Below, one piece after another: positions 1 through 64,000 of a DNA stretch of 64,000 bases (its first letter is position 1; each line of letters starts with the position of its first letter). The translations under genes and the position numbers were made by a program. The DNA lies in the NCBI RefSeq assembly GCF_014750655.1, contig NZ_JABBXD010000007.1, positions 62,001 to 126,000 of the forward strand, given 5' to 3'. The DNA is from Salinimonas profundi. GTDB taxonomy: Bacteria > Pseudomonadota > Gammaproteobacteria > Enterobacterales > Alteromonadaceae. The notes beneath the pieces are model-generated. The model was not told where the DNA came from and searched no databases. It saw nothing but the letters and a program-made list of their open reading frames with translations.

Positions 1-152
1 TGGTTTTTGCGCCTGATTCTCATTACCGTTTCTGAGCACACCCAAAGCAATCCAAACTGTCCAAATCGCCATAACTATCGGATACCTCTTGCGTTTTCCG
101 CCAAAGGCCGTGTACTCAGACTACGCAGCAAGTTGTAAAGGAACACTGACAA

Positions 153-1052
153 ATGGCTCATCATCATCACCATGAAACGTCGGCCCGTATCGGATGGGCG
201 TTTTTTCTGAACCTTACTTTTACCATTATCGAGTTTATTGGCGGTGTACTGACCAACAGTACCGCTATCATGGCTGACGCAGTGCACGATTTAGGCGATA
301 CGCTTTCTATTGGTAGTGCCTGGTTACTGGACAGGGTGAGCAGAAAAGAGGCCGATCATTCTTTTACCTATGGTTATCGACGCCTGAGCCTGCTGGGTGC
401 ATTGCTAAATGCCGTGGTGCTGATAGCAGGTTCAGTATGGATTTTGTTTCAAACCGTCCCGCGGCTGCTTGAGCCACAAATGCCCCATATTGAAGGGATG
501 ATGGGGCTGGCCGTTCTGGGTGTAGTAATGAATGGCTATGCAGCATATAAACTTCACGGCGGGCAGACCTTAAACGAAAAAGTGCTGAACTGGCATTTAA
601 TTGAAGATGTTATGGGTTGGGTTGCCGTTATGATTGTAGCCATTGCAATGCATTTTGTTAACTGGCCCATCCTTGACCCTCTGTTGTCGCTGCTTTTCAC
701 ACTGTTTATTCTGTTTAATGTGTTTCGTAATCTGAAAAGTACTGTGAAGCTGTTTTTTCAGGCAGCACCGGAAAAAGCAATTACCCGTGAGGTATCAGAC
801 AAGCTACAACAAATTTCAGCGATCGCCAGTATCCATCATCTGCATATCTGGTCGCTGGACGGTGAACACCACATTGCAACATTACATGCAGTTGTAAAAT
901 GTGAGTCACTGGATGATTACCGTTCGCTTAAACAGCAGGTCGCTGATACGCTGGCGCTGTTTGAGTTTGCTCACACTACGGTGGAGTTTGAGCTACTGGG
1001 GGAAGACTGCCGCGATGCAGCGGCAAGTCAATCACAAAGCCCCTCCCGTTGA
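153..1052 (+). CDS. Cation diffusion facilitator (Zn/Cd/Co exporter family)
   Basis: This 299-residue inner-membrane protein has the cation diffusion facilitator layout of six transmembrane helices followed by a cytoplasmic C-terminal domain. The metal site is visible as H45-xxx-D49 in helix 2 (AVHDLGD) and H148-xxx-D152 in helix 5 (HLIED), the H/D pairing usual for Zn-type ZitB/CzcD-like members. The N-terminus is MAHHHHHE, a natural histidine-rich metal-binding tail of the kind common in this family. Known members exchange cytoplasmic divalent metal for protons. The start is the ATG preceded by AAAGGA. It is a single gene converging on the peroxiredoxin. Metal specificity cannot be read from the sequence. 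Confidence 0.9.
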   Translation: MAHHHHHETSARIGWAFFLNLTFTIIEFIGGVLTNSTAIMADAVHDLGDTLSIGSAWLLDRVSRKEADHSFTYGYRRLSLLGALLNAVVLIAGSVWILFQTVPRLLEPQMPHIEGMMGLAVLGVVMNGYAAYKLHGGQTLNEKVLNWHLIEDVMGWVAVMIVAIAMHFVNWPILDPLLSLLFTLFILFNVFRNLKSTVKLFFQAAPEKAITREVSDKLQQISAIASIHHLHIWSLDGEHHIATLHAVVKCESLDDYRSLKQQVADTLALFEFAHTTVEFELLGEDCRDAAASQSQSPSR

Positions 1053-1063
1053 GGAGCGGCTTT
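1036..1063. terminator. Hairpin overlapping the CDF stop codon, between convergent genes
   Basis: AAAGCC and GGCTTT pair around an inner CTCC/GGAG stem with one C-C mismatch, and the hairpin spans the stop codon of the metal exporter. There is no clear T-run on either side, so it may be a bidirectional or mRNA-end-stabilising hairpin rather than a classical intrinsic terminator. Confidence 0.45.
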
Positions 1064-1082
1064 ACGAAATGTGTCGTAGCGC

Positions 1083-1628
1083 TTAGGCGTGTGTGCCACG
1101 TACCGGATAATCATTGTCCGGTTTTCTGAGCCATTGCAGGCCGTCTACCAGAATATCCACATCCGGTCTTGAGAAAGGCGCATTAGAAATATCGATAATC
1201 CGGATGATGCCACTCTGATCAACCACAAATAGTGCTGGCTCCGCAAACGGATGATCAGTCTCTTTTTCAGAGCGTGGGTCGGAGATATACACACCCAATG
1301 CTTTCATATTTTCTTCGGTAAGCCCGTATCCCAGAGTGAAATCAACAGAGAGATCATCTAAGTGGCTTTCCAGTTGTTCCTTGCTATCAGCCGACACCGC
1401 AATAATATCGACGCCGGTATCCATGAGCTTGTTCTTATGTTTTTGCAGCTTGTTCAGATACTTCGTACAAATAGGGCAATGCTGACCACGATAAACAACC
1501 ACTAATTGCCAGTCTTTACCTTCACCGGGTTGGCCGAGAACGTGCGTCTTGGTATGAAGATCGGTAACAGAGATATCAGGAAAGGTGCTGCCGGCCTGTA
1601 ACTTTTGCGAAAAAGTAGGTTGAGTCAT
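1083..1628 (-). CDS. Peroxiredoxin, AhpC/TSA-type thioredoxin fold
   Basis: This is a 181-residue peroxiredoxin-like thiol peroxidase. The thioredoxin-fold strand LVVVYRGQ leads to CPIC, with the likely peroxidatic cysteine at C51 and a second cysteine at C54. A typical AhpC/TSA segment (LFVVDQSGIIR) lies in the C-terminal half. Known relatives reduce hydroperoxides using thiol donors. The first possible ATG is four codons upstream, but the sequence AGGAG sits between that codon and the second ATG, so the second ATG (MTQPTF) was chosen. The spaced CPIC pair resembles PrxQ/bacterioferritin-comigratory or atypical AhpC-TSA members. The reductant partner is unknown. Confidence 0.82.
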   Translation of the reverse strand: MTQPTFSQKLQAGSTFPDISVTDLHTKTHVLGQPGEGKDWQLVVVYRGQHCPICTKYLNKLQKHKNKLMDTGVDIIAVSADSKEQLESHLDDLSVDFTLGYGLTEENMKALGVYISDPRSEKETDHPFAEPALFVVDQSGIIRIIDISNAPFSRPDVDILVDGLQWLRKPDNDYPVRGTHA

Positions 1629-1650
1629 AGTACTCCTCATCGTTTGGATA

Positions 1651-1692
1651 AACGCCGGATAAGCTATAAAGATAACGCGATGCTCCGGCGCA
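1651..1692. repeat. Inverted repeat upstream of the peroxiredoxin gene
   Basis: CGCCGGA (1653-1659) and TCCGGCG (1684-1690) form a perfect 7-bp inverted repeat around a 24-nt spacer in the peroxiredoxin promoter region. It could be an operator or a leader hairpin. The match is short and no regulator is recognised. Confidence 0.3.
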
Positions 1693-1795
1693 ATGTAAAA
1701 CTCTTAAGGTGCTTACGGCGAATAAACGCTATCAGGATTAGCAGGGGTGGGGTAAAAAGTGCAATATGACAAATCTTTAAAGAAGCGTCAGAAAA

Positions 1796-1823
1796 CAGGA
1801 GCAAATTAAATTTTTTGCTCCTG
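1796..1823 (-). terminator. Intrinsic terminator of the Yip1-family gene
   Basis: CAGGAGCAAA and TTTGCTCCTG form a perfect 10-bp stem with an 8-nt loop. On the minus strand the stem is followed by TTTTC, and it lies about 30 bp beyond the stop of the Yip1-family gene. Confidence 0.65.
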
Positions 1824-1855
1824 ATGGGCGTTTACGATGGCAAAATGACTGCTAC

Positions 1856-2470
1856 TTAGTGCAGGAATTTCCAGACAATACTGTGCTCGGAGCCCAGGCT
1901 CCATAACAACACAACTGCCATCAGGAGGACCTCTAGCAATAAAACGCCAATGGCCATCATCGTGCTGGACAAGATAAACCCTTCTTTATGACTGATACCC
2001 AGAAAATTGGGTGTGCCCTGATAAAGCAGATAGGCGGTATAGCAAATGCCGGTGATACAGGCTAAGGCGCAAACCCAGATGATCGGATAAATGGCGAACA
2101 GGCCGCTAAGAAACATTGGCGTGGCAATATAGCCGGCAAAAATAATGCATTCATGTCGTGATGGACGGGTTGGAAATTTTCTGGCGAGCCAGTGAATCAT
2201 GCTGCCCACTGCAGCAACAGCCAGTAGTATCAGCGCGTAAAAACAAGCGCCAATCAGTAAGCCGGTTTCAAACCCGACCTGAATGGTGTCGGTTTCGCCG
2301 CCCAAGGACCAGCCAAATTGTGTTGTACCGATAAATGAGCTTACAACCGGTATTAAAGCCATCCATAAAACATGGTGCATATATAAATGCGAGACCGTTT
2401 CGTGTTCTTCATTAATGGTGCGCCATTCACGGTCTGGATGATGTAACAGTCCCCACAGATGATTGCTCAT
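1856..2470 (-). CDS. Yip1-family (YIP1 domain) integral membrane protein
   Basis: This 204-residue protein has five predicted membrane segments, at about residues 33-48, 69-95, 107-129, 130-150 and 166-190. The pattern matches bacterial Yip1-domain (PF04893-like) proteins, including the N-terminal LWGLLHHPDREW stretch typical of the group. Their biochemical function in bacteria is not established. The start ATG has a good ribosome-binding site (GGAGAA). The gene has its own terminator and is divergent from the hybrid kinase. Only the family assignment is offered. Confidence 0.75.
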   Translation of the reverse strand: MSNHLWGLLHHPDREWRTINEEHETVSHLYMHHVLWMALIPVVSSFIGTTQFGWSLGGETDTIQVGFETGLLIGACFYALILLAVAAVGSMIHWLARKFPTRPSRHECIIFAGYIATPMFLSGLFAIYPIIWVCALACITGICYTAYLLYQGTPNFLGISHKEGFILSSTMMAIGVLLLEVLLMAVVLLWSLGSEHSIVWKFLH

Positions 2471-2715
2471 TGACTTCTCCTACGTTGCCTAAGCCTTTAC
2501 ATCTCATTAACAATATACGTAAGAAGTTCTAAATGTGTAGGATGATATTTGTATAAAAAATGAGCTTTAAAGAACCCTTGAATATAAGGGAAGTATTGTA
2601 ACCGGGTGGGCAACCTGTCGTTTTTTTCTTCGTTATGGGCCTTAAAGCGGTGCATTAGCTAGCGGCATAATCTACACTAAGCGTAGAATTTGTTTGCACG
2701 TAACTGGTCGCTGTT

Positions 2716-4767
2716 ATGCTTAAAAAGTTGCACGAACTGACTTCGGATGAGTCGCTGAGCTTCGAGCAAAAAATTGTTGCTATTTTGAAACTGGGTCTGG
2801 AAGCGTTTCAGCAACAGCACGCTATTGTCAGTTTTATAAGCGGTGACGAATACACGGTCAAGTACGTTGTATCCAATGATCCTACACTGACACCCGGACT
2901 TACTTTCTCGTTGGGCCAAACTTATTGCTGGCATACCTTACAGACCAATGAGGCGCTGGCATTTTCCAATGCATCACAAGTGGCCGCTGTGGCTACACAT
3001 CCCTGTTATGAAACTTTTCGGCTGGAAAGTTATATCGGTGCCCGGATTGTTGTTATGGGCGAACTCTACGGGACGCTTAACTTTTCTTCGCCCACTGCCC
3101 GCGATAAGTCCTTCAGCAGCGACGACATAGACTTCATAAATTTGTTTGCACAATGGATTGGCGTAGAGATATCGCGCCACATCGAGCAGCAGGAATTGAA
3201 GCAGCGTATTGAGCTGCAAGAGCAAATGGAGAAAATGGCGCTGATAGGCGGCTGGGAAGTGGACTTGGCCAACAATAAAATTTACTGGTCAGAACAAACC
3301 CGGCGAATTCATGAGGTACCTGATGATTACGAGCCGGATCTGGTCAGTGCAATAGAGTTTTATCCAGAGGGCGAGTCCCGCGATACCATTTCGGATGCAC
3401 TTGCCGAAGCGATGGCAACCGGCAAGGGATGGAGCCTTGAAATCTTACTGCGAACCTATACCGGAAAAGTGAAGTGGGTTGCTACGCAAGGGCGACCAGA
3501 GTTCAGGGATGGCCAGTGTGTAAGAATTTTCGGCGCTTTTCAGGACATTGATTCACAGATGGCATTGCGTCACGAACTGATCGACAGACGAAACGAAGCC
3601 GAGCGATTGCTCAAGGCCCGAAGCGCAATGATAGGTAAAATCAGCCACGAATTGCGCACGCCCATCAACGGCATTGCCGGCATGTTACAAACGCTGAAGG
3701 GTGAAAATAATAAGGACATCATTGAGAGCCGGGTAGCAATTGCCATGCGCAGCGCCGATCTGTTGGTCCGTCTGGTCAATGATGTACTGGATTACTCCAA
3801 GGTTGAATCGGGTCAGCTGGAGCTTGAAGAAGTCCCGTTTTCGGTTAGCAATATTTTCGACGATTTGTTCTACCTTTATGAGCCTCTGGCCAAGAAGAAA
3901 GGGCTTTCCCTTAACGTTGATGCACAGTTTCCTCAAGGATTGCGTGCTCACGGGGACCCGGGGCGGATGACACAAATCTATTCAAATCTGCTCAATAATG
4001 CGGTGAAATTTACTGATCAGGGCATTATCAATCTGACAGCGCGTATTAAAGAGAAAGCAGGGCGTGATGTCATCGCTGTTACCGTAACCGATACCGGTAT
4101 TGGCATGGATAAACAGGCCATAGAAAGTCTCTATCAGCCCTTTAAGCAAGGACACTCGGGCATCTCCTCTAAGTATGGCGGTTCGGGACTGGGCTTCGCT
4201 ATCGTTAAGGAGCTTTGCGATGCGTTTGGTGGCACGGTAAAAGTCAGCAGCAAGGAAGGGCAGGGCACCCGTATTTTTGTCGAATTGCCATTTAATGCAC
4301 TCAACCAGGAAGATGTGGCAAAAGAAGACTACATCGGCCCGCAAAACAGCAGCTTTGAACATATAAAATTGCTGGTTGTGGATGATAACGAAATAAATCG
4401 TCTGGTGATGGAATCGTTGCTGTCTCAGCTTCAGGTCAGTGCAGATTATGCGGTGAATGGGTTAGAGGCGGTGACGTGCATTGAACGCGCCAGCGAGCCT
4501 TACACGCTGGTCTTTATGGACTGCGAAATGCCGGTGATGGATGGGATTGAAGCAACCAGAGTCATTAAAGATACGTATACCAGTGACGGCAAAATGTTTA
4601 TTGTTGCGATGACGGCTGATACTTCCGACAGCAACCGACAAGCCTGCCTGAAAGCCGGCATGGATGCGTTTTTAACAAAGCCGGTCAAGCTGGAAGCGCT
4701 GCGCGGGGTACTAAATGAAGTGGCGTACCCCCAAATTACCGCCTCGGCGATTCCCGGTGTCCGCTAA
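2716..4767 (+). CDS. GAF-PAS hybrid sensor histidine kinase/response regulator
   Basis: This is a 683-residue cytoplasmic hybrid kinase with no transmembrane segments. The order is GAF-like sensor (about 1-155), PAS/PAC (about 170-290), HisKA with SHELRTP and phospho-acceptor H311, HATPase_c with the N box NLLNNAVKF (about 424-432), G1 DTGIGM (459-464) and G2 GGSGLG (488-493), then a receiver domain with VVDDNE (554-559) and phospho-acceptor D602 in MDCEMPVMDG. There is no output or HPt domain, so phosphate would have to pass to a separate HPt protein or regulator not seen here. The ATG has no strong ribosome-binding site, but an in-frame stop lies five codons upstream. The ligand is unknown. 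Confidence 0.92.
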   Translation: MLKKLHELTSDESLSFEQKIVAILKLGLEAFQQQHAIVSFISGDEYTVKYVVSNDPTLTPGLTFSLGQTYCWHTLQTNEALAFSNASQVAAVATHPCYETFRLESYIGARIVVMGELYGTLNFSSPTARDKSFSSDDIDFINLFAQWIGVEISRHIEQQELKQRIELQEQMEKMALIGGWEVDLANNKIYWSEQTRRIHEVPDDYEPDLVSAIEFYPEGESRDTISDALAEAMATGKGWSLEILLRTYTGKVKWVATQGRPEFRDGQCVRIFGAFQDIDSQMALRHELIDRRNEAERLLKARSAMIGKISHELRTPINGIAGMLQTLKGENNKDIIESRVAIAMRSADLLVRLVNDVLDYSKVESGQLELEEVPFSVSNIFDDLFYLYEPLAKKKGLSLNVDAQFPQGLRAHGDPGRMTQIYSNLLNNAVKFTDQGIINLTARIKEKAGRDVIAVTVTDTGIGMDKQAIESLYQPFKQGHSGISSKYGGSGLGFAIVKELCDAFGGTVKVSSKEGQGTRIFVELPFNALNQEDVAKEDYIGPQNSSFEHIKLLVVDDNEINRLVMESLLSQLQVSADYAVNGLEAVTCIERASEPYTLVFMDCEMPVMDGIEATRVIKDTYTSDGKMFIVAMTADTSDSNRQACLKAGMDAFLTKPVKLEALRGVLNEVAYPQITASAIPGVR

Positions 4768-4783
4768 ACACGCCCGATATCAA

Positions 4784-4805
4784 GGCCGTTTTGGCGGCCG
4801 TTTTC
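4784..4805 (+). terminator. Probable terminator of the hybrid kinase gene
   Basis: GGCCG and CGGCC form a 5-bp GC stem around TTTTGG, followed by GTTTTC, starting 16 bp after the kinase stop codon. The stem is short but GC-only. Confidence 0.45.
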
Positions 4806-4893
4806 GGTGAGATTCTTATTCCTCCTTTCGTTTCTGACTTTCTTTTGTACTAAGTAAACTTTAATCACACTTCGCGATGTACAACATAGCAGG

Positions 4894-5907
4894 ATGAATA
4901 AAAACGTAAAAATCATGAGCTCAAAATTATCGCCGTTGGCACACTCTGTATTGCATCTTCCGCTTAAAAGCTGGTGGCATATCTGCAAAAGAGTGGTTAA
5001 AAAAACTCAGGAGCACAATTTACCCATCGTCGCTGCGGGCGTGGCGTTTTATTTTTTGCTGGCGATATTCCCGTTATTAGGGGCGCTAATCTCACTCTAC
5101 GGGCTGATGGTGTCGCCTGAAGAGCTCAGAGAACATATGGCACTGCTGGTCGATGTGGTGCCATCCCAAAGCCGCTATATTCTGGAAGAGCAATTAAAAA
5201 ACCTGACTGAAAAGCCGAGTTCAACGCTCAGCTGGGGTCTGATTCTGTCCATTGTGCTGTCACTGTGGAGTAGTAGCAAAGGCGCAAATGCATTAATAAC
5301 GGCGTGTAATATTACTTATAATGAGTCCAAGGGCCGGAATTTTTTTAAAGGTTTACTGGCCAGGATGACAGGCACCACCAGTATTATCCTTACCATTATT
5401 CTGGCGCTAGCACTGATAACGGTCGTGCCCAAATGGATAAGTTGGGCGACAGCAGGCTTTATTTCGTCAGCTCAGGCCAATTTTATCACCCTGCCGATTA
5501 TGCTTTTACTATTTAATGCCAGTTTGTCAGCGCTATATCGGTACGGGCCACACCGAAGACCTGCTAAATGGCGGTGGGTGACGACCGGGTCCATTTTGGC
5601 GACGGTACTATGGATACTTGCCTCATACGGATTTTCCATTTACCTGAGCGAATTTGCCAGCTATAACAAAACGTACGGTTCGGTAGGTGGAATAATCATT
5701 TTATTAATGTGGTTATATCTGACCGCTTATATCATACTGCTCGGCGCGGAGGTGAATGCTGCCATAGAGCTGCAGACCTCTGCTGATAGCACCGTAGGAG
5801 ACGACAAACCCAAGGGGGATCGCGGCGCGTTTGTGGCGGACAATACCCCTGACGATCTGCGTGATATGAACGCCCGGGAAGCGTCGCCCTTCCAGCAAAA
5901 AGAATAA
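4894..5907 (+). CDS. YihY/virulence factor BrkB-family membrane protein
   Basis: This 337-residue protein matches the YihY/BrkB (once called RNase BN) family. It has six hydrophobic helices, the diagnostic early stretch AAGVAFYFLLAIFPLL, the central YRYGPHRR followed by KWRWVTTGS, and the late YGSVGGIIILLMWLYLTAYIILLGAEVNA. The function is unproven; the old ribonuclease assignment is known to be wrong. The C-terminal tail (about 295-337) is hydrophilic and acidic. The first ATG is used. A second ATG seven codons downstream is possible, and neither has a well-spaced ribosome-binding site. It lies upstream of minCDE, separated by a probable promoter. Confidence 0.88.
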   Translation: MNKNVKIMSSKLSPLAHSVLHLPLKSWWHICKRVVKKTQEHNLPIVAAGVAFYFLLAIFPLLGALISLYGLMVSPEELREHMALLVDVVPSQSRYILEEQLKNLTEKPSSTLSWGLILSIVLSLWSSSKGANALITACNITYNESKGRNFFKGLLARMTGTTSIILTIILALALITVVPKWISWATAGFISSAQANFITLPIMLLLFNASLSALYRYGPHRRPAKWRWVTTGSILATVLWILASYGFSIYLSEFASYNKTYGSVGGIIILLMWLYLTAYIILLGAEVNAAIELQTSADSTVGDDKPKGDRGAFVADNTPDDLRDMNAREASPFQQKE

Positions 5908-5991
5908 AATATTTTTATTTTCCTATAAACGTTGATTTATTGAGCAGTTGCTTCAATCCCGGCCCTCTGCCTATTGCTGTAGGGCTGGAAT

Positions 5992-6021
5992 TTGATAGAG
6001 TTGACGGCCTTAGTCTATAGA
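5992..6021 (+). promoter_or_regulatory. Candidate sigma-70 promoter of minCDE
   Basis: TTGATA (5992-5997) and TATAGA (6016-6021) are separated by 18 bp and lie about 50 bp before the minC start. Just upstream a GC-rich hairpin (CCGGCCCT/AGGGCTGG, about 5959-5988) has no T-run. The -35 matches 5/6 and the -10 4/6 of consensus. Confidence 0.42.
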
Positions 6022-6073
6022 TTAACCATGTTCGCTGGCATGTGGCCTTGTCAGCAACGTTCAGGATACACGA

Positions 6074-6784
6074 ATGGCAGAGCAATGCTTTCGGATGAAA
6101 GGCACAACGCTAACCAGCATTGTGCTAGATATAATAACGTTTGACCCTGATGAATTTGATACGCAGCTGGCAGCAAAGATTGCCAGTGCACCGCAGTTTT
6201 TCACACGTTCTTCCCTTATTATTCAGTTAAGTTGTAACATTGATGAAACCGCGTTTGAGTTATTAGTCACACTGTGTCGTAAACACCAGCTTCAGCCAAT
6301 GGCAGTAAAAGGGCAGGTGAATGATTTACGCGATACGATTAATGACCTCGGACTGTCTGACATAAGTCAGAGCAAATCCACTGACAGTGAGTTACCCGCT
6401 GGCAGTACGTCAGAAACCACTGAGAAAAAGCCAGCTGGCGCGACGCCTGAGGTGAATAAAACCCGGGTAGTGTCTCGACCTGTACGCTCAGGACAACAGG
6501 TTTATGCTCAGGGCGGCGACCTAATCATTTTAGCGCCAGTAAGTGAGGGTGCTGAAATTCTGGCAGACGGCAATATCCATGTTTACGGCACGATGCGCGG
6601 CCGGGCTCTTGCAGGAGTCAAAGGCGACACAGAGGCACGGATTTTCTGTCAGCAGATGGAGGCTGAGCTGATTTCCATTGCCGGCAGATTCGTCATGCAG
6701 GAAACTATACAAACACAGTGCTGGAAGAAACCGGCACAGGCATATTTAGAAGAGGATGCGTTACTGGTCACCGAACTGGGTTAA
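6074..6784 (+). CDS. minC: Septum site-determining protein MinC
   Basis: This 236-residue protein is the FtsZ-assembly inhibitor of the Min system. The N-terminal FtsZ-inhibitory domain (about 8-100) starts with MKGTTLTSIVL. A polar linker (about 100-135) follows. The C-terminal beta-helix domain (about 138-230) has the diagnostic QVYAQGGDLIILAPVSEGAE and DGNIHVYGTMRGRALAG repeats, which dimerise and bind MinD. An AGGA ribosome-binding site precedes the ATG. minD follows after 30 bp with its own GAGGA site, so the three genes form the usual minCDE operon. Confidence 0.96.
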   Translation: MAEQCFRMKGTTLTSIVLDIITFDPDEFDTQLAAKIASAPQFFTRSSLIIQLSCNIDETAFELLVTLCRKHQLQPMAVKGQVNDLRDTINDLGLSDISQSKSTDSELPAGSTSETTEKKPAGATPEVNKTRVVSRPVRSGQQVYAQGGDLIILAPVSEGAEILADGNIHVYGTMRGRALAGVKGDTEARIFCQQMEAELISIAGRFVMQETIQTQCWKKPAQAYLEEDALLVTELG

Positions 6785-6814
6785 GACCGTACGTTTTCGT
6801 CGAGGAAAAAGTAG

Positions 6815-7624
6815 ATGGCAAAAATTATCGTTGTAACCTCCGGAAAAGGAGGGGTTGGAAAAACAACATCCAGTGCGGCTATTGCAACCGGCCTGGCGCT
6901 TCAGGGACACAAAACTGTCGTTGTCGATTTTGATGTGGGCTTGCGTAACCTTGATTTGATCATGGGCTGTGAACGACGAGTCGTCTACGATTTCGTTAAT
7001 GTTATCAATAAAGAAGCATCCCTTAATCAGGCGCTGATTAAAGATAAGCGTACTGATGGGTTATACATTCTGCCTGCCTCGCAAACCCGGGATAAGGATG
7101 CACTGACAATGGATGGTGTTCAGACCGTCCTGAATGACCTGAGCAAAGATTTCGAGTTCATTATCTGTGACTCACCCGCGGGTATCGAGCAGGGGGCCCA
7201 AATGGCGCTGTACTTTGCAGATGAGGCCATCGTGGTAACCAACCCGGAAGTGTCGTCGGTACGCGACTCTGATCGTATTCTGGGTATCCTTCAAAGCAAA
7301 TCAATGCGTGCTGAGCAGGGTAAAAGTGTTAAAGAGCATCTGTTGTTGACCCGTTACAACCCGCATCGCGTAGCAACCGCAGAAATGTTAAGTGTTGTCG
7401 ATGTTGAAGAAATTCTCGCTGTTCCCTTACTTGGCGTGATTCCTGAATCTGAGGCTGTACTTGCCGCATCTAACCAGGGGGCGCCTGTTATTCTTGATCA
7501 GCAATCTACAGCCGGTCAGGCGTATTCAGATGCAGTACGCCGGTTAGTGGGTGAAAAGGTAGAACATCGCTTTTTGGAAGCTGAAAAGAAAGGTTTCTTT
7601 AAGCGGCTGCTCGGAGGAAAATAA
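6815..7624 (+). CDS. minD: Septum site-determining protein MinD (membrane ATPase)
   Basis: This is the 269-residue ParA/MinD-family ATPase that recruits MinC to the membrane and oscillates with MinE. The deviant Walker A motif GKGGVGKTT is at about 10-18, with signature K11 and K16. [12 protein letters not shown] (about 38-49) and the Walker B-like ICDSPAGIE are present. The C-terminal amphipathic membrane-targeting helix (about 257-269) reads [13 protein letters not shown]. The ATG has a GAGGA ribosome-binding site. The stop overlaps the minE start by one base, so translation is coupled. Confidence 0.97.
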
Positions 7625-7875
7625 TGGGAATTTTTGACTATCTGTTAAAAAAGGGTAAGTCGAATTCTGCAGCCGTGGCGAAAGAGCGTCTGCAGATAAT
7701 TGTTGCGCATGAGCGCCGGAAACGCACTGAACCGGATTACCTTCCGATGATGCAAAAAGAGATCGTCGAGGTTATTCGTAAATACGTACAGATTGCAGAT
7801 GATCAGGTGTCTGTGCAGCTGGAAGATAGTGACGATTGCAGTGTACTGGAGCTTAATATTACGTTGCCGGAATAA
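7624..7875 (+). CDS. minE: Cell division topological specificity factor MinE
   Basis: This 83-residue protein has the MinE layout: an N-terminal membrane-targeting and anti-MinCD segment (IFDYLLKK, then [14 protein letters not shown]) and a C-terminal dimerisation domain ([14 protein letters not shown] to LELNITLPE). It stimulates MinD ATPase and restricts MinC activity away from mid-cell. Its start codon shares one base with the minD stop codon. A strong terminator follows. Confidence 0.96.
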
Positions 7876-7894
7876 TGGTAGTCGGGTAAATAAA

Positions 7895-7920
7895 AAGCGC
7901 TTCAGTGAAGCGCTTTTTTT
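7895..7920. terminator. Bidirectional intrinsic terminator after minE
   Basis: AAGCGCTTC and GAAGCGCTT form a perfect 9-bp stem with an AGT loop, followed by seven T on the plus strand and flanked by AAAAA on the other side. It can end both minCDE and the convergent S10 peptidase gene, whose stop is at 7941. Confidence 0.88.
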
Positions 7921-7940
7921 ATATCTGTAATTTATGCCTG

Positions 7941-9482
7941 CTAACGCTGATAACGGGCAGGCTGACCTTCTTTAGGGGTGGTAGCACTGATGAACTCGCG
8001 GATATGTTCATTGGCTGTTTTCAGGTCCTCTTTACGCAGATACATCATGTGGCCGCTGCGATAGCCTTTAAAGCTCAGGCGGTCTTTCATCTTACCACTG
8101 GGATCTAATTGCCACATGGTGTATTTGGCATCAAAGTAATTTGTGGCGCCGTCGTAATAGCCTGATTGAATCATTACATTCAGGTACGGGTTGGCAGCCA
8201 TCGCGGCACGCAGGTTCTCACCGGTACTGTTATCAGAGCGATCCCACGGGTGAACCGGACCAAACATGTTGTATTTTACGTCGGTATCAAACTTAAGCTC
8301 GTTCTTCAGGTAATAATTAATAGCTGGCGTAAACGAATGCAGCCAGGATGAGAGCTCTGCATTGTAATCAGGTCGGTCGCCGGTATCCTGTTTATCAATA
8401 CCGAGATAACGGCTGTCCAGTCTGCCGATCGTTTTGCCTTCATCCCGCAACAGTTCTTTCCAGAAAAACCAGGTACTGACATCCAGGTTATTTCTGGCAA
8501 TTGCCGTTTCACTGATGCCTGAATAACGCGCCATCTGGCGAATCACATTCTGTTTTTCCTTCTTACTGATAAAGCCGCCACGACTGAGCGCTGGTGTCAG
8601 CTTTTCCAGCGTGAAGGTCTCTACCTGCTCCAGAAACGCTTCCAGCTCCATATTCTGGTATTGCTCAGGCAACTTTTTATGATGCCAGGCCGCTGCCGCA
8701 AAATAGGGCAGGCGGTTAGCAGCCTCAACGACGCCATCTCGAGAAATGCCTAGTTCAGTAGGTGACACCAGGATTACGCCGTTTAAATACATCCACTGCT
8801 GATTCTGCAGTGCCAGCGCCAGACCGGATACGCGGGTTGTGCCGTAACTTTCGCCAATCAGGTATTTGGGTGAGCGCCAGCGATTATGACGCGAGACAAA
8901 CGTGTTTATCCATTCAGCAAGATATTCAACATCGGCATTAACACCGAAGAACATTTTTTTCTGTTCTTCTTTGGAGGGCATTTCGCCCTCTTCATTGGGA
9001 AGAATGCGACTGTAGCCGGTATTGACCGGGTTAACATAAACGATGTCAGCCACATCTAACACTGAGTAGGGATTAGACTTCAGGCCATAGGGCTGCACCG
9101 GATAGCCTTCATCATCCACATTCAGAATTTTCGGCCCGGTGTATGCAATATGCATCCATACCGATGCAGAACCCGGGCCGCCGTTGAAACTGATTAGCAG
9201 TGGCCGCGTCTCGTTATTCTTAGTGTCGGTACGGGTATAGTAGGTGTACTGTAATGTGGCAATGGCGTCGCCTTCTTCATCCCAAACGGGTTGCATCCCC
9301 GCCTGAGCGCGATATTCGACGCGTTCGCCGGCGATCGTGGTCCGGTGCTTTGTGTCTATCGACAGTTCGGTATCAATTTGCCGGTTGTGGTTTTGCTTCG
9401 CGCCATCTTCTGCTTGCACATACCCCGATGTGCCTGCTGACAGGCCGACCGTAACGGCAAGTAAATATCCCTTCCAGTTCAT
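7941..9482 (-). CDS. Secreted serine carboxypeptidase, peptidase family S10
   Basis: This 513-residue S10-family enzyme has a signal peptide (about 1-24, ending YVQAED). The oxyanion motif FNGGPGSAS (about 99-107) is intact. The nucleophile S212 lies in GESYGTTR, and the other triad members are likely D444 (SGYYDGATNY) and H478 (RSGHMMYL). Known relatives remove C-terminal amino acids at acidic pH. In this organism it is probably periplasmic or secreted, for peptide scavenging. The ATG has AGAGG upstream. It is divergent from the MDR oxidoreductase and ends at the shared terminator after minE. Confidence 0.9.
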   Translation of the reverse strand: MNWKGYLLAVTVGLSAGTSGYVQAEDGAKQNHNRQIDTELSIDTKHRTTIAGERVEYRAQAGMQPVWDEEGDAIATLQYTYYTRTDTKNNETRPLLISFNGGPGSASVWMHIAYTGPKILNVDDEGYPVQPYGLKSNPYSVLDVADIVYVNPVNTGYSRILPNEEGEMPSKEEQKKMFFGVNADVEYLAEWINTFVSRHNRWRSPKYLIGESYGTTRVSGLALALQNQQWMYLNGVILVSPTELGISRDGVVEAANRLPYFAAAAWHHKKLPEQYQNMELEAFLEQVETFTLEKLTPALSRGGFISKKEKQNVIRQMARYSGISETAIARNNLDVSTWFFWKELLRDEGKTIGRLDSRYLGIDKQDTGDRPDYNAELSSWLHSFTPAINYYLKNELKFDTDVKYNMFGPVHPWDRSDNSTGENLRAAMAANPYLNVMIQSGYYDGATNYFDAKYTMWQLDPSGKMKDRLSFKGYRSGHMMYLRKEDLKTANEHIREFISATTPKEGQPARYQR

Positions 9483-9695
9483 AATGCCTCTGTATACATG
9501 TTGTTATCGTCTTTATCGCCATCGTGCACATGGCGTCATTAACCATATATTAACAAACCTTTAAGTGGTTATTAGGGTTATTTAGCGTTTACTACCTAAA
9601 CTTGGTCGAACTTCTATGGTGTTGAATAAACAAAAAACCCGATGTCGATGTAAAAACTCCATAATCACTCTTCGCCCACAGCAAACGAGGTGCAA

Positions 9696-10706
9696 ATGAA
9701 ACAAGTTGAAATCGGCAACCCTGAGCAAGGTCTTGATGGCCTGAACGTTAACGACGTGGCACCGCCGCCAGAGCCTAAAGCTCATGAAATTATGGTTGAG
9801 CTGCACGCTTCAAGCCTGAATTATCATGACTACGGAGTAGCCAGCGGCACGATGAAAGCGCCTGCCGGCAGAATATTAATGTCAGATGGCGCTGGCGTGG
9901 TCAAGGCAGTAGGCAGCGAAGTCACTACCTTTAAAGAAGGCGACAATGTGGTATCGGTCTTTTTCCCGGACTGGCAGACAGGCGCACCAACAATCGGCGA
10001 TTTCAGTCGCACGCCAGGCGATGGTATCGATGGCTATGCCCGTGAGTTTGTAACAGTCCCAGCGAGTTGGTTTACCCGGGCACCCAAAGACTGGTCGCAT
10101 AGTCAGGCTGCAACTATCACCACTGCGGGTATGACAGCATGGCGCGCGCTGGTTGTTGAAGGTAACCTGAAACCCGGCGATACGGTGCTATTGCTGGGAA
10201 CCGGTGGCGTATCGATTTACGGGCTCCAAATTGCGAAAGCGATGGGCGCACGCGTGGCGATTACATCCTCCAGCGATGAAAAGCTCGAAAAAGCGAAAGC
10301 GTTGGGTGCTGACTTTACCGTTAACTACAAAAAGGACGAAAACTGGGGTAAAACGGTGAGCGAGTGGACGGGTGGTCACGGTGTCGACCACGTTGTTGAA
10401 GTTGGCGGGCCGGCCACGCTGGGGCAATCCATAAAAGCAACACGGGTAGGTGGAAGTATCGTGCTGATAGGTGTCTTAACCGGCATTGGTGGAGAGGTGC
10501 CTACCGCGCTGTTAATGAGAAAACAGATTCGCCTGACCGGCGTTATTGTTGGCAGCCATCAGCATCAGGTTGAGTTTGTAAACGCCCTGGACCAAATGAA
10601 CTTTACGCCGGAAATTGACCGGGCGTTCGCCCTGGATAAGCTTGCTGACGCATTTCGCTATGAGGAGTCAGGTGAGCACTTTGGTAAGATTGTTGTCGAA
10701 TATTGA
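9696..10706 (+). CDS. Zinc-free MDR oxidoreductase (alcohol dehydrogenase/quinone oxidoreductase-like)
   Basis: This 336-residue medium-chain dehydrogenase has a GroES-like N-terminal domain and a Rossmann NAD(P) domain with GTGGVSIYG at about 168-176. The catalytic zinc-site cysteine of true alcohol dehydrogenases is replaced (LNYHD at 41-45), and the structural-zinc cysteine cluster is missing. It is therefore more likely a zinc-independent NADPH-dependent quinone or enone reductase type. The substrate is unknown. A GTG two codons upstream is possible, but the ATG at 9696 has GAGG five bases upstream and was chosen. Confidence 0.85.
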   Translation: MKQVEIGNPEQGLDGLNVNDVAPPPEPKAHEIMVELHASSLNYHDYGVASGTMKAPAGRILMSDGAGVVKAVGSEVTTFKEGDNVVSVFFPDWQTGAPTIGDFSRTPGDGIDGYAREFVTVPASWFTRAPKDWSHSQAATITTAGMTAWRALVVEGNLKPGDTVLLLGTGGVSIYGLQIAKAMGARVAITSSSDEKLEKAKALGADFTVNYKKDENWGKTVSEWTGGHGVDHVVEVGGPATLGQSIKATRVGGSIVLIGVLTGIGGEVPTALLMRKQIRLTGVIVGSHQHQVEFVNALDQMNFTPEIDRAFALDKLADAFRYEESGEHFGKIVVEY

Positions 10707-10718
10707 GTCTGTTGTGTT

Positions 10719-10744
10719 TCTCAGGTGCAGGGGTGTGCCTGAGA
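10719..10744 (+). terminator. Weak terminator-like hairpin after the MDR gene
   Basis: TCTCAGG (10719-10725) and CCTGAGA (10738-10744) form a 7-bp stem 12 bp after the stop codon, without a T-run. It may be a weak or Rho-assisted transcript end. Confidence 0.3.
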
Positions 10745-10869
10745 TGCTTACCTGCGTGCACGTCGCTGTAGCCTGAAGTAAAAAATTAATCTTTGCTGAG
10801 ATCGCCATCGTAAAAGTCAGTTCATGTCATCGAAAAACCGCATGTTCAGCGGCTTAACGGAGAGCAAAG

Positions 10870-11613
10870 GTGAACTTGCAAGTTGTGACTGACTCATCCC
10901 ACGAGAAAACCATCCTGGAAGGTTGTATCAGGGAAAAAGCAAGGCCTGATACCGCGCTGCAGATTCTTGAAGCCGGTTGTGGTAATAAGTGGCAGCTTTC
11001 CCTGAAGGGACTGCAATACACGTTGGCGGGTATCGATTTGGATGAAGATGCGCTGCAGCTACGCCAGGCTCGTTTCAGGGATCTGGATGAGGTCATTGTC
11101 GGGGACCTGCGCACGGTATCGTTGCCCAGGGCGCAATATGACGTCATCTATACTGCGTATGTGTTGGAACATGTCAGCAATGTGCCGCTGGTGCTGGCAA
11201 ATTTTAACCGGTGGCTCAAACCAGGCGGACTGATGATTATCAAAGTACCTGACCGGGATTCAGTTTATGGTTTTATCGCACGAAACACCCCGCACTGGCT
11301 GCACGTTTACTATTACCGGTTTATTAAAGGCAATAAAAACGCCGGAAAACCCGGTTACCTGCCGTACCCGACCGTCTATGACAAGGCTCTCGCCAGAAAG
11401 CGTATGCTGACCTATTGTGAACAGGAAGGTTTGACGATAAAGGCAATGTTGGGAAAAAACAACTATCTGCGAAAGCGTTCTGTGCGTGACAGAATCATCA
11501 GAATTTTTGTCAGGTTGGTCAACCTGTTTTCATTTGGAAAACTTGCCTGGCACTACAACGATCTAATCTACATCATTGAGAAATCATCAAGCCGGAACGA
11601 TGAGACGCAATAG
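10870..11613 (+). CDS. Class I SAM-dependent methyltransferase
   Basis: This 247-residue protein has a Methyltransf_11-type fold. Motif I ILEAGCG is at 32-38, an acidic end of strand 2 (AGIDLDEDAL) follows, then the motif II/post-II region VIYTAYVLEHVSN and PGGLMIIKVPD. The substrate is not predictable from the sequence. The C-terminal part is rich in basic and aromatic residues. The start is a GTG with GGAGAG seven bases upstream. It is a single gene upstream of upp. Methylation of a small molecule or lipid is possible; this is only inference. Confidence 0.8.
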   Translation: MNLQVVTDSSHEKTILEGCIREKARPDTALQILEAGCGNKWQLSLKGLQYTLAGIDLDEDALQLRQARFRDLDEVIVGDLRTVSLPRAQYDVIYTAYVLEHVSNVPLVLANFNRWLKPGGLMIIKVPDRDSVYGFIARNTPHWLHVYYYRFIKGNKNAGKPGYLPYPTVYDKALARKRMLTYCEQEGLTIKAMLGKNNYLRKRSVRDRIIRIFVRLVNLFSFGKLAWHYNDLIYIIEKSSSRNDETQ

Positions 11614-11777
11614 CAGTTTGCGCCGATGCCAGCCAAAATCATCCTATTACAGACTATTCTTATCAATTAGTGATAACAAAGGTCGAAATGCCATGCCCAA
11701 ATCAGGATAATACGCCCAATTTATTTGTACGAGGGGATTCATTTTGACGAATGCCCACAATCACACCGGAGACAATC

Positions 11778-12407
11778 ATGGCCGTGTATGAAATTAAACA
11801 CCCGCTGGTTCAGCACAAGCTGGGCGTTATGCGGGAAGCTAACTTGAGCAGTAAAGACTTTCGCCAGCTTGCCAGTGAGGTAGGGAATCTACTGACCTAT
11901 GAAGCCACCCGCGACCTTCAAACCGAGCAGGCAACGATTGAAAGTTGGTCTGGCGATGAAATCAGCGTTGAAAAAATTAAAGGTAAAAAGATTACTGTTG
12001 TGCCAATTCTTCGCGCCGGTCTGGGTATGCTGGATGGGGTGATGGAGCTCATTCCCAACGCCAAGATCAGCGTTGTCGGCTTATACCGGGATGAAGAATC
12101 GTTGGAACCTGTTGCTTACTTCGACAAAGTGGTTAAAGACATTGACCAGCGTACCGCACTGATTGTCGACCCAATGCTGGCAACCGGTGGCACCTTAGTC
12201 GCTACGATTGATTTGCTTAAACAGCGTGGTTGCAGCCACATTATGGGACTGTTTCTGGTCGCTGCGCCGGAAGGTATTGACGCGGTGCAAAATGCGCACC
12301 CTGATGTAGACATCTTTACCGCTTCTGTTGATGAGAAACTTAACGAGCAAGGGTATATTTTACCCGGACTGGGTGATGCCGGGGACCGTATCTTCGGAAC
12401 GCGTTAA
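11778..12407 (+). CDS. upp: Uracil phosphoribosyltransferase
   Basis: This 209-residue enzyme converts uracil and PRPP to UMP in pyrimidine salvage. The N-terminus [16 protein letters not shown] and ILRAGLGM are characteristic, and the PRPP-binding loop [10 protein letters not shown] is at about 130-139. The length equals that of E. coli Upp. A longer frame starts nine codons earlier, but the ATG at 11778 has GGAGA at the right distance and matches family N-termini. The usual downstream uracil permease gene (uraA) is absent; a LacI-type regulator follows instead. Confidence 0.96.
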
Positions 12408-12574
12408 GGTCCGTTACATCGATGTGATAAATGCCAGACAAAACTGGCGAAATTTAATCGATTAAGTTACAACTTTTATAAGCGCCGTGAAAGGTGATGA
12501 TACGCAAGGGATTGCTTAAAATAAAAAAAGCGCGAGCCTGTAGTGCACACGTTTTGTTTTCATGTTGAAGATGT

Positions 12575-13600
12575 ATGAAAAAGAATAAACTGACCCTGAA
12601 AGGTGTTGCCGATATTATTGGTGTCTCCACTGCGACGATTTCAAACGCCTTTAACCGTCCGGACCAGCTCTCTGCAAAAAAGCGCGAAGAGATCCTGAAA
12701 AAATGTGAAAAGATCGGTTATCACGGCCCCAACAAAGCGGCCCAGATACTACGTAAAGGCGAGTCAGGCATTGTTGCACTGATACTGGCAGATAACATTG
12801 AGTATATGGTCAGTGATCCGGTGGCCAGTACGTTTATTAAAGGCGTCTCACGAGTACTGCAAAAACAAAACAAACACTTACTACTGTTCAGCGGTAATGA
12901 GGGCAGCATCCGCGATGTCAGTGATTTTGTGGACGGCTTTATATGCTACGGCGCGCCACAAAACACGGCTCTGGCACAGGAGCTGAAAAGTGCCGTCAAG
13001 CCCGTGGTTACCGTGGATTTCGATATTGAGGGATTGCCGTCGGTTAATATTGATAACGAGCAGGCCGCCTTTGACATTGCCTCTAAAGCACTGGGCTACG
13101 ATGAGCGGGTGGCGATTCTTGGTCTGAAACTCATTGACTCGCCAACAACGTGCCGCATTTATGACAGCCCGTTGTTTGGCGCCGAATCATCTATTGCACA
13201 GCGTCGATTGCAAGGGTATTTAAAAGCGATTGAGCAGACGGGTAATCACATTACAAACGACTGGATCTGGCATATTCCGGAAAGCCAGAGCGCTTATGCA
13301 AGACAGGCCGCCAGTGAAGTGCTTAACTGCGAACCAAGACCTACAACAATATTGTGTATGAGCGATATTATTGCGCTGGAGTTATTGCAATGCGCCATGG
13401 CCAAAGGTATTGAGGTGCCTGCATCGCTGAAAATAACCGGCTTTGATGGTATTGATGAGGCGGCACGTACCCGTCCAAATCTGTCCACGGTGTGTCAGTC
13501 AAGCATTGCAAAAGGCGAGTTAGCGGCGACAAAATTGCTGGAGAACGCCTCAGAAAATACGGTAATGTCTTACGATATTATCAGCGGTGAAACCGTTTAA
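12575..13600 (+). CDS. LacI-family transcriptional regulator
   Basis: This is a 341-residue repressor-type regulator. The N-terminal LacI helix-turn-helix (about 5-55) reads TLKGVADIIGVSTATISNAF and is followed by a hinge helix (KAAQILRKG). The rest is a periplasmic-binding-protein-like effector domain (about 65-335) ending in ITGFDGIDEAARTRPNLSTV, a typical LacI core motif. The effector is probably a sugar or nucleoside. The target is unknown, since no sugar-utilisation genes adjoin it; autoregulation or a distant target is possible. It is a single gene with its own terminator. Confidence 0.92.
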   Translation: MKKNKLTLKGVADIIGVSTATISNAFNRPDQLSAKKREEILKKCEKIGYHGPNKAAQILRKGESGIVALILADNIEYMVSDPVASTFIKGVSRVLQKQNKHLLLFSGNEGSIRDVSDFVDGFICYGAPQNTALAQELKSAVKPVVTVDFDIEGLPSVNIDNEQAAFDIASKALGYDERVAILGLKLIDSPTTCRIYDSPLFGAESSIAQRRLQGYLKAIEQTGNHITNDWIWHIPESQSAYARQAASEVLNCEPRPTTILCMSDIIALELLQCAMAKGIEVPASLKITGFDGIDEAARTRPNLSTVCQSSIAKGELAATKLLENASENTVMSYDIISGETV

Positions 13601-13626
13601 GCCTGCTATATTAAGCAGGCTTTTTA
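13601..13626 (+). terminator. Intrinsic terminator of the LacI-type gene
   Basis: GCCTGCT and AGCAGGC form a perfect 7-bp stem with a 6-nt loop immediately after the stop codon, followed by TTTTT. Confidence 0.82.
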
Positions 13627-13634
13627 CTGCTATC

Positions 13635-13763
13635 TTAACCAGGCAGTTTTCCTGTGCAAACCTGATCGCCGTAGTAGTTATCCCGATAGTTGCAAATAAC
13701 CTGTGAAGATTTTCCGGCGACCGACTTTGATTGCGAATTGAAAAGTTTTTTTAATAAATGCAT
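13635..13763 (-). CDS. Candidate 42-residue small protein
   Basis: The frame encodes 42 residues starting MHLLKKLFNSQSK and ending ICNYRDNYYGDQVCTGKLPG. The ATG is preceded by AAGGGA nine bases upstream, a good ribosome-binding site. The N-terminus is short, basic and amphipathic, and the C-terminal half has two cysteines 12 residues apart with several aromatic and acidic residues. It lies alone between the LacI terminator and the SDR gene and reads on the minus strand. No family is recognised and no function is proposed. The ribosome-binding site and peptide-like composition are the only support. Confidence 0.45.
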   Translation of the reverse strand: MHLLKKLFNSQSKSVAGKSSQVICNYRDNYYGDQVCTGKLPG

Positions 13764-13862
13764 GAGTGTGTATCCCTTGTAATGAGTAATGAAGCAGGAT
13801 GCACGTAAATGTAGATATAGTAAAAAGATTAAAACCTATTAATGCAATAGTATTTTTTGAAT

Positions 13863-14609
13863 CTAACTCATTCTGGACAACACTGATAACGGGGCGACAC
13901 GAAGAAAATAACGCACAAACGCCCATGGCCAAACCGGAACAAATGCATTAGCAGGCTCTTTATTAATAGCTTTGACCAATGCTTTACAGCCAGTTTCCGT
14001 ATCCACAATAAAGGGCACATTTTTCACTTTTTCATTGATGGCAGAACGAATAAAGCCTGGATGAACCGTTGTAACCTTTATAGGCGTGTTCATGACGTCG
14101 ACCCGGATCCCTTCTGACAATGACGACAAGGCAGCTTTAGTTGCTGCATAAACCGTCAGAGCGCGCCTGAAACCCCGAATGCCGCTGACGGATGACACCG
14201 TGACCAGATGACCGTGATTCTGCTTTCGAAATATTTCCATTGCAGCTTCGCACTGTGCCAGTGCCGAGACAAAATTAGTCGTCGCGGTTTCCTTATTGGC
14301 CGCAAAATGACCGGTGCCGATCGACGCACCTTTCCCCATACCCGCATTGACAATAATTCTGTCAAGCTTGCCCAGCTCTTTGGCAAAGCCATGAAAAACC
14401 TCAAAGACAGCATCATGATCATTTACATCAAGAACCTGTATACGAACTTTGAGACTGCGGTTAATTGAAAGGCATTCATTTCGAAGCGATTCGAGATGGT
14501 CCTTGCGCCGAGCGCACAGCGCCAGATTATGGCCTTTTCTGGCAAATTCAATAGCCATACCCCGGCCAAGCCCGGAACTGGCGCCGGTGATTAAAATATT
14601 TCGTCGCAT
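13863..14609 (-). CDS. Short-chain dehydrogenase/reductase (SDR)
   Basis: This 248-residue classical SDR has the cofactor motif TGASSGLG (8-15), NAG (88-90), and the catalytic Ser (139-142 region), Y154 and K158 in a YxxxK arrangement. The basic residues after strand 2 (CARRKDHL) suggest NADP(H). The substrate is unknown. The start lies three bases after the tdk stop, so the two form an operon, although SDR activity has no obvious link to thymidine salvage. The C-terminus is hydrophobic and basic (VRYFLRVAPLSVL), which could favour membrane association. Confidence 0.88.
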   Translation of the reverse strand: MRRNILITGASSGLGRGMAIEFARKGHNLALCARRKDHLESLRNECLSINRSLKVRIQVLDVNDHDAVFEVFHGFAKELGKLDRIIVNAGMGKGASIGTGHFAANKETATTNFVSALAQCEAAMEIFRKQNHGHLVTVSSVSGIRGFRRALTVYAATKAALSSLSEGIRVDVMNTPIKVTTVHPGFIRSAINEKVKNVPFIVDTETGCKALVKAINKEPANAFVPVWPWAFVRYFLRVAPLSVLSRMS

Positions 14610-14612
14610 TGA

Positions 14613-15197
14613 TTACGGTTTATCCCAGACGAGTTGTTTGAAGTGCTTACGGCACATAGACTCGTACCGATCGTTTCCGCCTATCTGCACCTGGTCACCG
14701 CAGGTCACTGCCTGACCATTATCATCAAGACGAACTACAAAGCTGGCTTTGCGGCCGCAATGGCAGACCGTCTTGAGCTCTGCTAATTTATCAGCCCAGG
14801 CCAGAAGATAATGACTGCCCTGAAACGTTTCGCCCAGAAAGTCGGTACGAAGCCCGTACGCGAGTACCGGAATATTCAACTCATCAACCACCTCTACCAA
14901 CTGACGAACTTGATCGCGGGTCAGAAACTGCGCCTCGTCAATAAATACACAATCCAGTTTTTGTTCGGCCTGTTGTGTCCTGACATTCTCAAATAAGTCA
15001 TCAGTATCTGTAAATAGCAGTGCATCGGCCTGTAAGCCAATGCGGGAGGCGACTTTGCCTACGCCATACCGATCATCTAATGCTGCCGTAAATATGATGG
15101 TGTGCATGCCGCGCTCTTTATAGTTATAGGCAGACTGTAAAAGTGCGGTAGATTTGCCGGCATTCATTGCCGAATAATAGAAATAAAGCTGTGCCAT
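14613..15197 (-). CDS. tdk: Thymidine kinase
   Basis: This 194-residue type II thymidine kinase phosphorylates thymidine to dTMP in the salvage pathway. The P-loop SAMNAGKST is at 9-17, DEAQF at 87-91, and four zinc-ligand cysteines at C145, C147, C166 and C182. The N-terminus [16 protein letters not shown] is nearly the same as in E. coli, which fixes the start. A longer in-frame extension exists upstream but is not expected to be translated. The ribosome-binding site is weak. It is followed directly by the SDR gene. Confidence 0.96.
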
Positions 15198-15344
15198 AGT
15201 CGTTTCGTTATTATTATCGGGGAAGGACAGGGCAGTGATAACATCGCCAGCCCAGGTGAACAAATCGCTATTGTAACTAACGGGCAGCCGGATGTGTGAA
15301 AAATATGTCGTGCTTCGGATGCGAGCATTTGCAGGGCCTGAAAT

Positions 15345-15370
15345 AAAAACAGGAGCCTGAGGCTCCTGTT
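15345..15370 (-). terminator. Intrinsic terminator of fadE
   Basis: AACAGGAGCC and GGCTCCTGTT form a perfect 10-bp stem with a 3-nt loop. On the minus strand the stem is followed by TTTATTT, and it lies about 28 bp beyond the fadE stop. Confidence 0.82.
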
Positions 15371-15397
15371 TACTATTCCGATATTACTGAACGCCTG

Positions 15398-17662
15398 TTA
15401 AGCAGCTTCAGTTTTATCGCTGTCAGACTCTGGTGTGACATCCGGCATTGTTTCTTCCGGCGAAAGCAGCTCCAGGTCAAACGTAAACTCGTCAACCCGA
15501 ACCGCCAGCTTGCGCTTCTCATTGTAATCATGCAGCTGTTCGGCTTCAGAGGCATTAATAACGCCTTTCTCCTGAAGCTTATTCAGTGCATTTTCAAATG
15601 ATACAAATGGCACCACAGGTTCTTTGCGCAAAGCTTTTTGCACTTTGCTCAGCAGGTGGGCAACCGCGTGCTTGGCTTTGAACGCCTGCTCGTTAATATC
15701 ATTACCGTCGCCAGGCATTACGCGCACCAGGTGGGTAAGCTGTGCTTTCACACTGCTGTCCTGCATTGACGCTGCCGCCAGTTCATTTACCAGCTTGTCT
15801 GAAATACCACTTACACTGTTGCTGTAAGTATTAGTCAGAACACGCATCAGACCGCGGGTAGGCGTATTCGGGAAATTATTGATGAAATCAACAATTGCCT
15901 GCTCTGCCTGCATCAGACTCCACTGCATCGCATAGTCAAAGAACGGACGCGCCTGCTGACGATCCTCAATGCGCTGCTCGTAAAAACGAACTGACGCCAT
16001 GGCACCATACAGGTAGCTCATCACATCACCCAAACGCGCTGAAAGCAGTTCGGCTTTTTTCAGATCACCACCCAACACTGCCAGCGATAAGTCTGCCAGT
16101 GGTGCGAGTTTCGCTGCGATGCTGTTCATACGCTTTTCATATTTGCGTACTTCAGGCAATGCCGACTTAGCGTTACGGGCAAAAGGGGCGTAGCTTTGCG
16201 CAATACTGCGCAGCGAATTTTTCACACTGAAGCTGATGGTTTTACGTAATACCTTATTAAACTCACCATCAGCACTGCTGTCATCGCTGTGGATCAGATC
16301 AACCATTTCTTTCAGGTACGGGTGACAACGCATTGCGCCCTGACCAAAAATCATCAGGTTACGGGTCAGGATATTCGCACCTTCTACCGTAATCGCAATA
16401 GGTACGGCACTGTATGCACCGGCCAACGTATTTTGTGGACCACGCTGAATGGCCTTACCTGCCTGAATATCCATGGCTGAATTAAGCACATCACGGCCCA
16501 GCTCAGTCATATGATATTTGGCAATGGCAGTCACAACAGACGGCTTCAGCCCCATGCCCAGACCTTCAGTGGTCAAAACACGCATAGACTCAAGCAGGAA
16601 TGTTTTTCCGGCAATATCTGCCATTTTGCCCTGAATACCTTCAAAACGGCCAATAGGTAAACCGAACTGTTCACGTACAAAGCTGTATTCTGCCGCGGCC
16701 TTGAATGAAGACTGTGCAGTGGCTACGCCCATCGCCGGCAGTGAAATACCGCGACCGGCACCCAGACAGCTGACCAGCATTTGCCAGCCACGACCGATAT
16801 TCTTTTGTCCACCGATGATAAATTCCATAGGAATAAATACATCTTTACCACGGGTTGTACCGTTATAAAAACGTTGGCCCATAGGGTCGTGACGATTACC
16901 CAGCTCTACACCCGGATGTGTCTTAGGCAGAAGGGCACAAGTAATACCAAGCTCTTCTTTGCCACCCAGCAACCCGTTTGGATCGTACACTTTAAACGCC
17001 AGACCCAGTACCGTGGCAATAGGTGCCAGCGTGATATAACGCTTGTCCCAGGTAACGGATAATCCAACGACTTCCTCGCCGTTCCACTGACCTTTGGTTA
17101 CGATTGCAGCATCAGGGATACCGCCGGCGTCTGAACCTGCTTCCGGGCTGGTCAGTGCAAAACACGGAATATCCTGACCAACCGCCAGACGCGGCAGCCA
17201 ATAATCCTGCTGTTCTGTCGTGCCATAATGCATTAACAGTTCGCCCGGGCCTAAAGAGTTAGGCACCATTACCGTAACGGCAATCGCACCGCTACGCGCT
17301 GCGATGGTGGCAACAATTGTAGAGTTAGCATAGGGGCTGAATTCAAGACCACCAAATTTCTTTGGAATGATCATTGAAAAGAAACGATTCTTGCCCAGAA
17401 AATCCAGAATTTCTTTAGGAATATGCGTGCTGTTCGCCAGCTCGAAATCATCAATCATGCCCAGCAGTTCATGTACCGGACCGTCCATAAAGGCTTGTTC
17501 GTCAGCGCTTAACTGAGCTTTAGGGACTGCTCGCAGCGCGTCCATATCAGGCTTACCCTGATAGATTGATGACTCAATCCAAATGTCACCAGCGTCCAGT
17601 GCTTCCTGCTCGGTAACAGAAATTGGAGGAAGGACTTTTTTCAGGCTTTTTCTAATACTCAT
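15398..17662 (-). CDS. fadE: FadE-type acyl-CoA dehydrogenase
   Basis: This 754-residue flavoprotein catalyses the first step of fatty-acid beta-oxidation, acyl-CoA to trans-2-enoyl-CoA. It matches the large FadE type: an acyl-CoA dehydrogenase core with CFALTSPEAGSDAGGIPD and VEGANILTRNLMIFGQGA, and a C-terminal DUF1974-like domain ending in an acidic tail. The sequence lines up with E. coli FadE from KKVLPPISVTEQEALDAG, so it lacks the roughly 60-residue hydrophobic N-terminal extension of the E. coli protein and may be soluble or peripheral. It is divergent from the RND transporter gene, with a possible FadR half-site upstream. Confidence 0.95.
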   Translation of the reverse strand: MSIRKSLKKVLPPISVTEQEALDAGDIWIESSIYQGKPDMDALRAVPKAQLSADEQAFMDGPVHELLGMIDDFELANSTHIPKEILDFLGKNRFFSMIIPKKFGGLEFSPYANSTIVATIAARSGAIAVTVMVPNSLGPGELLMHYGTTEQQDYWLPRLAVGQDIPCFALTSPEAGSDAGGIPDAAIVTKGQWNGEEVVGLSVTWDKRYITLAPIATVLGLAFKVYDPNGLLGGKEELGITCALLPKTHPGVELGNRHDPMGQRFYNGTTRGKDVFIPMEFIIGGQKNIGRGWQMLVSCLGAGRGISLPAMGVATAQSSFKAAAEYSFVREQFGLPIGRFEGIQGKMADIAGKTFLLESMRVLTTEGLGMGLKPSVVTAIAKYHMTELGRDVLNSAMDIQAGKAIQRGPQNTLAGAYSAVPIAITVEGANILTRNLMIFGQGAMRCHPYLKEMVDLIHSDDSSADGEFNKVLRKTISFSVKNSLRSIAQSYAPFARNAKSALPEVRKYEKRMNSIAAKLAPLADLSLAVLGGDLKKAELLSARLGDVMSYLYGAMASVRFYEQRIEDRQQARPFFDYAMQWSLMQAEQAIVDFINNFPNTPTRGLMRVLTNTYSNSVSGISDKLVNELAAASMQDSSVKAQLTHLVRVMPGDGNDINEQAFKAKHAVAHLLSKVQKALRKEPVVPFVSFENALNKLQEKGVINASEAEQLHDYNEKRKLAVRVDEFTFDLELLSPEETMPDVTPESDSDKTEAA

Positions 17663-17673
17663 AATAACTCATC

Positions 17674-17690
17674 CGCTCATCTGACCAGTT
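17674..17690 (-). promoter_or_regulatory. Possible FadR-like operator half-site upstream of fadE
   Basis: On the minus strand AACTGGTCAGA (17690-17680) matches the left half of the FadR consensus AACTGGTCNGACC, but the right half is poor. It lies 12 bp before the fadE start. It is reported only because the position fits; the match is weak and could be chance. Confidence 0.25.
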
Positions 17691-17921
17691 GTTTGAGTGA
17701 AGTTTACATCAAAATTTCTAAAGATCAAATGAGGGTAAGAAAAATGTTAATTGTCTGACTAAAATTTAACGTTGAAAGCGGACGTCGCGGAAGGCATATA
17801 CCCACTCTCTCATTCGTCCGCATACCTATGAATAAGAATAAAAACCGCTTAGTGGCTTATACTTGAGGATAAATCTCGCTACACTGTGGCACGTTATTTC
17901 CCAATAAGGATTCGCCTGTTC

Positions 17922-20246
17922 ATGCAAAAACTGCCCGGATGGATGAAGTGGTGTCTTCACTCTCCTAAGCTTGCGATATTACTCTTCGTTTTTCTTTGTG
18001 CTGCCACTGGCTGGGGCGCGCAGAATCTTTATTTTCGCGGCGATTACAAGGTGTTCTTCGAGCCTGATAACCCTCAGCGCAAAGCATTTGAAGATATGCA
18101 GAACATTTTCAATAAAAGCGAAAATGTGTCGTTTCTTATTGTGCCGAAAAATGAAACCGTTTATCAGTCAGATACCTTTGAGCTGATTTATCAGCTTACT
18201 GAGGATGCCTGGCAGCTGCCGCTGTCTACCCGGGTAGAGTCCATTTCAAACTATCAGCACACCTATGCAGAACAGGATGATTTGGTTGTTACTGACCTCA
18301 TCCGGCAAGGCCAGTACGATAACGATCACGTTGACTGGGTCAGAAATGTTGTACAGCAAGTGCCTGAAATTGATGGTCGGCTGGTATCTGATGGCGGCGA
18401 TGTGGCGGTAATAAATGCCACTATTCAGCTTCCGGATGGGGATCAGACCAAAGAAGTGATCGAAATCGCGGACTATGCCCGCGAGCTGCAAACCAAATAT
18501 GAGCAGGCGTATCCGGAACACGATATCTATCTGACCGGTATGGTGATCATGAATGATGCGTTTGCCGTGGCTGCGCAAGATGATGCGCAAACATTAATAC
18601 CGCTAATGTTTGTGGTGATTACCGTGATGATAGCGCTACTCACCCGGTCTGTGGTTTCTGCCCTGGCGACCCTGTTAATTGTCGGGTCCTGTATTGTGGT
18701 AACCATGGGGCTGGCCGGCTGGGCGGGTATCTTCCTGAGCACGGCTACGGTGAACGTACCCACGATGGTGATGACACTGGCTGTTGCTGACTGTATTCAT
18801 GTGATTGTCAGTTTCAGGCAGTTCGCCGGTCAGGGGATGGCTAAGCATGAAGCCCTGGCAGAAAGTCTGAAAGTGAACACCAAGCCGGTTTTCATCACCA
18901 GTGCGACCACGGCGATAGGCTTTTTGATGCTTAATTTCTCAGCCGTACCTATTCTTTCCGATTTAGGAAACATGACAGCTGTCGGGGTGATGTTTGCCTG
19001 TCTGTTCTCCTTGACTGTACTGCCAGCGATATTGAATCTGGCGCCGTTACGGGTTGCTTCAAAGCATTCGCAGAGTCACTCGCGCTACGTTCAGGCCAGT
19101 GAATGGATTTGCCAGCATCATCGCCGGGTATTACCCATTTCGGTCTTTGTTGTCGTAGTAGCACTGGTATTTTCTACCAACAATGTGCTCAATGACATTG
19201 CAGTCAAATACTTTGGCGATTCAAGTACGTTCAGACAGGCCGTGAATGTACAGGAAGAAACAATGGGCGGTATGTCGAACATTGATTTTGTTGTCTATAC
19301 CGACGAAGAATACGGCGTGACTAATCCGGATGTGTTGCAAAAAGTAGACGCGTTTTCAACTTGGCTCGGCGAACAGCCCGAAGTCAATCATGTTACCAGT
19401 TTCAGTGATACCATGAAGCGACTGAACATGAACATGAACGACGATAATCCAGACGCTTATCGCTTGCCAGAAACGCAGGAAGAAGCCTCGCAATACCTTT
19501 TATTGTACGAAATGTCGCTGCCTTATGGCCTTGATCTGAATAATCAAATCGATATAAACAAATCTGCCGTGCGGGTTATCGCCGTATTAGATAACCTTGG
19601 GAGCAACGAATTTACCGAGTTTGAGCGTCGCGCTAAAGCTTATTTTGGTGAGCTGGCACCAAACTTGCGAGTAGAAGCGGCTAGCCCGCCGTTAATGTTT
19701 GCCCATATTGGCGCCCGCAATATGAAAAGTATGGTGTGGGGAACCCTGTTGGCACTGGTTCTTATCTCAGGCCTTATTTTTATTGCGCTACGTTCCTGGC
19801 GACTGGGGCTGGTCAGTTTAATGACGAATCTGATTCCCGCTGGTATCGGGTTCGGTGTCTGGGGAATGGTTTCCGGGCAAATCAACATGGCATTGTCAGT
19901 AGTACTGAGTATGACCATGGGGATAATCGTGGACGACACCGTTCACTTTTTGTCTAAATATCAGATCGCGCGTGATAAAGGGCAACGTGTCCGCGATGCG
20001 ATCGGATATACATTTGCAACAGTTGGCCAGGCGTTGGTGACGACGACACTGGTACTGGCTGCAGGATTTGGAATATTGATGCTATCCAGTTTCAGACTGA
20101 ACTCTGATATGGGTACGCTTACGGTAATAATAATTGTCGCCGCATTACTGGTAGATCTGTTGTTCCTTCCAGCATTTTTAATGTGGTTAGATCGCGAAAA
20201 AAAGCAGTCCAGAGGTGAGCAAGATGCAAAATCTGAAACGAATTAA
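17922..20246 (+). CDS. MMPL/RND-superfamily membrane exporter
   Basis: This 774-residue protein is a duplicated RND-type permease: one helix, a large extracytoplasmic loop, five to six helices, then the same pattern again. Conserved helix motifs include VNVPTMVMTLAVADCIH in the first half and TMGIIVDDTVHFLSKY in the second, both typical of MMPL (PF03176) proteins with a proton-relay aspartate. The substrate is likely a lipid or other hydrophobic compound; this is inference from the family. A GTG 12 codons earlier is possible, but the ATG has AAGGA upstream. The next two genes (LolA-like protein and outer-membrane barrel) overlap or abut it and form one export module. Confidence 0.88.
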   Translation: MQKLPGWMKWCLHSPKLAILLFVFLCAATGWGAQNLYFRGDYKVFFEPDNPQRKAFEDMQNIFNKSENVSFLIVPKNETVYQSDTFELIYQLTEDAWQLPLSTRVESISNYQHTYAEQDDLVVTDLIRQGQYDNDHVDWVRNVVQQVPEIDGRLVSDGGDVAVINATIQLPDGDQTKEVIEIADYARELQTKYEQAYPEHDIYLTGMVIMNDAFAVAAQDDAQTLIPLMFVVITVMIALLTRSVVSALATLLIVGSCIVVTMGLAGWAGIFLSTATVNVPTMVMTLAVADCIHVIVSFRQFAGQGMAKHEALAESLKVNTKPVFITSATTAIGFLMLNFSAVPILSDLGNMTAVGVMFACLFSLTVLPAILNLAPLRVASKHSQSHSRYVQASEWICQHHRRVLPISVFVVVVALVFSTNNVLNDIAVKYFGDSSTFRQAVNVQEETMGGMSNIDFVVYTDEEYGVTNPDVLQKVDAFSTWLGEQPEVNHVTSFSDTMKRLNMNMNDDNPDAYRLPETQEEASQYLLLYEMSLPYGLDLNNQIDINKSAVRVIAVLDNLGSNEFTEFERRAKAYFGELAPNLRVEAASPPLMFAHIGARNMKSMVWGTLLALVLISGLIFIALRSWRLGLVSLMTNLIPAGIGFGVWGMVSGQINMALSVVLSMTMGIIVDDTVHFLSKYQIARDKGQRVRDAIGYTFATVGQALVTTTLVLAAGFGILMLSSFRLNSDMGTLTVIIIVAALLVDLLFLPAFLMWLDREKKQSRGEQDAKSETN

Positions 20247-21030
20247 TACCTGGTTTTTATTGGTAGCCGTCGCGCTGGCGATGCCAGCGTTTGCTGATGA
20301 GAAATCGGAAAAGCAGGGATTGAAAATCGCCAAAGAGCGTAAGGATCGTGATCGCGGCTGGCAGAACAGTGTCGCGGAAATTACCATGATTCTGCGTAAT
20401 GCCAGCGGTCAGGAAGCGACTCGCGAGATGCGGGTAGACACCCTTGAAATGGAAGAAGACGGCGATAAAGCCCTGACGGTGTTTGACTCCCCCCGCGATG
20501 TTAGCGGTACGGCGTTTTTAAGTTTCTCTCACGCAATGGAACCTGATGAGCAGTGGATTTATTTGCCAGCAATTAAGCGGGTAAAACGCATCGCCTCCAG
20601 AAATAAATCAGGCCCGTTCATGAGCAGCGAATTTGCCTTTGAAGATATGACGTCTTTCGAAGTGGAAAAGTTTAAGTATGACTTTTTACGTGAAGATACT
20701 TATCAGGGCGACAAAGTTTTTGTCATCGAGCAGATTCCACAGGATGAATTTTCAGGCTATTCAAAACAAATCGTGTGGATAGACCAGAAACATTACCGTG
20801 TACGCAAAGTTGATTTCTTTGATAAGAAAGGTGATGAGCTTAAAACGCTGGAATTTGAGGATTACCAAAGTCATAAAGTTGATGGCACCACATTCTGGCG
20901 TCCTCAACGAAGCTACATGTATAATCATCAAACCGGTAAATCAACTGAACTGGTTACAGAAAACCTGAAATTTAAACAGGATCTTGATGAGTCAGATTTT
21001 GATAAAAACAGTTTGCGCAGAGCACGTTAA
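20224..21030 (+). CDS. LolA-like outer membrane lipoprotein-sorting protein
   Basis: This 268-residue periplasmic protein has a signal peptide (1-24, ending MPAFA) and the LolA/LppX-like fold signature (PF17131-type): REMRVDTLEMEEDGDKALTVF, DEQWIYLPAIKRVKRI and WIDQKHYRVRKVDFFDKKG. Such proteins encoded next to MMPL exporters are thought to carry hydrophobic cargo through the periplasm. The start overlaps the transporter by 23 bp. A GTG three codons upstream is possible, but the ATG with AGGTGAG is preferred. It probably acts with the flanking exporter and barrel; the cargo is unknown. Confidence 0.85.
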   Translation: MQNLKRINTWFLLVAVALAMPAFADEKSEKQGLKIAKERKDRDRGWQNSVAEITMILRNASGQEATREMRVDTLEMEEDGDKALTVFDSPRDVSGTAFLSFSHAMEPDEQWIYLPAIKRVKRIASRNKSGPFMSSEFAFEDMTSFEVEKFKYDFLREDTYQGDKVFVIEQIPQDEFSGYSKQIVWIDQKHYRVRKVDFFDKKGDELKTLEFEDYQSHKVDGTTFWRPQRSYMYNHQTGKSTELVTENLKFKQDLDESDFDKNSLRRAR

Positions 21031-21034
21031 TCGC

Positions 21035-22231
21035 ATGATTAAACCAAAACTTTCCGTTATGGCAGCGCTGGTCGCTGCCTCTTTTTCATCGCAAGCCGAG
21101 GTTGAGCTTGGTGGGAGTACCTCGTTTGAGGGACGCTACTTTTTGCAGGATGCTGCCTATCCTGGTCAGCCCCGCACTCAGGCATCAGTAGCTATCGAAC
21201 CAGAAGCTTATACTGAGTGGAACGACGGTCAGGACAGTCTGCTTTTCAAACCCTTTGCACGGCTTGATAATCAGGATGATGAAAGAACGCACTGGGATAT
21301 CAGAGAGCTTCAGTGGTTGCATGTGGCTGATGAGTGGGAAACCCGGGTTGGAATAGGCAAAGTATTCTGGGGCCAGACTGAGTCACTGCACCTGGTGGAT
21401 ATTATCAACCAGACAGATATGGTTGAACAGGTTGACGGCGAGGATAAGCTGGGCCAGCCCATGGTTAACTTTACTACCTACGGCGACTGGGGGACAGCGT
21501 CAGCATATATCCTGCCATACTTTCGTGAACGTACTTTCCCCGGGGTGGATGGCCGTTTAAGACCGCCTCTTCCTATTGTTTCAGACCGCGCGCAGTATGA
21601 ATCTGATGCAGAGCAAAATCATATCGATTTTGCCCTTCGGTATCAGAACAGCTTTGGCGACTATGAAGTGGGTTTATCTTACTTTAACGGGACAACCCGA
21701 GAGCCCGAGTTGAGCGTCGCGCAGGAAGAAATTACTGACCCGTATATCTTTCCCTACTATGCACAGATTCAGCAATTCGGTCTGGATCTGTTAAAAGTTC
21801 AGGGTTCCTGGCTGTTGAAATTGGAAGGTATATATCGCGAAGGGCAGAGTGAGGATTTTCTGGCTGCTGTTGCCGGTTTTGAGCGCACCACAGTGGGTGT
21901 GCTTGGGACCACGCATGACCTTGGCTTTTTGATGGAATATCAATACGACGAGCGTGACAACAATTTTTTTGCTACCGGTCAGAATGATCTGATGGCCGGG
22001 GTACGCTGGTCATTCAATGATATTGACGGTACTGAGGTGCTGGCGGGATTTGTACAGGATTTAGATGAGTCTGATACTTATAACGCATTTGTTGAAGCGT
22101 CCAGCCGTATCACTGATAACTGGCGCTGGAAAGTTGATGCCTATTTGTTTTCTTCCGATGATGAAACTGACACCTTCTATTATATGCGTCGTGATGACCA
22201 CCTTCAGGTCACACTTGAATACTTCTTCTAA
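21035..22231 (+). CDS. Outer-membrane beta-barrel protein of the MMPL module
   Basis: This 398-residue protein has a signal peptide (1-21, cut after SSQA) followed by alternating short beta strands and a C-terminal LQVTLEYFF, ending in an aromatic residue as outer-membrane barrels do. It resembles DUF1302-type proteins found with MMPL exporters and LolA-like proteins. It probably forms the outer-membrane component or a receptor. It starts four bases after the LolA-like stop, with a weak ribosome-binding site. An upstream in-frame ATG exists inside the previous gene, but the signal peptide supports 21035. Confidence 0.75.
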   Translation: MIKPKLSVMAALVAASFSSQAEVELGGSTSFEGRYFLQDAAYPGQPRTQASVAIEPEAYTEWNDGQDSLLFKPFARLDNQDDERTHWDIRELQWLHVADEWETRVGIGKVFWGQTESLHLVDIINQTDMVEQVDGEDKLGQPMVNFTTYGDWGTASAYILPYFRERTFPGVDGRLRPPLPIVSDRAQYESDAEQNHIDFALRYQNSFGDYEVGLSYFNGTTREPELSVAQEEITDPYIFPYYAQIQQFGLDLLKVQGSWLLKLEGIYREGQSEDFLAAVAGFERTTVGVLGTTHDLGFLMEYQYDERDNNFFATGQNDLMAGVRWSFNDIDGTEVLAGFVQDLDESDTYNAFVEASSRITDNWRWKVDAYLFSSDDETDTFYYMRRDDHLQVTLEYFF

Positions 22232-22260
22232 CTCTTAAAAAAATTAGCGGTAACAGAGTC

Positions 22261-22803
22261 ATGAAAATGAAATGGATAGCTGCACTTATGGCGTTGGCCA
22301 GCGTGAGTGCACAGGCTACGGATAAATTATATGGCGTTATCGGGGCGGGCTACACCGATGCCGACTTTGAAAATGCCGAAGCCAGCAGCGAAAATCTGAA
22401 TCTGGCATTAGGACATGAGTTTGCGCCCAAATGGTATTTTGAAGCTGGCTACAAGCGATTATTCGACGAAGAAACCGACCAGGCGGATATGAAAGCCGAC
22501 GCGCTGTATCTTGCTGTTTTAGGCAAGGCTGGCGGCCGCCAGGGGGAGCTGTATTATAAGCTGGGTGTCATGCGGGCAGATGTCAGCGGTTATCGCACGC
22601 TGGAAACAGCCTGTGACGGTCCTGCAAGTCAGGCCGGACAGTGTGCGTTCGACGAAGGTGTGTTTGCCGGGATGGCCGGATTAGGCTTTGATTTTCATGT
22701 CGGTCTTAACAGCATGATTCGTCTGGAGTATGAATATATTTATGGTGAAGATGACCTGACGGCGAATCTGTTCAATGTGGCATACAGATACAACTTTAAC
22801 TAG
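22261..22803 (+). CDS. Small outer-membrane beta-barrel protein (porin-like fold)
   Basis: This 180-residue protein has a signal peptide (1-19, ending SAQA) and eight-stranded-barrel-like features: GVIGAGYTDADF, NLALGHEFAPKWYFEAGYKR, and the terminal FNVAYRYNFN. It resembles OmpA/OmpW-like or AcfA-type barrels. The single disulphide pair C115/C125 lies in a loop. It follows the previous barrel after 29 bp, so it may be the fourth gene of the same operon, but the family is not specific enough to infer a role. Confidence 0.72.
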   Translation: MKMKWIAALMALASVSAQATDKLYGVIGAGYTDADFENAEASSENLNLALGHEFAPKWYFEAGYKRLFDEETDQADMKADALYLAVLGKAGGRQGELYYKLGVMRADVSGYRTLETACDGPASQAGQCAFDEGVFAGMAGLGFDFHVGLNSMIRLEYEYIYGEDDLTANLFNVAYRYNFN

Positions 22804-22886
22804 CTGCTAAATCTTAGGGTCGAAGTAAACTTTCCCTTCAGTCAGGCGGTATGAATAGGTAAACCAGTTAAGGGGTACTGATATTC

Positions 22887-23144
22887 ATGAAGAATGAGTT
22901 GGACAATACTTTCATACTTCGCGTGTTTGATAAGATTCGTCAGTTTGGCACCAAACAGGATGACCGTTATCTGCTTAACGGCATTACTGCATTCACCGAT
23001 ATGGACGGCTATACATTATTTGTAGAGGATCCAAAGGTGAAACTGCAATATGGCTTCCATAATCAGTATCATTATGATTATGAAAGTGATGAGCATGTAA
23101 AACAGTTCACTAAAAAGCTTAAAGAGATAGACGAAGAGTATTAA
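22887..23144 (+). CDS. Small acidic hypothetical protein
   Basis: This 85-residue protein has charged, mixed alpha/beta composition. It has an N-terminal basic helix (FILRVFDKIRQF), a central strand (YTLFVEDPKVKLQYGF) and an acidic C-terminus (KKLKEIDEEY). No family is recognised and there is no signal peptide or membrane segment. An AAGGGG ribosome-binding site precedes the ATG, and a strong terminator follows, which supports it as a real gene. Confidence 0.65.
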   Translation: MKNELDNTFILRVFDKIRQFGTKQDDRYLLNGITAFTDMDGYTLFVEDPKVKLQYGFHNQYHYDYESDEHVKQFTKKLKEIDEEY

Positions 23145-23172
23145 CGGCGTTCACAACGCCAGTTATCTCGCT

Positions 23173-23198
23173 AAGCCCGCCTCAAGGCGGGCTTTTTT
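23173..23198 (+). terminator. Intrinsic terminator of the 85-residue gene
   Basis: AAGCCCGCC and GGCGGGCTT form a perfect 9-bp GC-rich stem with a TCAA loop, followed by TTTTTT. Confidence 0.92.
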
Positions 23199-23292
23199 AT
23201 GCGCTGAATTCCGGGTGGCTATTTTGGCCCGCCATTGGTATCCGTAGCAAGTACAGGTACAATAACCGAAAAATTTTTCAGGTAGTTTTTCG

Positions 23293-24219
23293 TTGTCAGC
23301 AATCACACCCCCTTCATTTAAACTGGCATTTTTAGGCCCCAGATACTGGTTAGTCTGGTTAGGCGTGGTTATTTTATATGTGCTCACCTGGTTGCCGTTC
23401 TCATGGATCCGCGCGATTGGAAGTGGTGCCGGCAGATTGATTGGACGTATTGTCCCCAAGCGCGTGAAAATCGCCCGGCGAAATATCAGTCTTACCTGGC
23501 CGCATCTCAGCGAAGCTGAAGTGGAAAGGTTAACACGTGAAAATCTGCGCAGAGCCGGGATGGCGTTGTTTGAAACCGCCATGGGATGGTGGTGGCCCGG
23601 ATGGCGTATCAAACGTCACTTTACCATCGAAGGTTATGAGCATGTCGAGGCCGCGTTGGCTCAAAATAAAGGTGTGTTCGGACTGGCGCTGCACAATATG
23701 AATCTGGAATTTGCCTGCCGTGGTCTGGGCTATACCCATCCGGCAATTGCCTTTTATCGTAAGCACAATAACCCGCTGATCGATTACCTGCAGTATCATG
23801 GCCGGGCCCGCTCCAATAAATACATGATCCACAAACGTAATGCCCGCGCGCTCATTGCGGCGCTGGATAACCAGGAACTGTGTCTGTATTTGCCCGATCA
23901 GGATTATGGGCGTTCGCAGAGTATTTTTGTTCCTTTTGGTGGTGTTTCACAGACCGCGACATCTACTGCCACATTAATGTTTGCGCGGCGGGCAGATTGT
24001 ATGCCGATGATTTTTACCTCGCAGTACACAGCAAATGGTTATAAGGTAAAGATATATCCACCTATGCCTGAACTGGCATCACTGGATGACGAAGCGGCGC
24101 TAACCAAACTGAATGAAAAGGTGGCTGAGGTCGTTGCCGAGCAACCAGAAAGTTATTTGTGGATGCACAAACGTTTTAAAACAAGACCCGATAAGGACGA
24201 CCCGTCGTTATACGATTAG
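23293..24219 (+). CDS. LpxL-family lysophospholipid/lipid A acyltransferase
   Basis: This 308-residue inner-membrane acyltransferase is of the LpxL/LpxM/HtrB family. It has an N-terminal membrane helix (about 18-36) preceded by PRYW, the RRNISLTWP segment, and the catalytic HX4E motif at H134-E139 (LHNMNLE). It would add a secondary acyl chain to lipid A or a related lipid. The start is a TTG with AGGTAG upstream. No ATG or GTG is nearby, and this start gives an N-terminus that lines up with E. coli LpxL. Which acyl position it uses is not clear. Confidence 0.88.
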   Translation: MSAITPPSFKLAFLGPRYWLVWLGVVILYVLTWLPFSWIRAIGSGAGRLIGRIVPKRVKIARRNISLTWPHLSEAEVERLTRENLRRAGMALFETAMGWWWPGWRIKRHFTIEGYEHVEAALAQNKGVFGLALHNMNLEFACRGLGYTHPAIAFYRKHNNPLIDYLQYHGRARSNKYMIHKRNARALIAALDNQELCLYLPDQDYGRSQSIFVPFGGVSQTATSTATLMFARRADCMPMIFTSQYTANGYKVKIYPPMPELASLDDEAALTKLNEKVAEVVAEQPESYLWMHKRFKTRPDKDDPSLYD

Positions 24220-24286
24220 CTAATTGCAAAAAGCACGAGCTTTTTTCTACAATCAGACGGATACAATTACAGGAAGATGGCTGAGA

Positions 24287-24880
24287 ATGACGACGAAAAA
24301 TTATTCAGGTAAGCGGTTCTGGATAAGACAATGTGTTATTGCCCTGGCGCTGATTGTGATTGCTGCAGCCGTCATCTTCTGGCAACAATCTTCCGGCGAT
24401 AGCGAAGAAAAGCGCAGCGTGTCTAAAGGTCTGAGCGACTTTTACAGTCAGTTCAGAATGGGACCTGACCAGCAGGACGAAGTCTCAGAAGACGATTTCG
24501 TTATAGACATTAGCCGTGATAACGGCACTTTAGAAACCCGGCTACAGACGATGTCCAGTGAATTAAGGCCGGTCAGAAAAAACTGGGTCGGTGAGCATAA
24601 GCATCGCTCCTTTAAAGCGGGCAGAACACTGCGCGAGGCAATTTCTGCCTACGCTGAGAAAGAAGGCATGCAGGTTATCTGGGATCTTGATCAGGACTTT
24701 GTCATCAAGCATCACTTTCAGATGGATGATACGCTTGTTGGCTCTCTGGACAAAATCGCTGCTGCCGTAGACAGCAACTTCAGTGGTGATGTCGAAACTT
24801 TTGTCTGTCCGGGACAGCGAACATTGGTGGTCACGGCCAAACCGTCAGAATATCTGGACAACAACTGCAGAAAGCGCTGA
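24287..24880 (+). CDS. TcpQ C-terminal-domain periplasmic protein
   Basis: This 197-residue protein has a short cytoplasmic tail, one transmembrane helix (about 14-32) and a periplasmic part ending in a TcpQ/PilL-N-like (PF10671) domain (about 107-190): RSFKAGRTLREAISAYA, VIWDLDQDFVI, LVGSLDKIAAAV, TFVCPGQRTLVVT. In pilus systems such domains bind cell-wall or secretin partners, but no pilus genes are nearby. A TTG 21 codons upstream is possible; the ATG with AGGAAG is preferred. It converges on glnE and may have been co-transcribed with the acyltransferase. Confidence 0.75.
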   Translation: MTTKNYSGKRFWIRQCVIALALIVIAAAVIFWQQSSGDSEEKRSVSKGLSDFYSQFRMGPDQQDEVSEDDFVIDISRDNGTLETRLQTMSSELRPVRKNWVGEHKHRSFKAGRTLREAISAYAEKEGMQVIWDLDQDFVIKHHFQMDDTLVGSLDKIAAAVDSNFSGDVETFVCPGQRTLVVTAKPSEYLDNNCRKR

Positions 24881-24901
24881 CTCTGCAGCCGCTGATAACA
24901 T

Positions 24902-27766
24902 CTATTCACTGCCCAGCACTTGCTGCCAGATACGTTTAACATTGTTCAGCAATGCCTCTAACTGTTCAGAGTGTTTTGCCAGCTTATCATCTGCCAGCGT
25001 TAGCTGATGATACTGGTCACGCAGCGACTGATACGCACCAACCAGATTATCACAAACCTTATTATCGATAATGCCAAGGGTCATTGCCATATTCAGGATC
25101 CGCGTATTATCCGTATATCGGGTGAGCGATTCATGTTTATCTGACCAGGCCAGGACCCAGAACTGGGTCAGAAACTCTATGTCAGCAATTCCCCCTTCGC
25201 ATTGTTTCAAATCAATATCAGATTGCGTCCCTGAATTTAAATGGTCACGCATTTTTTTACGCATCGACACCACGTCATCACGAAGGGAGTCTGTATCCCT
25301 GGCTTTGGTTAACACTGCATGGCGGACTTTATCAAATGATGCCAGCAAGCTGCTGTCACCCGCCACGCCGCGCGCGCGGACCAATGCCTGATGCTCCCAT
25401 GTCCAGGCTTGCTGTTGCTGATAACTTTCAAACCCGTCAATGTGACAACAGAGCAGGCCGGCTGAGCCTGATGGCCGCAGTCTCAGGTCAGTTTCATAAA
25501 GCTGACCGAATATCGTATTGGTATTTAGTAAATGCATGATGCGCTGCGCCAGTTTGATATAAAACTGCTGCGCCCCCACTGATTTTTTTCCGTTGGTTGA
25601 TGCATCTGTTGGTGCGTTATGAATAAACACCAAATCTAAATCGGAGCCATAACCCAGTTCATAGCCACCCAGCTTGCCATAGCCAATAACGGCAAATCCG
25701 CGGTGGTTACCTTCCAGGTGTTCAGGCGTACCATAGCGAGCTGCAACCTGTTCCCATGCCTGATAAATGACGGTATCCAGCAGCACTTCTGCCAGCACGG
25801 TAAGTTTATCACTGACTCTGACCACTGGTAGCGAGCCGCTTATATCAGAGGCCGCAATGCGCAGTTGCTGACACAGCTTGAACTGCCGGCATGCATCCAT
25901 CGACAGTTCAACATCGTCGGGGTCGACACGCAGCAACTGTTGACGTAATTCGTCCTCATACTCCCTGCGACTTTCCTCTAAGCCGGTATTTTGCTGTTCT
26001 AAATAAAGCGGGGTCAGTAGCTCATCTAACAATAATGGAAAGCGCTGGATTTGCTTGGCTATCCACTCACTGCGTTCACAAAGTTTGACCAACTGGTTCA
26101 GCACATCCAGGTTTTCTAACAGCAAAGTCAGATAGGTGGTTCGGCCTGTAATAGACCGGATCACATCCAGCAAGCGGGGCATAACCCGATGAATCCGGTT
26201 GGGCGAAGTTTCGATGAGCGTATGCAGTAATTCCGGCATGAGCGCATCAAGGGTACGCAGACCCCGTTCGCCCATGCGAAATTGCCGCAGGTTGGCGCGA
26301 AATTCCATGAGCTGCTCGTAAACCGCATCGGCGTTGTCATCGTCCATGTAGGGAGTAAGCAATGCACACAGCTCCTGTCTGTCCATATCTACCTGCCAGA
26401 CATCGTTGCACACCTGAAACAACGAATCTTCATGGGAGTGAGCCTCATGATGTTCGCTTACCAATGCGTTGAACTGCGCATGCACTTCCTTCATTCGCTG
26501 TGTCAGCTCTTCGTAAAAGGTCTCATAATCAATAAATCCCATAACCTTGCAAAGCACGGCTTTAGGCCAGTCTTCATCAGGCAGAGTCTGGGTTTGTTGA
26601 TCATCAAACTGCTGTAGCGTGTGTTCAACTTTACGTAAAAAACAATAATGACCGTAGAGCTGACGAATAGTATCCGGTTCTACAATATCCAGCTCGGACA
26701 AGGTATGTAATGTGCGCTTAAGGCTGCGCCGCTGCAGATCAGGCTCGCGTCCGCCATGAATCAGCTGAAAACTTTGCGCAAAAAACTCAATTTCGCGGAT
26801 GCCACCGGCGCCCAGTTTGATGTTGTCTTTTAAGCCACGCCGCCGAATCTCACGGTTAATCAGTCCTTTCATATGCCGAAGTGCATCGATCGTGGTGAAG
26901 TCGAGATAGCGTCTGAAGGTAAAAGGGCGCAGAATATCAAGCAGTTCATCCACATAGGGTGAGTCAGGGGTTATTGCACGTGCCTTTATCATGGCAAACC
27001 GTTCCCAGTTTCTTCCCTGTTCCTGATAATAATCTTCAAGGGCGGCAAAATGCGTGACCAGCGGGCCGCTGTCCCCGAACGGACGCAGTCGCATATCTAC
27101 CCGGAACACTTGCCCTTGTGCGGTTACCGTATTTAAGGCGCTAATGAGCTTTTGCGCCAGGCGGTTAAAAAACTGCTGGTTCTCGACCTGTTTGCGTCCG
27201 CCTTCGGTTTCGCCTTTGTAGGGATAGCAAAAAATTAAATCGATATCTGATGAGAAATTGAGCTCCCTGCCGCCAAGCTTCCCCATTCCCAGGATAATCA
27301 TTGGTTGCGGGCCGTGTGGACCGGCAGGTTTGCCATAGCGCTCACTCAGGTGATTATAAAGCCAGTCGCAGGCGCCCAGAATTAAGGCATCAGCCAGGGC
27401 TGAGACACGCTCTACAGAGGCTTCAATATCCTGGTTATTCAATAAGTCGCAATGTGCGATGGCAGCCATCTGGGTATTACGAAATTCCCGCAGCACGCGC
27501 ATCAGTTGCTCTTCGGTTTTCACCGGTGCCAGTGCATCATGCAGAGCGTCACTGTAGTGCTCAGAGGATAGCGCTGCGCTATCCAGCTGTTCCGTGTTCT
27601 GCTGCTCAAGAACTCGTCCGAGAAACCGGCTTAAGCCCGGGAGACTGTAGTTTGCGTGGTCGTGTGACGGAACGGCATCTTGCAAGTGCGGGGCGTCCTG
27701 ATGATGTTGCCAGAAAGTCTGGGCTTTTTCCCTGATAATCCTGTTCATCTGCTCTTGCGTAGGCAT
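24902..27766 (-). CDS. glnE: Glutamine synthetase adenylyltransferase/adenylyl-removing enzyme
   Basis: This roughly 954-residue bifunctional enzyme adenylylates and deadenylylates glutamine synthetase in response to PII. The N-terminal adenylyl-removing domain has GMGKLGGRELNFSSDIDLIF (about 160-180), and the C-terminal adenylyltransferase domain has GYGKLGGYELGYGSDLDLVF (about 690-710), with the two nucleotidyltransferase GS/DxD cores separated by a regulatory linker. The length matches E. coli GlnE. Two upstream starts exist in frame. The ATG with GAGG is chosen. It is followed, in the opposite orientation, by DUF350 and hldE, the common gammaproteobacterial neighbourhood of glnE. Confidence 0.96.
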   Translation of the reverse strand: MPTQEQMNRIIREKAQTFWQHHQDAPHLQDAVPSHDHANYSLPGLSRFLGRVLEQQNTEQLDSAALSSEHYSDALHDALAPVKTEEQLMRVLREFRNTQMAAIAHCDLLNNQDIEASVERVSALADALILGACDWLYNHLSERYGKPAGPHGPQPMIILGMGKLGGRELNFSSDIDLIFCYPYKGETEGGRKQVENQQFFNRLAQKLISALNTVTAQGQVFRVDMRLRPFGDSGPLVTHFAALEDYYQEQGRNWERFAMIKARAITPDSPYVDELLDILRPFTFRRYLDFTTIDALRHMKGLINREIRRRGLKDNIKLGAGGIREIEFFAQSFQLIHGGREPDLQRRSLKRTLHTLSELDIVEPDTIRQLYGHYCFLRKVEHTLQQFDDQQTQTLPDEDWPKAVLCKVMGFIDYETFYEELTQRMKEVHAQFNALVSEHHEAHSHEDSLFQVCNDVWQVDMDRQELCALLTPYMDDDNADAVYEQLMEFRANLRQFRMGERGLRTLDALMPELLHTLIETSPNRIHRVMPRLLDVIRSITGRTTYLTLLLENLDVLNQLVKLCERSEWIAKQIQRFPLLLDELLTPLYLEQQNTGLEESRREYEDELRQQLLRVDPDDVELSMDACRQFKLCQQLRIAASDISGSLPVVRVSDKLTVLAEVLLDTVIYQAWEQVAARYGTPEHLEGNHRGFAVIGYGKLGGYELGYGSDLDLVFIHNAPTDASTNGKKSVGAQQFYIKLAQRIMHLLNTNTIFGQLYETDLRLRPSGSAGLLCCHIDGFESYQQQQAWTWEHQALVRARGVAGDSSLLASFDKVRHAVLTKARDTDSLRDDVVSMRKKMRDHLNSGTQSDIDLKQCEGGIADIEFLTQFWVLAWSDKHESLTRYTDNTRILNMAMTLGIIDNKVCDNLVGAYQSLRDQYHQLTLADDKLAKHSEQLEALLNNVKRIWQQVLGSE

Positions 27767-27898
27767 AATACACGACCTCATCGTCACCGCCTGAATTTGG
27801 ATTGCAGGCTGATTGCATGAATAATGACGCAGAGTCTGTCACATCCTGTTGTCAGGCTCCAGCAACGAATAATAATACACCGTATGAAGGGAACTGAG

Positions 27899-28810
27899 AT
27901 GGAAACGCTGGTCAAATTAGTACCGCTGCCCCGCGACTTGTGGGTCTACCTTGTTATCGACCTGGCGCTGGCTTTGTTGTTACTGGTACTGCTCAAATGG
28001 CTGGCCGGATTATTCAGAAAAGGCTCGGTAACCGATGAACTGGCGGTAAAAGATAACTTCGCATTTGGTATCAGTATTGCCGGCGGCATGCTCTCTTTGT
28101 GCATTGTGCTCGGCTCAGTGGTTGGCCGCCATGTTGGGCAGGGGTTCGAGTCAGCCGCAGCAGGGATGGTAAGCTTTGGACTAATCGGTATTGTCCTGGT
28201 TAATTTTGGGCGCTTTGCCCACGACAAGCTGGTACTCAACCGGGTCGACACCCGCGCACTGATTGGTGACCGAAGTGTCAGTATCGCCATGGTCGATGCA
28301 GCGAGCCTTATCGCCAGCGCCATTATTTTAAGAAGCATGGTGTTGTGGGTCGATGGCAGTGACATGAATGCCATGATCGCTATCTCCACAGGATTTACGG
28401 TAGTTCTGACAATCCTGCTGTTTATGACGCGCATTTATGAAGTACGTTATGCCAGAGATAATCAGAATGATTCATTTCAGGGCGCGCTGCAAAAAGGGCA
28501 ACTGGCACTGGCTGTTGAGCATGCCGGAAACCTGCTTGGTACAGCGCTAATCGTCGCTTCTGCCCGACATTTGCTGAACTATCATCCGGATGGGTATGTC
28601 AGTAATGTCACCGGCTGGCTGATTGTCAGTGTCGTGCTGTCCCTGTCGCTGTATATTCTGGTTAATGCCAGTAAAAAACTGATTTTGTGGGGACTGGATT
28701 ATCGCCAGGAAGTGGATAAACAGCATAATATCGGCGTGGCATGCCTGGAGTTTTGCCTGACGCTGGGTATCGCGCTTATAGTAAACGGTATTCTGGAGTT
28801 TTTATCCTAA
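27899..28810 (+). CDS. DUF350-family integral membrane protein
   Basis: This 303-residue, highly hydrophobic protein has about eight membrane segments in two DUF350-like repeats. Each contains a segment of the type KDNFAFGISIAGGMLSLCIVLGS and VEHAGNLLGTALIVASA. The function of the family is unknown. A frame 25 codons longer exists upstream, but the ATG at 27899 has AAGGGA at six bases. Its stop overlaps the convergent GIY-YIG gene by 4 bp. Confidence 0.8.
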   Translation: METLVKLVPLPRDLWVYLVIDLALALLLLVLLKWLAGLFRKGSVTDELAVKDNFAFGISIAGGMLSLCIVLGSVVGRHVGQGFESAAAGMVSFGLIGIVLVNFGRFAHDKLVLNRVDTRALIGDRSVSIAMVDAASLIASAIILRSMVLWVDGSDMNAMIAISTGFTVVLTILLFMTRIYEVRYARDNQNDSFQGALQKGQLALAVEHAGNLLGTALIVASARHLLNYHPDGYVSNVTGWLIVSVVLSLSLYILVNASKKLILWGLDYRQEVDKQHNIGVACLEFCLTLGIALIVNGILEFLS

Positions 28811-29154
28811 CAAAATTGGGGAGTTACGATGTTGACCTGATGCGTTGCAAGGGCGCGCAGGTCTTCTTTGATCAGTGCCTGTTTCTGGCGCTTTGACAGT
28901 TGTTTAATCGCATATTCTATCTTTAACGCCCCGGACCTGTCGGCGACATTGAGCACCAGGCGAAACTGCAGTGGGCCTTTTCCTTTAAGTGCGCGCGCGC
29001 CACCTTTGAGCTCGCCACTATGCTGGCGGAGTCGCCGTCCCGGATTGGTTGTAACGCCGGTGTAAAACTGACCCATCCGGTTCTCAATGATGTAAACATA
29101 CCACCGGTCAGTGCTGTCCTCATTTTCCGTTAAGACTGATATACTTGCTGTCAA
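28807..29154 (-). CDS. GIY-YIG nuclease-superfamily protein (YhbQ-like)
   Basis: This 115-residue protein has the GIY-YIG core: [19 protein letters not shown] (about 18-36), the arginine of NPGRRLRQH and [14 protein letters not shown]. It matches the small YhbQ/UPF0213-type proteins thought to act on nucleic acids. The start appears to be TTG, with no nearby in-frame ATG or GTG and a weak ribosome-binding site, so the N-terminus (residues 1-16) is uncertain. Confidence 0.82.
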
Positions 29155-29184
29155 TTTTCATATCTTACTGCTAAACGACTGAAC

Positions 29185-30615
29185 ATGATTCTACCAGATT
29201 TCAAAAATGCGAACGTACTGATTGTCGGCGACCTGATGCTTGACCGCTATTGGGGAGGGAGTACCGGTCGAATCAGTCCGGAGGCGCCTGTGCCGGTGGT
29301 AAACGTAAATAGCAGTGAGGATCGACCCGGTGGCGCGGCTAACGTGGCGATTAATGCCGCGATGCTGGGGGCCCGGGTAAGTCTGCTGGGCTTGTGCGGC
29401 CATGATGAAAATGCAGAAATACTGAAAAACAGACTTTCTTCTTTTGATGTTGACTGTCATTTCACGCCGGTGGCCGGTCGCGACACCATTACTAAACTCA
29501 GGGTAATGAGTCGTAATCAGCAGCTATTGCGTCTGGATTTTGAAAAGTCATTCGCCGATAGTGATAAATCTTCCATGATCAGTCGCTACATGGAACTGTT
29601 ACCCAGCGCAGACATTGTGATTCTTTCTGATTATGCCAAAGGCGCGCTATCGACACCGCAGCCGCTTATCAGTGCTGCCAGAGAAGCGCACAAAATTGTG
29701 ATTGTTGATCCAAAAGGTACGGATTTTGCGAAGTATAGAGGCGCATCACTTATTACGCCTAATATGACAGAATTCAGCGCTGTTGCCGGCCATCCTGAGA
29801 ACGAGCAAAATCTGATGGAAAAAGCGGTGACAATGAAGCAGGACCTGGCATTGGAAGGCCTACTGGTCACCCGATCTGAGGAAGGGATGACGTTATTTCA
29901 TGGTGAGGCTGAAGCGTTTCACTTGCCGGCAAAAGCCAAAGAAGTGTTTGACGTCACAGGGGCGGGGGATACCGTCATATCAACACTGGCTGTTGCTTAT
30001 GCCGCCGGTGCCACTATTCAGGATGCTTGTATGCTGGCAAACGTTGCCGCGAGTATTGTCGTTGGCAAACTGGGCACATCAACGGTCACAGCCACCGAGC
30101 TTGCGGTAGCATTGCAGGAACAGCATAAAAATAACGACACTGGCGTGATGAGCGAAGATCAGTTGGCTATCGCAATCGACCAGGCAAAAAAACGTGGCGA
30201 GCACGTTGTGATGACAAATGGTTGTTTTGATATTCTGCATGCAGGTCATGTGTCTTACTTACAGGCTGCAGCGCAATTGGGTGACCGTCTTATTGTGGCT
30301 GTCAATGATGATGCGTCTGTGACACGGTTGAAGGGGCAGGGGCGTCCGGTCAACAATGTTCAGCGCAGAATGGCAGTGTTGGCAGGTTTGGCTTCGGTAG
30401 ACTGGGTCGTTCCTTTTAGCGAGGATACGCCACAGCGTATTATCGGCAGACTTTTACCCGATACACTGGTAAAAGGCGGAGATTACAAGGTTGAAGACAT
30501 CGCCGGTGGCCAGGAGGTTATTGCGAATGGCGGTAGTGTTAAAGTGTTACATTTTGAAGAGGGTGTCTCAACGACCGCAATCATTGAACAAATTGTCGGT
30601 CATAAAGGTGAATAA
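29185..30615 (+). CDS. hldE: Bifunctional heptose 7-phosphate kinase/heptose 1-phosphate adenylyltransferase
   Basis: This 476-residue enzyme makes ADP-heptose for the lipopolysaccharide inner core. The N-terminal ribokinase-type domain (about 1-320) has GGAANVAIN (49-57) and the anion-hole/base motif DVTGAGDT (256-263). The C-terminal nucleotidyltransferase domain has [11 protein letters not shown] (345-355) and later ISTERT-like [10 protein letters not shown]. It lies close to glnE, as in E. coli. The start ATG lies 30 bp from the divergent GIY-YIG gene. Confidence 0.96.
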
Positions 30616-30717
30616 CCCCGGACATCAAATAATTAGTTATGTGTCACGTATAGTCGTAAAGCTGGTATTAGGCTAAGATTCGTTCGGGCACTCAGGCAGA
30701 AGTATAGCGGTAATTCC

Positions 30718-31803
30718 ATGTATGAAAGTTATTATGGGCTGGATTCAAAACCTTTCCAGCTAACACCGGATCCAGATTTTTTCTTTGCCAGTCGCTGGCA
30801 CAAACGTGCTATGTCGTACTTACAGTACGGGCTTTCGCAGGCCGAGGGGTTCATTGTCATTACCGGCGATATCGGAACGGGCAAAACAACAATAGCCAAC
30901 TCTTTAGTTGCTGAAATTGAAGACGATATTGTCGTGGCGCACATCGTAACGCCAAAGTTGACCCCGGATGAACTGGTCAAAATGGTCGCATCGAAATTTG
31001 AGTTGGATGTTGCCGGAAAAACCAAAGCCGACATTCTGAAAATTCTCGAAGTTTTCTTATACGACCTGAGCAAAACAGGCCGCCGTGCATTGTTGCTTGT
31101 GGATGAGGCACAAAACCTGCCGCTTGAAACGATTGAAGAATTGCGCATGTTGTCTAACTTTCAGGAGTTTGGAAAGCCGCTTCTTCAAAGCTTCCTGTTA
31201 GGTCAGGAAGAGTTGCAGCCTATTCTGCGTGCACCCAATATGGAGCAATTTCGTCAGCGCATCGTCGCATCATGTCACCTTGCACCGCTTACCCTGGAAG
31301 AAACGAAGGAATATATTGAGTTCCGACTGCATCATGCAGGTTGGAATGGTAGCGCATTATTCAGCGACGATGCCTACGGTCGTATTTACAAATTTACTCG
31401 TGGTGTTCCCCGTAAAATCAATACATTGATGGATCGAATTCTTTTGTTCGGCTTCCTGGAAGAGCTGGAAACGCTAGATGGCGATGCCGTTGATTCTGTC
31501 ATCAACGAGGTTAGTGAAGAGATGTTTTTGCCTGAGACACCCACTCCAGAAGAGCAGGAGGCTGTTGACGAAGAGCAATATGAAGCATCTGTGGGCACTG
31601 GTGTGCCGCATAAGCCGAAGAAGAAACTTATGACACCTAATGGCAATGAAATACAGGATGCGGAATATTATAAGGCTATGCTAAGTGAATTGGTTGATGC
31701 GTTGGACGATGCTATTAGTCATAAGATCAAGCTGACGCAATATATCGACAAACTTTTAAAGAAAAAATATAAAACGTATGTTCGATTGAAAGAAGATGAC
31801 TAA
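30718..31803 (+). CDS. XrtA/PEP-CTERM locus ExeA-like ATPase
   Basis: This 361-residue P-loop ATPase has Walker A GDIGTGKTT (50-58) and Walker B LLLVDEAQN (125-133). The opening MYESYYGLDSKPFQLTPDP, with FFFASRWHKRAMSYL following, is the signature of the secretion-ATPase family linked to PEP-CTERM/XrtA loci (TIGR03015-like). It is ExeA/GspA-related and thought to drive or regulate assembly or export of the polysaccharide or sorted proteins; its exact role is unproven. The C-terminal 90 residues are charged and partly coiled-coil. It marks the left end of the locus and lies 134 bp upstream of the PEP-CTERM gene. Confidence 0.9.
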   Translation: MYESYYGLDSKPFQLTPDPDFFFASRWHKRAMSYLQYGLSQAEGFIVITGDIGTGKTTIANSLVAEIEDDIVVAHIVTPKLTPDELVKMVASKFELDVAGKTKADILKILEVFLYDLSKTGRRALLLVDEAQNLPLETIEELRMLSNFQEFGKPLLQSFLLGQEELQPILRAPNMEQFRQRIVASCHLAPLTLEETKEYIEFRLHHAGWNGSALFSDDAYGRIYKFTRGVPRKINTLMDRILLFGFLEELETLDGDAVDSVINEVSEEMFLPETPTPEEQEAVDEEQYEASVGTGVPHKPKKKLMTPNGNEIQDAEYYKAMLSELVDALDDAISHKIKLTQYIDKLLKKKYKTYVRLKEDD

Positions 31804-31805
31804 TG

Positions 31806-31838
31806 TCTGAAAATTTTACACGGTCTGTAAAATTCAGA
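31806..31838. promoter_or_regulatory. Inverted-repeat operator candidate upstream of the PEP-CTERM gene
   Basis: A 9-bp inverted repeat, AATTTTACA (31812-31820) and TGTAAAATT (31826-31834), has a 5-nt CGGTC spacer. It is extended by TCTG/CAGA on each side. It is 37 bp upstream of the -24 element and lies 3 bp past the ATPase stop codon. The distance suits a sigma-54 enhancer-binding site. A weak terminator reading is possible, but there is no T-run. Confidence 0.5.
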
Positions 31839-31870
31839 AATAAAAGCTTAAAAATTAACAGGTTAAAAAT

Positions 31871-31886
31871 TGGCCTATAAATTGCT
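31871..31886 (+). promoter_or_regulatory. Sigma-54 (-24/-12) promoter of the PEP-CTERM gene
   Basis: TGGC (31871-31874) and TTGC (31882-31885) are present, with GG and GC separated by exactly 10 bp, matching the RpoN consensus TGGCAC-N5-TTGC. The predicted transcript start is about 31897, some 40 bp before the ATG. Sigma-54 control of PEP-CTERM genes through PrsK/PrsR is known from other bacteria. Confidence 0.62.
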
Positions 31887-31937
31887 CAGCGATTAACCAG
31901 AAGTAGTTGTAGTATCAATTGTAGTGAGAGGTCACTG

Positions 31938-32807
31938 ATGAATGTACTGAGCAAGGTAGTTTTAGGATCAATGTTAGTAGGGGCAGCATGGACGTCGCAG
32001 GCTGCAATGTGCGGTGTCAGTGATGTACAAATCACCGAAATACAAGTTTTGGACGGAAGTGCTGCTGAGCAACTTGCTACGCCGTTAAATGCAACTGAAT
32101 GTGTTGGTTCGTTTACAGGAAACAATAGCTCGTTCACAAAGCCTGTAGATAATTTAGGCTATAAAGATGATGGCTGGTTCAACGTTGATAGCTATAACGG
32201 ATGGTGGGATACGCCTGGCGTTTTCGTAGAAGATGACGCGCTGCAAAACCTTCAGGGCAAAGGTGAAATCGACCCAGGTTGGATTTATGTGGGTAAAGCT
32301 GAAGCCGACAGTGGTTTTAGTTTCAATGGCGCTACCATGGATAACGGCGACACGTCTTATACCTTTCTTGACTCGCTGCTGACCATTAGCTGCCCAACAC
32401 AGGAAGATGGAATCTGTGACGACGCATCAAGTGGTACCTTCAGCTGGACGCCTCCTGCTACTAACCCTGACGCGCTCATGGAGCTGCTGGGCGGTGAGTT
32501 TTTTGACAAAGTGGGCATCGTATTTAAAGCTGCTACACAGTTCGTTATTTACGAGTTTGATTTGAAAGAGCTTGGTTTAAATCCGGTGTATGACGGTGAC
32601 CCTAACTATGCGTTTAAGGGGACCTGGGATGTAAGTCAAACGTTGGTGAAGACTAACAAGAATGACAAAACCGTTTCTCAGGGGCTGTCTAATGTGACTG
32701 TGTGGGCTCGTGACCCGGCTGCAATCGTTGATGTACCGGCACCTACAACTTTAGTGCTAGTTTTATTTGGGTTAGCACTAGTAATTCGTAGACGATTCAT
32801 GCAATAA
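31938..32807 (+). CDS. PEP-CTERM sorting-domain surface protein (exosortase substrate)
   Basis: This 289-residue secreted protein has a signal peptide (about 1-23, ending SQAAMCG) and a C-terminal sorting signal at 266-289: VPAPTTL, a hydrophobic helix LVLVLFGLALVI, then RRR. This is the VPxPTT variant of the PEP-CTERM motif recognised and processed by XrtA. Between them lies an acidic, cysteine-containing ectodomain with four to six cysteines and no recognised fold. It has GAGAGG upstream of the ATG and a sigma-54-type promoter. It is the only PEP-CTERM protein in the window, and its function is unknown. Matrix or surface association is inferred. Confidence 0.88.
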   Translation: MNVLSKVVLGSMLVGAAWTSQAAMCGVSDVQITEIQVLDGSAAEQLATPLNATECVGSFTGNNSSFTKPVDNLGYKDDGWFNVDSYNGWWDTPGVFVEDDALQNLQGKGEIDPGWIYVGKAEADSGFSFNGATMDNGDTSYTFLDSLLTISCPTQEDGICDDASSGTFSWTPPATNPDALMELLGGEFFDKVGIVFKAATQFVIYEFDLKELGLNPVYDGDPNYAFKGTWDVSQTLVKTNKNDKTVSQGLSNVTVWARDPAAIVDVPAPTTLVLVLFGLALVIRRRFMQ

Positions 32808-32821
32808 TAGCGTCGAGTAAT

Positions 32822-32850
32822 AAAAAAAGCCTCTGGAGAGAGGCTTTAAT
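32822..32850 (+). terminator. First terminator after the PEP-CTERM gene
   Basis: AAAGCCTCT and AGAGGCTTT form a perfect 9-bp stem with a GGAG loop, 18 bp after the stop. The T-run is short (TTTAATAAT). Confidence 0.6.
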
Positions 32851-32881
32851 AATTATAAAATTCCATATTCCAAACATTCAT

Positions 32882-32908
32882 AGCGGGCAATTAGCTCGCT
32901 TTTTTTTT
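32882..32908 (+). terminator. Second terminator after the PEP-CTERM gene
   Basis: AGCGGGC (32882-32888) and GCTCGCT (32894-32900) form a 7-bp stem with one G-T pair, followed by nine T. With the hairpin 40 bp upstream it makes a tandem terminator. Confidence 0.78.
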
Positions 32909-33636
32909 GTCTGGAGAAACATCTGGCTAATCGTCCGTAATTAACCAGAATGTAACATAATCCCATATTCCAGTCTAACTAATGCAATATGAAGGCCAGT
33001 TTTTAAAATTATTAGAAATTGCGAGGTATAACGGTAAGTCATTGAAAATAGGTTTACTTCAACACGCCGAATGTAGTATTTCCTTATCAATAAAGCATGA
33101 TGTATAAATGGTGTACTGCAAAAGCTGCAAGGGTCTGTAAAAGTTACATTGCAAAACGGTCACCGCTGATATGTAATCATCACGTGTAAAAAGAATTTGT
33201 TGCTAAATACCGACATGTTCAACCTGCTAAGCAAATCCCACGTTACTGTGCATTTCTATTCAGCTTCAACACGACGTTTAAGCTCTTAGTCATTTATCAT
33301 TATGCGCGTCGTGCTCTGACAAGCACTCAAGCGCCTGTTGTTTGGCCGATACACAACACACTACGTAAACGTCTGGTCACAAAAAGTAAATCGTTTGATT
33401 GTGCAAGAATAGAGGATTTACTGAAACTTGAACCACTATGCGCCGGTATTGCGATTTTCACACGTTATTGACATCCTCATTCTCCAGACCCATACCAAAG
33501 CAATAGCCTTGTAGTGACAATTGTTGTTATTGGTCCAGACGCCTTCTGCCTGGTCGCGCTTATTTGAAAATGCCAGACAGGGAATGGCTGGTTGAAAGGG
33601 CAGGGTGTGTGTCTGGTGCTGCAAAATGGCAATAAA
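32909..33636. other. Gene-free region, about 730 bp
   Basis: No credible coding sequence lies between the PEP-CTERM terminators and the sugar-transferase terminator. A 70-codon frame on the minus strand (33436-33648) has a low-complexity, unlikely composition and no ribosome-binding site. Visible features are an 11-base copy of part of the PEP-CTERM upstream repeat (GGTCTGTAAAA, 33132-33142) and a 7-bp inverted repeat CACGACG (33270-33276)/CGTCGTG (33307-33313). It may hold a small RNA, a long regulatory region or decayed sequence. Confidence 0.5.
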
Positions 33637-33637
33637 A

Positions 33638-33682
33638 AAACCGGACATTGCTTTGACCGTTAGGCGGCAATAGTCCGGTTTT
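33638..33682 (-). terminator. Terminator of the priming sugar-transferase gene
   Basis: AAACCGGAC and GTCCGGTTT form a 9-bp stem extended by TTGC/GCAA, with a loop of about 18 nt. On the minus strand it is followed by TTTTTT. It ends the sugar-transferase transcript, whose stop is at 33712. Confidence 0.82.
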
Positions 33683-33711
33683 ATCAGTACTTATGCTATT
33701 GAGGAGCGGGC

Positions 33712-35124
33712 TTAGCGACCCTTACCAAATAATACAATCTCTACCGTACGAATCAGTATCAGAATGTCCAGTAACATGCTCTGATGCTTTACATAGTAAA
33801 GATCGAACTTCAGTTTCTCCATCGAATCTTCCACACTCGCACCGTAAGGGTAGTTTAGCTGTGCCCAACCTGCCAGGCCCGGTTTTACGTTGTGGCGTTG
33901 GTTGTAGTAAGGAACTTCGCGTACCAGCTTCTCAACAAACTCAGGACGCTCAGGCCGCGGTCCGATGAAAGACATCTCACCTTTAAATACGTTGAAAAGC
34001 TGTGGCAGCTCATCGATACGGTATTTGCGAATGAAGTGGCCGATACGGGTGACCCGGTCATCATTCTTGCTGGCCCACTTCGCACCATCTTTTTCAGCAT
34101 CAGGGCGCATGCTACGAAACTTGATAATCTTAAACAGCTTGCCGTTCAGTCCTACACGCTCTTGTTTGTAGAAGACCGATGTGCCTGTTCGGCGTCCATC
34201 GTCAAGCCAGATAATCATGGCCGTAAGTAACATAAATGGCCAGGTGAACAAAAAGATGAAGCCGGCAAGGAATGCATTTATCGTGTAATCCAGCGCATCG
34301 CGCAGATAATTCTGACTATGGAATCCGTTAGAGTAAATGACCCAGCTCGGGTACATCAGATTAACCACAATCTGACCGGTTTCCCGTTCCATAAAGTCAA
34401 GCAGGTCAGTCACCTCAATACCGCGCAGACGGCACTCAAACAATACCTCGATAGGCAGGGTGCCCCGACGCTGGTCGCAGGCAATGACAATTTCTTCAAT
34501 ATCGTTATCGGCAATAAACTGCTGGAAGTTTTCATCCACCTTCACATGAATGATTTCTTCCTTACGAATACCTTCTTCACGGTTATCGCCAGGAATAGGG
34601 ATAAAGCCTACAAGGTCAAAAGCGATACGATCCACATCTCTGCGCATCCGCTTTTCAATGATTGACGCGCGTTCGCCGGCGCCCAACACCACAATCCTGA
34701 CCTTACCCAGACCCAGCAGACCGAGTCTGTTAGTGAAATAGCGGAAGATAACCAGCGTAATAATGATTGAAGCAACAGCGGCAGGTAAGTAGTAGGGGTG
34801 CATAATCAGATCATCGAAAAATGCCCTGCTGATTATTTCTACGAAAAAGTAACTCAGCCCTACACTGACAAAGATACGCCGGATGATACCGCGGAATGTT
34901 TCTCGTAACTTGGCTTCATATAACCCAACTGATAATGAGCAAAGCAGAATACAAACGGTCAATAATCCAACATTTACTACGAGTTTTTCGATAGTTACAG
35001 AATTTGTCAGTGCTAACTGAACCAAAATGAAATGCGTAATGTACCCCATATACGCAATAAGTAATGCTTCCGTTGCAACTAATATGTTGGAACGTTTACT
35101 TTGATTATGCCTGTTTAACGCCAC
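33712..35124 (-). CDS. PEP-CTERM-associated priming sugar transferase (EpsB/TIGR03013-like)
   Basis: This 470-residue polyprenyl-phosphate glycosyl-1-phosphate transferase starts exopolysaccharide repeat-unit synthesis on undecaprenyl phosphate. It has four to five N-terminal membrane helices, a CoA-binding-like/NAD-fold middle domain (KVRIVVLGAGERA), one more membrane segment (about 285-308) and the bacterial sugar transferase domain (about 310-470) with FKIIKFRSMRPDAEKDG, KYRIDELPQLFNV and SFIGPRPERPEF. It is transcribed away from the epsE-like operon, from the same 150-bp intergenic region. The sugar added is not predictable. Confidence 0.92.
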   Translation of the reverse strand: MALNRHNQSKRSNILVATEALLIAYMGYITHFILVQLALTNSVTIEKLVVNVGLLTVCILLCSLSVGLYEAKLRETFRGIIRRIFVSVGLSYFFVEIISRAFFDDLIMHPYYLPAAVASIIITLVIFRYFTNRLGLLGLGKVRIVVLGAGERASIIEKRMRRDVDRIAFDLVGFIPIPGDNREEGIRKEEIIHVKVDENFQQFIADNDIEEIVIACDQRRGTLPIEVLFECRLRGIEVTDLLDFMERETGQIVVNLMYPSWVIYSNGFHSQNYLRDALDYTINAFLAGFIFLFTWPFMLLTAMIIWLDDGRRTGTSVFYKQERVGLNGKLFKIIKFRSMRPDAEKDGAKWASKNDDRVTRIGHFIRKYRIDELPQLFNVFKGEMSFIGPRPERPEFVEKLVREVPYYNQRHNVKPGLAGWAQLNYPYGASVEDSMEKLKFDLYYVKHQSMLLDILILIRTVEIVLFGKGR

Positions 35125-35211
35125 TCCTGGCCCCCTGATACTGCAAAGTCGAAGTACATCGTAAAGCTATTCAATGTAATAGACTATAAATGATGTTGGC
35201 ATTATAGTGGT

Positions 35212-35229
35212 ATTTACCGTAGGGTAAAT
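35212..35229. repeat. Inverted repeat between the sugar transferase and export operons
   Basis: ATTTACC (35212-35218) and GGTAAAT (35223-35229) form a perfect 7-bp inverted repeat with a 4-nt spacer, 48 bp before the export-lipoprotein start. It lies in the divergent promoter region, so it is an operator candidate. It is short and AT-rich, so chance is possible. Confidence 0.35.
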
Positions 35230-35276
35230 TGTATAAACAAAAAAATTTCACCATAACGAGTTTAGGAAGATCTCTT

Positions 35277-35909
35277 ATGTATAATTCTAAAAGCATCATT
35301 CCGGTTGTTTTAGGAGCAGCAGTATCGTTACTATGCGGCTGTACCAGTACTTCCGAACTACCTGAAGCGAAAACGCGTGCATCCTTGACTACCAGTGTTG
35401 ATGATTATCAATACCTAATTGGTCCTGGCGATACCTTAAGTATTTTCGTGTGGCGAAATCCAGAGATCTCCGGTCAGTATACGGTCAGACCCGACGGTAA
35501 AGTGACAACTTCTCTGGTCGAAGATATAGACGTTGCAGGTCGAACGCCTTCTACGCTAGCCCGGGAAATTGAAGAAAAGCTCTCCACGTTCATTAATAAT
35601 CCCCGTGTCACAGTAAGCGTAAACAACTTCTCTGGCCCGTTGAGCGAGCAGGTTCGTGTAATAGGCGAGGCGACTAATCCAAGAGCAATCAGTTATTCAC
35701 AGAATATGACACTGCTTGATTTGATGATTGCAGTAGGTGGTCTGACAGAATTTGCTGATGGAAACAGTGCCAAACTAGTGCGCGTTGAAGATGGCAAGCA
35801 ACAAACGTATAACATCAACATCGATGAGTTGATTCGTGACGGCGACATTTCACAGAATGTTGATATTTTGCCTGGTGATATCGTAATTATCCCTGAGGCT
35901 TGGTTCTAG
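35277..35909 (+). CDS. XrtA-associated polysaccharide export lipoprotein (EpsE/Wza-like)
   Basis: This 210-residue periplasmic/outer-membrane lipoprotein exports polysaccharide. The signal peptide ends in SLLCGC, with lipobox L19-C20-G21-C22 and probable lipidated C22. It has the Poly_export motif LIGPGDTLSIFVW (about 49-61), then a SLBB domain (VRVIGEATNPRAISYSQNMTLLDLMIAVGG). It is shorter than E. coli Wza and fits the TIGR03027 group. An earlier in-frame start exists, but AGGAAG precedes this ATG. It leads a four-gene operon: export lipoprotein, chain-length protein, kinase and outer-membrane protein. Confidence 0.92.
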   Translation: MYNSKSIIPVVLGAAVSLLCGCTSTSELPEAKTRASLTTSVDDYQYLIGPGDTLSIFVWRNPEISGQYTVRPDGKVTTSLVEDIDVAGRTPSTLAREIEEKLSTFINNPRVTVSVNNFSGPLSEQVRVIGEATNPRAISYSQNMTLLDLMIAVGGLTEFADGNSAKLVRVEDGKQQTYNINIDELIRDGDISQNVDILPGDIVIIPEAWF

Positions 35910-35929
35910 TAGTAGCGGAACAAATTTAC

Positions 35930-37498
35930 ATGCAGGATTTACAGCCATCTATTGCGCAGTTCTTTGACTTGCTCAAAGGAATATGGATAAAAAAGCGCAT
36001 TATTATTATTTGCTCGTGGATTATATGCCCTATAGGCTTTTTCTACGTAGCAACCTTACCTAATCAATATGAGTCAGCAGCTAAGGTGTATGTCGACACC
36101 GGTTCACCTTTACGACCGGTATTAACAGGTATCGCTATTCAATCGAATCCAAAAGAAGAGATTCGTATGATGGCTCAGACACTGCTTAGTCGCTCAAATC
36201 TGGAAACGATTGCCAGGGAAAGCGATTTGGATATCACTACCACATCGGACGAAGAGTTTAGCAGCCTTATTAATGAGTTAAGTAAAGAAATTAAACTTAT
36301 TGATACCGGTAAGGACAATATCTACGACATCACTTATGAAAACAAAAGCCCGGCTGTTGCTCAACGCGTCGTGCAGGAAACGTTATCATTATTTGTTGAA
36401 GGCTCATTAGGAAACAATCGCCGGGATACTGACACTGCCGGACGATTTCTAGATGAGCAGATCGCTGACTATGAAACGCGTCTTGCAGAGGCCGAACAGC
36501 GTCTTGCAGGGTTTAAGCGAAAGTATAATGAAATTCTTCCAATGTCTGGCTCATTCTATGATTCTATCAGACAGCTAAAATCACAGCTTGAAAATACACA
36601 GCTTCAAATCCGACAGGCGAGACAACAAATCGATGCAATGAAGGCGCAGATTTCTACATCTAAAATGTCAGATAGCTTTGGTGTGCGCAACGAAGGGTCA
36701 TCTGCATTACAAACACGATACGATCAGCGCATTAAATCTCTGGAAGATCAGTTAGATAGTTTAATGCTTAGATACACCGATCAACATCCTGATGTCATTG
36801 AAACAAAGCAACTTTTGAGCAGTCTGGAGGAAGCGCGTCAGGAAGAGATCGATCAGTTTTTAAGTGAACAGGATGTCGGTGACGGTCAACCTGTAGGCAA
36901 TTATAATAGCCAAATCTCTTTGGAAGTGAGTCGTTTACAAAGTGAAATTGCTTCGCTTCAGGTTCAGGAAGAGGATCTGAAGAGTAAGATTACCGACCTT
37001 GAATCGAAGATTGACCTGATTCCGCAAATTGAAGCGGAGCAAGCGTCACTTAACCGTGATTATGGTATTACTAAAAAGCGCTACGAGGAATTGCTTACGC
37101 GTCGTGAGTCTGCAGATATCAGTCGTCGTGCGGATGTTTCTGCTGAAGAATTCCAGTTCAGAATTATTGAGCCACCTTTGGTGCCGTCAGAGCCATCTGG
37201 TCCACAACGTTTGATGCTTTACTCTTTGGTACTGTTAATTGGATTTGGTGTCGGAATTGGTATCGCGTTCCTGTTAAATCAATTATCACCAGTATTGGTC
37301 AGAGCCCGCCAATTACGCGAGCTGACAGATTATCCAATTTGGGGAACGGTTACGCATCTGGAAATAGAGTCTATTGGCAAGGATAACAAGCGTCGTTATG
37401 TTGTTTTTGCGGCAAGCTCTCTGGCACTGGTATTTATTTACGGGGCGCTGATGGCCGCAGAATTAATGAACCTTAACCTGCAAGGTGTGTTGTCATGA
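35930..37498 (+). CDS. XrtA-associated chain-length determinant (Wzz-like)
   Basis: This 522-residue co-polymerase controls polysaccharide chain length. It has an N-terminal membrane helix (about 24-45), a Wzz-type start (LPNQYESAAKVYVDTGSP), a long periplasmic coiled-coil (about 165-390), a GxGP-like membrane-proximal segment (PPLVPSEPSGPQR) and helices at about 425-447 and 495-515. It belongs to the TIGR03007-like group and lacks a fused kinase; the kinase is the next gene. An in-frame longer start exists, but the ATG at 35930 lies 20 bp after the lipoprotein stop. Its stop overlaps the kinase start by 4 bp (ATGA). Confidence 0.9.
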   Translation: MQDLQPSIAQFFDLLKGIWIKKRIIIICSWIICPIGFFYVATLPNQYESAAKVYVDTGSPLRPVLTGIAIQSNPKEEIRMMAQTLLSRSNLETIARESDLDITTTSDEEFSSLINELSKEIKLIDTGKDNIYDITYENKSPAVAQRVVQETLSLFVEGSLGNNRRDTDTAGRFLDEQIADYETRLAEAEQRLAGFKRKYNEILPMSGSFYDSIRQLKSQLENTQLQIRQARQQIDAMKAQISTSKMSDSFGVRNEGSSALQTRYDQRIKSLEDQLDSLMLRYTDQHPDVIETKQLLSSLEEARQEEIDQFLSEQDVGDGQPVGNYNSQISLEVSRLQSEIASLQVQEEDLKSKITDLESKIDLIPQIEAEQASLNRDYGITKKRYEELLTRRESADISRRADVSAEEFQFRIIEPPLVPSEPSGPQRLMLYSLVLLIGFGVGIGIAFLLNQLSPVLVRARQLRELTDYPIWGTVTHLEIESIGKDNKRRYVVFAASSLALVFIYGALMAAELMNLNLQGVLS

Positions 37499-38418
37499 GC
37501 AGTACGATAGAAAAAGCCCTTCAACGCCGCCGTGAAGCCATGGCGGCAGAGAAAGCAAAAAATCAGAGCGCTGACAGCGCTGAGCAGCAGGCAGCGCCGC
37601 AGGCGCCTGCTGCCAAACGTAGCCACGTACCTGCTGCCAGACCGCAGGGGCCAACTTCGCAACTAGAACCTTTTAATATTGATTTGGACAGACTTGAGCG
37701 AAACGGACATGTTTCGCTATCGGGTGTTCGTAAAGGTATCAATGAAGAGTACAGAGAAATTAAGCGTAAGTTGCTGGCTAACGCTTTCGGGCCTCTGTCC
37801 TCGACCATTAAAAATAGTAACATCATCATGGTAACCAGTGGCCGTCCATCAGAAGGTAAGACATTTACTGCCACAAACCTGGCACTGAGTATTGCTTCTG
37901 AACAGGATAAAACAGTATTGCTGGTTGATGCTGATGTATTGAAGCCTAATGTACTCAACACATTTGGCGTTGAACGTCGCAGTGGTTTAATGGAATACCT
38001 GACAGGTGAAGTGAATGATATTGCGGATGTTCTGTATCCAACAAATATTGATAAGCTGAAAATCATTCCGGCCGGAAAAACACATCACTTATCAACCGAG
38101 CTTCTTGCCAGTCAGAAAATGCATGAAACGGTAGATGAATTTGCAAACCGTTACCCAGACCGCATTGTCATTATTGATACACCACCGCTCATCGGGATTA
38201 CTGAGAGTGCGATACTCGCGAATTTTGCTGGCCAGGCTGTAGTGGTGACTGAAGAAGGTCGCTCTAAACTGTCAGATATTCGCCTGAGTGTAGAACGGCT
38301 CAATCCTGATATGGCTATTGGTTTTGTAGTCAATAAAGTAGTCAATAAGGATGCCAACGACCCGGGTTACTATGGATATTATTATGGACAAGAACAAGAA
38401 ACGGCTAATGGCGCATAA
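37495..38418 (+). CDS. XrtA-associated tyrosine autokinase (CpsD/CapB-like)
   Basis: This 307-residue BY-kinase-type ATPase has Walker A SGRPSEGKTF (115-124), VLLVDADVLKP (141-151) and IDTPP. The C-terminus has a tyrosine cluster (GYYGYYYG) likely to be autophosphorylated. It pairs with the chain-length protein immediately upstream and controls polymerisation and export by cyclic phosphorylation, as known for Wzc/CapB systems. A basic, proline- and alanine-rich N-terminal tail (about 1-55) precedes the kinase. It belongs to the TIGR03018-like group. Confidence 0.92.
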   Translation: MSSTIEKALQRRREAMAAEKAKNQSADSAEQQAAPQAPAAKRSHVPAARPQGPTSQLEPFNIDLDRLERNGHVSLSGVRKGINEEYREIKRKLLANAFGPLSSTIKNSNIIMVTSGRPSEGKTFTATNLALSIASEQDKTVLLVDADVLKPNVLNTFGVERRSGLMEYLTGEVNDIADVLYPTNIDKLKIIPAGKTHHLSTELLASQKMHETVDEFANRYPDRIVIIDTPPLIGITESAILANFAGQAVVVTEEGRSKLSDIRLSVERLNPDMAIGFVVNKVVNKDANDPGYYGYYYGQEQETANGA

Positions 38419-40039
38419 ATTTACTGCGTCTAAATTAGCATTGTTCACTTGTACGGCATTAGCGGCAGGTAGCGCTAGTGCTGGAGATCTACAGTTAAAG
38501 CCGACAGTATCATCAGATGCGATTTTTCAACAAATTGATTCTGACAGGCGCGGCGACAGAGATATCACGACGCTACGGATTGTTCCGTCTCTAGATGCCG
38601 TTTATAAAGCTAAGCGTGCAGAAGCCTCGGTCAATGCATCTGCGACACATCTTGAACGCAATAATGATGTCTTTGACAGCAAAGAAGATTATCTGGAATA
38701 TCGCTATCAAGGCTCCTTAAATGTAATTGAACGTTTATTGACAATTGGTGCGCAAGGTCAGTCTCGATATCTGAATGCGAATACCAATAATTTCCTTATT
38801 TCAGACAAACTGACTAATTCAGGAGACCTTGCTCGAACGCAGACCGATTCTGTTTCAGCCTCGACCAACCTTACCCGAAATCCATTTATAGAAACCACGG
38901 CTTCTGTGTCATACAGTAAAGTGCAGACTGAAGAAAATCAGCAGGTAAATACGCAGCGCCTGAATAATGATACTTTTGCTGCGACTGCATCTCTTAGGGA
39001 AGGTGAGGGTATAAAAGGCTTTAAATGGGAATTCGATGGTGAGTACAGCGACACCGATCGTTCAGAAGTGAATCTTGGTACCTTTGAGAGCCACGAAGCT
39101 AATGGATTCTTGGACCGTTTGCTATTTAATCGTTGGGCGCTGCGACTTACCGGAATGTCTGAATCGTATTCATTTATTAGTCAGGGCAACTTCATTCAAA
39201 ATGACCGTGACTTTAACAGTGTCGGCGCTGGTATAACCTACTATCAGGCTGATTCTCGTTATATCGCCCTAACGATAAATAAAGCGGACTCAAGTAATCC
39301 TGACAATGACGGTGACGTTTATCCTGGCGTTGACTTGAAATGGTCATTTACAAACCGTACAAGTATAAATGCGTCGTATGGGAAACGCTTTTATGGCGAT
39401 GCGGCTAACTTTAACTTGCGTCATGCCACACGCAAAATCAGAACATCGATAAGTTATGAAGAGGAAGTAAGAACATTTTCTCAGTTCTTATCTGCTAATA
39501 ATACCGACGGCGTACTTGTTTGTCCTGGGGCAGGCTTCTCACCAAACTGTTTTCAACCTGATTCACTGGCGTATGAACTTACTGACGGTCAGCAATTTAT
39601 TCAGTTGGGTGAAGATAATAATGCGCTGGATGATAGTATCGTTCTTCGTAAAGGTGCAACATTCGAGATGAGTTATCAATCTCGAGTATTCACAGTTGGG
39701 ATTTTTGCAAGATATAACGATGATGAGTACCTTGGGCAAAACAGACGGCGTAAAACAGAGTCAGCGGGCGCGAACATTTCATACAGAGTGGGCGCTTTTA
39801 CAAGAGTAAATAGCTCATTAAGTTTTGCAGACATCGAACGTGAAAGTGATGTTTTTCGGACTGGGACAGGGGAAAATATGGTATTTAATTTAGGCGTGAA
39901 TCATACGTTTTCGCCGCATTTGAATTTAAATGCCGGCTACACTTATACCGACCAAACCGGTGACGTTTCGTTAAACGCATTTGGTAGCGATTACAAAGAA
40001 CATCGTTTCCAGATAGGTGCAACCTATACCTTCAGATAG
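38408..40039 (+). CDS. PEP-CTERM-associated outer-membrane beta-barrel (TIGR03016-like)
   Basis: This 543-residue outer-membrane protein has a signal peptide (about 1-25, ending GSASA) and a barrel rich in Y/F/N-ending strands up to the C-terminal FQIGATYTFR. It matches the PEP-CTERM-system outer-membrane protein family often encoded just after the tyrosine kinase. It probably helps polysaccharide secretion through the outer membrane. The start is uncertain: an ATG at 38384 gives a more basic N-terminus, and the one at 38408 overlaps the kinase by 11 bp. Two cysteines (in the CPGAGFSPNC segment) probably form a loop disulphide. Confidence 0.88.
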   Translation: MAHKFTASKLALFTCTALAAGSASAGDLQLKPTVSSDAIFQQIDSDRRGDRDITTLRIVPSLDAVYKAKRAEASVNASATHLERNNDVFDSKEDYLEYRYQGSLNVIERLLTIGAQGQSRYLNANTNNFLISDKLTNSGDLARTQTDSVSASTNLTRNPFIETTASVSYSKVQTEENQQVNTQRLNNDTFAATASLREGEGIKGFKWEFDGEYSDTDRSEVNLGTFESHEANGFLDRLLFNRWALRLTGMSESYSFISQGNFIQNDRDFNSVGAGITYYQADSRYIALTINKADSSNPDNDGDVYPGVDLKWSFTNRTSINASYGKRFYGDAANFNLRHATRKIRTSISYEEEVRTFSQFLSANNTDGVLVCPGAGFSPNCFQPDSLAYELTDGQQFIQLGEDNNALDDSIVLRKGATFEMSYQSRVFTVGIFARYNDDEYLGQNRRRKTESAGANISYRVGAFTRVNSSLSFADIERESDVFRTGTGENMVFNLGVNHTFSPHLNLNAGYTYTDQTGDVSLNAFGSDYKEHRFQIGATYTFR

Positions 40040-40050
40040 ATACTTATCTT

Positions 40051-40080
40051 AAAAAAAGCCAGCATATGCTGGTTTTTTTA
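40051..40080. terminator. Bidirectional terminator after the export operon
   Basis: CCAGC and GCTGG flank an ATAT loop, with AAAAAAA on one side and TTTTTTT on the other. It can end the export operon and the convergent deacetylase gene. Confidence 0.8.
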
Positions 40081-40239
40081 TGCCTGCGAGAAAATAAGAA
40101 TCACTAATTAATGATCAGTCAGTTAATGCTGACCGGGTTTTCGTCGTTGCTATAGGTGACAGGCACAGATACCAGTGCCAACTGGTAACTTCAATTCCTC
40201 AGAGTACTATAAAACAGATAGGCTGTTTGCGCGTGAAGC

Positions 40240-41241
40240 TTATTGTCCTGCTCGCAATTTTTCGATCCATGACGCGTAACGTACCGCAGTATTCGTGGTG
40301 GCGGGCAAGCTAAGGCGAGGAACGGTGAATGGGCTTTTATTTACAGCATCCAGAACAAAATACCCAGGCTCAGAGGTCAGAGCGCCAATAAACCCGTTGT
40401 CCTTGACGATTTCGGTTGCGCGTTCGTCAAAATCTTCCTGCATACCGACCGGATAACAGAAAAGTTGTGACGGGGAATCAATATTCTTTTGCAGCACACT
40501 GAGGCTATCGGTAAGTTCCTGTTGAATATCTTCTCTGGATAATGTCGATAGCGGACTATGGCTGCATGTGTGGGAGCCTACTGTGAGTCCTTGCTTCTGA
40601 AGCTCTCTGAGCCGTTCCCAGTCAGTAGGCTCGAAGTGTCGGGTATCGATGTCTTGCTCGCCGCACAATGTCTCTTTAAGCGTGCTTACAAAAGCCAGCC
40701 GCGCATTTCTTTCCAGGCGCTTGGCATGTAAGGATAGATACCTGCGAGCGTGACGCTTGTCTTTTAAGGACAAAATGCGTTCGCCCGGTACGCCCAGTGC
40801 ACCGGCATCCAGACTGTCGTGATCAGTGGCGCGTATCGTCGTTGCTATTTGAGCGTCCCATGGAAGAATCTGCTTATCGATGAGATCAGTAATCACAAAC
40901 AGCGTTGGGTGCGCATCATATTTAAGCAAAATTGGGATCAGTGTTTCAGCCTGATCGCGATAACCATCGTCAACAGTAAAACACACATAGTTTTTTGAAG
41001 GGTTCAGGTGATGACGCTTTGAAAAAAGCGTATCAATGCTGATAAATTCGCAACCGTGCCTGCGCAAAAGACGTAAAAAGCCTTCAAGCATGGTCAGATC
41101 CACACCATTTAGTCCGTGCGGACCAACCGGGCGGTGTAAAGTAAAAATGCAAACATGCTGGCTCAACGCTTTGTTTAACAGCCAGTTCAGTCCTTTGCTT
41201 AGAAACAACGAATGTATCAAACTACTAGTCCAACTTCTCAA
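40240..41241 (-). CDS. CE4-family polysaccharide deacetylase
   Basis: This 333-residue NodB-fold deacetylase would remove acetyl groups from N-acetylated sugars. Visible motifs are FTVDDGYRD (D91, D92) for the first catalytic motif and GSHTCSHSPL (metal ligands H224, H228) for the second. There is no signal peptide, so it may be cytoplasmic or weakly membrane-associated. The apparent start is TTG, with AAGG close by; later TTG codons are also possible. It is the first of two deacetylases at this point in the locus. Confidence 0.82.
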   Translation of the reverse strand: MRSWTSSLIHSLFLSKGLNWLLNKALSQHVCIFTLHRPVGPHGLNGVDLTMLEGFLRLLRRHGCEFISIDTLFSKRHHLNPSKNYVCFTVDDGYRDQAETLIPILLKYDAHPTLFVITDLIDKQILPWDAQIATTIRATDHDSLDAGALGVPGERILSLKDKRHARRYLSLHAKRLERNARLAFVSTLKETLCGEQDIDTRHFEPTDWERLRELQKQGLTVGSHTCSHSPLSTLSREDIQQELTDSLSVLQKNIDSPSQLFCYPVGMQEDFDERATEIVKDNGFIGALTSEPGYFVLDAVNKSPFTVPRLSLPATTNTAVRYASWIEKLRAGQ

Positions 41242-41637
41242 TTACCTTTACGTGCCAAATGGCAACGCTCCTGCATTTGCCAGCAGAGCACCTTATACGT
41301 GCCAGAACAGAAAAAGCAGCATTCAGAAAATCTGATTGCATAAATTTACAACAGGATATCGTCCCATGCTTATACGCTGACTGCGTAAATAGCTCTTGCG
41401 AGCACTTATCCCAAAAGGCTGCATAGCAGAAGTAACCATGCCATTAACCCTGCTATTGCAATAAAATGAAATTAACACAATCAGATTGTTAAGCCTATAT
41501 TTCCTTTTTCGTTCACTTACACGTAAACTGTAAACAAATTACTTTATCGCGAAACGATCTGTTGTAGTAATTAATTACTATAAATTGTTATTAGTAATCA
41601 TGCTCAAAAAGAGCAGGTGTAAAGGTATTAAAAAAGT
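41242..41637. other. Divergent intergenic region of the two deacetylases
   Basis: These 396 bp contain no gene. They hold a repeat resembling the PEP-CTERM upstream operator (41517-41535) and the perfect palindrome TAGTAATTAATTACTA (41565-41580), followed by another TAGTAAT at about 41592. It must carry the promoters of the two divergent deacetylase genes. No clear -35/-10 was assigned. Confidence 0.5.
41517..41535. promoter_or_regulatory. Sequence resembling the PEP-CTERM upstream repeat
   Basis: TTACACG followed by CTGTAAA occurs here, with a 4-nt spacer, 103 bp upstream of the DUF3473 deacetylase. The same half-sites occur upstream of the PEP-CTERM gene with a 2-nt spacer. It is a candidate shared operator, based on 14 bases of identity. 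Confidence 0.35.
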
Positions 41638-42522
41638 ATGGCAAATGTGAATGCGATGACAGTCGATGTGGAAGAATATTTCCAGGTCGAAGCTTTCGCC
41701 AGTGATATTCCTGTTAACGAATGGTCTAAGTACGAATCCCGTCTGGCTATTCAAATGGACAAACTGCTGGGCACGTTTGCTGACACCAATGTTAAAGCGA
41801 CCTTTTTTACTCTCGGCTGGATTGCAGAGGCGCACCCTGAAATTCTCAAGCGTATCGTTGCCGAAGGGCACGAGATCGCCAGTCACGGCTTTATGCATCA
41901 GCATTTGTCCAAACAGAACGCTGACATATTTTCTGAAGATATCAGTAAAGCGAAAAAGCTGATAGAGGATACTACCGGGGTCGAGGTTAAAGGCTATCGG
42001 GCACCCTGTTTCTCTATCAGTGCTGACAATGATTGGGCGCACGATCTTATTGCAGAGGCCGGCTATCAATACAGTTCAAGCAGTTACCCGATTAAGCACG
42101 ACTTATACGGCGTACCGCTTGCGCCCCGTGATGCGTATCGCTTATCAAACGGCCTGTTAGAAATACCGGTGACCACAACCATATGGCGCGACCGGGTATT
42201 TCCTGCCGGTGGGGGTGGGTATTTTCGTCTTTTACCCTTCTGGGTGTTCGATTTTCTTTTTGGAAAAGGGCAGAAAGATCGTACGGCGAACTTTTACACG
42301 CATCCGTGGGAGTTTGATCCTGACCAGCCGCGTATAGAAAGTAATTTTAAGTCGCAATTTCGACATCATGTGAATCAGAAGACGGCGATGAAAAAGCTGA
42401 CTAAATTGTGTGAAAAATATGATTGGACCACGATGGAGAACGCGTATTTGTCTAAAGAGCACCCTACATTGGGTGATTGGTTAAGCGTCGCCAGTGGCAA
42501 GTATAGTGAAAAAGCCAGCTAA
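41638..42522 (+). CDS. XrtA-associated DUF3473 polysaccharide deacetylase
   Basis: This 294-residue CE4 protein matches the deacetylase linked to PEP-CTERM/XrtA loci (TIGR03006-like). The opening MANVNAMTVDVEEYFQVEAF has the catalytic acidic D10, and EIASHGFMHQHL supplies metal ligands H83 and H87. RAPCFSIS follows. The C-terminal DUF3473 part has FYTHPWEFDPDQPR. It is expected to de-N-acetylate the exopolysaccharide or its lipid-linked precursor. AAAGG lies upstream of the ATG at a slightly long spacing. Downstream it converges on the GNAT gene at a terminator. Confidence 0.92.
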   Translation: MANVNAMTVDVEEYFQVEAFASDIPVNEWSKYESRLAIQMDKLLGTFADTNVKATFFTLGWIAEAHPEILKRIVAEGHEIASHGFMHQHLSKQNADIFSEDISKAKKLIEDTTGVEVKGYRAPCFSISADNDWAHDLIAEAGYQYSSSSYPIKHDLYGVPLAPRDAYRLSNGLLEIPVTTTIWRDRVFPAGGGGYFRLLPFWVFDFLFGKGQKDRTANFYTHPWEFDPDQPRIESNFKSQFRHHVNQKTAMKKLTKLCEKYDWTTMENAYLSKEHPTLGDWLSVASGKYSEKAS

Positions 42523-42545
42523 CAGGATAATAGTAAAAAGCGTAG

Positions 42546-42580
42546 CCTGATAAACCGTTATTGTCGGTTATCGGGCGTTT
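42546..42580. terminator. Probable terminator between convergent genes
   Basis: CCTGATAAACCG (42546-42557) and CGGTTATCGGG (42565-42575) form an 11-bp stem with a bulged A and one wobble pair, followed by CGTTT. On the minus strand T5 lies several bases after the stem. It lies between the DUF3473 gene and the convergent GNAT gene. Confidence 0.5.
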
Positions 42581-42590
42581 GGCTGAATCG

Positions 42591-43595
42591 CTAAGGATTT
42601 CGTTTCAGCCAGATATGTGTCAGCAATCTTTGTTTAATATTCAGACCAAAGCGCGCCGGTAAAAATAGTCCGCTTCGCGTCTCATGAACATTCCCCCAAT
42701 CCTGCTTATAGTCCTCTTCGCCACGCAGATAATCTATCCGCGAAAGCCCATGGTCATTCAGATGCTGAATGATTTCACTTAATAAAATGATACCCGGGGA
42801 AAATCGGCGTTCGTTCTCATCGGTGACCGGCACATAATAAAGCAGTGTTTCTTCATGGATAAAACCCAGGTGAGCGGCAATCAACTTACCCTCTTTGGTA
42901 ATGTAGTTTAGGTGAACAGCGGACTGCAGCGCTTCTAGCAGGTCAAGTATACGCTGCCGGTTTGCATTGCACGTAAGGGCGTTTTCACCATGGCGCTGGG
43001 CAGACATGTCCAGTATTTGAGAAACCATGTCGCGGTTGAAGGCGGTATTAATACTTACACTGATGTTGCCCGTTTCTCTAAGCTTTCGAAGACGTCGCCG
43101 GGCTTCTCTGGCCACCTTGGCTTTAACTGGCGCTCCCAGGCTTCTGAATTGTGTATGGGTCCATGACTGACAGTGCCGGCATCCTGGCTGGTTTTGCAAT
43201 ACGCTACTGAGTTGATTGTCCGGGTAAGGAAAGTACAGCGAATATTTACCAAATGGAGAGCTGGCAAGCTTGTGCAGCATGGCATCGAATACACTTTCAC
43301 TATCGGCGTCTTTATCAATAAGTAACGTCTGATAATCCGTAAAGCGCTGACACAGATGTGTTAACACCCTGGTTCTGACTTTAGCGGATAACTGGCGCAG
43401 TGCCAGGGGAAGAATAGCCATGCATCGCTCCCCGTCCCACACGCTAAGCAACACGGCATCTGAACCCATTAAGGCCTGAGTGTGGCACCAATCGTAGCGA
43501 ATAAATACCGATGGTTTAACACGCTCCTCCAGTGCCTGCCAGTGCGTTCTTATCGCTGTCAGTCCAGCGTGACCGGTATCCAGCCTTACTTCCAT
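42591..43595 (-). CDS. FemAB/GNAT-like acyltransferase (BcsL/CelD type)
   Basis: This 334-residue protein matches the Acetyltransf_6/CelD-type GNAT fold. Visible are CMAILPLALR, an arginine-rich patch (EARRRLRKLRETG), the core LIAAHLGFIHEETLLYYVP and DYLRGEEDYKQDW. Known relatives transfer acyl or aminoacyl groups onto polysaccharide or cell-wall sugars. The start overlaps the upstream FemAB-like gene by one base (TGATG). It is the last gene of a four-gene minus-strand operon with a glycosyltransferase and an aminotransferase, suggesting modification of an amino sugar. Confidence 0.75.
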   Translation of the reverse strand: MEVRLDTGHAGLTAIRTHWQALEERVKPSVFIRYDWCHTQALMGSDAVLLSVWDGERCMAILPLALRQLSAKVRTRVLTHLCQRFTDYQTLLIDKDADSESVFDAMLHKLASSPFGKYSLYFPYPDNQLSSVLQNQPGCRHCQSWTHTQFRSLGAPVKAKVAREARRRLRKLRETGNISVSINTAFNRDMVSQILDMSAQRHGENALTCNANRQRILDLLEALQSAVHLNYITKEGKLIAAHLGFIHEETLLYYVPVTDENERRFSPGIILLSEIIQHLNDHGLSRIDYLRGEEDYKQDWGNVHETRSGLFLPARFGLNIKQRLLTHIWLKRNP

Positions 43596-44884
43596 CAGGG
43601 AAGCTGCCTTGAAAGAAATGGTCCGATACGCCGCGTCAGCCAGACTGGCAACCGTTGCCAGACTGCTATCGCAAGTTTGAATTTAGGATTATCCGGATTT
43701 AAAGACTCTCCTGAGGGCTCGGCGCTAAAGTTATACCAGTAATGTTGCAACGGTTCTGCACCCCATTGCTTTTTAAAGCGATAAGTCCCGGCATCCTGTG
43801 TAGAGCGGCCAAAATCGAACCACTTCATTTTTTTCTTGATGGCGAAATGTAATATTTGATGATAGAGCCACATATTCATATTCATCTTATTGGCATCGCG
43901 AACCGTAGAGGCCCAGGGGATTTCCATCATGCGACCATTTACCAGTAGAAAACCTGTGGCTACCGGTTGATCGTCGACGTATGCAACGGCAATGAATGTC
44001 TGTTCCGGCAGTGCGTCCATGAGTGCTGAGAAAAACCGCTTATCATTAACCGGCGTCCCCAGGTCGCGCATGTTGCGAGCGAAAACATCATAAAAGTCAT
44101 CCAGTAACTCTTGCTTACCCACTTTAAATTTAGGACGGTAGGGCTCTGCCTTTTTTACCTGAGCTCTGACTTTAGCGCCAATCTCGTCATCAAAAACGGA
44201 TGCCGAGCCTGGAAGCGCACGTAGCATTGATACCTTTTTGGTCGACGCCTCAAACTGACTCTTCGTGGTTGTCCTGATTTCCGTATACTTAGCATCCCCA
44301 GACCGTGCATCTTGCTGACATACGTCAAGCAGGGCAGTGAACACATTTTCAAACCGGGTCACCGGTCCGCCATAGTTGAAGAAAGGAAGCGATACGCCAA
44401 AATTACCTAACAGAGGAGTGGTTAAAAAAATGAGGGGCAAACCGCCTATGACATTACCTTTGTCGTCGCGCGCCAGCAGCACTTCACCCGTTGTATAGGG
44501 CTGGCTGGTCAGAAACTGCCAAACGTCTTTTTTGTGATATACCGATGCTTGCTTGTGACTGGATACAAACTCCCACCATGGCATGAGATCACCTGTTTGC
44601 GGAACACGTGAAACAGAGAAATCACCATTAAATGTCGTTTCAGGCTGTTCAAACTGACCGGGAAGGGGCACCTCAGAAACGTCTTCCTGCTCCGTATTTT
44701 GCGCCTTTAACAGTGCTTTTTGCTCAGCTTCAAGTGCTTTGACCGACGTGCTGATTTCCTGCATCTTTGCGACAAGTGCCTGATGTTCTGCAGAGCCTGA
44801 TTCTACATCTTTGAACTGACGCGCAATTTTACCTTTTTCCGCTTTCAAGGCTTTAAGTTGTTTTTTTACTGCTTTGATATCCAT
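43595..44884 (-). CDS. XrtA-associated FemAB-like protein
   Basis: This 429-residue protein matches the FemAB family of PEP-CTERM/XrtA loci (TIGR03019-like): the GNAT-type segments NVIGGLPLIFL and FNYGGPV, then GTPVNDKRFFSALMDA, IAVAYVDDQPVATGFLLVN, and WFDFGRSTQDAGTYRFKKQW. The N-terminal 70 residues are a charged coiled-coil, which is an extension beyond the usual fold. FemAB proteins transfer amino acids to lipid-linked precursors; the substrate here is unproven. It follows the aminotransferase by 7 bp and overlaps the next gene by one base. Confidence 0.88.
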   Translation of the reverse strand: MDIKAVKKQLKALKAEKGKIARQFKDVESGSAEHQALVAKMQEISTSVKALEAEQKALLKAQNTEQEDVSEVPLPGQFEQPETTFNGDFSVSRVPQTGDLMPWWEFVSSHKQASVYHKKDVWQFLTSQPYTTGEVLLARDDKGNVIGGLPLIFLTTPLLGNFGVSLPFFNYGGPVTRFENVFTALLDVCQQDARSGDAKYTEIRTTTKSQFEASTKKVSMLRALPGSASVFDDEIGAKVRAQVKKAEPYRPKFKVGKQELLDDFYDVFARNMRDLGTPVNDKRFFSALMDALPEQTFIAVAYVDDQPVATGFLLVNGRMMEIPWASTVRDANKMNMNMWLYHQILHFAIKKKMKWFDFGRSTQDAGTYRFKKQWGAEPLQHYWYNFSAEPSGESLNPDNPKFKLAIAVWQRLPVWLTRRIGPFLSRQLP

Positions 44885-44891
44885 ACTTATC

Positions 44892-46070
44892 TTAATCTTG
44901 ATTAGGCGGGGCGTCCGCCAGCCACTGTCGATTATCGTCCAAAATCGTGACCATTCGATGCACGTGATGTTTTTTTACGTGATGATGCAGCGGTAGTGTT
45001 AATAATCGCTCGGCTATCAGTTTACTCACCGGCGTGGAAAAAGGTGCCTGACAATCACTGGCAACGCCATCAATGTCATAAAGTGGTTCGCCGTACATGG
45101 CCGACGCGCCCAGTCCGGCCTCATTAAATATCCTGAGCAGGTGATTGCGGGCTTGCTTACTTTGGGTCAGAATCGGAAAGCGCAGCAATCGGCATTGGGT
45201 TGACTGAGGTGCCCATAATGGAGTTACGGCCTGTTGCAACATGGTCTGGATGTGAACAGGTTGTCGTAAATAAGCCAGTATACTCGCGGTCAGACGTTCC
45301 TGTCGGATGGCGTCCATGGCATGGACTTCATGTAGTGGATGATAAACAGTCGCACCAAGGTTCAATCCGGGGAAACGCGAGATTGCCCCGTAGAATCCCG
45401 GTCGGCAAACAGTATTAAACAATCTGCGTTTTATATCGAACATAGACGAGCTTTGCGGTGCCGGAGCAATATCAGGCTCGAATGATGAAACCCGGGCGGT
45501 GTTCCAGGCGACTAAACCGCCGCCCATCAAGTTGACCGGTTTTCCTCGTCCGAATGAGGTAATAAAAAAATCTGCCTGATGCGTGTGGGCGGGCAGGGCG
45601 TACTGTTTCAATGAGACCAGACTGGACGTCACTGACACTTCGGGAAACCACTGCGCGTTATCCTCAATAATCAACGTTTCATCACCCACTAGGGCGCGAA
45701 TTTGCGCAAGATCCATGCTCATACCGAACAGCGCCGGACAAATGATGATATCAGGCTTTTTATCCAGCTGCGCAATATGCTCATTGTTAAGCTGATACCG
45801 GTCAGCAGTGAGATCTACGATGACTGGCGTAACACCAGCGTAAACGCATGCGGCCACAAGGTCAGGACAAGTATAACCAGGGATAACCGCTGTTAATGCT
45901 TGCCCGGCGTCATGTTGTTTGCGGTACCAGGCAAGTATCGCTCCCAGCGCGGCCGTGCCAGAATTTACCAGGCTATAATCAAACCCGCTGAATGTCAGCG
46001 GGCTTGGCAGATAATCACGAGAGCGGGGAAGAACACGAGTGCCGACCGGGGCAAGTTGCGACCATTTCAT
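44892..46070 (-). CDS. DegT/DnrJ/EryC1/StrS-family PLP aminotransferase
   Basis: This 392-residue PLP enzyme has the fold-type-I DegT signature: a SGTAALGA start (about 37-44), VIPGYTCPD, LFGMSMD, the cofactor-holding EDNAQW (D137) and the Schiff-base lysine K177 in FGRGKPVNLMGGG. It probably transaminates a nucleotide 4- or 3-keto sugar to make an amino sugar for the polysaccharide. The ATG overlaps the stop of the upstream glycosyltransferase by 4 bp (ATGA), which settles the start over an in-frame GTG. The substrate is unknown. Confidence 0.87.
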   Translation of the reverse strand: MKWSQLAPVGTRVLPRSRDYLPSPLTFSGFDYSLVNSGTAALGAILAWYRKQHDAGQALTAVIPGYTCPDLVAACVYAGVTPVIVDLTADRYQLNNEHIAQLDKKPDIIICPALFGMSMDLAQIRALVGDETLIIEDNAQWFPEVSVTSSLVSLKQYALPAHTHQADFFITSFGRGKPVNLMGGGLVAWNTARVSSFEPDIAPAPQSSSMFDIKRRLFNTVCRPGFYGAISRFPGLNLGATVYHPLHEVHAMDAIRQERLTASILAYLRQPVHIQTMLQQAVTPLWAPQSTQCRLLRFPILTQSKQARNHLLRIFNEAGLGASAMYGEPLYDIDGVASDCQAPFSTPVSKLIAERLLTLPLHHHVKKHHVHRMVTILDDNRQWLADAPPNQD

Positions 46071-47218
46071 CGTGCCGACGGCTGCCACACAGTCATACGC
46101 TTACCGGACAGAAACTGTATACCGGCATCCAACAGTGCAATATTCACCTGAACGAAAAAGTAAATAATCTTTGCCCATGATTTTTGTCTCAGAGAATCAG
46201 ACCAATGGGCGGCAAGTGCGATACCGTAAAATGCCAGTTGCGCCACATAGGCCAATACGTAGAACCCGCTTTCGTCCATACAGAAGGGCGTGACGATGAA
46301 CAAACCAAGCAATGTCCATGGCACGGACCAGCGCAGGAGTTTGTGCGACAATACCTGAAAAGAGAATAAACCAAATTTGCCTGGATTCATCACTTCAGGG
46401 TGGCGCTCCAATGCAGTCATGCCACGAATAACCGTACGTATCTTGCGGGCGTATTCTTTGCTGGGATCAGCCAGGTCGGTATAAAAACCCAACACATCCG
46501 GCGCAGTCACCGCTTTATAACCTGCCTGAGCACAATTCAACGCAGTATTAAAATCGCTGGGGGAGTGAATATCCCATTGTTCACACACCTCAACACGGGC
46601 TGCGAAAAATGAGCCGCTTAACCCAACCAGGCCAGCCAGCTTGGATTCCTGCTTGCGCAACCACATTTCGTATTTCACATAGGCGCCTTCGCCTGCAACA
46701 CTGCCATCTTTACTGACAAAGCGATCTTCACTGCTTATTGCACCCACTGTCGGGTTATCGAAGTAACGTACCAGTTTCATGATGCCATCAGGCTCAATGC
46801 GGGTTGCTACATCAGAAAAGACAATAATGCCGTGCTCAACGGTCTTAATGGCCGCCAGCTGCGCATTCTCTTTACCCAAACGCTCCTGTGCCCGAACCAG
46901 GCGAACATTCTGATCTGCATAGGATTCAACGATGCTGTCTGTTTCATCGGTAGAGCTGTCTGATGCCACTACCAGCGCCAGCTTACCGTCCGGATATTCC
47001 AGCTCCAGCGAATTTTTAATTTTCTCTCTGATTCGCTTCTCTTCATTGTAAGCGGTCACGATCAATGTGACATCCGGATAGCTGGCCGGTTCATCAGGTG
47101 GATTGATGGCTGCTTCATCTGCTTTGAACTTGTTTAGTAAAAGCAAGGTAAAAGGGTAAATAAAGTAGCTAAATACGGAAAGTAGTAGAAGTATCCAGAA
47201 TAAAAACGTCATATCCAT
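46067..47218 (-). CDS. Family 2 membrane glycosyltransferase
   Basis: This 383-residue GT2 processive-like glycosyltransferase has an N-terminal membrane helix (about 4-25), the nucleotide-sugar motif VTLIVTAYNEEKRIREKI (about 50-67), VVASDSSTDET, the acidic SDVATRIEPD, SGSFFAARVEV and two C-terminal membrane segments. It would add a sugar to the lipid-linked repeat unit at the cytoplasmic face. It is the first gene of the minus-strand operon (glycosyltransferase, aminotransferase, FemAB, GNAT) and is divergent from the exosortase gene. Confidence 0.87.
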   Translation of the reverse strand: MDMTFLFWILLLLSVFSYFIYPFTLLLLNKFKADEAAINPPDEPASYPDVTLIVTAYNEEKRIREKIKNSLELEYPDGKLALVVASDSSTDETDSIVESYADQNVRLVRAQERLGKENAQLAAIKTVEHGIIVFSDVATRIEPDGIMKLVRYFDNPTVGAISSEDRFVSKDGSVAGEGAYVKYEMWLRKQESKLAGLVGLSGSFFAARVEVCEQWDIHSPSDFNTALNCAQAGYKAVTAPDVLGFYTDLADPSKEYARKIRTVIRGMTALERHPEVMNPGKFGLFSFQVLSHKLLRWSVPWTLLGLFIVTPFCMDESGFYVLAYVAQLAFYGIALAAHWSDSLRQKSWAKIIYFFVQVNIALLDAGIQFLSGKRMTVWQPSAR

Positions 47219-47533
47219 TATGTCTTATTTGACAGCCCATTGATGCTCTACTTTACCGATAAAATTCAGTGAAGTACACGCAAAACAAAGTGGCTGGTTA
47301 CTGCTAAAAAATGCGCACAGGCGGCACGTGTTGCACTAATATACGTAACGAGTAAGATAAGGCTCAATCATGCGTTAAATTGTTCTGAAAAATCACTGCG
47401 CAACAAGGGTTTTTGAAAAAGCCGGATACAAAAATAAGTGATGTTGTGCTGAATCATCAGCACCAGCGATAACAGTTACGCAAATAAAGTTTAAACAAAT
47501 CGTGCCGCGGTTGTTACAGGATCTGAAGTAAAT
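47219..47533. other. Divergent intergenic region of glycosyltransferase and exosortase
   Basis: This region of about 315 bp has no gene. It contains the perfect inverted repeat GTGCTGA/TCAGCAC (47446-47463), 70 bp before the exosortase start. No strong sigma-54 element was found: two near-matches have wrong GG-GC spacing. Confidence 0.5.
47446..47463. promoter_or_regulatory. Perfect inverted repeat upstream of the exosortase gene
   Basis: GTGCTGA, ATCA spacer and TCAGCAC form a perfect 7-bp inverted repeat in the divergent region. There is no T-run downstream, so it is more likely an operator or mRNA leader hairpin than a terminator. No known regulator was matched. Confidence 0.4.
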
Positions 47534-48988
47534 ATGGACACATCTGGTTTTTTCTCGTCTGTCAGCTTGAAAGCGCTGGCGATTATCATTGCGGTACTGG
47601 TCATTACTGGTTTGGCCGTCCCTGATACCTACCTGACCTTACACACTCTCTGGAGTAAAAATAACGAAACGTATTCCCACGGCTATATTTTGCTGATGTT
47701 CGTGATTTACGTTTTGGTGACAGATTTTCGCTGGCAGAAATTTTCGCCATCATTCTGGCCGGTGCCACTGGCACTGGGAGCCGGTTTAGTCTGGCTTGCG
47801 GCCAATGCTGTTCAGGTCATGTTGCTACAAACGCTGGTGTTACCGGGCGTGTTGTGGTGCGCGCTGGCCGCTATGGTGGGTATTAAAAATAGTTTTAAGA
47901 CACTGGTACCGGTACTGTCGCTGTATCTGGCGTTACCCATCATGGACGTACTGATTGTACCGCTTCAGAATCTGACCACCTGGGTCAATACCAAACTCAT
48001 TCATGCCGTGGGAATAACCGCGTTTATTGATGGCTATGATATTCATATGCCCTATGGTGTGATGCGCATTGCCCATGGCTGCGCCGGACTCAATTATCTG
48101 CTGGCGGGCGTGTGTCTTGGAGTATTTTATGCCTACCTGAACCTGCAAAAGTTGTCTCTGCAGCTGCGTGCCGTGGCGCTCATTGTACTGCTCTCGCTGG
48201 TCGGCAACTGGATTCGGGTATTTTTACTGATTCTGATTGGTTATGAATCAAAAATGCAAAGCGAGCTGGTTTACGAGCATGGTTTCTTTGGCTGGGTCAT
48301 TTTTGCCATTCTGGCTGTGTTTTTCTTCTTCTATGCTAAGCGGCTGGAGAAAAAAGATGGGGAGTTTACCGGTAGCGGAACCAAACCCGACCTGAAGATA
48401 ACCGGTAAAATGGCAGGCGCACTCATTGCTACGATGGTCGCGTTCGCTGCGCTACCGGTCTGGTGGAATCAAAGTAATAATCAGGAAAATCAGGGTAACC
48501 TCACTGTCAAGTTGCCGCCATCACTGGCAACGATGAGCGCAGCAAAGAATGATTTATCCCGCATCGGCGTGAAATATGAGGGGCATGATTTCAGTCAGGT
48601 GTTCAACGGGCGTCAAACCAATTACCGAATGACGCTGGTCATTGCGTCTTATGTCAAGCAAGCGCAGGGCAAAGAGCTTATCTATTATGCGAATCAGCCC
48701 GCGGCGGGGGTGGCTGGTAAAGTTAAAATAACTGTCGGCGATAATCCGGTCAATGCGGCCCTGACGCGGCGCGGGCAAGTGGTCTTCTGGGTGTACAGAA
48801 TTGGCGATGAGGTGGTTACCTCCGAACTGGATGGAAAACTGGCGCAGTTAAAGCAAATATTCAGTTCGCCGATAGCCAGCGCCGTTATACTACAGGTGGA
48901 CTGCCGCGGTAAGTGTGGCGACCCTGAGGAAGTGGCCCGGGCATTGACGCCGCAAATTGAAGCACTCTACAGCACAAAGGTAAACTGA
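47534..48988 (+). CDS. xrtA: Exosortase A fused to EpsI domain
   Basis: This 484-residue membrane protein is the exosortase that processes PEP-CTERM proteins at the membrane. The N-terminal exosortase part (1-270) has multiple helices with the catalytic triad visible: C183 (AHGCAGLNYL), R228 (GNWIRVFLL) and H249 (YEHGFFGW). After a linker and one more helix (about 293-311) the C-terminal part is an EpsI/DUF3485-like domain (about 320-475), here fused rather than encoded as a separate gene. The exosortase cleaves the PEP motif; the EpsI part is thought to assist polysaccharide export, unproven. The stop shares one base with the next start (TGATG). Confidence 0.93.
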   Translation: MDTSGFFSSVSLKALAIIIAVLVITGLAVPDTYLTLHTLWSKNNETYSHGYILLMFVIYVLVTDFRWQKFSPSFWPVPLALGAGLVWLAANAVQVMLLQTLVLPGVLWCALAAMVGIKNSFKTLVPVLSLYLALPIMDVLIVPLQNLTTWVNTKLIHAVGITAFIDGYDIHMPYGVMRIAHGCAGLNYLLAGVCLGVFYAYLNLQKLSLQLRAVALIVLLSLVGNWIRVFLLILIGYESKMQSELVYEHGFFGWVIFAILAVFFFFYAKRLEKKDGEFTGSGTKPDLKITGKMAGALIATMVAFAALPVWWNQSNNQENQGNLTVKLPPSLATMSAAKNDLSRIGVKYEGHDFSQVFNGRQTNYRMTLVIASYVKQAQGKELIYYANQPAAGVAGKVKITVGDNPVNAALTRRGQVVFWVYRIGDEVVTSELDGKLAQLKQIFSSPIASAVILQVDCRGKCGDPEEVARALTPQIEALYSTKVN

Positions 48989-50079
48989 TGAAAATACTTC
49001 ATATTGCCTCCGGCGACACCTGGGCGGGCGCAGAAGTACAGGTCTGGACATTGTGTACCGAGCTGGTCAAACAAGGGCATACCGTTCATGCGATCATTTT
49101 AAATCCTGGCAGACTGGCCGAAATGCTGGCGGAATCGGGGGTTACCGTTACTGTGTTGGATGAACGCCGCTTCGGCTTTGGAAAGCTGCTTGAAAAAATC
49201 AAACTTGAGCTGCACCGGTATCAGCCGGACGTGATTCATACCCATCGGCAGAAAGAGAATATCCTGGGCTCGCTGGCCAATAAAATGACCATTAGCGTAC
49301 CGGCTTTCAGAACCGTTCACGGCGCCCCCGAGTTTACGCCGAGTCTTAAGCAGCGCCTCCAAATAGGCGCTGACCGCTTCACCGGAAAAAGGCTTCAGCA
49401 CGGCATCATCAGCGTCTCAGATGACTTAACGGAAAAGTTAACCGGGCAGTTTCCCGCTAATAAAATTCATACTATTGCCAACGGGATTGATGCAGAGTCA
49501 GTGCGCAGGGATGCAGAGGCACACGATAACGATGTGGCGATCAATGATGAAACCACACAATATCATGTCGGTTTTGTTGGTCGTATGGAGTCGGTGAAGC
49601 GCGTTGATTTGTTTCTTAAAATGGCAGAGTTGGTCCATCACAATGCGCGCACCAAACATCCGGTGCATTTTCATCTGTTTGGCGGTGGTAGCTTACTTGA
49701 AGAGCACATAGGCTGGGCGGCCAGCCATAATCTTAATGGCTTTGTCACATTTCACGGGCATACCAATATTATCCGAAGCTGGATTGCGAGAATGAACTTG
49801 TTGGTGATGCCATCAGATCACGAAGGATTGCCTATGACTGCCCTTGAAAGCCTGGCGCTTGGGGTACCCATGGTCACCCATGCCACGGGCGGACTTATTC
49901 CACTGCTCAACGCTGCAGCTTGTAATGGGCTGGTAGAAAAACATTGTGCTGAAGGTTACGCTGAGCGGGTGGAAGCGTTATTAAACGCGCCACCGAAAGT
50001 GGCGCTTCCTGATGCGTATACAGCAGCGCGTAATGCCAGTGAGATTACGGCGCTGTATGAAAGTGCTTTAACCGGGTAG
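48988..50079 (+). CDS. GT4-family glycosyltransferase
   Basis: This 363-residue GT-B fold glycosyltransferase has an N-terminal domain starting MKILHIASGDTWAGAEVQVWTL and a Glycos_transf_1 C-terminal half with VGFVGRMESVKRVDLFLKMA, LFGGGSLLE, VMPSDHEGLPMTALESLA and GGLIPLL. It resembles the sugar transferases of PEP-CTERM/EpsH loci. It would add a sugar to the repeat unit. It is translationally coupled to the exosortase, and its 3' end overlaps the convergent sulfotransferase by 12 bp. Confidence 0.9.
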   Translation: MKILHIASGDTWAGAEVQVWTLCTELVKQGHTVHAIILNPGRLAEMLAESGVTVTVLDERRFGFGKLLEKIKLELHRYQPDVIHTHRQKENILGSLANKMTISVPAFRTVHGAPEFTPSLKQRLQIGADRFTGKRLQHGIISVSDDLTEKLTGQFPANKIHTIANGIDAESVRRDAEAHDNDVAINDETTQYHVGFVGRMESVKRVDLFLKMAELVHHNARTKHPVHFHLFGGGSLLEEHIGWAASHNLNGFVTFHGHTNIIRSWIARMNLLVMPSDHEGLPMTALESLALGVPMVTHATGGLIPLLNAAACNGLVEKHCAEGYAERVEALLNAPPKVALPDAYTAARNASEITALYESALTG

Positions 50080-50904
50080 ACGGCTGTAACCGAGGCGGTC
50101 GAGCATGAAACCGGCCGTTTCATTAATCTGCGCAATATCCGCTTCTGATAACTTTTTGATGCTTGACGCATTCATGTCTTTCACGCTGTCATTACGCTCA
50201 TGTATTGCGAAGTTCTGCGTGCTTAAATCAGGAAAGGCTTCGAGCCCCAAGAAACTGGCAACCTTATTAAGCTCATCCTGCGGAGAGCCTGCCAGATCTT
50301 CGTAGCGCAACAAATGAAAATTGTTTAGTTTTTGCGCATCGTCCAGCATGATTTGATTGCTGCGTGCCCACTGCCAGGCTGATTTTTCGATCGGCCATCC
50401 ATCCTTAATAGATTTCGGATCGCCCTTTCTCGAAATACCTTCAGCCACCGCATACCCATTACGGACAATACCGATAAAGTGGGCGTTCTCGAAGTGCTTC
50501 TGAAACCACCGTGTTCGGGCAGCGTTAGGCGGCGATTTTTCCACCAGGACAGGCTTTTTCAAATCCAGTCGCATTCCCCATTCTTTCTTGATGCGGACAA
50601 CGTCCGGGCCTTCGTCATTCTCATTCAGACAAAATATGTCTTCCCGGTCTACCCACATGCGCGGTATACCCAGATCGTAGTCTTTCAGAAACTGGTCTGT
50701 AATGAAGTGGCCTTCTGTAGGCAAAGCAGAAATGCTGGGGTGTCGTCCCATCAACTCAGAGAGCAGGGTAGTGCCTGAATTATAACAGCCAACCAGAAAT
50801 ACCCATTTCTCAGGTTTCGGCGTTGGCTTAGCAGCGATTTTAACTTCACGTAAAATATTACCCAGCGCTTCGCGGGTGACTTGTCTGAATCGGGTTCCAG
50901 CCAT
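50068..50904 (-). CDS. Sulfotransferase family protein (Sulfotransfer_3 type)
   Basis: This 278-residue protein has the PAPS 5'-phosphosulfate loop GCYNSGTTLL (G39-L48) and a 3'-phosphate motif IVRNG (R148) with EKSPPN just before it. LLRYEDL and PQDELNKVASFLG are typical of the family. It would transfer sulfate from PAPS to the polysaccharide or a glycolipid. It shares EKSPPN and RYED motifs with the sulfotransferase at 61.4-62.2 kb, so the two may be paralogs. It lies 2 bp after the gene at 50907-51752 and overlaps the convergent glycosyltransferase. Confidence 0.85.
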   Translation of the reverse strand: MAGTRFRQVTREALGNILREVKIAAKPTPKPEKWVFLVGCYNSGTTLLSELMGRHPSISALPTEGHFITDQFLKDYDLGIPRMWVDREDIFCLNENDEGPDVVRIKKEWGMRLDLKKPVLVEKSPPNAARTRWFQKHFENAHFIGIVRNGYAVAEGISRKGDPKSIKDGWPIEKSAWQWARSNQIMLDDAQKLNNFHLLRYEDLAGSPQDELNKVASFLGLEAFPDLSTQNFAIHERNDSVKDMNASSIKKLSEADIAQINETAGFMLDRLGYSRLPG

Positions 50905-50906
50905 GC

Positions 50907-51752
50907 TTACCTCAATACTGCATTAACATCGTAACCAAAACGCTCAATAATAAACTTTTCGCGCTGCAAAATAATATTCGCCGTTTCTTCATCGTAATAA
51001 TGTGAAACAGCCTTGCGGGAAGATGTATTGGTTTTTTTATTTTTTCCATCAAGGATGGATGCTTTGTCTGAATCGGACAGAGAAATACCCGCTTTTGCGA
51101 CTGAAGATATAAAATCATCTTCTAAATTTTCCTGTCGGATAAAGGCATTTACAAAGCCTTGTTCATTCCAGATCAATTTTAGTTTTTCAAACGAGGTATC
51201 CAGCGATTTATCGTAAACGCGTTCGTCAAGGGCTGTAAATAATTTGAAAAAACGGTAGCTCAGCAAACCTGCATGCTGGCTGAACGGGCTGAAACCGTAA
51301 CCTTCACCTATATCCATGGCTCTGGCTGGGTCAAACATCATTCTGACCCACTGACGAAACCCATCGACATCGGCAGAGTCTGCATAAACAGCCTGCCACG
51401 CCTGATTGTCTTTGCTCAGGTCACTTTTCATTTGCCGTGCGATATGGCCCACAGATGGTCGCTGCCTGCCCATTTCCCGTGGCAACTGTTGCACACAATA
51501 GCGCAGGCTGCTTTTGCGTGTGGTTTGCAAGTAGACGCTGCCCTGACGATCACATCCGTAACCCCACAGGCTGACATACCAATCCCAGGGATTTCTTATT
51601 GATCCTAAAACGAATCTTTTACGAAGATCTTCTGGGATTCGATTATGTTTGCCGATCTGTTGTCCACCTACGTAGGTCGACAACAATTTTAAAAGATGGC
51701 TTCCTGCAGTTTTGTGTAACTCTGTAAAAACAAGTGACTCAGATACAAACAT
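50907..51752 (-). CDS. Putative sulfotransferase (Sulfotransfer_2-like)
   Basis: This 281-residue protein starts with a PAPS-loop-like ELHKTAGSHLLKLL (about 11-24) and has IRNPWDWYVSLW (R53-W62), matching the 5'-PSB and 3'-PB elements of HexA/Sulfotransfer_2-type carbohydrate sulfotransferases. It ends with KFIIERFGYDVNAVL, a common closing segment. It forms an operon with the sulfotransferase that follows. No transmembrane segment is present, so it may act in the cytoplasm on a lipid- or nucleotide-linked sugar. Confidence 0.72.
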   Translation of the reverse strand: MFVSESLVFTELHKTAGSHLLKLLSTYVGGQQIGKHNRIPEDLRKRFVLGSIRNPWDWYVSLWGYGCDRQGSVYLQTTRKSSLRYCVQQLPREMGRQRPSVGHIARQMKSDLSKDNQAWQAVYADSADVDGFRQWVRMMFDPARAMDIGEGYGFSPFSQHAGLLSYRFFKLFTALDERVYDKSLDTSFEKLKLIWNEQGFVNAFIRQENLEDDFISSVAKAGISLSDSDKASILDGKNKKTNTSSRKAVSHYYDEETANIILQREKFIIERFGYDVNAVLR

Positions 51753-51830
51753 ACTCTATTGTTCTGTAATATTTGGTGCATAGCATATACAAAAACCCTG
51801 TTGTACCATAACTTAATTTAAGAATTTTTG

Positions 51831-52598
51831 ATGTTGCCCTTGATAAGAAGTATTTATAAAAGCGCTGTGCCTGCCGAATTCAGATTCTGGCTATACAAGA
51901 AACGCAATCCAGTACATATGGCAAATTTGCGAAAACGGGTCAACCCTTCTCCAAAAGGCGACTTTTCACTGGCGCCATATGACCAGAAAAAAGCCATTTT
52001 CGTTCACATCACCAAAACGGCGGGGACCTCTGTCGCACTGACGCTGTTCGGCGCATTGCCTTACCATTACAGGGCATGGGAATACCGGGTTATTTTCGGT
52101 AAAAAGGACTTCAACGATTATTTTAAATTTGCGTTTGTTCGCAATCCCTGGGACCGCTTATATTCTGCCTTTTCATTTCTGAAAGGCGGCGGCTGGGACG
52201 ATAACGACAAGCGTTGGGCTGAAGAAAACCTCGCTGGTATTGATGATTTCAATGATTTTGTCATCAACTGGCTTACGCCGGAAAGATTGTATGCTTATAT
52301 CCATTTCTGGCCACAAAGTGATTTTATTTGCGATGGCAAAAACCGGGCGATGATTGATTATCTGGCCTATTTCGAAACCATTGGCGACGATTTTGAGCGC
52401 ATCGCGAAACAAATAGATTGCAAAGAATCACTGCAGCATACCAATGCGTCAAAACGCAAAGGATATAAAGAGGTTTACAGCGAAGAAGCCAGACAAAAAG
52501 TCGCCTTGCTATACGCCAGAGATATCAATAATTTCGGTTACCGTTTCGACGGATTTTCCCGGAAGCGTGTAGACGGGGAGTCTTTTGTCAGTGAGTAA
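51831..52598 (+). CDS. Sulfotransferase family 2-like protein
   Basis: This 255-residue protein has VHITKTAGTSVALTLFG (PAPS loop, about 58-74) and FVRNPWDRLYSAF (about 102-114, R104), both typical of Sulfotransfer_2 carbohydrate sulfotransferases. Charged residues fill the rest. The TTG directly before the ATG is an alternative start and the ribosome-binding site is weak. It is divergent from the minus-strand sulfotransferase pair and overlaps the next glycosyltransferase start by 8 bp. Confidence 0.8.
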   Translation: MLPLIRSIYKSAVPAEFRFWLYKKRNPVHMANLRKRVNPSPKGDFSLAPYDQKKAIFVHITKTAGTSVALTLFGALPYHYRAWEYRVIFGKKDFNDYFKFAFVRNPWDRLYSAFSFLKGGGWDDNDKRWAEENLAGIDDFNDFVINWLTPERLYAYIHFWPQSDFICDGKNRAMIDYLAYFETIGDDFERIAKQIDCKESLQHTNASKRKGYKEVYSEEARQKVALLYARDINNFGYRFDGFSRKRVDGESFVSE

Positions 52599-53736
52599 GC
52601 AGCAACAGCCAGGGATCCTGTGTGTAGCAAACTGGAAGTCTGATGTGGGCTACGCCTGGTGGCTGATGGAAAGTTACTGGGTAAAAATCAGTGAAATGTT
52701 TAGCGATTCACATATCACATTTCTCGCTTATCCAGAGATAAACGCCATTCCCCAGCACATCGAAGAGAGCGAAATTCGGTATTTCCAGCATACTTTTCGA
52801 CCGGAAACATTCAGTGATATCCGTCACAATATTGCGATTATTAAAAAATATAATATCCGGGTATTGTACTTATCTGACTACGGTGTGTCCTCTCTGGCTT
52901 ACGCCATGTATCGCGCTGCCGGCGTCGATAAAATTATTGTGCACGATCACACTCCCGGCCTGCGAACAAAGGCATCTGGCCTGAAGAAACACCTTAAAAC
53001 GGTCAAAGCCAACTTCCCGCTACTGCGTGCAGATGCAGCATTTGGCGCAACCAGCTTTGTTACGCGACGGCTGACGGAAACCGCCTGTTTCAGTGAAAAG
53101 CGCTGTTTTACCGTGCAAAATGGGATTTTACCCTTTGATTGCGCGCCCGCCACAGATGGCAGACTTAACCGTTTGTTTTCCGGGAATACCAACAAAATTA
53201 TTGTGACTGCAGCCCGTGCAAACAAGTATAAAGGGATAGATTTTGCCCTTGAGGTCATCGCAAAGCTCGTTCACGAACATCAGTTTTCGGATATTGGCTA
53301 TCTGCTGTGTGGAGATGGTCCGGATTTGGACAGTTTCCGTCAGCTGGCCAGAGAATTAGATATAACACAATACTGCTATTTCCCGGGAAGAGTAGATAAA
53401 GCCAGTGAAATATTATGTCATTGTTATCTGGGGTTTCAGCCAGCGAAAGGCGAGGTCGGCTATTCGCTGTCTATCTTAGAATATATGTATGCAGGGCTAC
53501 CGGTTATCGTACCGGATAATCCCTCTGTTTGTGAAGCTACGGATGACGGTAAAACCGGCGCGATTTACTCGCAGGATAACGTTGAAAGCGCCGCTCAGGC
53601 CATTGCTGATTATCTCAGCAAGCCTGACAGGCAGGAGCAGCACGGCAAAGCCGCGCGTGAGCAGATACAGCAACATTATACACTCGCAGCCACGCATGAT
53701 GCGTTGCGAAAAGCCATGGAACAAGTAGTCAGGTAA
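52591..53736 (+). CDS. GT4-family glycosyltransferase
   Basis: This 381-residue GT-B glycosyltransferase has LLCGDGPDLDSFRQLA, FPGRVDKASEILCHCYLGFQPA and EVGYSLSILEYMYAGLPVIVPD, a Glycos_transf_1 C-terminal domain. The N-terminal half reads LCVANWKSDVGYAWWLM. The start is taken as GTG (MSKQQQ), with GGGGAG ten bases upstream; a TTG two codons earlier is equally possible. The neighbours 56092 and 59589 also start with (G/A)TGAGTAAG, which favours the GTG. It follows the sulfotransferase with overlap and precedes another GT4 by 5 bp. Confidence 0.85.
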   Translation: MSKQQQPGILCVANWKSDVGYAWWLMESYWVKISEMFSDSHITFLAYPEINAIPQHIEESEIRYFQHTFRPETFSDIRHNIAIIKKYNIRVLYLSDYGVSSLAYAMYRAAGVDKIIVHDHTPGLRTKASGLKKHLKTVKANFPLLRADAAFGATSFVTRRLTETACFSEKRCFTVQNGILPFDCAPATDGRLNRLFSGNTNKIIVTAARANKYKGIDFALEVIAKLVHEHQFSDIGYLLCGDGPDLDSFRQLARELDITQYCYFPGRVDKASEILCHCYLGFQPAKGEVGYSLSILEYMYAGLPVIVPDNPSVCEATDDGKTGAIYSQDNVESAAQAIADYLSKPDRQEQHGKAAREQIQQHYTLAATHDALRKAMEQVVR

Positions 53737-53741
53737 GCGAT

Positions 53742-54998
53742 ATGAACAACAATTTTTTTCAGCCTTTTCCCGAGACCAGAGATAGCGATGCGGTGAACGT
53801 TCTCACTATTGCAGCTTCATTCCCAAGCTTGATTCAGCCCTGGCTGGTTAATCACCTGGTACAGATTATTCGTCACGGTGGTGACAATCGAATTGTATCC
53901 CGTCGTGAAGAAAAAGCCGTTTTTACCGATGCTATTGTTGAAAACAATTTATTGGAAAAGTACTGGTGTGTAGGTGACGATAAAATTGAGCTGTTGCGCG
54001 ATTATATAAAGGCAATGGCGGATAAGCCGCTGCGTCAGCGAACGCAACAATTAATGCGCAATTACAACGCAAAAGACCGTTCAGTCAAAATGCGTATTTT
54101 TGATAAACTCAGTAGCCCGGTATTTGCCTGCAATCCGGATATCATTCATTCTCACAGCGAACCAGCCGGTGCACGATTTATTAAGCTTATTCAGGCCAAT
54201 AAAGCCCCTCTGGTTATGACGTTTCACGGATTGCCGCCTGTAGGTGTGGCACATATAACCGATGCGCAGCGAAACGAATACACCGCAACAGCAGAAGCAA
54301 TATTCGTTAATACGGAATTTGCCAAACAACAATATATTTCGCTGGGCGCACCGGAAGAAAAGTTCATCATTGTACCGCAGGGAATAGACCTGTCTCGCTG
54401 GCCATTGCAACAGCGCCCGTTTCCTGAAAACGGCACTGTCAATCTGCTCACCGTTGGTAGATTACATCCGGATAAGGGGCATCGCTACGCCCTTGATGCC
54501 GTAAAAAAACTGGTGGATCAGGGGCATGACATTCAGTACACCATCGTAGGCAGCGGGCCGGAAAAAGAAAACATTGCAACGAAAGCTGACGGGTTGGGGA
54601 TAGGAGACCGAATTCGTATTCACTCGGCGATTCCGGACAAGCAGTTGGCTGAGATTTATCGCCAGTCACATATTTTTGTTCTGCCGAGCCTGCGCTCAAA
54701 GGACGGTTTTCATGAAGAAACTCAGGGCGTAGTGTTACAGGAAGCACAGGCTACAGGGCTGATCACCATAGCAACGCGCAGCGGTGGTATCCCTGAGTGT
54801 ATAGATGATGGCAAATCAGGTTACCTGGTGCCGGACAGGGATGCAGACGCGCTGGCAAGTGCAATCGATGCTGTCATTAATAAAAAAGATGAGTGGCTGA
54901 ATATTCAGGCAGCAGCGCGTCAGTGGGTAGAGCATCATTACAGTGCCGATAAAATTGGCGATCGGATGAACGCGTACTATCGTGACATTATCCGATAG
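53742..54998 (+). CDS. GT4-family glycosyltransferase
   Basis: This 418-residue GT-B enzyme has the GT4 motifs FVNTEFAKQQYISLG, VGRLHPDKGHRYALDAV, YTIVGSGPEKENI, FVLPSLRSKDGFHEETQGVVLQEA and SGGIPECIDDGKSGYLVPD. The KDGFHEETQGV segment is typical of colanic-acid WcaL/AmsK-like members. It would extend the repeat unit. It starts 5 bp after the previous glycosyltransferase and is the last gene of this plus-strand group; structured leader sequence follows. Confidence 0.88.
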   Translation: MNNNFFQPFPETRDSDAVNVLTIAASFPSLIQPWLVNHLVQIIRHGGDNRIVSRREEKAVFTDAIVENNLLEKYWCVGDDKIELLRDYIKAMADKPLRQRTQQLMRNYNAKDRSVKMRIFDKLSSPVFACNPDIIHSHSEPAGARFIKLIQANKAPLVMTFHGLPPVGVAHITDAQRNEYTATAEAIFVNTEFAKQQYISLGAPEEKFIIVPQGIDLSRWPLQQRPFPENGTVNLLTVGRLHPDKGHRYALDAVKKLVDQGHDIQYTIVGSGPEKENIATKADGLGIGDRIRIHSAIPDKQLAEIYRQSHIFVLPSLRSKDGFHEETQGVVLQEAQATGLITIATRSGGIPECIDDGKSGYLVPDRDADALASAIDAVINKKDEWLNIQAAARQWVEHHYSADKIGDRMNAYYRDIIR

Positions 54999-55080
54999 GT
55001 GATAAGCCACCTAAACAGATCGCAATTTTTATTTCGAGCAGGAAGTCTTTTACAGCAGCCATGCTGTATAACACATCTGA

Positions 55081-55249
55081 CTCATGATTTTTTATGAGAT
55101 TTGCGCGGGCATTAATGCCCAGCGGACATTTTTTAGCTACGGCAAGGCCACTTGGGGCTCAAAGCGTAGCAACAAAACTTTCTAAGAGCGCTGACGACTG
55201 AAAGTTGAAGACCCGCCGGGTCAATTATGTAAGAGGTAGAAAAGGATAG
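55081..55249 (+). promoter_or_regulatory. Structured leader with a JUMPstart-like element
   Basis: Before the 55.2-61.4 kb operon the leader has a perfect 14-nt palindrome GGGCATTAATGCCC (55107-55120), a T-run (55129-55134), then a hairpin GCTACG (55136-55141)/CGTAGC (55165-55170) with inner GCC/GGC, and GACCC/GGGTC (55210-55222). The stretch with TAGCT, AAGGCCA, GGGGC and CGTAGC resembles the JUMPstart/ops element used by RfaH in polysaccharide operons, but the exact ops consensus GGCGGTAG is not present. The palindrome with T-run may also end the upstream operon. AAGGA precedes the ATG. Confidence 0.35.
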
Positions 55250-56095
55250 ATGATCAGGAAGCAGTTAAAAAAACTCAAAGACGCAATGCTTATCAGACGA
55301 CTTCAAAAAGATAAGTCAGTGCTTAAGCCAGGCGGAAAGCTGGAAAATGGCAGAGAGTTAATTGTCTCTTTAACCTCTATAGCGTCGCGTCTGCACCTTA
55401 TAGATTTAACCATTCATTCGTTGCTGTCGCAGTCATTACAGCCGTCAAAGATTATACTTTGGCTGTCTGAAACCAGCGGGGAACTGCCTGACAATGTGAA
55501 GCAGCTCGAAAAGGCCGGTCTGACAGTCAGACGGTGTGAGGATGTTGGACCGCACACTAAACTGGTGCCGTCGTTGATGCATTATCCTGATGCCGTTGTT
55601 GTAACGGCTGATGATGACACCCTTTACCCAAAACACTGGTTACAGGAGCTGGTTACCAGCTATCTGAAGGTCCCTGATGCTATTCACTGTCATCGCGCCC
55701 ACTATATTAAGTTTGATAATAGTGGCGATATGCAGCCCTATATTAAATGGGGGTGGCTGGCACAGGGTCATGTGGGTCCCGATCATTGTATTTTTCCCAC
55801 CGGAGTCGGTGGTGTACTTTATCCGCCGGGCAGCTTGCACCAGGAAGCCACTAACATAGCGCTATTTAAAACGTTATCCCCTAAAGCCGATGACATCTGG
55901 TTTAAGGCGATGGCGCTGATAAACAACACGAGTGCGGTAAAGGTCAGACCCTATTTTGAGGAATATCCCACTACGGAAGGCAGTCAGGAAGATGCTAAAC
56001 TGGGCCCGCAAAATGTTGGCGGTGGCGGTAACGACAAACAGTTTCAGGCGTGTATTGAGCATTTCAATATCCCGCTGTCGCAATTTAAGAAGTGA
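55250..56095 (+). CDS. GT-A-type glycosyltransferase
   Basis: This 281-residue protein has a GT-A fold pattern: ELIVSLTSIASRLHLIDLTIHSLLSQS, IILWLSETSGELP and the acidic VVTADDDTLYPKHWLQELV (a DDD metal site at about 124-126), then GVGGVLYPPGSLHQEA and ADDIWFKAMALINNT. It resembles a group of family-2-like glycosyltransferases found in capsule loci. No membrane helix is seen. The ATG has AAGGA four bases upstream. It heads the operon ending at 61358; its stop overlaps the GTG of the next gene by 4 bp. Confidence 0.78.
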   Translation: MIRKQLKKLKDAMLIRRLQKDKSVLKPGGKLENGRELIVSLTSIASRLHLIDLTIHSLLSQSLQPSKIILWLSETSGELPDNVKQLEKAGLTVRRCEDVGPHTKLVPSLMHYPDAVVVTADDDTLYPKHWLQELVTSYLKVPDAIHCHRAHYIKFDNSGDMQPYIKWGWLAQGHVGPDHCIFPTGVGGVLYPPGSLHQEATNIALFKTLSPKADDIWFKAMALINNTSAVKVRPYFEEYPTTEGSQEDAKLGPQNVGGGGNDKQFQACIEHFNIPLSQFKK

Positions 56096-56853
56096 GTAAG
56101 CCTGTGGCACAAAAACGATTTCTTATTACGACCCTGGTCATCGGCGAAGAAATAGAAGCATTAGCAGAATATACACTCCCCACTATGAGAGACTATGCTC
56201 AAAAAGTTGGCGCTGACTTTAAAGTAATGGGAAAAACCGGTATTTCAGAAACGCTAAGTCCGTACTATGAAAAAAATCAAATCTTTGATTTTTTCGAAGA
56301 GTACGAAAAGGTACTTTATATAGACTCCGACATATTGGTGTCGCCCGATGCGCCCGATCTTTTTTCGCTGCACGAGGGTGACCGCGTTATGGCTATTGAG
56401 GTAGAAAACGTCTATAAGGCAGCGATGAATGAGAAAAATGCGCTTAACAGTACGTTAGGCGATGTGGAGTGGACAGCCAAATATTTTAACTCTGGTGTTG
56501 TTTTATTCACAGACAAATATAAGTCGCTACTTAATACTACGGATGGGTTAATAGACAAGTGGATAGATGCCAAGAAAAATGGTTTGGTATCGGGGCTCAA
56601 CGATCAGAGCATTTTCAATTATCGTGTTAATCAACATAATATCCCAATGCAATATGTAGATCGTTCCTTTAACTATACAAAGGCGTGGGGAAGTTTTAAT
56701 CAACGTTTCAGTAAATACTTTATTCATTATGCAGGGCTAAAGGGGAGGCGGTTAAAAATGATTAAGCGAGACAGTGCATTGCTTAAGTCAACCGCGATGC
56801 GAAAATTACTTTCTAAAAGCCCGGTTCTTGTATCTATACTGGATAAATTTTAA
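56092..56853 (+). CDS. GT8-like glycosyltransferase
   Basis: This 253-residue protein has the GT8/glycogenin-like motifs VLYIDSDILVSPDAPDLF (DxD metal site at about residue 79-81), YFNSGVVLFTDKY, SGLNDQSIFNYRV and FIHYAGLKGRR. It would transfer a sugar from a nucleotide donor to the lipid-linked repeat. The start is GTG, in a GTGA overlap with the preceding stop. Its basic C-terminus may be membrane-binding. Confidence 0.82.
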   Translation: MSKPVAQKRFLITTLVIGEEIEALAEYTLPTMRDYAQKVGADFKVMGKTGISETLSPYYEKNQIFDFFEEYEKVLYIDSDILVSPDAPDLFSLHEGDRVMAIEVENVYKAAMNEKNALNSTLGDVEWTAKYFNSGVVLFTDKYKSLLNTTDGLIDKWIDAKKNGLVSGLNDQSIFNYRVNQHNIPMQYVDRSFNYTKAWGSFNQRFSKYFIHYAGLKGRRLKMIKRDSALLKSTAMRKLLSKSPVLVSILDKF

Positions 56854-56897
56854 TTTTTAACATGCAAAACAATACAATTGTTTGAGGTTTAAGTTTC

Positions 56898-58724
56898 ATG
56901 TTTAACGATTTGAAAGAACTTTTTCGGTTGCTTAACACAAGGCAGCGCGTCAAAGTTTACGCTTTGCAGGTTTTATTCTTTATATCTGCTTTAGCACAAA
57001 TTGCGACAATCGGTAGTATCGCGCCATTTATCGCAATTATTACAGCGCCGGAGTTAGTTGAAACGCATCCTATATACAGCGCGATTTATGATTTTTCTGG
57101 CGTAGACAGTTTTACTAATTTTTTAATACTTTATGGCGCGATTGTTTGCTTTGTAATATTTTTTGGAAACCTCATATCCGCTGTAGTGCTCTGGTTTTCC
57201 TTTCGGGTTTCTGTGTCAATTGGTTCTCAGCTTCAAAGACGTTTATTTGGTCTGTATATGGCGAATCAATACATCTACTTTATGAAAAACAGCCCAAGCT
57301 ACATGATCAATAAAATCAACGGGCAGATACCCCGAATGATCTACATGGTTATGCAGCCATCACTGCAGTTGGTTTCTCAGTTCTTAATCGTACTAATGAT
57401 CATCGTCACCTTATTCGCAGTGGATCCGATGCTGGCGTTTGTATCAGGCATTGTGGTGGGGGCAATCTACTATGTAATTTATATGGTAGTGCGTAAACGC
57501 ACGGTTCAGTCGGGGAAAACAGTTACCAATGTCAATCGGCAAAAACTGGAAATTTTGCAGGAAAGTATTCGCGGCATCCGTGATGTTAAACTTATGCATA
57601 TCGAAGACTGGTATGAAAACCGTTTAGATCGCACGACGCGACGTGGCTTGAATGCGAGCTCTTATATTTCTCTGGCCGGAGACTTACCGCGTTTTATTGT
57701 TGAAACGGTCATCTTTTTGGCGATAATTTCGCTGGCTCTTTATATGTTGATTACCGAAGGCAATGGCACATCGGTGGTATCAACCCTGAGTTTCTACGCG
57801 ATGGCAGGCTACAAAATATTGCCTGCAGCGCAGGGCATCTATAAATCAATAACGATTTTAAAAGGGCATGGAAAGGTAGTCTGGGACGTAAGTAAGGAAT
57901 TTGATGACGCCGTGCTTACCGCGACGAAAAAAGATAAAGCGGAAGTTGAAAGCCTGACGTTGAAAGATGCGTTAAAGGTTGACGACATTACCTATACCTA
58001 TCCAAATGAACCTAAGCCAGCCATTAAAAACATGAGCTTTACCGTGCCTGCAAATAGTCTTGTTGCATTTGTGGGAGGTTCAGGTGCAGGAAAAACCACT
58101 GTCGCGAATCTGGTATGTGGCCTTATTACGACAGATTCTGGTGAAATTGACATCGACGATACACCGCTAAAAGGGATTAATGTCAAGCGTTGGCAGCATT
58201 CTATCGGCTACGTACCGCAAAACATCTTCATGATAAACGATACGGTTTCCAAGAACATTACGTTTGGGGTACCGGACGAGGAAGTGGATGAAGAAAAAGT
58301 AAAGCTGGCCGCTAAACGTGCCAATATCCACGATTTTATTGAGTCAATGAGTGCCGGATATGAGACAAAAGTCGGTGAGAATGGTGATTTATTAAGTGGT
58401 GGTCAGCGCCAGCGACTGGCAATTGCCAGAGCGCTGTATCGTGAGCCCAGCATGCTGATTCTTGATGAGGCGACCAGTGCCCTGGATAATATTACAGAGC
58501 GTAATATTTTGAAGGAAATAAGAACATTGTCTGAGTCGATGACTATTATCATGATCGCTCACAGATTATCCACAGTTGAAAAGTGTGACAATATATTTGT
58601 CTTTCAATCAGGAAAAATTGCCGAGGCGGGTACCTACAATGAACTACTTGAAAAGTCAGATTACTTCCGGGAGCTGGTCTACGGTGATGAGCACGCGCAC
58701 AAACAATTAGAAAATAATGTATAG
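56898..58724 (+). CDS. ABC exporter (MsbA/PglK-like half-transporter)
   Basis: This 608-residue protein has an N-terminal transmembrane domain with six helices (about 20-315) and a nucleotide-binding domain with Walker A GGSGAGKTT (about 393-401), ABC signature LSGGQ (about 498-502) and Walker B SMLILDEATSALD. Full-length half-transporters of this kind include the PglK flippase for lipid-linked oligosaccharides. In this locus, with no Wzx-like gene in the window, it could flip the lipid-linked repeat unit; this is inference. A ribosome-binding site (GTTTGAGG) lies at about 14 bp. Confidence 0.88.
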   Translation: MFNDLKELFRLLNTRQRVKVYALQVLFFISALAQIATIGSIAPFIAIITAPELVETHPIYSAIYDFSGVDSFTNFLILYGAIVCFVIFFGNLISAVVLWFSFRVSVSIGSQLQRRLFGLYMANQYIYFMKNSPSYMINKINGQIPRMIYMVMQPSLQLVSQFLIVLMIIVTLFAVDPMLAFVSGIVVGAIYYVIYMVVRKRTVQSGKTVTNVNRQKLEILQESIRGIRDVKLMHIEDWYENRLDRTTRRGLNASSYISLAGDLPRFIVETVIFLAIISLALYMLITEGNGTSVVSTLSFYAMAGYKILPAAQGIYKSITILKGHGKVVWDVSKEFDDAVLTATKKDKAEVESLTLKDALKVDDITYTYPNEPKPAIKNMSFTVPANSLVAFVGGSGAGKTTVANLVCGLITTDSGEIDIDDTPLKGINVKRWQHSIGYVPQNIFMINDTVSKNITFGVPDEEVDEEKVKLAAKRANIHDFIESMSAGYETKVGENGDLLSGGQRQRLAIARALYREPSMLILDEATSALDNITERNILKEIRTLSESMTIIMIAHRLSTVEKCDNIFVFQSGKIAEAGTYNELLEKSDYFRELVYGDEHAHKQLENNV

Positions 58725-58735
58725 GGGAAAGGTCG

Positions 58736-59596
58736 ATGATTTCTATTATCGTCTGTACATATAATCGTGCCCCGGCTTTGTTGCAGTGTCTTAAATCTTT
58801 TGAAGCGCTTAATTTTGATGATCAGTGGGAACTTATTGTTGTCGACAACAACAGCTCTGACGCCACAGCACAGGTTATTGAGGAATTCGCTCAACAGGCA
58901 TCCTTCCCTGTTGTTTATAAAAAAGAAGAGGCGCAAGGATTAGGCAATGCACGCAATGCGGGTATTGCCCAGGCAAGTTATGACATCATTGCTTTTACTG
59001 ATGACGACTGCTACCCGGCCGCTGATTATCTGGAACAAATCGCTTCGGCATTTAACGATGAGCAGTTGGGGTTTGCCGGTGGCCGCGTGCTTTTACATGA
59101 TCCCGACGATCTGCCCGTGACAATCAAACTTTCAGAAACACCGGAATTTTATACTCCCGGACAGGTCATGCGGCCAGGTGCGATTCACGGTGCTAATTTT
59201 ATGTTCAGACGAGAAGCTCTGGTGGCTGCGCAAGGCTTCGATGCCTTGTTTGGGGCCGGGGCAGCTTTTCCTTGTGAGGATGTAGACACGGTCGCTGAAT
59301 GTCTTCGGCTTGGATGGAAGGGGCAATATATACCTTCTATTGTTGTTTCTCACGATCACGGGCGCAAAACCCAGGATGAACTGGAAAAGTTGCGCTATGG
59401 CTATGACATAGGCCGTGGTGCTTATTACGCTAAGCGCGCATTTAAATGTAAAACACAAAAACTCAGATACTTGAAATTCTGGTTTTTCAAAATTCGCAAG
59501 CAACCGTTGCATAAGACCAAAGTTGAGATTAACTCTGCAATTCGATATTTACTTGCAGCTCGCCAGCACAATCAGCGAAAACTTGATAATGAGTAA
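58736..59596 (+). CDS. Family 2 glycosyltransferase
   Basis: This 286-residue GT2 enzyme has SIIVCTYNRAPALLQCLKSF, LIVVDNNSSDAT, GLGNARNAGIAQASYDIIAFTDDDCYP (DDD at about 88-90), GGRVLLHDPDD and GAGAAFPCEDVD. It is a typical soluble to peripheral glycosyltransferase. The ATG has GGGGAAAGG upstream. The stop overlaps the start of the following sulfotransferase by 8 bp, so the genes are translated together. Confidence 0.9.
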   Translation: MISIIVCTYNRAPALLQCLKSFEALNFDDQWELIVVDNNSSDATAQVIEEFAQQASFPVVYKKEEAQGLGNARNAGIAQASYDIIAFTDDDCYPAADYLEQIASAFNDEQLGFAGGRVLLHDPDDLPVTIKLSETPEFYTPGQVMRPGAIHGANFMFRREALVAAQGFDALFGAGAAFPCEDVDTVAECLRLGWKGQYIPSIVVSHDHGRKTQDELEKLRYGYDIGRGAYYAKRAFKCKTQKLRYLKFWFFKIRKQPLHKTKVEINSAIRYLLAARQHNQRKLDNE

Positions 59597-60494
59597 GCCA
59601 AAAGCCATCCGTGCTCACATCGGAGCGCACAAAACTGCCACCACACATTTTCAGGATACGCTTGCTCATCTTGCTCCAACTTTAAAAAATGAAAATATTA
59701 TCTATCTTGAACGCGAGCATTACCGACCCATTATAAGAAAGCTTGCCCGGGGAAAGCGCCTAAAACAACATCGACTTCAGTTTTTCAAGAATCGCACACT
59801 AATTAAAGACTTAATGAAAGATTGTGACAATGATTCGGTTTTGCTCTTATCCGAAGAAAATATTCTTGGTGACTGTATACATCTTTGTGATATCCAACCG
59901 TTTGCGTTCATAGATTTCACGTTTCTTAATACGCTTTTAAAAGTAGCGCCGACAGAATTATTCTTAAGTATCCGAAGTTTTGATTCTGTGCTGTCGGGAG
60001 CTTACTGCACTGCCTTAAAATACCATCCAAGAGAAGCGCTTATTGCTAAAGAAAAGTTGCAGAATGCGTTTAATGAAGATATTTATCCCTCATGGATTCC
60101 TCTAATTGAGCGATTGAAAAACAGTTTACCAAACGCGTCGTTAAGTGTGTGGACGCAGGAGCATTATAAAAATGCTTCTTCTGATGTAATTCGCCATTTT
60201 ATTGAGCGTCCGAAACAACATGTTCCTGTTATCGAAAGGCCCCGAGAAACAGTGACGCCAAGCGAAGCCGCGATAGTCAATATCGAGCAACTAATTGTAG
60301 ATGAAAAAAACGTGGTGGAGAGCGGTTCAAAGTGGGAAAGTAAATGCGATGATATTTACCGAAAGTATTCTGCAGAGACCGATGAACAGAAATTCAGCTT
60401 CTTTACACCAGTTCAAAAAAAGGTAGTACAACAACGATACAGGCAGGAGTTGGATGAAATTGACATCAGATGGCCTGGCATCATTGTTCGATAA
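59589..60494 (+). CDS. Sulfotransferase-like protein
   Basis: This 301-residue protein starts with HIGAHKTATTHFQDTL (PAPS-loop-like, about 10-25) and has LFLSIRSFDSVLSGAYC further on, which fits the 3'-phosphate-binding element. The rest is highly charged and not recognised in detail, so the assignment rests mainly on the N-terminal motif. A frame 22 codons longer exists inside the upstream gene; this ATG starts MSKPKAI, like its neighbours. It lies between glycosyltransferases and a second sulfotransferase. Confidence 0.65.
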   Translation: MSKPKAIRAHIGAHKTATTHFQDTLAHLAPTLKNENIIYLEREHYRPIIRKLARGKRLKQHRLQFFKNRTLIKDLMKDCDNDSVLLLSEENILGDCIHLCDIQPFAFIDFTFLNTLLKVAPTELFLSIRSFDSVLSGAYCTALKYHPREALIAKEKLQNAFNEDIYPSWIPLIERLKNSLPNASLSVWTQEHYKNASSDVIRHFIERPKQHVPVIERPRETVTPSEAAIVNIEQLIVDEKNVVESGSKWESKCDDIYRKYSAETDEQKFSFFTPVQKKVVQQRYRQELDEIDIRWPGIIVR

Positions 60495-60536
60495 TCTACC
60501 ACTGAGGAGACTCTAAGCTTTTACTAAGGATTAATT

Positions 60537-61358
60537 ATGGTAATAACGGACTCATTTGTATTAATTAATTACCCCAAAACTGGTAGCACCTTCGCCAGAG
60601 CCGTTCTAAAAGAAGTTCACGAGCTTCAGTTAGCAGACCGAAGCTTCACAAGGAAGATAACCGATGCTTTGCACGTTACATCAAAGCCTTTCTTTGAGGA
60701 ATTAATGCTGCCCAATATCAAGGTGAAGCACGTAAAGCGTCCCAAAGACCAACATGGGTGCTTCTGTCAGATACCGCACAAATATCGGGATAAAAAAGTT
60801 ACCACGATTATCAGAAACCCTTATTCTCGCTTCATGTCCGCTTATACTTATAAGTGGTGGCAGAAATTTCCCCCCTTAAAAGCTGAGTTACTAGAGAAAA
60901 ATTTTCCAAATTTTCCCGATCTTTCATTAGATGAGTACGTGGATTTGATGCAAATGGCTATGATCCACGGCCGGTTGGAAGGAAAAAATATTGAGGGAGT
61001 GGGGGACCAGACTGTTCAGTTTATTCAGATGTTTTTCAAGCAACCTGAAAAAACTTTATCAAGCCTTTCTCGAGAGTATATCAATAGTGAAAAGCCATTT
61101 GATGACATTGCGGATATCCATTTTATACAGCAGGAAGATTTGAATAATCAGCTTGCCAATTTGCTCACCGCTCATGGTTATGCAAAAAAATATAGTGATT
61201 ATGCGAAATCTAAAGAGCGTATGAATGTTACTGAAATGTCTGAAGATCGAGAGAAAATATGGACGCCTAAAGCACTGAACTATATAGAGAAGAATGAGAG
61301 AATGATTTTTCGGATTTACGAAAGAGCGGGAATTCACTATTCAAAGCCACAACTTTGA
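60537..61358 (+). CDS. Sulfotransferase family 2-like protein
   Basis: This 273-residue protein has INYPKTGSTFARAVL (PAPS loop, about 10-24) and TIIRNPYSRFMSAYTY (about 90-105, R93), typical of Sulfotransfer_2 proteins. VGDQTVQFIQMFF and DIHFIQQEDLNNQL follow. It is the last gene of the 55.2-61.4 kb operon. A 12-bp inverted repeat overlaps its stop codon. It would sulfate a sugar in the growing chain; the acceptor is unknown. Confidence 0.8.
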   Translation: MVITDSFVLINYPKTGSTFARAVLKEVHELQLADRSFTRKITDALHVTSKPFFEELMLPNIKVKHVKRPKDQHGCFCQIPHKYRDKKVTTIIRNPYSRFMSAYTYKWWQKFPPLKAELLEKNFPNFPDLSLDEYVDLMQMAMIHGRLEGKNIEGVGDQTVQFIQMFFKQPEKTLSSLSREYINSEKPFDDIADIHFIQQEDLNNQLANLLTAHGYAKKYSDYAKSKERMNVTEMSEDREKIWTPKALNYIEKNERMIFRIYERAGIHYSKPQL

Positions 61359-61364
61359 ATAGTG
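61335..61364. terminator. Perfect 12-bp hairpin overlapping the sulfotransferase stop codon
   Basis: CACTATTCAAAG (61335-61346) and CTTTGAATAGTG (61353-61364) form a perfect stem with a 6-nt loop. It overlaps the TGA stop. Neither side has a T-run, so it could be a bidirectional end for the convergent genes or an mRNA-stabilising hairpin. Confidence 0.5.
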
Positions 61365-61394
61365 GTATATGTTAATCAACCCTATGAACTATGA

Positions 61395-62174
61395 TTACCG
61401 TGTCAAGAGATTGCTATCCGGCAGTGCCTCAATATCTTTAAGACTGTACCCGAAACGCTGAAATCGCTGTTCGAGTTTAGTGGAAACAGGAAAGCTGACT
61501 TTTTTCCAAATCGATTTTCTTTCTTTTCTCCACATATCAAAATATTTTTCATTGACGTTTGGTCTGACATCATGCGTTACCGTAACGGGGGTCATTCCCA
61601 GAAATGAGAAAATTTTATTGATGTTAGCTTGGGGTGAGCAGACAAAGTCTTCATATCGTAATACATATACGGATTCCAGATGACGGACATCTTCAGCAAA
61701 AATTTCGTAGCCACGCAATGTATGCTCAATCAAAGACTGTGTAGATGTCTTGCTCCACTTCTGTGTTGCATAACAGACCGCCACAGGATGCCGCAAAATA
61801 ACAATAAATTTGCTGTTTGGAAATAAGGCCTGAAGAAACCGCGATCGAATTAAGTTTGGCGGGCTTTTCTCAATAAAGTGAGATGATTCAGTTTCAAAGT
61901 AACGTGACCAGTCATTCCAGATTTGCTGCGCAGAGCTACTAGATACAAGTGGGTGAGTCTCATTCATATAAGACTCAGCTTCATAAATATACTTACCGGG
62001 GCCGCCAAAATGTTTAGCACTTTTGAACACGCTTTGCACGTGTTGCCCCTCATCCTCTGGGACGTCTGTGTTAGTAAGGCCGGTTATATCATCGTGATTT
62101 CTGATAATTTCATGTAACAAAGACGTGCCACTACGATGATGACCCGCTAAAAAAATAAAGTTTTTATCTACCAC
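61395..62174 (-). CDS. Sulfotransferase family protein (Sulfotransfer_3 type)
   Basis: This 259-residue protein has LAGHHRSGTSLLHEII (PAPS loop, about 9-24), IEKSPPNLIRSRFL, IVILRHPVAVCYA (3'-phosphate motif) and VLRYEDFVCSPQANINKIFSFLG. It shares these features with the sulfotransferase at 50.1-50.9 kb. The start is GTG, three bases after the stop of the upstream GT-like gene, so the two are an operon. It is expected to use PAPS and sulfate a glycan. Confidence 0.87.
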   Translation of the reverse strand: MVDKNFIFLAGHHRSGTSLLHEIIRNHDDITGLTNTDVPEDEGQHVQSVFKSAKHFGGPGKYIYEAESYMNETHPLVSSSSAQQIWNDWSRYFETESSHFIEKSPPNLIRSRFLQALFPNSKFIVILRHPVAVCYATQKWSKTSTQSLIEHTLRGYEIFAEDVRHLESVYVLRYEDFVCSPQANINKIFSFLGMTPVTVTHDVRPNVNEKYFDMWRKERKSIWKKVSFPVSTKLEQRFQRFGYSLKDIEALPDSNLLTR

Positions 62175-62177
62175 GTT

Positions 62178-63020
62178 TTAATCCTTCACCAGGTCGAGGT
62201 TTTTATGATCCTCGTTTTGTGTGTAATACGCTGAAAGCTCTTCTTCACTTGCATGCTGGAAATACAGATAGGTATCACTAAAATCTATGGGTCTTGCACG
62301 TCCATACCCTATAGGCAAATCTTCATAGCCACGTAATCGAGCGACGAGAAACCTAATTAATGGGCGCATCTTTTTGCGCATCCAGCTGTTTTTAGTGTTA
62401 GGCATAAACAGGATTCGCGGAAGCTTGCGCAGCTTAGGACTTGCGGCCAGCGCGAACTTTGTTTCGGGAGGCATTTGATTGTCGGCAAGTTCAATATTAT
62501 TCAGGTATTTCAGAAAATCCTCGAACCCATCCCGGCGAATGATAATCAGGCTTTGCTGTAAAAGCTGTGGAACCCCGGCTGCATTCCCAAACATAAATGG
62601 CGTATTCATTTTAGAAATACAATGCTCAATCACCCCTTCACCCTGTAACAAGGCATCCTGCTCAACATAGACCCAGTAATCGCAGTCGCACAGAGAGGCG
62701 TAAGTCAGTCCCATTATCACTGAGCGCATGTAGCCACAGTATTTCCCCGTATGTGCTGTACTGTGTCCCGCATTTTCAGACAACGAAACAAATTCAACAT
62801 CGTTCAGATCTTCTGGATCAGGTTTCGTCGGGGAGTTGCTGTCGACAATGAGAATTTTCTGCGGCTGCGTGTTATTCAGCACGGATTTTTTCCACTTACG
62901 AAAAAAGGAAACTGATCGTATTTCTTCGCTTCCGTAACGAACTCGCTTTTCATTCGGGTCATCGCCACACCACCACCCAGAGGTAATAACGTACTTATAC
63001 TTCAAATTTTTATCGCTCAT
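62178..63020 (-). CDS. Hypothetical protein, possible GT-A-like glycosyltransferase
   Basis: This 280-residue protein has no clear match, but its middle resembles GT-A enzymes: QKILIVDSNSPTKP, DVEFVSLSENAGHSTAH and DYWVYVEQDALLQGEGVIEH, where EQDA could take the place of a DxD site. It has a WWCGDDPNEKR stretch near the start and a basic C-terminal part (SWMRKKMRPLIRFLVARL). It is first in an operon with the sulfotransferase at 61.4 kb. A role in adding or modifying a sugar is only inferred. Confidence 0.55.
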   Translation of the reverse strand: MSDKNLKYKYVITSGWWCGDDPNEKRVRYGSEEIRSVSFFRKWKKSVLNNTQPQKILIVDSNSPTKPDPEDLNDVEFVSLSENAGHSTAHTGKYCGYMRSVIMGLTYASLCDCDYWVYVEQDALLQGEGVIEHCISKMNTPFMFGNAAGVPQLLQQSLIIIRRDGFEDFLKYLNNIELADNQMPPETKFALAASPKLRKLPRILFMPNTKNSWMRKKMRPLIRFLVARLRGYEDLPIGYGRARPIDFSDTYLYFQHASEEELSAYYTQNEDHKNLDLVKD

Positions 63021-63054
63021 TAAAACGAGTTTCCTTTTTCTTAAAAATTAACAA

Positions 63055-64000
63055 CTAAAAGAAATTTGATAGTTTGGCTTTGAATTTCATAGGCGTATCG
63101 CTGATATCATTATGAACACCGATACGAAGTAGTTTATGCGGATTCAAGCTGCCATCCTCATTAATACCACGCATTGTGGTAACGGCAGCTGAGTAATGCG
63201 CTTTTACAATATCAAATGCCTGCTCTGAAAAGTCACCATTAGGAAAACAAAATGTGGTAACGGGCGCACCAGTCATTTCTTGCAAAATTTGCTGGGCTTC
63301 AACAATCTCTTCCTGCAAAAGCGTCTCGCTTAGTCCTTCCTTAAGCCTGTAGTGACGGCGGGTATGGCTGCCAACCTCTACACCCATGGCAGCTTTCGCA
63401 TCAAGCAGCTGCTCAGTAGATATCATCTCAACAGGGCTATCCTGTTTTGCCGGAATGGCCGCCAGTGCGTTATAAATTTCATGATCTGAATGGCGTTTTA
63501 AATGATCAATGACCCGGGCGGCTTCATCCCTGCTTAAGGGCAGCGAAATGCGTTTATCAATTAGCCGCAATAGTGGGCCCCAGTCGTCGGTTGGCTGCGC
63601 ACCTTCTGCTAACAATAACTGAAGCACCTTATTTGGCCAGAAGGGCGCAGGCTTGCCTAAAAAGTCGGTCACTACATACAGGGTAGAGCGAAAGCCAAAC
63701 TGTTTTAACACCGGAAAGGCAAACTCATAGTTATCCAGCCAGCCATCATCAAATGTAATGGCGACAGTCAGCGGCGCGCGGGTGATTTCCGGTTGCGCCA
63801 GCCAGTCAGAAACTGTCATAACCGGCACTTTTTCATCATGCAGGGTTTGCATATGCATGGCAAAGGTCTTATCCGACACCACCATACCCGGCTCTTCGCG
63901 CTGATAGCGAGGATCATTTTCCGGCAATACGCGGTGATACATCAGAATTATCAGCTTCTTGTTACCGCGCCTGACCATCGACCAGCCAAGTGTGCCGGCT
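63055..64000 (-). CDS. CE4 polysaccharide deacetylase, probably incomplete at its 5' end
   Basis: The protein has the CE4 pattern LIILMYHRVLPENDP, ITFDDGWLDNY (catalytic aspartates) and GSHTRRHYRL (metal-binding histidines), with FCFPNGDFSEQAF later. The visible coding part from the first ATG at 63978 is 307 residues, but the frame is open up to the window edge (AGTLGWSMVRRGNKKL...). Deacetylases of this type usually have some 20 more residues before LMYHRV, so the true start probably lies outside the window. It would remove N-acetyl groups from the polysaccharide. It lies upstream of the GT-like/sulfotransferase pair. Confidence 0.85.
   Translation of the reverse strand, partial: AGTLGWSMVRRGNKKLIILMYHRVLPENDPRYQREEPGMVVSDKTFAMHMQTLHDEKVPVMTVSDWLAQPEITRAPLTVAITFDDGWLDNYEFAFPVLKQFGFRSTLYVVTDFLGKPAPFWPNKVLQLLLAEGAQPTDDWGPLLRLIDKRISLPLSRDEAARVIDHLKRHSDHEIYNALAAIPAKQDSPVEMISTEQLLDAKAAMGVEVGSHTRRHYRLKEGLSETLLQEEIVEAQQILQEMTGAPVTTFCFPNGDFSEQAFDIVKAHYSAAVTTMRGINEDGSLNPHKLLRIGVHNDISDTPMKFKAKLSNFF

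Follow-up and report, generated by a model that had tools for sequence, protein, structure and literature searches.

The window analysed here is a 64,000-nt stretch of the Salinimonas profundi genome (contig C7, positions 62001-126000). It contains an exopolysaccharide locus of the XrtA type, with genes for a TIGR03015 ATPase, the sugar transferase EpsB_2, an export protein and a chain-length protein, and with further genes for a tyrosine autokinase, a deacetylase and a FemAB-like protein. An exosortase-like protein is encoded at 47534-48988; it scored above the cut-off of TIGR02602 and below that of TIGR03109. We focused on the ATPase gene, the PEP-CTERM gene downstream of it and the DNA in between, where the following features were found.

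30718..31803, + strand: upstream gene, encoding the XrtA/PEP-CTERM system-associated ATPase (TIGR03015, 359.7 bits; cut-off 324.5)
31804..31820, + strand: predicted PrsR-binding box TGTCTGAAAATTTTACA, 17 nt, TGTC-N7-TTTACA (TGT-N11-ACA), conserved and fitting motif 1 of the PEP-CTERM promoters
31812..31834, no strand assigned: inverted repeat AATTTTACA-CGGTC-TGTAAAATT (arms at 31812-31820 and 31826-31834 around the spacer CGGTC); the left arm lies inside the box and the right arm is apparently incidental
31853..31865, + strand: IHF-like site AATTAACAGGTTA, matching 8 of the 9 specified positions of the IHF consensus, WATCAANNNNTTR, at a fixed position relative to the -24 element
31870..31886, + strand: -24/-12 sigma-54 promoter TTGGCCTATAAATTGCT, with a conserved GG-N10-GC core
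31897, + strand: predicted transcription start, placed from the -12 GC
31926..31931, + strand: likely ribosome-binding site GAGAGG, by eye
31938..32807, + strand: PEP-CTERM protein gene, 289 aa, assigned from TIGR02595 and PF07589 profile scores
32730..32795, + strand: C-terminal sorting signal with the variant VPAPTT in place of VPEP (PF07589 at residues 265-285, TIGR02595 at residues 266-286)

The 289-aa protein ends in VPAPTTLVLVLFGLALVIRRRFMQ. Against TIGR02595 (cut-off 16), the whole protein scored 15.3 bits, just under the cut-off, whereas the tail alone scored 20.7 bits and the genome scan gave 19.7 bits, both over it; PF07589 gave 18.5 bits, under its own cut-off of 20.7. We regard the predicted PEP-CTERM signal as weak, yet acceptable. 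The variants VPAP, VSAP or VSEP also occur among other PEP-CTERM proteins of the same genome and genus. Genome-wide, TIGR02595 matched 17 times at an E-value of 1 or less, and 13 of these matches exceeded the curated cut-off. A single one of the 17 (C7:94733-94795) lies inside the window, for which the description of this gene as the only PEP-CTERM gene therefore holds. A related-locus search using the PEP-CTERM protein found no relatives; among 60 genomes, 7 had a match, its own genome included, and strong relatives (62-88% identity) were limited to 3 other genomes. The ATPase, used as a query, retrieved 80 related loci, some of which are truncated at contig ends. Conservation of the PEP-CTERM gene next to the ATPase is thus limited, a relative of its product being present in 2 of these 80 loci: L117, from Salinimonas chungwhensis, where it lies downstream of the ATPase, and L183, where a weak relative (31%) precedes it.

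The initial annotation had described, ahead of this gene, a TGGC/TTGC element with GG-N10-GC spacing and, further upstream, a 9-bp inverted repeat with a 5-nt spacer. Both are present in the DNA. The promoter core is exact, with GG at 31872-31873, GC at 31884-31885 and ten bases in between, and the genome encodes rpoN; the repeat ends 36 bases ahead of the T of TGG (31871). We compared the window with three orthologous promoters, those of G004, G009 and S. chungwhensis. TTGGCC and TGCT of the promoter were invariant, as were GGTTAA in the region of the IHF-like site and, upstream, TGTC and TTTACA, seven bases apart. The box so delimited begins at 31804, the very next base after the ATPase stop codon (31801-31803) and two bases ahead of the interval first reported, and the end of its TTTACA lies 49 nt from the -24 element. 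The element, box plus promoter, precedes 10 of the 17 PEP-CTERM genes of the genome (the window gene and nine others), a count that admits one-base departures in box or promoter. The remaining 7 are without a recognisable element: L071, L078, L079, L082, L083 and L084 showed no box, and L076, with TTTACA at 29 nt and no TGTC, was left out of the count.

The arrangement extends well beyond this genome. The composite pattern TGTC-N7-TTTACA-N{44,74}-TGG-N9-TGC had 187 matches, distributed over 43 of the 60 related genomes searched, and its reversal had 4. In the phylum sample, 36 of 299 genomes had a match to the composite pattern. Analysis was carried out on the matches listed, which are 150 of the 187 and come exclusively from the window's genus; re-scanning of the retrieved pieces gave 161 sites, and 150 after duplicates had been merged. 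A complete downstream ORF followed 136 of the 150, and 120 of these 136 ORFs ended in a PEP-CTERM-like tail as judged by simple ad hoc rules (96 by the strict rule and 24 by the loose one). Of the other 30, 16 had a different tail, 8 had no ORF reaching 80 aa, and in 6 the ORF ran off the end of the piece. The listed sites cannot be treated as independent, since the ORFs at 142 of them represent 75 protein families.

These findings bear on three other readings of the region. Ordinary sigma-70 transcription, with the -24/-12 match arising by chance, appears extremely improbable: there is indeed a 9/12 sigma-70-like match at 31855-31883, but the scanned region has 3 such matches against 2.6 expected from shuffles, while TTGGCC and TGCT are kept unchanged in the window and the 3 orthologs. 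A sigma-70 promoter was rejected, its matches being at about the shuffle expectation. We considered the possibility, put forward in the initial annotation, that the inverted repeat as a whole is the enhancer-binding-protein site. Activators of the PrsR type bind dyads as dimers, and TTTTACA-N5-TGTAAAA is clearly palindromic and lies at a plausible distance from the promoter. It is moreover a real palindrome in this strain, since its RNA fold beats most shuffles (z -3.44; 2 of 200 equally good). Yet, the closest ortholog, that of G004, whose protein is 88% identical, does not have the right arm intact, and among the matches listed TGTAA follows behind a 5-nt spacer at 1 of 150 sites and anywhere within 10 nt at 4 of 150. 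The exact dyad occurs once in the 4.07 Mb genome, at this locus, and with up to 2 mismatches it was found at 28 genome places against 41 for the reversed control, which is no enrichment. The conserved half-sites, TGT-N11-ACA, sit one arm further upstream. On these counts the repeat was rejected as a conserved enhancer, and it is very improbable that the whole dyad is what the activator recognizes. Conservation covers the 17-nt TGTC-N7-TTTACA box at 31804-31820 and the promoter, and leaves out the repeat's right arm. Likewise, the expected recurrence at PEP-CTERM genes of the genome was seen for box and promoter but not for the exact dyad.

The repeat could also act as an RNA hairpin, terminating or protecting the upstream ATPase transcript, a role that we consider very improbable. 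Its location after the stop codon and its fold score agree with such a role, and the box of G009 is overlapped, as judged by eye, by a hairpin that is GC-rich and has a T-run. The stem in the window is, however, A+T-rich and without a T-run, the repeat is absent from the terminator-like listing, and it is not conserved in G004. As an intrinsic terminator it was rejected, given the A+T-rich stem, the missing T-run and the lack of terminator-like character.

The factors that would act on the box and the promoter are all encoded outside the window. PrsR (TIGR02915, 711 bits; cut-off 502.6) and PrsK (TIGR02916, 588.5 bits; cut-off 300) are products of adjoining genes on contig C5, both over the curated cut-offs; RpoN (518.8 bits) is encoded on contig C4 and IhfA on contig C1. 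No match of the PrsR model was found on contig C7, in keeping with the absence of PrsR from the window in the earlier proposal, by which PrsK and PrsR would act in trans. Predicted RpoN dependence and control by PrsK/PrsR in trans appear well supported by the conserved -24/-12 element, the PrsR-type box and the presence of prsK-prsR, rpoN and ihfA in the genome. The regulatory proposal of the initial annotation was thus partly supported; it was probably right in kind and wrong as to the bases of the enhancer, for which the box gives a corrected place of predicted activator binding. Neither the IHF-like site nor the uneven box-to-promoter spacing described below figured in that annotation.

A pair of motifs upstream of PEP-CTERM genes, motif 1 and motif 2, with predicted control by PrsK/PrsR, was described by Haft et al. 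2006 (PMC1569441). The box matches motif 1 as the text of that paper describes it, apart from the logo: it is 17 nt long and its 3' end is TTTACA. The order of elements is also shared, the box being followed by -24 (GG) and -12 (GC) and a PEP-CTERM gene, and so is the presence of PrsR and PrsK in the genome; the 49-nt spacing of the window falls inside the published range of 32-92 (mean 62.8, SD 10.6) (PMC1569441). The intergenic region differs, as it spans 134 bp here, with the box abutting the upstream stop codon, and over 200 in most of the published cases (PMC1569441). A second relative is pepA of Aquincola tertiaricarbonis RN12, an RpoN1-dependent PEP-CTERM gene with a mapped start, which likewise has an RpoN-type -24/-12 element, a mention of an upstream enhancer and prsK-prsR in its genome (PMC9850573). 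Its -12 block reads CTGCTT, as opposed to TTGCTC here, and its RpoN1 dependence and start were measured (PMC9850573), those of the window promoter being predicted. The gene at 31938 would become a member of the regulon proposed in 2006; the literature that we found contains few tests of that regulon's activator.

The distance between box and promoter was not distributed evenly. Taken as the distance between the end of TTTACA and the initial T of TTGG, with 43-73 nt permitted by the pattern, the spacings of the 150 listed sites fell at 47-52 (52 sites), 58-64 (90 sites) and 71-73 (6 sites), with 2 elsewhere (44 and 46); none of the 150 was at 53-57 or 65-70. The periodicity statistic was 0.82, compared with a maximum of 0.36 over 2000 uniform draws, and the clusters around 49, 61 and 72 nt contained 32, 49 and 6 of the 75 protein families, respectively. 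A search at longer distances gave 26 matches: 12 at 71-73, 9 at 81-86 and the remainder at 66, 78, 92, 93 and 95. Six of the 12 at 71-73 were already within the 150, and 3 were copies of one sequence, the first example of which (L264) lacks a PEP-CTERM ORF. The outer clusters (71-73 and 81-86) are less sure, because these matches are few and the control gave 5 against the 26. At shorter distances, 12 matches (control, 3) were scattered, 3 of them at 39-41.

The cluster means were 49.4, 61.1, 72.0 and 83.7, corresponding to a mean step of 11.4 nt and to a step of 11.7 nt between the two large clusters. The helical repeat of B-DNA is 10.5, so that simple B-DNA phasing does not explain the step. 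When pairs of homologous downstream genes were compared, the differences in spacing were 0-3, 8-15 or 21-23 nt, with no pair at 4-7 or 16-20 nt; one family of 21 related genes had spacings of 49-50, 60-63 and 71. This points to changes of roughly whole turns within related promoters. Outside the genus, in other genera and families, 59 phylum-sample rows, counted irrespective of the downstream gene and against 6 for the reversed control, kept the same clusters in blurred form. Rows falling in the gaps, at 53 (two), 55, 65 (three) and 67, were all retained.

We also aligned the promoters of the two large classes, in whose profiles the pattern itself fixes TGTC, TTTACA, TGG and TGC. The 48-52 class (n = 51) showed a block W-A-T-C-A-A-N4-T-T-A before the -24 element in one register, 18 bases ahead of the T of TGG, and in the 58-64 class (n = 90) the same block stood one base further up. 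In forward orientation, 23 of the 51 promoters of the first class and 19 of the 90 of the second had an IHF-like site there (at least 8/9, within one base), whereas dinucleotide-preserving shuffles averaged 0.3 and 0.6. Counting either orientation, the reverse one about 30 bases before -24, raised these numbers to 33 and 45, respectively (means of 1.0 and 1.8 in shuffles), or 78 of 141 promoters with an IHF-like site at a fixed place, against about 3 in shuffles. These counts are descriptive, though the margin is large, because inspection of the profiles preceded the choice of registers and of the reverse position. Given the fixed register of the block, the bend site seemingly keeps its place at the promoter as the box moves.

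The stepwise spacing might nevertheless be set without IHF, by A-tract curvature or by direct contact between PrsR and the polymerase, the IHF-like sequence reflecting A+T richness. In favor of such an account, 63 of the 141 promoters have no 8/9 match at the expected places (the copy in the window has one mismatch), the core is flanked by conserved A/T blocks, and the registers tested were picked once the profile had been seen. It is harder to reconcile with the conservation of specific positions in one register, as in the 42 of 141 promoters with a forward match at 8/9 where shuffles averaged 0.3 and 0.6 in the two classes. We therefore consider an arrangement without IHF unlikely, though deserving of serious attention.

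Taken together, the data argue for an RpoN promoter that depends on an enhancer and belongs to the PEP-CTERM-box type, made up of a predicted PrsR box, putatively IHF-bent DNA and the -24/-12 element (probability about 0.85). PrsK, a membrane kinase, would phosphorylate PrsR, and PrsR would bind the box, centred at about -85. IHF would bend the DNA at 31853-31865, immediately upstream of RpoN-polymerase on 31870-31886, and the bend would bring PrsR onto the closed complex. The ATPase of PrsR would then open this complex, and transcription of the PEP-CTERM gene would start near 31897. We propose that the box must face the polymerase, and that its distance from the promoter therefore changes only by about whole helical turns. 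On balance, we favor the view that PrsR is a one-face enhancer-binding protein and that the promoters of the Alteromonas group form a natural helical-phasing series, strong at about 49 and 61 nt and weaker at about 72 and 84 nt. The IHF site would be locked to the promoter and whole-turn insertions or deletions would fall between it and the PrsR box, the step of about 11.4-11.7 nt reflecting the geometry of a bent loop.

NifA recognizes TGT-N10-ACA at nifH-type promoters; its TGT...ACA half-sites are like those of the box, although the latter is TGT-N11-ACA. Promoters of the nifH/NifA type also have a comparable order of upstream activator site, IHF site (an IHF-like sequence here) and -24/-12. 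Help from IHF at sigma-54 promoters is established in general (PMC7057263). The activator and the genes differ, and so does the distance, the box ending 49 nt before -24 here and the activator site lying about 100-150 bp upstream in that review (PMC7057263). The part that may be new is the stepwise spacing with its built-in IHF-like site. Section 7 of Haft et al. 2006 gives the mean, SD and range of the spacing and mentions neither clusters nor an IHF site (PMC1569441), and our literature searches found no report of either for this promoter family. Stepwise spacing combined with IHF provides a sharp, testable rule for the action of PrsR, and the roughly 150 natural spacing variants could be used to study enhancer geometry.

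The composite pattern appears specific enough to find likely regulon members that are not PEP-CTERM genes. In three genomes (L280, at G000:C1:832245-834089, L233 and L211), a box-promoter unit with a spacing of 62 nt precedes a gene for a long secreted protein, by eye a subtilisin-type protease with DTG and GHGSHTAG motifs. This protease-like gene is a possible non-PEP-CTERM member of the PrsR regulon. Units also stand before genes for proteins of about 200-290 aa without a PEP-CTERM tail (L200, L210, L222, L261 and L341), which have twin-arginine-like signals (RRxF, by eye); the L200 protein belongs to a group of three similar ones. In two genomes (L282, at G000:C7:40736-42581, and L227), a unit with a 63-nt spacing lies upstream of a gene resembling an AraC-type regulator (by eye), whose start is about 200 nt downstream of the unit.

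At G000:C7:137888-139905, three neighbouring, similar PEP-CTERM genes form an array with box-promoter units before them. Similar arrays are present in G004, G009 and G025, and the array members of G009 and G025 belong to different spacing clusters. Finally, as judged by eye, terminator and activator site seem to have bases in common upstream of the G009 ortholog (L035), where the ATPase gene ends in a hairpin, GC-rich and with a T-run, that overlaps the PrsR box (TGTCGGCTTTTTTTACA).
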